Source: a bacterium (GTDB lineage: Bacteria > SZUA-182 > DTGQ01). Taken from it: a stretch of 16,957 nucleotides of DNA. Under the pieces are notes generated by a model. It was not told the origin of the DNA. It saw only the letters and a list, made by a program, of their open reading frames with translations, and did no database searches. Both the position numbers and the translations under genes were made by a program. Shown one piece after another: positions 1-16,957 of this stretch. The stretch spans positions 1 to 16,957 of the forward strand of contig JBFLZW010000007.1 in NCBI GenBank assembly GCA_040755755.1. Reading direction: 5' to 3'. The stretch's first letter is position 1. Each line of letters starts with the position of its first letter.

Positions 1-31
1 GGGATTCCTGGACGGTGTAGAGGAGATTTGA

Positions 32-344
32 TTTGACTCGAAAAACAAAGTGGGCCTGGACCCGGAGGATAGCATGAAGCAGTTGGAAGCACATGTATCC
101 TCGATCTGCAATGTAAGTCACTCCACTTGACCAGAGTATTAAGCATATAGATCAAAAAGTTAACGAAATTAAAACAGAGGGAGACAAAATTGAGGCTGAT
201 AATAAAACTACTCGTTGGTGGGTAGTAGGAACTGGTATTGCTGTTATCTTTGGGATCGCTGCAATTTTCTTTTCCTTTGCACAACTTCAAAATTCCTGGA
301 TGCAGCAGATTTTCTCTTTTGTGAGCAAAGCACTTTTAAAGTAG
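32..344 (+). pseudogene. Frameshifted remnant of a coiled-coil, C-terminally membrane-anchored small protein
   Basis: Two plus-strand frames read as one protein. The first (about 32-127) contains DPEDSMKQLEAHVSS and stops at 125-127. The second is open from 117 to the TAG at 342-344 and reads DQSIKHIDQKVNEIK, a polar linker, then a hydrophobic segment (VVGTGIAVIFGIAAIFF) and a short tail. The second frame has no start codon before its membrane segment, so it cannot be an independent gene, and the first frame ends abruptly. The layout (short N-terminus, heptad-like helix, one C-terminal membrane helix) resembles small bacterial membrane proteins of unknown function. The frameshift lies near 117-129, and part of the coiled coil appears to be missing. 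I recognise the architecture but no specific function. Confidence 0.5.
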
Positions 345-395
345 TCGGTCCCGAATCGATGCGTCAACATCGATCCAGGGCCTAGACGTCATGGT

Positions 396-600
396 TTAAA
401 CCGAAGCCTTACCACTATTCCCAGATTTGATTTTGATATAGGCGTAAAGCGTAGGTGGAGATACTCCGACGATATTACAGATTTGGCTGACAGTATGCTT
501 TTTTTCCTCGTGAAGCTTCTTGGCCAGGTCAACCCGGACTTTATGAAGGCTCTTGGGCCTTCCACCTCTCCTGCCTCTTAGACTCCTGCTACAATCTGCT
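396..600 (-). pseudogene. C-terminal HTH fragment of a serine recombinase (resolvase/invertase)
   Basis: Read on the minus strand, residues GRRGGRPKSLHK, then LAKKLHEEKKHTVSQIC and VGVSPPTLYAYIK, match the C-terminal helix-turn-helix of Tn3 resolvase/Hin invertase-type serine recombinases (typically RGRxGGRP...ISxICxxLGISxxTLYRY). The conserved AGV element just before the arginine-rich linker is present only in another frame (EQIVAGV, ending in a stop near 578-580). The linker is therefore frameshifted. The catalytic domain with its active-site serine is absent: the homology runs out about 60 bp before the 5' end of the tRNA-Sec gene. An ATG inside the tRNA keeps the frame formally open but is not a credible start. 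It is a dead remnant whose position beside a tRNA gene suggests a decayed insertion. Confidence 0.7.
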
Positions 601-620
601 CCAATCGGGAAAAATGGTAC

Positions 621-649
621 TTGCCAGAAAGGGCATAAGTTGTTAAAAT
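621..649 (+). promoter_or_regulatory. Sigma70-type promoter of selC
   Basis: TTGCCA at 621-626 and TAAAAT at 644-649 are separated by exactly 17 bp. Transcription would begin about 7-9 bp downstream, at the first base of the tRNA (658). The -35 box lies within about 20 bp of the recombinase remnant. Confidence 0.75.
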
Positions 650-657
650 AAAACACT

Positions 658-755
658 GGGAATGGATGGGGCACTGGTGGCTTCCCTGGACTTCAAATCC
701 AGTGGCAGGCCCTGACAAGGTCTGCGGTGGGTTCGATTCCCACACATTCCCGCCA
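658..755 (+). tRNA. selC: tRNA-Sec (anticodon TCA), selenocysteine tRNA
   Basis: The acceptor arms GGGAATG (658-664) and CATTCCC (745-751) pair, followed by G752 and an encoded CCA (753-755). The anticodon stem is CTGGA/TCCAG (686-690/698-702) around the loop CTTCAAA, placing TCA at 693-695. The extra arm is very long, with a 7-bp stem GCAGGCC/GGTCTGC (705-711/719-725). The T arm is GTGGG-TTCGATT-CCCAC. A long acceptor stem, a long variable arm and a UCA anticodon are diagnostic of SelC, the tRNA on which selenocysteine is made and delivered to UGA codons by SelB. No selA, selB or selD gene and no clear selenoprotein lies in this window. The eighth acceptor position is a G-A mismatch. Confidence 0.96.
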
Positions 756-858
756 GGCATTTTCCCGTGCGGCAAATTCCTTTCTTTCAATGCGGGCTGA
801 AAAACCTGACTGCAAATCTTGACATCTCAGTGGAAACCTGCTATTTTGATTCTCACCT

Positions 859-1611
859 ATGGCGTTCGTTATCACTCCGAAAACAGTTCGCATTATGACC
901 TACAACGTCCACAGTTGCATTGGAAGGGACAGAAAAGCATCCCCTTTCCGGATAGCCGAGGTCATTGCGCAGTGCGATCCTGATATTGTTGCCCTTCAGG
1001 AGGTCGATGTAGGCCGGGCCCGTACCGGCGGGGTCGATCAGGCCCAGACAATTGCCGATCACCTGAATATGGATTTCCATTTCCATCCGGCCATCAAAAT
1101 CGAAGAAGAGCGCTATGGCAACGCCATCCTGAGCCGTTATCCGATGCATTTGGCCAGCGCAGGACCGCTTCCGACATTCCCTGCTTTTCGCCCCCTGGAA
1201 AAAAGGGGTGCACTGCGGAGCATAGTCAACCTCGGCAGCCGAACGATCCAGGTTATTAATACCCACCTGGGGCTTAACCGCCGTGAGCGGATGGTTCAGG
1301 CCGATGCCCTTCTTGGATCGGACTGGCTGACCCATCCGACCTGCCGACCGCCATTTATCATCTGTGGTGATTTCAATGCCATGCCCGGCTCTGCCGTCTA
1401 CCAAAAGTTCCGGAAAGTGCTGCTTGACGCTCAGCACTGCCTGAGCAGCCGCCGTCCTTCCAATACCTGGCCAACCCTGTACCCTTTTATCCGCATTGAT
1501 CATGCCTTTATCAGCCCTGAGATTACGGTGCGCCGCATCGAGACCCCCCGCACGCCGCTGACGCGCCTGGCCTCCGACCATCTTCCCCTGATTATCGATG
1601 TCCACTTGTAG
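859..1611 (+). CDS. Endonuclease/exonuclease/phosphatase-fold family hydrolase
   Basis: This 250-residue protein is essentially one EEP domain (DNase I/exonuclease III/inositol phosphatase fold). The metal-binding and catalytic signatures occur in order: TYNVH (residues 14-18, Asn16), LQEVD (46-50, metal ligand Glu48), GNAILSRYP (87-95), NTHLGL (134-139), CGDFNA (169-174, Asp171/Asn173), RIDHAFIS (212-219) and ASDHLPL (238-244, with the catalytic Asp-His pair). All key residues are present, so a Mg2+-dependent phosphodiesterase or phosphatase is expected. Substrate cannot be told from sequence: the family cuts nucleic acids, phospholipid headgroups or inositol phosphates. There is no signal peptide or membrane segment. 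No strong ribosome site precedes the ATG at 859, and Met13 is an alternative start. It lies 103 bp downstream of selC with no clear promoter between, so co-transcription with the tRNA is possible. Confidence 0.88.
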   Translation: MAFVITPKTVRIMTYNVHSCIGRDRKASPFRIAEVIAQCDPDIVALQEVDVGRARTGGVDQAQTIADHLNMDFHFHPAIKIEEERYGNAILSRYPMHLASAGPLPTFPAFRPLEKRGALRSIVNLGSRTIQVINTHLGLNRRERMVQADALLGSDWLTHPTCRPPFIICGDFNAMPGSAVYQKFRKVLLDAQHCLSSRRPSNTWPTLYPFIRIDHAFISPEITVRRIETPRTPLTRLASDHLPLIIDVHL

Positions 1612-1652
1612 TAAATACTGATTATATCAGTAATTTCTCCCAACTCGCGGCC

Positions 1653-1681
1653 TTGACAAACACCCGCTGGGGTGGTAAGAT
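1653..1681 (+). promoter_or_regulatory. Sigma70-type promoter for the zinc-ribbon protein gene
   Basis: A perfect TTGACA (-35, 1653-1658) and TAAGAT (-10, 1676-1681) are separated by 17 bp. The predicted leader to the ATG at 1752 is about 60 nt. It is the strongest promoter match on the plus strand before the OFOR genes and may also drive them, as no terminator is visible between. Confidence 0.7.
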
Positions 1682-1751
1682 GAGTCAAATCAAACCAATA
1701 CCCTGGCAAAAAACCTGAAACCTTGAAATAGGGAAAGGAAGTACCGTAACC

Positions 1752-2117
1752 ATGACCGAGTATGACCCGGAAAGGGAACAGAAAATAGCCCGCTGTATCC
1801 GCTGCCGCTCTGAGTTTTCCGCCGCTCAATTGCGCGGGAAAAGAAGTTGCCCGACCTGCGGTGACACCGGACAACCGCTCTCGATGGAAGACGATGTAAC
1901 CGTTACGATAAACTGGCATGAGCTGCGCATTCTCTGCTCCTGGGCAGAAAAATGGAGCGAGCATAGTATTTCCTCCACTCAGATTTCAACCTCAGATGAT
2001 TTCATGACCATCTACTCGATTATCGGGGCCTTGCAGGAGCAATATCCCTTCTTTCAGCCGCTCAGCCCGGGAGGGGAACTGCAAAAACTGGTTCGAAGCG
2101 GCCATAAAGTTCACTGA
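1752..2117 (+). CDS. Small zinc-ribbon protein of unknown function
   Basis: This is a 121-residue soluble protein. Residues 15-36 hold two CxxC knuckles (C15-x2-C18 and C33-P-T-C36) spaced as in a rubredoxin-like zinc ribbon, so one structural Zn2+ is likely. The rest (about 50-121) is unrecognised: it is acidic to neutral, has a Trp-rich helix-like stretch (WHELRILCSWAEKWSE, 55-70) and ends in a basic tail. The start is supported by GGAAAGGAAG about 10 bp upstream of the ATG and by the consensus promoter at 1653-1681. It is followed after 147 bp by the OFOR genes and could share their transcript. I do not recognise the family, and no function is assigned. Confidence 0.75.
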   Translation: MTEYDPEREQKIARCIRCRSEFSAAQLRGKRSCPTCGDTGQPLSMEDDVTVTINWHELRILCSWAEKWSEHSISSTQISTSDDFMTIYSIIGALQEQYPFFQPLSPGGELQKLVRSGHKVH

Positions 2118-2264
2118 CCAACAGCACAGCAGCAGTCAAAACCCTTTCGTCCTGTCTCACAGGTATACGCCTGCCGGACTTTTCTCCTCCAAGGTAGCAG
2201 CTTTTCTCCTCAAATGTCGATCTTTGGCTTAAAACCGTGGTCAAACAGCAAGGAGAAAAAAAGT

Positions 2265-4001
2265 ATGGACAAGGAGTTAACGATCAAGATTGGAGGGGAG
2301 GCGGGACAGGGGCTGGTCACCATAGGCAGTGTTTTGTCCAATCTCTTCAGCCGGGGGGGATGGTATGTTTTTTCCAGCCAGGATTATGAGTCCCGGATCC
2401 GGGGTGGCCACAATATCTTTCAGATGCGGATTGCCGACGATCCCATCTGGGCCATGTCCGACCGGGTGGATGTCCTGATAGCCCTGGACAGGGAAACCCT
2501 GTACCTTCATCTTCCCGAACTGCACGACAACAGTGTGGTGATCTATGATGGAGAAAAGATTCAGGCCCCGCCATCGGGAAAAGTGAAGCTCATGAGTGTA
2601 CCCATGGACCGGATAGCCAGAGAAAGCGGCGGGCCGATTCTGGCCAATACCGTGGCTCTGGCCGCAACCGTGGGGCTGCTCGGCTACGAGATAAAATACC
2701 TGGAAGATTACCTGCGGCTGACCTTTGGGAAAAAAGGGGAGCAGATAATCCGGGAAAACACTCAGGCTGCCCGCAGGGGCCATGAAGAGGCACTGCGGAT
2801 CTGCCGTGAAAAAAGGGAAGTCTGCCCCTTTCAGGTCCGGCCCCTCGATGCTCCGACCAAGATGCTGGTCAGCGGAAATGAGGGAGTAGCTCTGGGGGCT
2901 CTGGCCGCCGGATGTAAATTTTATTCCGGGTATCCGATGACCCCATCTACCGGCATTCTTACCTATATGGCTTCCAAGGCCGATCAGTTTGGGGTGGTGG
3001 TAGAGCAGGCCGAGGATGAGATTGCGGCCATCAATATGGTCATTGGAGCAAGCTTTGCCGGGGCGCGGGCCATGACCGCCACTTCCGGCGGAGGGTTTGA
3101 CCTGATGACCGAAGGGTTTTCCCTGGCCGGGATGACCGAAACGCCAATTGTGGTTGTCCTTGGTCAGCGCCCTGGTCCGGCTACCGGCCTTCCGACCAGG
3201 ACCGAACAGGCGGAATTGCAATACGCCATCCATGCATCACATGGCGAGTTCCCCCGCATGGTGCTCGCTCCGGGAACTCCCGAGCAGGCTTTCTACCTCA
3301 CGGCTCATGCCTTTAATCAGGCTGAAAAATATCAGATTCCGGTCATTATTCTGACCGATCAGTATCTGGCTGACTCCTATTTTTCTCTTGACAGGCCACT
3401 GGACCCGGACAAAATCACCATTGACCGCTGCCTGCTCTCGGAAGAGGAACTTGGCCGGATGAAGGAAGAGTACCGCAGATATGCATTGAGCGAGACCGGA
3501 ATATCCCCCCGGACTATCCCGGGGCAAAGCCGTCACCTGGTCATGGCTGATTCGGATGAGCATGACGAGTATGGTCATATCATCGAGGACCGGGAAACCA
3601 GAAGCAGGCAGGCAGCCAAGAGGATGAAAAAGGAGCAGATGATGGAGCAGGATATTCTTCCTCCGAATATCTATGGTCACCTGAAAGCGAAAAACATCAT
3701 TATCTGCTGGGGCTCGACGTGGGGAATCGTCCATGAGACCATGAAAAAACTGCATGACGAAGGGGAAGATGTGGCCATGCTGCATTTTACCCAGATCTGG
3801 CCTTTCCCCTCCCGGCAGGTCAAGGACCTGCTCAGAGACCGTGATGAATTGATTTGCATCGAAAATAACGCTACCGGGCAGTTGGCCAGCATCATCCGGG
3901 AAAAAACCGGCATGGCCATGGATGAAAAAATTCTGCAGGCTGACGGGCGGCCTTTCTCGGTTCAGTATCTTTTTGAGACTGTTCAGGAGGTGATACGGTA
4001 A
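2265..4001 (+). CDS. 2-oxoacid:ferredoxin oxidoreductase, fused gamma-alpha subunit
   Basis: This 578-residue subunit belongs to a two-subunit 2-oxoacid:acceptor oxidoreductase (KorA/PorA-like), which converts a 2-oxoacid plus CoA to acyl-CoA and CO2 and reduces ferredoxin. Residues 1-190 are the gamma domain (IGGEAGQGLVTIG at 9-21; SRIRGGHN at 43-50). The alpha (pyrimidine-binding) domain follows from about 200, with the diagnostic YPMTPSTG (223-230), a YPITP variant, and an acidic patch EQAEDEIAAIN. The C-terminal domain ends near 578. The ATG at 2265 is chosen because AGGAG lies 9 bp upstream and because the gamma domain begins immediately; an upstream ATG at 2214 would add 17 unrelated residues. 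The stop TAA abuts the beta ATG directly. The substrate (2-oxoglutarate, pyruvate or branched-chain 2-oxoacid) cannot be fixed from sequence. Confidence 0.93.
   Translation: MDKELTIKIGGEAGQGLVTIGSVLSNLFSRGGWYVFSSQDYESRIRGGHNIFQMRIADDPIWAMSDRVDVLIALDRETLYLHLPELHDNSVVIYDGEKIQAPPSGKVKLMSVPMDRIARESGGPILANTVALAATVGLLGYEIKYLEDYLRLTFGKKGEQIIRENTQAARRGHEEALRICREKREVCPFQVRPLDAPTKMLVSGNEGVALGALAAGCKFYSGYPMTPSTGILTYMASKADQFGVVVEQAEDEIAAINMVIGASFAGARAMTATSGGGFDLMTEGFSLAGMTETPIVVVLGQRPGPATGLPTRTEQAELQYAIHASHGEFPRMVLAPGTPEQAFYLTAHAFNQAEKYQIPVIILTDQYLADSYFSLDRPLDPDKITIDRCLLSEEELGRMKEEYRRYALSETGISPRTIPGQSRHLVMADSDEHDEYGHIIEDRETRSRQAAKRMKKEQMMEQDILPPNIYGHLKAKNIIICWGSTWGIVHETMKKLHDEGEDVAMLHFTQIWPFPSRQVKDLLRDRDELICIENNATGQLASIIREKTGMAMDEKILQADGRPFSVQYLFETVQEVIR
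3985..3994 (+). promoter_or_regulatory. Strong Shine-Dalgarno site for the OFOR beta gene inside the alpha coding region
   Basis: AGGAGGTGAT, fully complementary to the 16S rRNA tail, lies within the last codons of the alpha gene, 7 bp before the beta ATG at 4002. It fits balanced, coupled translation of the two subunits. Confidence 0.8.
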
Positions 4002-4895
4002 ATGCTGACCAGGGATGATTATCAGGGAACCAAAGAAGCATGGTGTCCGGGCTGCGGGAATTTCGGCATTCTGAATGCCGTTAAAAAAGCCCTGCTCGAT
4101 CTGCAATTGCCGCCTGAAAAGATACTCATGGTTTCAGGCATCGGTCAGGCCAGCAAACTTCCTCACTATCTGCGGTGCAACTTCTTCAACGGTCTGCATG
4201 GCCGGGCTCTGCCAGTGGCATTGGCTGCCAAGCTGGCCAACCCGGAGATGACGGTCATTGTCCATAACGGAGACGGGGATTGCTATGGCGAGGGGGGGAA
4301 CCATTTCCTCCATAACATCCGCCGGAATCCTGACATTACCTGCATCGTGCACGATAACAAAGTCTATGGTCTGACCAAGGGACAGGCATCGCCAACTTCG
4401 GATAAGGGTTTCACAACCAAAGTGCAGACCCACGGGGTCTTCAATGAACCATTCAACCCGCTGGCCATCGCTATCAGCATGAATTGCAGCTTTGTCGCCA
4501 GGGGATATGCAGGCGATCTGAGCTATCTGGCCGAGCTCATCAAAAAGGGGATTCAGCACAAGGGATTCTCGTTGATCGATGTCCTCCAGCCTTGCCCGAC
4601 CTTCAATCATGTCAATACCTTCAGATGGTATCAGGAGCGGGTCTATCACCTGGAAGAGGATAAGGAATTCGATCCGGGAAACCCGTTGAAAGCCTTCTAC
4701 AAAGCCCGGGAGTGGGGAGACCGCATCCCGCTGGGAGTCTTCTACCTCCATCCAAGGCCGACCATTGAAGAGAATATCCCGGCCCTTCAGGCAGGCCCAC
4801 TGTACCGGCAAAAGATCCAACCAAACAGGATTCTGGATATCATGGAGGAATTTTACGCTTCACCGGGGGAAAAACCCTGGCTGCGGGGGAGATGA
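4002..4895 (+). CDS. 2-oxoacid:ferredoxin oxidoreductase, beta (TPP-binding) subunit
   Basis: This is the 297-residue catalytic partner of the upstream fused subunit. It carries CPGCGNFGIL (C15, C18), the thiamine diphosphate/Mg motif beginning GDGD (90-93) and ending at Asn119 (HDNKVYGLTKGQ), and the loop GQASPTSD. LQPCPTF supplies a further Cys (C198). In two-subunit OFORs a single [4Fe-4S] cluster is held by four Cys of the beta subunit. C15, C18 and C198 fit three of these, but the third ligand position (within GIGC in the archaeal enzymes) is GIGQAS here (Gln49). C59 or another Cys might substitute, as this GIGQ form also occurs in bacterial homologues as I recall them. Start and coupling are supported by the overlapping SD at 3985-3994 and zero-base spacing from the alpha stop. 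No separate ferredoxin-like delta subunit is adjacent. Confidence 0.93.
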   Translation: MLTRDDYQGTKEAWCPGCGNFGILNAVKKALLDLQLPPEKILMVSGIGQASKLPHYLRCNFFNGLHGRALPVALAAKLANPEMTVIVHNGDGDCYGEGGNHFLHNIRRNPDITCIVHDNKVYGLTKGQASPTSDKGFTTKVQTHGVFNEPFNPLAIAISMNCSFVARGYAGDLSYLAELIKKGIQHKGFSLIDVLQPCPTFNHVNTFRWYQERVYHLEEDKEFDPGNPLKAFYKAREWGDRIPLGVFYLHPRPTIEENIPALQAGPLYRQKIQPNRILDIMEEFYASPGEKPWLRGR

Positions 4896-4907
4896 TTCAT
4901 AAGGAAA

Positions 4908-5142
4908 GTGGTCAGTGATCAGTGGCCAGTCAGAATAAATACCTGTCTCTCTACCGGACACTTTAAAAAAAGTCTCAGCGGCCACAACAGGGGCTCCCTG
5001 CGTCATTCCCGCGAAAGCGGGAATCCGGTCGTCTACCTCCGGGGCAGAGGCCAGGCGCCGGGGGTCTGCGCCCCTACGGTGGGTACCTGCTCCTTGTTTT
5101 ACCGATAACTGTCTCCTGTCTTTTTTACTGATCACTGACCAC
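4908..5142 (+). repeat. Repeat-rich spacer bounded by 16-bp perfect inverted repeats (MITE-like)
   Basis: GTGGTCAGTGATCAGT at 4908-4923 recurs as its exact reverse complement at 5127-5142. Inside are a palindrome ATTCCCGC-GAAA-GCGGGAAT (5005-5024) and a smaller GGCGC/GCGCC pair (5054-5058/5068-5072). No credible gene lies between. The end sequence is itself built from short GTCAGTG-type reiterations. No target-site duplication is obvious at the borders, so it may be a non-autonomous element or stacked dispersed repeats. It fills the gap between the OFOR beta gene and the convergent rtcB. Confidence 0.55.
5005..5024 (+). repeat. REP-like palindrome with GAAA tetraloop
   Basis: An 8-bp perfect stem closes on a GAAA (GNRA) tetraloop, within the context CGTCATTCCCGCGAAAGCGG. 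This sequence type is familiar as a dispersed intergenic palindrome in many bacterial genomes. There is no T run, so it is not an intrinsic terminator, but the RNA hairpin would be stable and could protect 3' ends between the convergent genes. Confidence 0.7.
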
Positions 5143-5154
5143 TAACCACTTCCC

Positions 5155-6612
5155 CTACCCCTTCAGCACGGCCAGGGGGGTCAATTTGGCGACTTTGCGG
5201 CTGATCCCTGCTTCGTGGGCGACTCTGACCACATCGGCCACATCCTTGTATGCCTCGGAGATTTCTTCCACCACGGTACGCTTGCCCGGCGAGCGGACCA
5301 GGATACCCCGGTCTTCCATTTCCCGGATGATGGCCCGGCCCTTGGCCACTTTTGCGGCCTGATGGCGGCTCATGACTCTCCCTGCTCCATGACAGGTGCT
5401 GCCGAAGGTATCGGTCATGGCTTTTTCTGTACCGAGCAGAACAAAGGAATACCGGCCCATATCGCCGGGAATCAGGACCGGCTGGCCGATGCTCCGGTAA
5501 TCTGCGGGAATGAGCGGATGATGGGCCGGGAAGGCCCGGGTGGCCCCTTTGCGGTGGACGCAGACTTTACGTTTTTGGCCGTCGATGATAAATTCTTCGA
5601 TCTTGGCTATGTTATGGCAGACATCGTAAATAAGATCCAGGCCAATATCCTGGGCTGACCGGTCGAGCACCTGCTGAAAGCTCTGCCGCACCCAGTGGCC
5701 CATCAGTTGCCGGTTGGTGAAGGCGAAATTGGCTGCGCAGGCCATGGCCGCGAGGTAATTTTTCCCCTCTTTCGACTGAACGGGTGCACAGGCCAACTGC
5801 CGGTCAGGAAGCTCGATGCCGTATTTTTGGGCAGCATCCAGCATGACATCGAGATTATCCTCGCAGACCTGATGCCCAAGCCCCCGGGATCCGGAATGGA
5901 TCATGACCGTAATGCCATCCGGCTCAAGTCCGAGCACCCTGGCTGCCTCCATGTCGAATATTTCAGCAACCGAGGCGATTTCCACAAAATGGTTCCCGGA
6001 GCCTAAAGTCCCTATTTCAGGTCTTCCCCGCTCCAGGGCTTTTTTCGAGAGAAGGTCAGGATCAGCCCCGGCAATGCAGCCGCGATCTTCGATATGGGCA
6101 AGGTCCTGCTCTGCCCCGTATCCCTGCTGAACAGCCCAGGCAGCTCCCCTGGTCAGAACCTCGCGCTCGTCCGCAGGGCCAAGCTTCAGGTCTTTTCTCC
6201 GTGAACCTACGCCGGAGGGGATATTGCGAAAGATGGCCTCAATCAGCTTTTGCAGGTCAGCCTGGATATCGCCTTTGCGGAGATTAGACCGCATCAGCTG
6301 GACCCCGCAGTTGATATCGTAGCCGACCCCTCCAGGGGAAACAACGCCTTCATCGAGATTAAAGGCCGCCACCCCGCCAATCGGAAACCCATAGCCCCAA
6401 TGGATATCCGGCATAGCCAGGGAATGGCCGACAATACCGGGCAGGCAGGCTACATTGGCTACCTGGACAAGGCTCATATCCCGCTGAATATCCTCCATCA
6501 TCTGCTGATCGGCATAGATAATCCCGTCCGTTCTCATTTTCCCTTCGCGGGGGATCCGCCAGCGGTAATCATCGATTTTTTGTACTTTTGGGTTCGCTGC
6601 TGCTTCTGGCAT
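5155..6612 (-). CDS. rtcB: tRNA-splicing/RNA ligase RtcB
   Basis: RtcB joins RNA 2',3'-cyclic phosphate or 3'-phosphate ends to 5'-OH ends using GTP and Mn2+. At 485 residues it matches the usual family length of about 480. Metal and catalytic signatures are intact: DINCG (99-103, Asp99/Cys102), GNHFVE (206-211, His208), MIHSGSRGLGHQ (237-248, His239), CHNIAKIE (332-339, His333), VHRKGATRAFPAHHP (352-366) and STCHGAGR (405-412), whose His408 corresponds to the guanylylated His. No intein interrupts it. It lies 12 bp downstream of the archease gene on the same strand, the classic partner pair, so coordinated expression is nearly certain. The start at 6612 is favoured by an AAGGG-like site; Met26 is a less likely alternative. 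Cytoplasmic. Confidence 0.97.
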   Translation of the reverse strand: MPEAAANPKVQKIDDYRWRIPREGKMRTDGIIYADQQMMEDIQRDMSLVQVANVACLPGIVGHSLAMPDIHWGYGFPIGGVAAFNLDEGVVSPGGVGYDINCGVQLMRSNLRKGDIQADLQKLIEAIFRNIPSGVGSRRKDLKLGPADEREVLTRGAAWAVQQGYGAEQDLAHIEDRGCIAGADPDLLSKKALERGRPEIGTLGSGNHFVEIASVAEIFDMEAARVLGLEPDGITVMIHSGSRGLGHQVCEDNLDVMLDAAQKYGIELPDRQLACAPVQSKEGKNYLAAMACAANFAFTNRQLMGHWVRQSFQQVLDRSAQDIGLDLIYDVCHNIAKIEEFIIDGQKRKVCVHRKGATRAFPAHHPLIPADYRSIGQPVLIPGDMGRYSFVLLGTEKAMTDTFGSTCHGAGRVMSRHQAAKVAKGRAIIREMEDRGILVRSPGKRTVVEEISEAYKDVADVVRVAHEAGISRKVAKLTPLAVLKG

Positions 6613-6624
6613 GGATTTTACCCT

Positions 6625-7065
6625 TTACACATCAAAAATAATGGTTGCTTCCCATATTTCGTTCACTTTGTGGATGGAAAGCTGATGGTGAGTCACGGCC
6701 TTGATGCCGGTCTTGATCTCGTGCCGGTCCGGGGCGTAGTGTTCTCCCCGGCCAACGGCTTCCACCCGGTTTTCACCCAAAGACCGGATTTCGCATGTTT
6801 GAAACAGCCACTGATCCACTTCGAACAGATAGAGAAGCTCACTCAGCCAGGCTACGAGCAGGCGCTCCCAGCCATGACTTTCCACCACAATCTGTTTTTG
6901 CAGGGATGGCTGAATACTCTCCCGTTCAGTGAGGATGTCGAAAAAGGCTTTGCCGGCGTTCTCAAACAGTCCTTTAAGCTCACGGCCAAAGACCCTCACG
7001 CCGATGTCTCCCGTGTGCTCGATATATTCGTATTCAGGATGGTGATTATCCAAGGCCGACTCCAT
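6625..7065 (-). CDS. Archease, RtcB-activating protein
   Basis: Archease stimulates RtcB turnover by promoting its guanylylation and broadens NTP use. The protein begins close to YEYIEHTGDIG, the N-terminal Asp-containing motif (usually HTADxG; here HTGDIG), continues with a central helix ELLYLFE, and ends with HEIKTGIKAVTHHQLSI and the terminal FDV carrying the conserved Asp. With the start at 7065 it is 146 residues, close to the family norm of about 140, and overlaps the upstream radical SAM gene by 20 bp. An in-frame ATG at 7098 would give 157 residues and a 53-bp overlap. Neither start has a strong SD, and I prefer 7065 on length. Translation is probably coupled to the upstream gene. Confidence 0.92.
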   Translation of the reverse strand: MESALDNHHPEYEYIEHTGDIGVRVFGRELKGLFENAGKAFFDILTERESIQPSLQKQIVVESHGWERLLVAWLSELLYLFEVDQWLFQTCEIRSLGENRVEAVGRGEHYAPDRHEIKTGIKAVTHHQLSIHKVNEIWEATIIFDV

Positions 7066-8059
7066 CGATTGCAGCACCACAGGAAGGACAGTGGGCATCC
7101 TTGACGATATTATCCTTCAGAAAGAAGCCCTTTCGTTTGATCAGTGGAATCCCGCACTGGTAGCAATAGGTATTCTCCCCCTCATCTCCCGGTATGTTTC
7201 CGGTATAGACATACCGCAGTCCGGCCTTCAGGCCGATTTCCCTGGCCTTGTGGAGCGTCTCCTTCGGCGTTCTTGGCACATCGGTCAATTTATAGGCTGG
7301 ACAAAACATGGTTACATGCCAGGGAATGGCCGGGTCAATGTCCACCAGAAAATGAGCGATTTCATTCAGCTCCTCAGGAGAATCGTTATGATGAGGAATA
7401 ACCAGGGTGGTGACTTCAATCCAGATTCCCAGCTCGTGGTATAACCGGATGGAATCCAGTACCGGCGCAAGCCGTGCCCCGCACATCTTGAGGTGCCGCT
7501 GTTCGTTGAAGCCTTTCAGGTCAATATTGGCGGCATCGATCAGGGAGTAGGCCGCCCGCAGGGCCTCCGGGGTAATGTAGCCATTGGTTACCAGGACGTT
7601 TTTGATTCCCCTGCGTCTGGCCAGCTGAGCGGTATCCAGTACATACTCCAGAAAGATGGTCGGTTCCGTATAGGTGTAGGCAATGCTTTCGCAGCGGTTG
7701 ATCATGGCTGATTCGACGATCTCCTCAGGATGAAGGCCCCTGCCGATAATCTGACCGCCTTCATTGGCTACCTGCGAGATCGAAAAATTCTGGCAATTCA
7801 GACAGCGGAAATTGCAGCCCACCGTAGCTATGGAAAAACTCCGGCTGCCAGGGTAAAAATGGAAAAATGGTTTTTTTTCAATTGGATCTACCTGGTCGGC
7901 AATTGCTTTCCCATATACCAGGCTATACAGTGTGCCATCAATGTTTCTTCGCACCCCGCACACCCCGATCCTCCCCGGCTGAATCAGGCACCGGTGGCTG
8001 CACAGGTAGCATTGGACTTTCTGGTCCGGCCTTTTTTCATAGAATCTGGCCTCTTCCAT
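7046..8059 (-). CDS. AmmeMemoRadiSam-type radical SAM protein
   Basis: This 337-residue enzyme of the pyruvate formate-lyase-activase-like radical SAM group has the cluster motif C82-NFR-C86-LN-C89, which binds the [4Fe-4S] that cleaves S-adenosylmethionine. It is preceded by a four-Cys N-terminal segment (C17, C20, C24, C34: CYLCSHRC...GVCGVR). A C-terminal zinc-ribbon-like pair (C299/C302 and C324/C327) follows. EPTIFLEYV, NGYITPEAL and NIDLKGF are typical of the AMMECR1/Memo-linked family. Its usual partners AMMECR1 and Memo are not in this window, and the substrate of the family is unknown. The start has a good SD (AAGGAAGGG, about 7 bp upstream). It leads a tight minus-strand chain into archease and RtcB. 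A glycyl-radical-enzyme activase is a less likely alternative because no glycyl radical enzyme is nearby. Confidence 0.88.
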   Translation of the reverse strand: MEEARFYEKRPDQKVQCYLCSHRCLIQPGRIGVCGVRRNIDGTLYSLVYGKAIADQVDPIEKKPFFHFYPGSRSFSIATVGCNFRCLNCQNFSISQVANEGGQIIGRGLHPEEIVESAMINRCESIAYTYTEPTIFLEYVLDTAQLARRRGIKNVLVTNGYITPEALRAAYSLIDAANIDLKGFNEQRHLKMCGARLAPVLDSIRLYHELGIWIEVTTLVIPHHNDSPEELNEIAHFLVDIDPAIPWHVTMFCPAYKLTDVPRTPKETLHKAREIGLKAGLRYVYTGNIPGDEGENTYCYQCGIPLIKRKGFFLKDNIVKDAHCPSCGAAIDGVGLG

Positions 8060-8207
8060 TGCCGATCCCTTCCTTTCTATCCCTACGGTGTACCGTCAGC
8101 ATCTTCCCCTTATACTCCTTCGGTCTGTTCGGGAAAAATTCCTTCGCATCAGGAGTCAAAATGCCGGATTCAGTATAAAGACTCATTCTCCCGGTCTGCA
8201 AGCTCAT
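8037..8207 (-). CDS. Possible small protein between the regulator and the radical SAM gene
   Basis: A 56-codon minus-strand frame starts at ATG 8207 (AGGA just upstream), inside the 3' end of the NtrC-like regulator, and ends with TGA at 8037, 23 bp inside the radical SAM gene. The middle reads ESGILTPDAKEFFPNRPKEY, a plausible soluble sequence with ordinary codon usage, followed by a basic tail. An internal start at 8186 is also possible. It exactly fills the 110-bp gap between two same-strand genes, which suits a coupled small gene, but it is short and unrecognised. Chance openness cannot be excluded. Confidence 0.25.
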   Translation of the reverse strand: MSLQTGRMSLYTESGILTPDAKEFFPNRPKEYKGKMLTVHRRDRKEGIGNGRGQIL

Positions 8208-9615
8208 GATTCCTGATCCGGTTGCCATTACCAGCGACTTCGATATTGTATTTTCTGAGCTTCCGGAAGATAGTCGTAAGGTCTAATCCTGATATCCTGG
8301 CCATCATTTTTTTGTCGCCGTTACAGGCCTTCAGGAGGTCTTCCAGGTAGCTCTTTTCAAAGGTTTCTTTGGCTTTTTTGTAGGTTTGGGTAAAAATGTC
8401 AGTGTTATCAATTTCATAGTGACGCGTGGCGCGAATTTCATCAGGGAGACAGGATACATCAATCGTATCTCCCTCACAAAGGGCGACCCCCCGCCGGATT
8501 ATATTTTCGAGCTGGCGGACATTTCCAGGCCAGTGGAAATCCATCATCAGTTTCATGGCTTCAGTGGAGATGCCGATAACTTTTTTCTTCTCTTTCTCGA
8601 CAAACTTTTTCAAAAAGGAGTGCGCCAAAACAGGGATATCCTCTTTCCTCTCCCTGAGGGGAGGTAATTTGATGGTGACTGCATTGATCCGGTAGTGAAG
8701 ATCTTCCCGGAACTTTCCATCCTCCACAGCCCTGGAAAGGTCCTTATTGGTAGCGCAGATAATCCGCACATCACAATACAGCGTCTCATGCCCGCCCACT
8801 CTTTGAAACTCGCCTTCCTGGAGAACCCTGAGCAATTTTACCTGAAAGCTCGGGGATGCCTCCGCGATTTCATCCAGCAGGAGAGTCCCGCCGTCCGCCT
8901 CCTCAAAGAGTCCCTTACATCCTTGCGGCGGAGCACTGGTAAACGGTGCATTAGGTACGCAGCCAAACAGGATGGTTTCCAGGATTTCCTGCGGGAACGC
9001 ACCACAATTGACGCGGAGGAATTTCTTGCCAGCGCGGCGGCTATTTTTGTAAATCTCCCTGGCAGCCAGTTCCTTACCAGTTCCGTTTTCTCCTGTCAGC
9101 AGGATACTGATATCACTCGGAGCGACCCTCCTGATAAGGTCAAGGGCTTCCTGAATCTTGGCAGAGGTGCCGATCATGGCACTGTTTTCAAGCTGGAGGG
9201 CCAGTTGCCCCTGGAGAATAGCATTTTCTCTTACGATTTTTTGATGTTCCAGGACCTTCTCGATGCGCAGGAGGATTTCCGCAGGTCGAGGGAAAGGCTT
9301 GGAGATAAAATCTTCAGCCCCCGTCTTTACTGCCTGGACCGCAATATCCGCAGTCCCGTGTCCGCTGATCATGACTACCACTACATCCGGCTGCATTATT
9401 TTCAGCCGCCGCAGGACCTGCATCCCATCCATGCTGCCAGGCAGTTGCAGGTCAAGGAGTACCAGATCGAATATCTCCTGAGTAAAGAGCCTTAAACCCT
9501 CATCTCCATCTTCAGCGGTTATTACTGTATAGCCTTCATCACCTAAAAGACTTTTAAAATACCCCCGGGGGATTTCCTCATCATCGATAACCAGTACTCT
9601 CTTCTTCTTCTTCAT
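8170..9615 (-). CDS. NtrC-like response regulator (receiver, AAA+, Fis HTH) with altered GAFTGA motif
   Basis: This 481-residue regulator has an N-terminal receiver (DDEE at 11-14, phosphoacceptor Asp55 in LVLLDLQLPG, Ser84 of MISGHG, Lys106 of SKPF) and a linker helix. The AAA+ domain has Walker A GENGTGKE (175-182), Walker B LLLDE (245-249), sensor region ICATNKDL and Arg-finger region REDLHYRIN. A Fis-type helix-turn-helix sits at about 415-460. The sigma54-contact loop, normally GAFTGA, reads APFTSA (223-228), with CVPN before it in place of the usual HEKG-like residues. ATPase residues look intact, so it may hydrolyse ATP yet contact sigma54 abnormally, or work through sigma70 as GAFTGA-less relatives do. 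AGGAAAGG precedes the start. It is last in a minus-strand run led by the histidine kinase gene. Confidence 0.93.
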   Translation of the reverse strand: MKKKKRVLVIDDEEIPRGYFKSLLGDEGYTVITAEDGDEGLRLFTQEIFDLVLLDLQLPGSMDGMQVLRRLKIMQPDVVVVMISGHGTADIAVQAVKTGAEDFISKPFPRPAEILLRIEKVLEHQKIVRENAILQGQLALQLENSAMIGTSAKIQEALDLIRRVAPSDISILLTGENGTGKELAAREIYKNSRRAGKKFLRVNCGAFPQEILETILFGCVPNAPFTSAPPQGCKGLFEEADGGTLLLDEIAEASPSFQVKLLRVLQEGEFQRVGGHETLYCDVRIICATNKDLSRAVEDGKFREDLHYRINAVTIKLPPLRERKEDIPVLAHSFLKKFVEKEKKKVIGISTEAMKLMMDFHWPGNVRQLENIIRRGVALCEGDTIDVSCLPDEIRATRHYEIDNTDIFTQTYKKAKETFEKSYLEDLLKACNGDKKMMARISGLDLTTIFRKLRKYNIEVAGNGNRIRNHELADRENESLY

Positions 9616-9683
9616 TCCTGCATTACCTTTCCTGAATCAAATAAGATAACCTCGATCAATCTTGTTACCCGTCCGTTGGATTG

Positions 9684-9730
9684 AAAAGCTATCCTTGGTA
9701 TGGGTGATCGGGAAATACATCCTCCATACT
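9684..9730 (-). pseudogene. Remnant of a histidine-kinase 3' end between the two regulator genes
   Basis: On the minus strand this gap encodes YFPITHTKDSF, which aligns codon by codon with the last residues of the kinase gene upstream, HFPIAHPKDGF. At DNA level 25 of 31 bases match between 9684-9714 and 10591-10621. The similarity resumes just before the next gene (ATTCAGGA-x-AGGT in both leaders). The stop codon of the kinase copy is lost here. This is best explained by a duplicated kinase gene whose body was deleted. Confidence 0.65.
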
Positions 9731-9736
9731 GACTAG

Positions 9737-9749
9737 TGGTCATTGACCA
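9737..9749. repeat. Short palindrome TGGTC-ATT-GACCA related to the 4908/5127 repeat
   Basis: A 5-bp inverted pair sits immediately before the stop (9750-9752, minus) of the AAA-less regulator and right at the edge of the kinase remnant. It resembles the TGGTCAGTGATCA core of the 16-bp repeats at 4908 and 5127. It could be a decayed copy of the same dispersed element, or a coincidence given its length. Confidence 0.35.
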
Positions 9750-10436
9750 TTAGAGTGGCGATTTTTCAATCTGAAACTTTTTCAGCTTTCGGATGAGAGT
9801 CGCACGGCCTAATCCTGATGTCCTGGCCGTGGTGGTAGTAATATTGCCGCCGCATGCCCGCAGGAGGTTTTTCAGATAAAACTTTTCAAACATTTCTTTG
9901 GCAGCCCGATAATTTAATGGGCAAATCTCACTGTTATCGGCTTGTGCTGCCTCTTTGAAAATCTTAAAGACCTCCTGCATTCTGACAGATGTATCGATCA
10001 TTCCAGGGGCCTGGAGCTCTTCTAGCTGTGCGCGCACGGAGTCAAGCTCCCTGCGGATGTCCCGATGTTCCAGGGCCTTCTCGATGCGCAGAAGGATCTC
10101 CTCAGGGCTGTCAAAGGGTTTGGAGATGAAATCTTCAGCCCCCCTCTTTACTGCCTCGACCGCAACGTCCGAGGCCCCGTGCCCGCTGATCATGATTATC
10201 ACCGTCTCCGGCTGCATGGTTTTCAGCCGCCGCAGGACCTGCATCCCATCCATACTGCCGGGTATTTTCAAGTCAAGGAGCACCAGACCGAATATTTCCT
10301 GAGTAAAGAGCCGAATACCCTCATCTCCATCACCAGCAATGGTTACTCCATATCCCTCATCACCGAGAAGATTTTTAAAGAATCCCTGAGTGAATCCATC
10401 ATCATCAATAAGCAGTATCTTATCCTTTCTTTTCAT
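9750..10436 (-). CDS. Response regulator lacking the AAA+ domain (receiver plus Fis-type HTH)
   Basis: This 228-residue paralogue of the neighbouring NtrC-like regulator keeps the receiver intact (DDD at 11-13, phosphoacceptor Asp55 in LVLLDLKIPG, MISGHG, SKPF) and the linker to MIDTSVRMQEVFKIF. It then jumps at about residue 168 (DNS) to the C-terminal Fis-like domain (AAKEMFEKFYLKNLLRACGG...GRATLIRKLKKF). In the full paralogue the matching points are residues about 170 and 404, so about 235 residues, the whole AAA+ core, are missing in frame. It cannot act as a sigma54 activator ATPase. It may act as a phosphorylation-controlled DNA-binding protein that competes for the same sites, or may be a decaying duplicate. 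The start at 10436 is preferred because the receiver begins there and GAGGTG lies 10 bp upstream; upstream ATGs add non-homologous residues. Confidence 0.85.
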   Translation of the reverse strand: MKRKDKILLIDDDGFTQGFFKNLLGDEGYGVTIAGDGDEGIRLFTQEIFGLVLLDLKIPGSMDGMQVLRRLKTMQPETVIIMISGHGASDVAVEAVKRGAEDFISKPFDSPEEILLRIEKALEHRDIRRELDSVRAQLEELQAPGMIDTSVRMQEVFKIFKEAAQADNSEICPLNYRAAKEMFEKFYLKNLLRACGGNITTTTARTSGLGRATLIRKLKKFQIEKSPL

Positions 10437-10443
10437 TCCTGCT

Positions 10444-10527
10444 TCACACCTCATCCAAAAGCCTTGGAGAAAACCCCCGGGTATATTCCTCGTCATCAAT
10501 GACCAGTACTCTTTTGTTTTTTTTCAT
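10444..10527 (-). pseudogene. 27-codon stub of a third response-regulator gene
   Basis: On the minus strand an ATG at 10527 with a strong AGGAGAGGTG site upstream begins a frame containing KRVLVIDDEE, nearly identical to the start of the full NtrC-like regulator (also KRVLVIDDEE). It continues through RG and LL positions shared with that protein, then stops at TGA 10444-10446, only 7 bp before the ATG of the AAA-less regulator. It is a truncated receiver start fused by deletion to the leader of the next copy. It would still be translated and might act as a leader for the downstream gene, but it cannot fold as a receiver. Confidence 0.7.
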
Positions 10528-10588
10528 CTCTGTTTCACCTCTCCTGAATGCAGAGAGAATCGGTCATCCGTCAGCCTTGACGACCGGT

Positions 10589-12172
10589 TTAAAAACCATC
10601 CTTCGGATGGGCGATCGGAAAGTGAACCATGAATGTTGCTCCCTTTCCTTCCTCGCTCTCCACTTCAATTGTCCCATTATGGGCTTTTATAATACCGTAA
10701 GCGATGCTTAGGCCGAGCCCGGTTCCAGAATCCTTATCTTTCGTGGTGAAAAAAGGATCGAATATTTTGTCTATAATAGATTTTGGTATACCGGAGCCGG
10801 AATCAGTAAATTTGATAATCACGTAATCCTGGTCGGCTGCCTGATCGCGGACGATTTCGGAAGATATCCTGATCGTTCCTCCCGTCGGCATGGCATGGAA
10901 GGCATTCATCAGAAGATTTAAAAATACCTGCTGAATCTGGGTTACATTTCCTTCTATGGGAGGCAGTGTCCGGCCAGTATCCCGAATGATTTTTATGTTC
11001 CCAACCTTGAGGGTATTTTCGATCAGGACAATAGTGCTGTCGATAACAGCCTGCAAGTCCAGCAGTTCAAAGTTGAAATGATGAGGCCGCGAAAAATTCA
11101 AAAGGTTCTTGACAATATCCTTGCACTGGAGGGCCCCTCTTTCGACTATATCGAGCATTTCCCGGTTCGGATCATTCGGCCCGATTTTTCTTTGCAGCAA
11201 TTGAACATAGTTCAGAACACCCACCAGGGGATTATTCAACTGATGGGCCAGGCCGCTCGCCAACTCTCCGATGGCCGCCAGTTTGCCTGCCTGGATTAAT
11301 TTGAGCTGCATGCCGACCTGCTGGGTAATGTCCTGCACCAGACACAATACCTGGATAATGTTGCCGTTGATATCCATAAGCGGTGTAGTAGTCAGTTGAT
11401 AGTGCTTGCGTTCTCCTTCACTATTGACCAGGCTGTGTCTTACCCTGTGAACTATGCCGCTTTCAAAGGTAGCCCGCATCATGCATTTTTCACAATTCCG
11501 GGAGCCCCGTTTAAATAATATATAACACGGCATCCCTTCGAGGGTACGGTCTGATCTGAACCACTCCTCCATAGTCCGGTTCGACCAGATTACTTTGTAG
11601 TTACTATCAATAATTATTAACCCTGCTCCAATTGCGCTGATGATATTCTCCAGCTTTCTTTTTTCCTGCTGCAACCGCACGTTGACGTAAGCGGTCCGCT
11701 GTCGGAGCTCCTCCTGCTGAATCTTCAGGTCATGCCGCTCCAGCGTCCTCTGAATCACCATATAGAGCCTGGTCAAGTAATCCCCCCCCTTATTCACATA
11801 ATCATAAGCCCCCATTTTCATGGCCTGGACAGCGACCTGCTCGTTGCCATGTCCGGTGATCATAATGGTAGGGATGTTGAGGTTTCTTTTTCTCATGGAC
11901 CAGAGAAACTCAAGTCCATTCATTTGGGGAAGGGAGTAATTGAGCAGAATCACATCGTATTTATCCTTTCCCAATAACTCAAGGCCTTTCTCTCCACTGT
12001 CTGCGGCGGTGATATCCATGTCCAGGGGACCGCTCAGTAAGGCATCCTTAATAAGCTGCTGGTGCTGGGGACTGTCCTCGACCAGCAATAATCGAATCCT
12101 TGAGGAGCGCTCTGTTCCTTCTGCGGATAGATCCTCTTTTACCACAAAATCCTTATTACCCGTATTGTCCAT
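10589..12172 (-). CDS. Sensor histidine kinase with N-terminal (pseudo)receiver and PAS domain
   Basis: This 527-residue, apparently cytoplasmic protein has no membrane segment. Residues 26-145 form a receiver: acidic pair E32/D33, T106 (MITGHG) and K128 (YVNKGGD). At the phosphoacceptor position (VILLNYSLPQMNG) the Asp is Asn78. A coiled linker leads to a PAS domain (about 172-285) containing CYILF...CEKC (C216, C227, C230), a Cys pattern seen in PAS domains of anaerobes that may bind metal or sense redox. The kinase core follows: H-box GLAHQLNNPL (phosphoacceptor His310, with Gln311 where Glu/Asp is usual), N-box NLLMNAFHAM, G1 DSGSGIP, F-box FDPFFTTK and G2 GTGLGLSIAYGI. It heads the minus-strand run containing the two regulators below it and presumably phosphorylates their Asp55 residues. 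The start lacks a strong SD. Confidence 0.94.
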   Translation of the reverse strand: MDNTGNKDFVVKEDLSAEGTERSSRIRLLLVEDSPQHQQLIKDALLSGPLDMDITAADSGEKGLELLGKDKYDVILLNYSLPQMNGLEFLWSMRKRNLNIPTIMITGHGNEQVAVQAMKMGAYDYVNKGGDYLTRLYMVIQRTLERHDLKIQQEELRQRTAYVNVRLQQEKRKLENIISAIGAGLIIIDSNYKVIWSNRTMEEWFRSDRTLEGMPCYILFKRGSRNCEKCMMRATFESGIVHRVRHSLVNSEGERKHYQLTTTPLMDINGNIIQVLCLVQDITQQVGMQLKLIQAGKLAAIGELASGLAHQLNNPLVGVLNYVQLLQRKIGPNDPNREMLDIVERGALQCKDIVKNLLNFSRPHHFNFELLDLQAVIDSTIVLIENTLKVGNIKIIRDTGRTLPPIEGNVTQIQQVFLNLLMNAFHAMPTGGTIRISSEIVRDQAADQDYVIIKFTDSGSGIPKSIIDKIFDPFFTTKDKDSGTGLGLSIAYGIIKAHNGTIEVESEEGKGATFMVHFPIAHPKDGF

Positions 12173-12244
12173 AAACTTTCTTTTTACCTTACCAAGTCAT
12201 AATTGTTAGTATTAGATGATAAAATTATGAAGTCTCTTTGATTG

Positions 12245-12273
12245 AATATAACAAAACATGCCCGATTTGTAAA
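12245..12273 (-). promoter_or_regulatory. Sigma70-type promoter for the histidine kinase operon
   Basis: On the minus strand TTTACA (12273-12268) and TATATT (12250-12245) are separated by 17 bp, giving a leader of about 65 nt to the kinase ATG at 12172. It is back-to-back with the plus-strand promoter at 12316-12344, and the -35 boxes are about 42 bp apart, so one regulator could control both. Confidence 0.55.
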
Positions 12274-12315
12274 TGGGATTCCCGGCCCAAGTAATCTGGT
12301 ATTAAAATTATGCCA

Positions 12316-12344
12316 TTGATATTTTACGGAAAATAGTGTATAAT
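12316..12344 (+). promoter_or_regulatory. Sigma70-type promoter for the secreted Tyr/Pro-rich protein
   Basis: TTGATA (12316-12321) and a perfect TATAAT (12339-12344) are separated by 17 bp, about 55 nt before the ATG at 12406. It diverges from the histidine-kinase promoter. Confidence 0.7.
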
Positions 12345-12405
12345 CTCCATAAATAAATCATAACTGATAATTTTCTTCACAATACCAAAAAGGAACTCTA
12401 AGTAC

Positions 12406-12996
12406 ATGAATAAAAGATCGCCTTTACTCCTGGTGACCGGTATTCTGTTTCTCTGGTCCGCTACTCTTCTTTCAGGGAATACCTGTGCACAACTCTACCC
12501 CTATCCGGGGGCAACAAACCCGCTCCTTTCTACAGCTTATCTGTCACTCTATCTCAGTCCTTACTATTACAACACGATGGTACCCATGTCCTCTTTCGGA
12601 CAGTTTGATCCATCCATCAACCTGAACGATGTTACTCTTTCCCTTGATATCCTTTACAGTCCGTCTCAGTACCGAACCTTTGACCCAAGCTCCCTGAAGG
12701 GACTTTATCAGTTTTCCCCATCTCCATTCAACTACGTCTGGAATTCTCTGGTGGATAGTCAGGACAGCACGCAAACTGTTAACCCCTACTTTGCCACCCC
12801 CTTCTATTATCCCCTGCTGAATAAAGACTACTTCGCCACCAACCCGGCCGAACGCAGCATTCCTCTTTCTCTGTATACTCTCTATTCGTTCGCCCCTCAT
12901 CTGCCGGAGCTGTTTTATTCCGCCACCCAGGCAGGACTGGCCCCAGCCCAAAATTTTATGAATGCCCTGGGGTTGTCACTGCTGCCGATTGTATAA
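12406..12996 (+). CDS. Exported Tyr/Pro/Ser-rich protein of unknown function
   Basis: This 196-residue protein has a clear signal peptide: MNKR, then a hydrophobic core (LLLVTGILFLWSATLL), then a likely type I cleavage site after TCA (residues 26-28). There is no lipobox, because GNT rather than an LAG-like triplet precedes Cys27. The mature part has no further membrane helix and is unusually rich in Tyr, Pro, Ser and Leu, with short aromatic runs such as YLSLYLSPYYYN and PYFATPFYYP. Apart from Cys27 in the signal region no Cys is seen. I recognise no domain. It has its own strong promoter and is divergent from the histidine kinase gene, so it may be a target of, or the sensed envelope partner for, that system. 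That link is inferred from position only. Confidence 0.75.
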   Translation: MNKRSPLLLVTGILFLWSATLLSGNTCAQLYPYPGATNPLLSTAYLSLYLSPYYYNTMVPMSSFGQFDPSINLNDVTLSLDILYSPSQYRTFDPSSLKGLYQFSPSPFNYVWNSLVDSQDSTQTVNPYFATPFYYPLLNKDYFATNPAERSIPLSLYTLYSFAPHLPELFYSATQAGLAPAQNFMNALGLSLLPIV

Positions 12997-13388
12997 ATAT
13001 TATACTCTATTGCTGAAAGTATTTCAAAAAAGCCGATGCTCATCTCATAATTAGCCGAAAAGAAAAGATAAGGTGTCCTCTTGAATCTTGAATTGCGGAT
13101 AAAATGTTCGACATGCATAATAATATTTTGCTCCATTCAATATCGATTTTAAAATCCAGATAAAACATTAATTCAATTAGATATCTGCTTTTTTTCTAAA
13201 CCCTTACCTGAAAATAGAATACTCTGAATCGATCCTAAGCTTTTAAATCAAATTGTATTTATAATATATTAAAAGAGGGTATTGCAAAAAAGTAATAATA
13301 TGGTATAATCTATCTTGATCTTATAAAGGGTTTTATTAATTCAATAGAACCAAATGATTAAATTAATCTCTGCGAGAAGGAGAAAAAA
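12997..13388 (+). other. AT-rich 392-bp intergenic region upstream of the XRE-cupin regulator
   Basis: No gene is visible on either strand. The region is markedly more AT-rich than its surroundings. It contains the promoter at 13282-13309, a small palindrome ATTTTAAAAT near 13147, and two copies of ATTAATTCAAT (13167-13177 and 13335-13345), one upstream of the promoter and one in the leader. Both copies are followed by a near-identical AGA/TAGA tail. They could be operator half-sites for the neighbouring regulator, but chance is plausible in such AT-rich DNA. Confidence 0.5.
13282..13309 (+). promoter_or_regulatory. Extended -10 promoter of the receiver-XRE-cupin gene
   Basis: TTGCAA (13282-13287), a 16-bp spacer, then TATAAT (13304-13309) with the extended -10 element TGG just before it. 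The leader to the ATG at 13389 is about 73 nt. Confidence 0.65.
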
Positions 13389-14318
13389 ATGGTATTTGAT
13401 AAAGCTAACATTCTGGTGGTCGATGATGACCAGGACCTGAGTGAATTTATTGTCGAGCTTCTGGTAAAGGATGGTTACAAGGTTTCCTCGGTAACCAACA
13501 TTAATGATTCCCTCTATAAACTGAAAAACGATATCTTCGACATCGTTCTCCTGGATCTGAAGTTGCCTGATATCAATGGCAGCCAGGGAATCACCGAGAT
13601 TAAAAAGGTATCCCCTCACTCGAAGGTGATAATCCTGACCGGATATCCGTCGGTAGACTCCGCTGTATCGACCATGAAAAACGGAGCTATCGATTATCTG
13701 AAAAAGCCTTTCAAGAACGAAGAATTACTTGATATCATCAGAGGCAACATCAACCTTGAGGTTAAGAATAATATCCTCAGCAAGCTGGGAGAAAAGATCA
13801 AGAGTATCCGAAAGAGCAAGGGGATCAAGATCAAACAATTGAGTACCAGATCGGGATTGACCGAAAGCTCTATCTCCATGATCGAAAACGGAAAAATATC
13901 TCCCTCGATCACGACCATTAACAAGATTGCCATGGCCCTGAGTGTCCATCCGATTGAGTTTTTCGAGATCGAAAAGCACAAAAAATGGATCCTCACCCGC
14001 AAAGGAGAACGAGAGAAGCTTCTGTTCGATAACTCGGATAATAAGCTGGAATTTCTGATCAAGGACAAAAAAGACTATAAGAATGAGATTTTTATCTCAT
14101 ATCTGGCAGCGAACCAGAAATCCTTCGAGGAATATATCACCCATGAAGGATTTAAATTCGGTTATGTCCTTTCGGGAGCGGTCGAAGTGGAACTGGGTAA
14201 TGAGAAAGTAAGAGTCAGTGAGGGAGACACTATTTTCTTCGAGGCCATTATCCCCCACCTGTGGAAAAGCGCCGACAACCGGGAATCCAGCACGCTGTGG
14301 GTAGTCACCCGTGAATAG
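13389..14318 (+). CDS. Response regulator with XRE-type HTH and C-terminal cupin domain
   Basis: This 309-residue protein has three parts. Residues 5-125 are a canonical receiver with D12-D14, phosphoacceptor Asp56 (IVLLDLKLP), Thr84 (ILTGYP) and Lys105 (LKKPF). Residues 132-192 are a Cro/CI (XRE) helix-turn-helix: LGEKIKSIRKSKGIKIKQL, SGLTESSISMIENG, then SPSITTINKIAMALSV. Residues 215-307 are a cupin_2 barrel: HEGFKFGYVLSGAVEVELG, VSEGDTIFFEAIIPHLW. XRE-cupin pairs are known as small-molecule-responsive repressors, and receivers normally carry OmpR, LuxR or NtrC outputs, so this joins a phosphorylation input to a ligand-sensing repressor. In the cupin, the first histidine (H252) and last (H290) are kept, but the usual Glu of motif 1 seems replaced (KFGY), so metal binding is uncertain. 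AAGGAG lies 6 bp before the ATG. No kinase gene follows on this strand, so it is an orphan here. Confidence 0.93.
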   Translation: MVFDKANILVVDDDQDLSEFIVELLVKDGYKVSSVTNINDSLYKLKNDIFDIVLLDLKLPDINGSQGITEIKKVSPHSKVIILTGYPSVDSAVSTMKNGAIDYLKKPFKNEELLDIIRGNINLEVKNNILSKLGEKIKSIRKSKGIKIKQLSTRSGLTESSISMIENGKISPSITTINKIAMALSVHPIEFFEIEKHKKWILTRKGEREKLLFDNSDNKLEFLIKDKKDYKNEIFISYLAANQKSFEEYITHEGFKFGYVLSGAVEVELGNEKVRVSEGDTIFFEAIIPHLWKSADNRESSTLWVVTRE

Positions 14319-14331
14319 TCGGTAAGATCCG

Positions 14332-14348
14332 ATAAGGCTCTTATTTTT
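14332..14348 (+). terminator. Weak intrinsic terminator after the XRE-cupin gene
   Basis: ATAAG-GCT-CTTAT (5-bp, AT-rich stem) is followed by TTTT, 14 bp after the stop codon of the regulator. The stem is short, so function is doubtful. Confidence 0.3.
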
Positions 14349-14399
14349 ACCTCGTTAGGGGGGAGAAAAACGGCTGCTGAAGCTATGGAAAACATTCGG

Positions 14400-14461
14400 A
14401 AAAAACCACGGAGAGGGGACAGGAAGCTCACGAGGCTAGCGTCCTCCCCCTTCTCCGTGGT
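14400..14461 (-). terminator. Strong intrinsic terminator of the glycosyltransferase-epimerase-Trm112 operon
   Basis: On the minus strand ACCACGGAGA (14461-14452) pairs perfectly with TCTCCGTGGT (14414-14405). The stem continues past one bulged A with GGGG/CCCC and ends in a run of T (14404-14400). It starts 33 bp after the stop codon of the Trm112-like gene. The loop is long, about 28 nt. The T run is only on the minus-strand side, so it serves that operon. Confidence 0.8.
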
Positions 14462-14494
14462 GAGAAGTTCCCCTTCCGGCAGGTGAAGGAAGTT

Positions 14495-14668
14495 TCAATT
14501 GTTCAGCTTGATAGCTTCTTCAATGAGCATAACCGGAATGCCATCACGAATAGGGTATTTCAGTTTGCAGTGATTACAGATAAACCCGTCCTCTTCGGGA
14601 GTTAATTCAATATCTCCCTTACATTTCGGGCAAACCAGAATTTCCAGCAATTCTTTATCGATAGACAT
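14495..14668 (-). CDS. Trm112/UPF0434-family small zinc-binding protein
   Basis: A 57-residue protein with two CxxC pairs, C13-PK-C16 and C31-NH-C34, in the setting LEILVCPKCKGDIE and FICNHCKLKYPIRDGIPVML. This is the hallmark of the Trm112-like (YcaR/UPF0434) family, and the length matches. Eukaryotic and archaeal Trm112 are small activators of methyltransferases acting on tRNA, rRNA and release factors; the bacterial role is not settled, and these genes often sit among lipopolysaccharide and nucleotide-sugar genes, as here. The ATG overlaps the last 14 bp of the upstream epimerase gene, whose AAAGGGGAAAG codons supply the ribosome site, so translation is coupled. It is the last gene before the terminator at 14400-14461. 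Confidence 0.9.
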   Translation of the reverse strand: MSIDKELLEILVCPKCKGDIELTPEEDGFICNHCKLKYPIRDGIPVMLIEEAIKLNN

Positions 14669-15623
14669 TTTCTTTCCCCTTTTTGGTGTAAAAATCTTTC
14701 AGCCAGGCAAATTCTCTCGAAAGCCCCTCTCGAACCGAGACTGTAGGCTGAAAATGCAAAATCCTGGCCGCTTTGGTGATATCAGCATAGGTATGATTGG
14801 CGTCCCCTTTCTGGGCTGGTTTTGCGGCAATGGCCAGCTTCTTTCCGCAGGTTTCCTCAACAATGGGAATTACCCGGGCCAGACTGATCCGGTTGCCGCC
14901 GCCGATGTTAAAGACCTCTCCCGCAGCCGGGCTTTCCACAGCCAGAATGTGGGCCTTGACGATATCGGTGATAAAGGTAAAATCCCTGGTCTGCTCTCCC
15001 GATCCATACATTTCGATCGGCCTGTCCATAAGCGAAGCAGCCAGGAACTTGTGAAAAGCCATGTCCGGCCTCTGCCTGGGGCCAAAAACCGTGAAATACC
15101 GAAGCGAGATGGTGGGAATGTTAAAATTTTTCCAGTAAAGATAGGCCAGATGCTCCGCCGCCAGCTTGGACACCCCATAGGGAGAAACAGGGCTGGGATA
15201 GTCGGTCTCTTTCATGGGCAGAGACAGAGCATCGCCGTAAACCGAGGAGGAAGAGGCATAAACGAACTTCTTCAGCCTGATATCCTTACAGGCTTCAAGC
15301 AGCCGCTGGGTAGCCCGGATATTGTTTTCCGTATAAATCTCAAAATCCTTGCCCCAACTGGCCCGCACTCCGGCCTGAGCGGCCAGATGGAAAACCACAT
15401 CCACCCCTTCCAGTAATCTCCCGAGATCCGCGTGCAGGATTGATTGCTCCACCAGGGTAAACTGGCTGCTGGTGCGCAATTTCTCAAGATTGTCCTCTTT
15501 AAAAATACGGGGATAGTAGTCAAGGAAGCAATCGACCCCAACAACATGGTGGCCAAGTCTGACGAGCTCCTCCGACAAGCTGGAGCCCACAAAACCGGCC
15601 GCTCCGGTAACGAGACATTTCAT
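14655..15623 (-). CDS. NAD-dependent nucleotide-sugar epimerase/dehydratase (UDP-glucuronate 4-epimerase-like)
   Basis: This 322-residue extended short-chain dehydrogenase has the Rossmann motif TGAAGFVG (residues 6-13), Asp31 at the end of beta-2 for NAD binding, HLAAQAGVR (79-87), YASSSSVYG (122-130) and the catalytic YGVSK (Tyr149, Lys153). RYFTVFGPRQRPDMAFHKF is typical of UDP-glucuronate 4-epimerase/GalE-like enzymes. It probably interconverts UDP-sugars for cell-surface polysaccharide. The exact sugar cannot be fixed by sequence alone. The start at 15623 (MKCLVTG) is chosen because GGGAGG lies 9 bp upstream; the ATG at 15632 sits only a base or so from that site. It begins 2 bp after the stop of the glycosyltransferase gene and overlaps the Trm112-like gene downstream, all one operon. 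Confidence 0.92.
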   Translation of the reverse strand: MKCLVTGAAGFVGSSLSEELVRLGHHVVGVDCFLDYYPRIFKEDNLEKLRTSSQFTLVEQSILHADLGRLLEGVDVVFHLAAQAGVRASWGKDFEIYTENNIRATQRLLEACKDIRLKKFVYASSSSVYGDALSLPMKETDYPSPVSPYGVSKLAAEHLAYLYWKNFNIPTISLRYFTVFGPRQRPDMAFHKFLAASLMDRPIEMYGSGEQTRDFTFITDIVKAHILAVESPAAGEVFNIGGGNRISLARVIPIVEETCGKKLAIAAKPAQKGDANHTYADITKAARILHFQPTVSVREGLSREFAWLKDFYTKKGKENVYR

Positions 15624-15625
15624 TT

Positions 15626-16741
15626 TTACCATTCCTCCCTGTATTTTCTGGGTTTTGAGTTTATAACGGCCCCGGACTGAAGAGTCCCCGACAGCATTCC
15701 GCTAACAGCTTCCATCACCTGATCGACTGAAATTGACATCATGCAGATTTTCCGGCTGCAAAACCTGCGAAAACATCCCCTGCAGGAAACATCGGCCTGT
15801 ACTACCCGGTGGATATCCCCATACGGCCCGTTTCGCTCAGGGGTGGAGGGCCCATAGAGCCCGACGCAGGGTGTACCCAGAGCAGCCGCCATGTGCAGCG
15901 GCCCGGTATCTCCGGCTATGAAGAGATGTGCCCGCTGCATCAGGGCCAGAGACTGCTTCAGGCTGGTGGGGCAGGCCCTGAGCGAAGGCTGCTGCATCTT
16001 CTTCTGAATGGCCTTGACCATCGGCAGCTCCGAAGGCCCCCACAGGAAAATCACCCTTCCTCCCAGATCCGAAACGATCCGATCTGCAAGGCCGGCGAAG
16101 TTTTCCTCACCCCAGAGCTTGGTCTCCCATCCTGCTCCGGGATTGATCACCACCAGCCGGGAGTCGGGCGGTACTTTGCTGCTGTCCAGGAATTTAGCGA
16201 TGTAGGCCCGCGCATCCTCCGGGATGTGGATGTTGAACCGCTTTCGGCCTGTATCCGCCCCCAATCCCCGAACCAGGCTCAGGCAGCGGTCAACGATATG
16301 GACATCATCGGCTGCAGGAGTAACGTGACAGTTGGTAAACCGGGCATTGGCAGGTTCACGGCAGCAGTCGGCGCTGAATCCGATCCTCGTGCCTGCCCTG
16401 GTCAGCCAGGTCAAAAGGCCGCTTTTGATCAGTCCCTGGAGGTCAATGGCCAGATCAAAACCACATCCCTGCAAACCACGGACAAAACGATACGCATCCC
16501 GGATAACCGAGCCGCTCCTGTGGAGGTAGGGAAGCTCGATCAGCCAGCGGTCCTTGTCAAAAACGATGATTTCATCCAAGTCAGGGTTCCCTTCAAGAAT
16601 TTCCCGGCACTTCCCCTGCACGATCCAGGCCAGATGCGCCCCCGGAAACCGCTCCCGCAAAGCACTGGCCACCGGCAGGGCATGGACCACATCCCCAATG
16701 GCACTCAGCTTGACTATGGCGATTCTGGTGAATTCCTGCAT
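15626..16741 (-). CDS. GT9-family glycosyltransferase, lipopolysaccharide heptosyltransferase I-like
   Basis: This 371-residue GT-B fold protein of glycosyltransferase family 9 begins IAIVKLSAIGDVVHALPVA (Asp17, the position of the catalytic acid of WaaC-type enzymes). It has DLAIDLQGLIKSGLL and FVHRRIG-like core segments, NPGAGWETKLWG (acceptor/donor hinge), and the ADP-heptose-binding GDTGPLHMAAALGTPCVGLYGPS. The Cys-rich tail CRGCFRRFCSRKICM is a common GT9 feature. It would add an L-glycero-D-manno-heptose or related sugar to the lipid A-Kdo core at the inner membrane. Assignment to heptosyltransferase I rather than II or III rests on the IGDVVHALP start and is tentative. The ribosome site is weak (AAAG). 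It is the first gene of the operon, and the promoter was not identified with confidence. Confidence 0.88.
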   Translation of the reverse strand: MQEFTRIAIVKLSAIGDVVHALPVASALRERFPGAHLAWIVQGKCREILEGNPDLDEIIVFDKDRWLIELPYLHRSGSVIRDAYRFVRGLQGCGFDLAIDLQGLIKSGLLTWLTRAGTRIGFSADCCREPANARFTNCHVTPAADDVHIVDRCLSLVRGLGADTGRKRFNIHIPEDARAYIAKFLDSSKVPPDSRLVVINPGAGWETKLWGEENFAGLADRIVSDLGGRVIFLWGPSELPMVKAIQKKMQQPSLRACPTSLKQSLALMQRAHLFIAGDTGPLHMAAALGTPCVGLYGPSTPERNGPYGDIHRVVQADVSCRGCFRRFCSRKICMMSISVDQVMEAVSGMLSGTLQSGAVINSKPRKYREEW

Positions 16742-16901
16742 TTCTTTGCCATATTTTATCAGCTAAAAATATCCCTTAACCAATACTTCTCTTTCCGTAT
16801 CACTAATTCCAATAAGATTACCGATGTGAGCTAAGTACAGATCGCCATAAATACGCGACCACATAGAAAACAAAAAGAGGTTCGGACATGGTAAAATATC
16901 C

Positions 16902-16925
16902 TTGGTACCAGAGAAGAGGTATCAA
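16902..16925. promoter_or_regulatory. Imperfect inverted repeat before the last gene
   Basis: TTGGTACC (16902-16909) and GGTATCAA (16918-16925) form an 8-bp inverted pair with one mismatch around an 8-bp centre, 25 bp before the ATG at 16951 and just downstream of an extended -10-like TGGTAAAAT (16889-16897). It may be an operator or a leader hairpin. Confidence 0.3.
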
Positions 16926-16950
16926 AAAAGGTCTGAAAGGAGTGATTATC

Positions 16951-16957
16951 ATGCCAG
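16951..16957 (+). CDS. Start of a plus-strand gene cut by the window end
   Basis: Only ATGCCAG is present, but AAAGGAG lies at 16936-16942, 8 bp before the ATG, which is a strong ribosome site. The gene would diverge from the heptosyltransferase gene across a 209-bp gap. Nothing can be said of the product. Confidence 0.45.

Follow-up and report, generated by a model that had tools for sequence, protein, structure and literature searches.

A receiver, a Cro/CI-type HTH and a cupin in one chain

The window, a stretch of 16,957 nucleotides that makes up an entire contig of a 5.26-Mb genome, carries on its forward strand a gene for a 309-amino-acid regulator with an ATG start (13389–14318), delineated by its open reading frame and by seven full-length homologs of 70–97% identity. 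Comparison with Pfam revealed three domains, each exceeding its curated cut-off: a receiver at residues 8–118 (13410–13742, + strand; PF00072 Response_reg, E=5.1e-26), a Cro/CI-type HTH at residues 137–191 (13797–13961, + strand; PF01381 HTH_3, E=3.5e-14) and a cupin at residues 240–306 (14106–14306, + strand; PF07883 Cupin_2, E=6.5e-12). This triple match, together with the fused state of all homologs, bears out the initial annotation of the locus, made from the sequence alone, which had read the gene as a fusion of these modules. Structure prediction performed well for the receiver and HTH and poorly for the cupin (pLDDT mostly <40, and 37.6 when the cupin was modelled alone from two sequences); a helix is predicted across residues 110–143, leading from the receiver into the HTH, with residues 122–127 at pLDDT <50.

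Aligning the eight copies revealed that the residues that define a response-regulator receiver are all present and invariant: an acid pair (D12/D13), the phospho-acceptor D56, T84 and K106. The annotation had called the receiver complete on the strength of Asp56, Thr84 and Lys105; completeness and the first two residues stand, but the conserved lysine is K106, of a KPF motif, whereas residue 105 is arginine in one homolog. Downstream of the receiver, HTH_3 is followed by Cupin_2 in a single chain, as in the 45 XRE-cupins with which the protein was aligned, and the additional domain at residues 8–118 separates it from ErfA-like regulators, which have two domains only.

Full-length homologs (E<1e-40 in a search covering nine genomes of the phylum) were found in all four genomes of a family-level clade, eight copies at one to three per genome, and not in the five other genomes. 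Their identities to the window protein are 97% for the one copy in G002, 84, 75 and 70% for the three in G001, and 86, 83 and 79% for the three in G003; G000 holds the window copy only. The chain is uninterrupted in all eight, ruling out a split frame or an assembly artefact and, with them, the suggestion that close relatives might carry two separate genes. In a tree of HTH domains the Rec-XRE-cupin family is monophyletic (support 100/99) with poorly resolved neighbours, so the tree does not tell a receiver added to an XRE-cupin apart from a cupin added to a Rec-XRE protein. A decayed partial receiver copy with four stops lies beside an intact paralog (G009:C21:2552-2842). The fusion is thus real, conserved and duplicated inside one small bacterial lineage.

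A candidate kinase and a conserved gene cassette

A histidine kinase with the Pfam architecture Rec-PAS-HisKA-HATPase is encoded 1.2 kb away on the reverse strand (10589–12172). The earlier statement that no cognate kinase is adjacent was therefore wrong as to position, and the neighbourhood comparison proposed with it, which asked whether a kinase recurs, returned this gene next door in all four orthologous loci (63–80% identity). Gene order in these loci (the window, L017, L018 and L022) runs from the divergent kinase through a secreted Tyr/Pro-rich protein, the regulator and a Trm112-like gene to an epimerase, none being called in L022, and a heptosyltransferase. At L018 the RtcB-archease-radical SAM flank is inverted relative to this cassette, indicating that the cassette has been kept across a rearrangement. 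A selenocysteine tRNA lies elsewhere in the window (658–751, + strand; Rfam RF01852, 69.3 bits).

The kinase also adjoins a gene for an NtrC-type response regulator (8170–9615, − strand; Rec-AAA-HTH_8 by Pfam), whose orthologs in G002 and G001 likewise neighbour the kinase. Closer to the kinase and co-oriented with it, the NtrC-type regulator is its more obvious partner, so that the kinase is no more than a candidate partner of the Rec-XRE-cupin protein. Receiver helix alpha-1 differs between the Rec-XRE-cupin protein, the NtrC-type regulator and the kinase. Between the latter two genes, at 9750–10499 (− strand), lies a Rec-HTH_8 gene that lacks AAA+ and looks like a truncated tandem duplicate of the NtrC-type gene; no counterpart was seen in L017, the sister locus.

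Beside the four dispersed paralogs (L019, L020, L021 and L023) no kinase was found within the flanks examined, and their neighbours are mostly unrelated: a papain-like protease with a PKD domain, glycosyltransferases, MTHFR with a YtfJ-like gene, and a secreted protein. This lack of a dedicated kinase would suit a receiver that serves mainly as a structural or dimerisation module, with phosphorylation unused, but we consider such a role highly unlikely: none of the chemistry residues varies among the eight copies, whereas the receiver of the neighbouring kinase itself has degenerated to a pseudo-receiver with asparagine at the phospho-Asp position (LLNYSLP) in all four orthologs. The same comparison undercuts a proposed link to surface polysaccharides, since the epimerase and heptosyltransferase lie on the opposite strand and only L020, among paralogs with mostly unrelated neighbours, is near glycosyltransferases.

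Directly upstream of the regulator, and co-oriented with it in all four orthologous loci, is the gene for the Tyr/Pro-rich protein (12406–12996, + strand; 196 amino acids, 58–77% identity), which has a signal-like N-terminus, no Pfam match and its own conserved promoter. It is possibly a target or partner of the regulator. Near one paralog, a 196-amino-acid open reading frame (L023, 990–1580) resembles this protein in composition and is not BLAST-similar to it. A perfect dyad, ACAAA-N10-TTTGT, occupies 12251–12270 between the kinase and secreted-protein genes, in a conserved stretch, and recurs exactly in L017 and L018.

A conserved promoter and an altered cupin pocket

The regulator gene was described as sitting behind an AT-rich 392-bp upstream region with an extended -10 promoter, and the sequence agrees: a core promoter block, AGGGTATTGCAAAAAAGTAATAATATGGTATAATCT (13276–13311, + strand), contains a -35 element TTGCAA (13282–13287) and an extended -10 element TGgTATAAT (13304–13309) at a spacing of 16 nt. 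The block is present at seven of the eight copies, where identity between copies is 70–100% over 40 nt as against 28–55% at fourfold-degenerate sites of the same genes. Its retention while synonymous sites are near-random suggests that the copies are under shared, probably autoregulatory, control. Across the seven block-bearing copies the recognition-helix region is almost constant; the helix has changed most (TDSTISMVEN) in the one copy without the block (L013/L020), a single case.

A palindromic operator within the block, TATTG-N11-CAATA, was rejected, as 332 of 500 column shuffles reached the same dyad; with no dyad above shuffled columns, the block may owe its conservation to promoter function alone. 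Scanning the compared loci for the block revealed neither a second copy near other genes nor an operator common to the regulator and secreted-protein promoters, and a pattern search of the regulator's own genome returned its own exact site only, plus two sites with three mismatches as compared to one in the control; no regulon is thus visible. The leader has no Rfam match.

Phosphorylation switches on many receiver-HTH regulators. The Rec-XRE-cupin protein might likewise be an activator or dual regulator whose DNA binding is switched on by phosphorylation, the block then being its own promoter free of self-repression, and the insignificant dyad and the separate conserved promoter of the secreted-protein gene 392 bp upstream fit this. 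Nonetheless, an activating or dual role seems unlikely given that the block spacer is conserved at 0.81–1.00 as compared to 0.59–0.82 for the secreted-protein promoter in the same genomes, and that characterised XRE-cupins are inhibitors (PMC7901475).

The cupin departs from its relatives in a consistent manner. In the motif-1 stretch THEGFKFGYVL, K256 stands in place of the usual Glu; this position is Lys or Arg in all eight copies and Glu or Asp in 44 of 45 related XRE-cupins, while the preceding position 255 is Phe, Tyr or His in all eight and Glu or Asp in 43 of the 45. As measured against the metal-binding pattern (HxH and Glu in motif 1, His in motif 2), the protein has two of four ligands (I250, H252, K256, H290); the first His of motif 1 is missing in Rec-XRE-cupins, as in most of the 45 relatives, and H252 and H290 are kept in every copy. 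The suspicion that this cupin is atypical for want of the motif-1 Glu therefore extends to the whole family, and such a coordinated, conserved change in sequence disfavours a classical metal site and points away from one family-wide.

Could the cupin instead be a dimerisation or structural module that binds no ligand, leaving phosphorylation as the sole signal? Neither acidic residue of the pocket survives, and of the three domains it is the cupin that varies most between copies (63–76% identity, as compared to 74–93% for the receiver and HTH, in ranges that exclude the near-identical sister copy and L020). Against this, all eight copies retain H252 and H290 and have a basic residue at 256, suggesting a different, conserved pocket, and we regard a ligand-free cupin as improbable.

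Distribution, a proposed mechanism and known relatives

Beyond the phylum, searches covered partial samples of four other phyla, ~1,370 genomes in all. Strict full-length profile searches, with 5–7 candidates scored per genome, covered the phyla of G016 (395 genomes), G015 (295) and G991 (398); no Rec-XRE-cupin turned up, and the single match in the G016 sample was a stand-alone XRE-cupin. Queried on its own, the XRE-cupin half had no match at 1e-22 among 282 genomes from the phylum of the Myxococcales MAG G011. For the phylum of G014, sampled by 297 genomes in a set that overlaps that of G016, 172 genomes gave a match; among the best 30 loci and 15 with long frames in this search, none carried a receiver. 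In a contig scan with two N-terminal peptide patterns, the sole full-length protein among the matches listed was the clade's own copy, followed by Myxococcota Rec-XRE proteins of ~196 amino acids. Among the best places listed in PLSDB plasmids there was no Rec-XRE-cupin, the two covering >80% having 25–26% identity and one being annotated as an ordinary response regulator. No relatives were found in viral contigs, where the XRE-cupin query gave one weak match to the HTH only, and the open literature searched held no receiver-XRE-cupin protein. Within these searches the three-part order is as unusual as first supposed. They are a bounded result and do not prove absence elsewhere; the Rec-XRE-cupin is a true, conserved domain combination that is apparently rare.

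At a probability of roughly 60%, we read the protein as a response regulator with an XRE-cupin output half, gated by phosphorylation and probably by a ligand, and acting first on its own promoter. A histidine kinase would phosphorylate Asp56, and the resulting change in the receiver would pass along the receiver-HTH helix to alter how the Cro/CI-type HTH dimerises or binds DNA, with DNA most likely bound as a dimer. The C-terminal cupin would supply a second input: since an aromatic residue or His, followed by Lys or Arg, has replaced its acidic pocket pair, the ligand is most likely anionic or in some other way not a metal. The regulator would act first on the core promoter of its own gene, which it would occlude in the manner described for XRE-cupin repressors, and on a few further targets. 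We infer phosphorylation, ligand binding, dimerisation, repression and autoregulation by analogy with the parent families. In a speculative extension that we think quite unlikely, a single kinase input and a single DNA site would be common to the paralogs, whose diverging cupins would join one phospho-signal to different ligands. If phosphorylation and ligand do gate the same XRE dimer, the protein would be a compact switch with two inputs, linking two-component signalling to a family of metabolite-sensing repressors whose members otherwise work as one-component systems. The eight natural copies, with near-fixed receiver and HTH, diverging cupin and conserved promoter, make this idea directly testable in vitro.

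Three known or recurrent architectures bear comparison. KaiC-like ATPase-XRE-cupin fusions recur in Desulfobacterota-type genomes (L163–L169, ~437–488 amino acids) and likewise add an N-terminal domain to an XRE-cupin; this domain, common to seven long-frame proteins, is not a receiver but weakly KaiC-like, by a match from the one tested (PF06745, E=4e-4, under the cut-off), and no paper on these fusions was found in the literature searched. Rec-XRE response regulators of Myxococcota (L025–L031, L038) have a receiver and then HTH_3 in the same order, with 31–37% identity to the window protein across residues 5–192, but lack the cupin, and in the poorly resolved tree their HTH is not sister to that of the Rec-XRE-cupin family.

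Closest in output are the XRE-cupin repressors of the ErfA, PsdR, PauR and PuuR type, which share the order HTH_3 then Cupin_2. The alignment of residues 131–307 with stand-alone XRE-cupins runs from end to end, the best having E=1.3e-38, and the NCBIfam PuuR model aligns, but at 58.8 bits against a cut-off of 211. XRE-cupins of Pseudomonas are local repressors that bind core promoters (PMC7901475; see also PMC10965056), and regulators of the XRE family often act as dimers that control their own genes (PMC12565409). By contrast with these repressors, the window protein has an N-terminal receiver, and every Rec-XRE-cupin copy replaces the motif-1 acidic pair with an aromatic residue or His plus Lys or Arg. 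Rec-XRE and XRE-cupin proteins are each known separately; what is new, within the searches made, is the three-part receiver-XRE-cupin chain.
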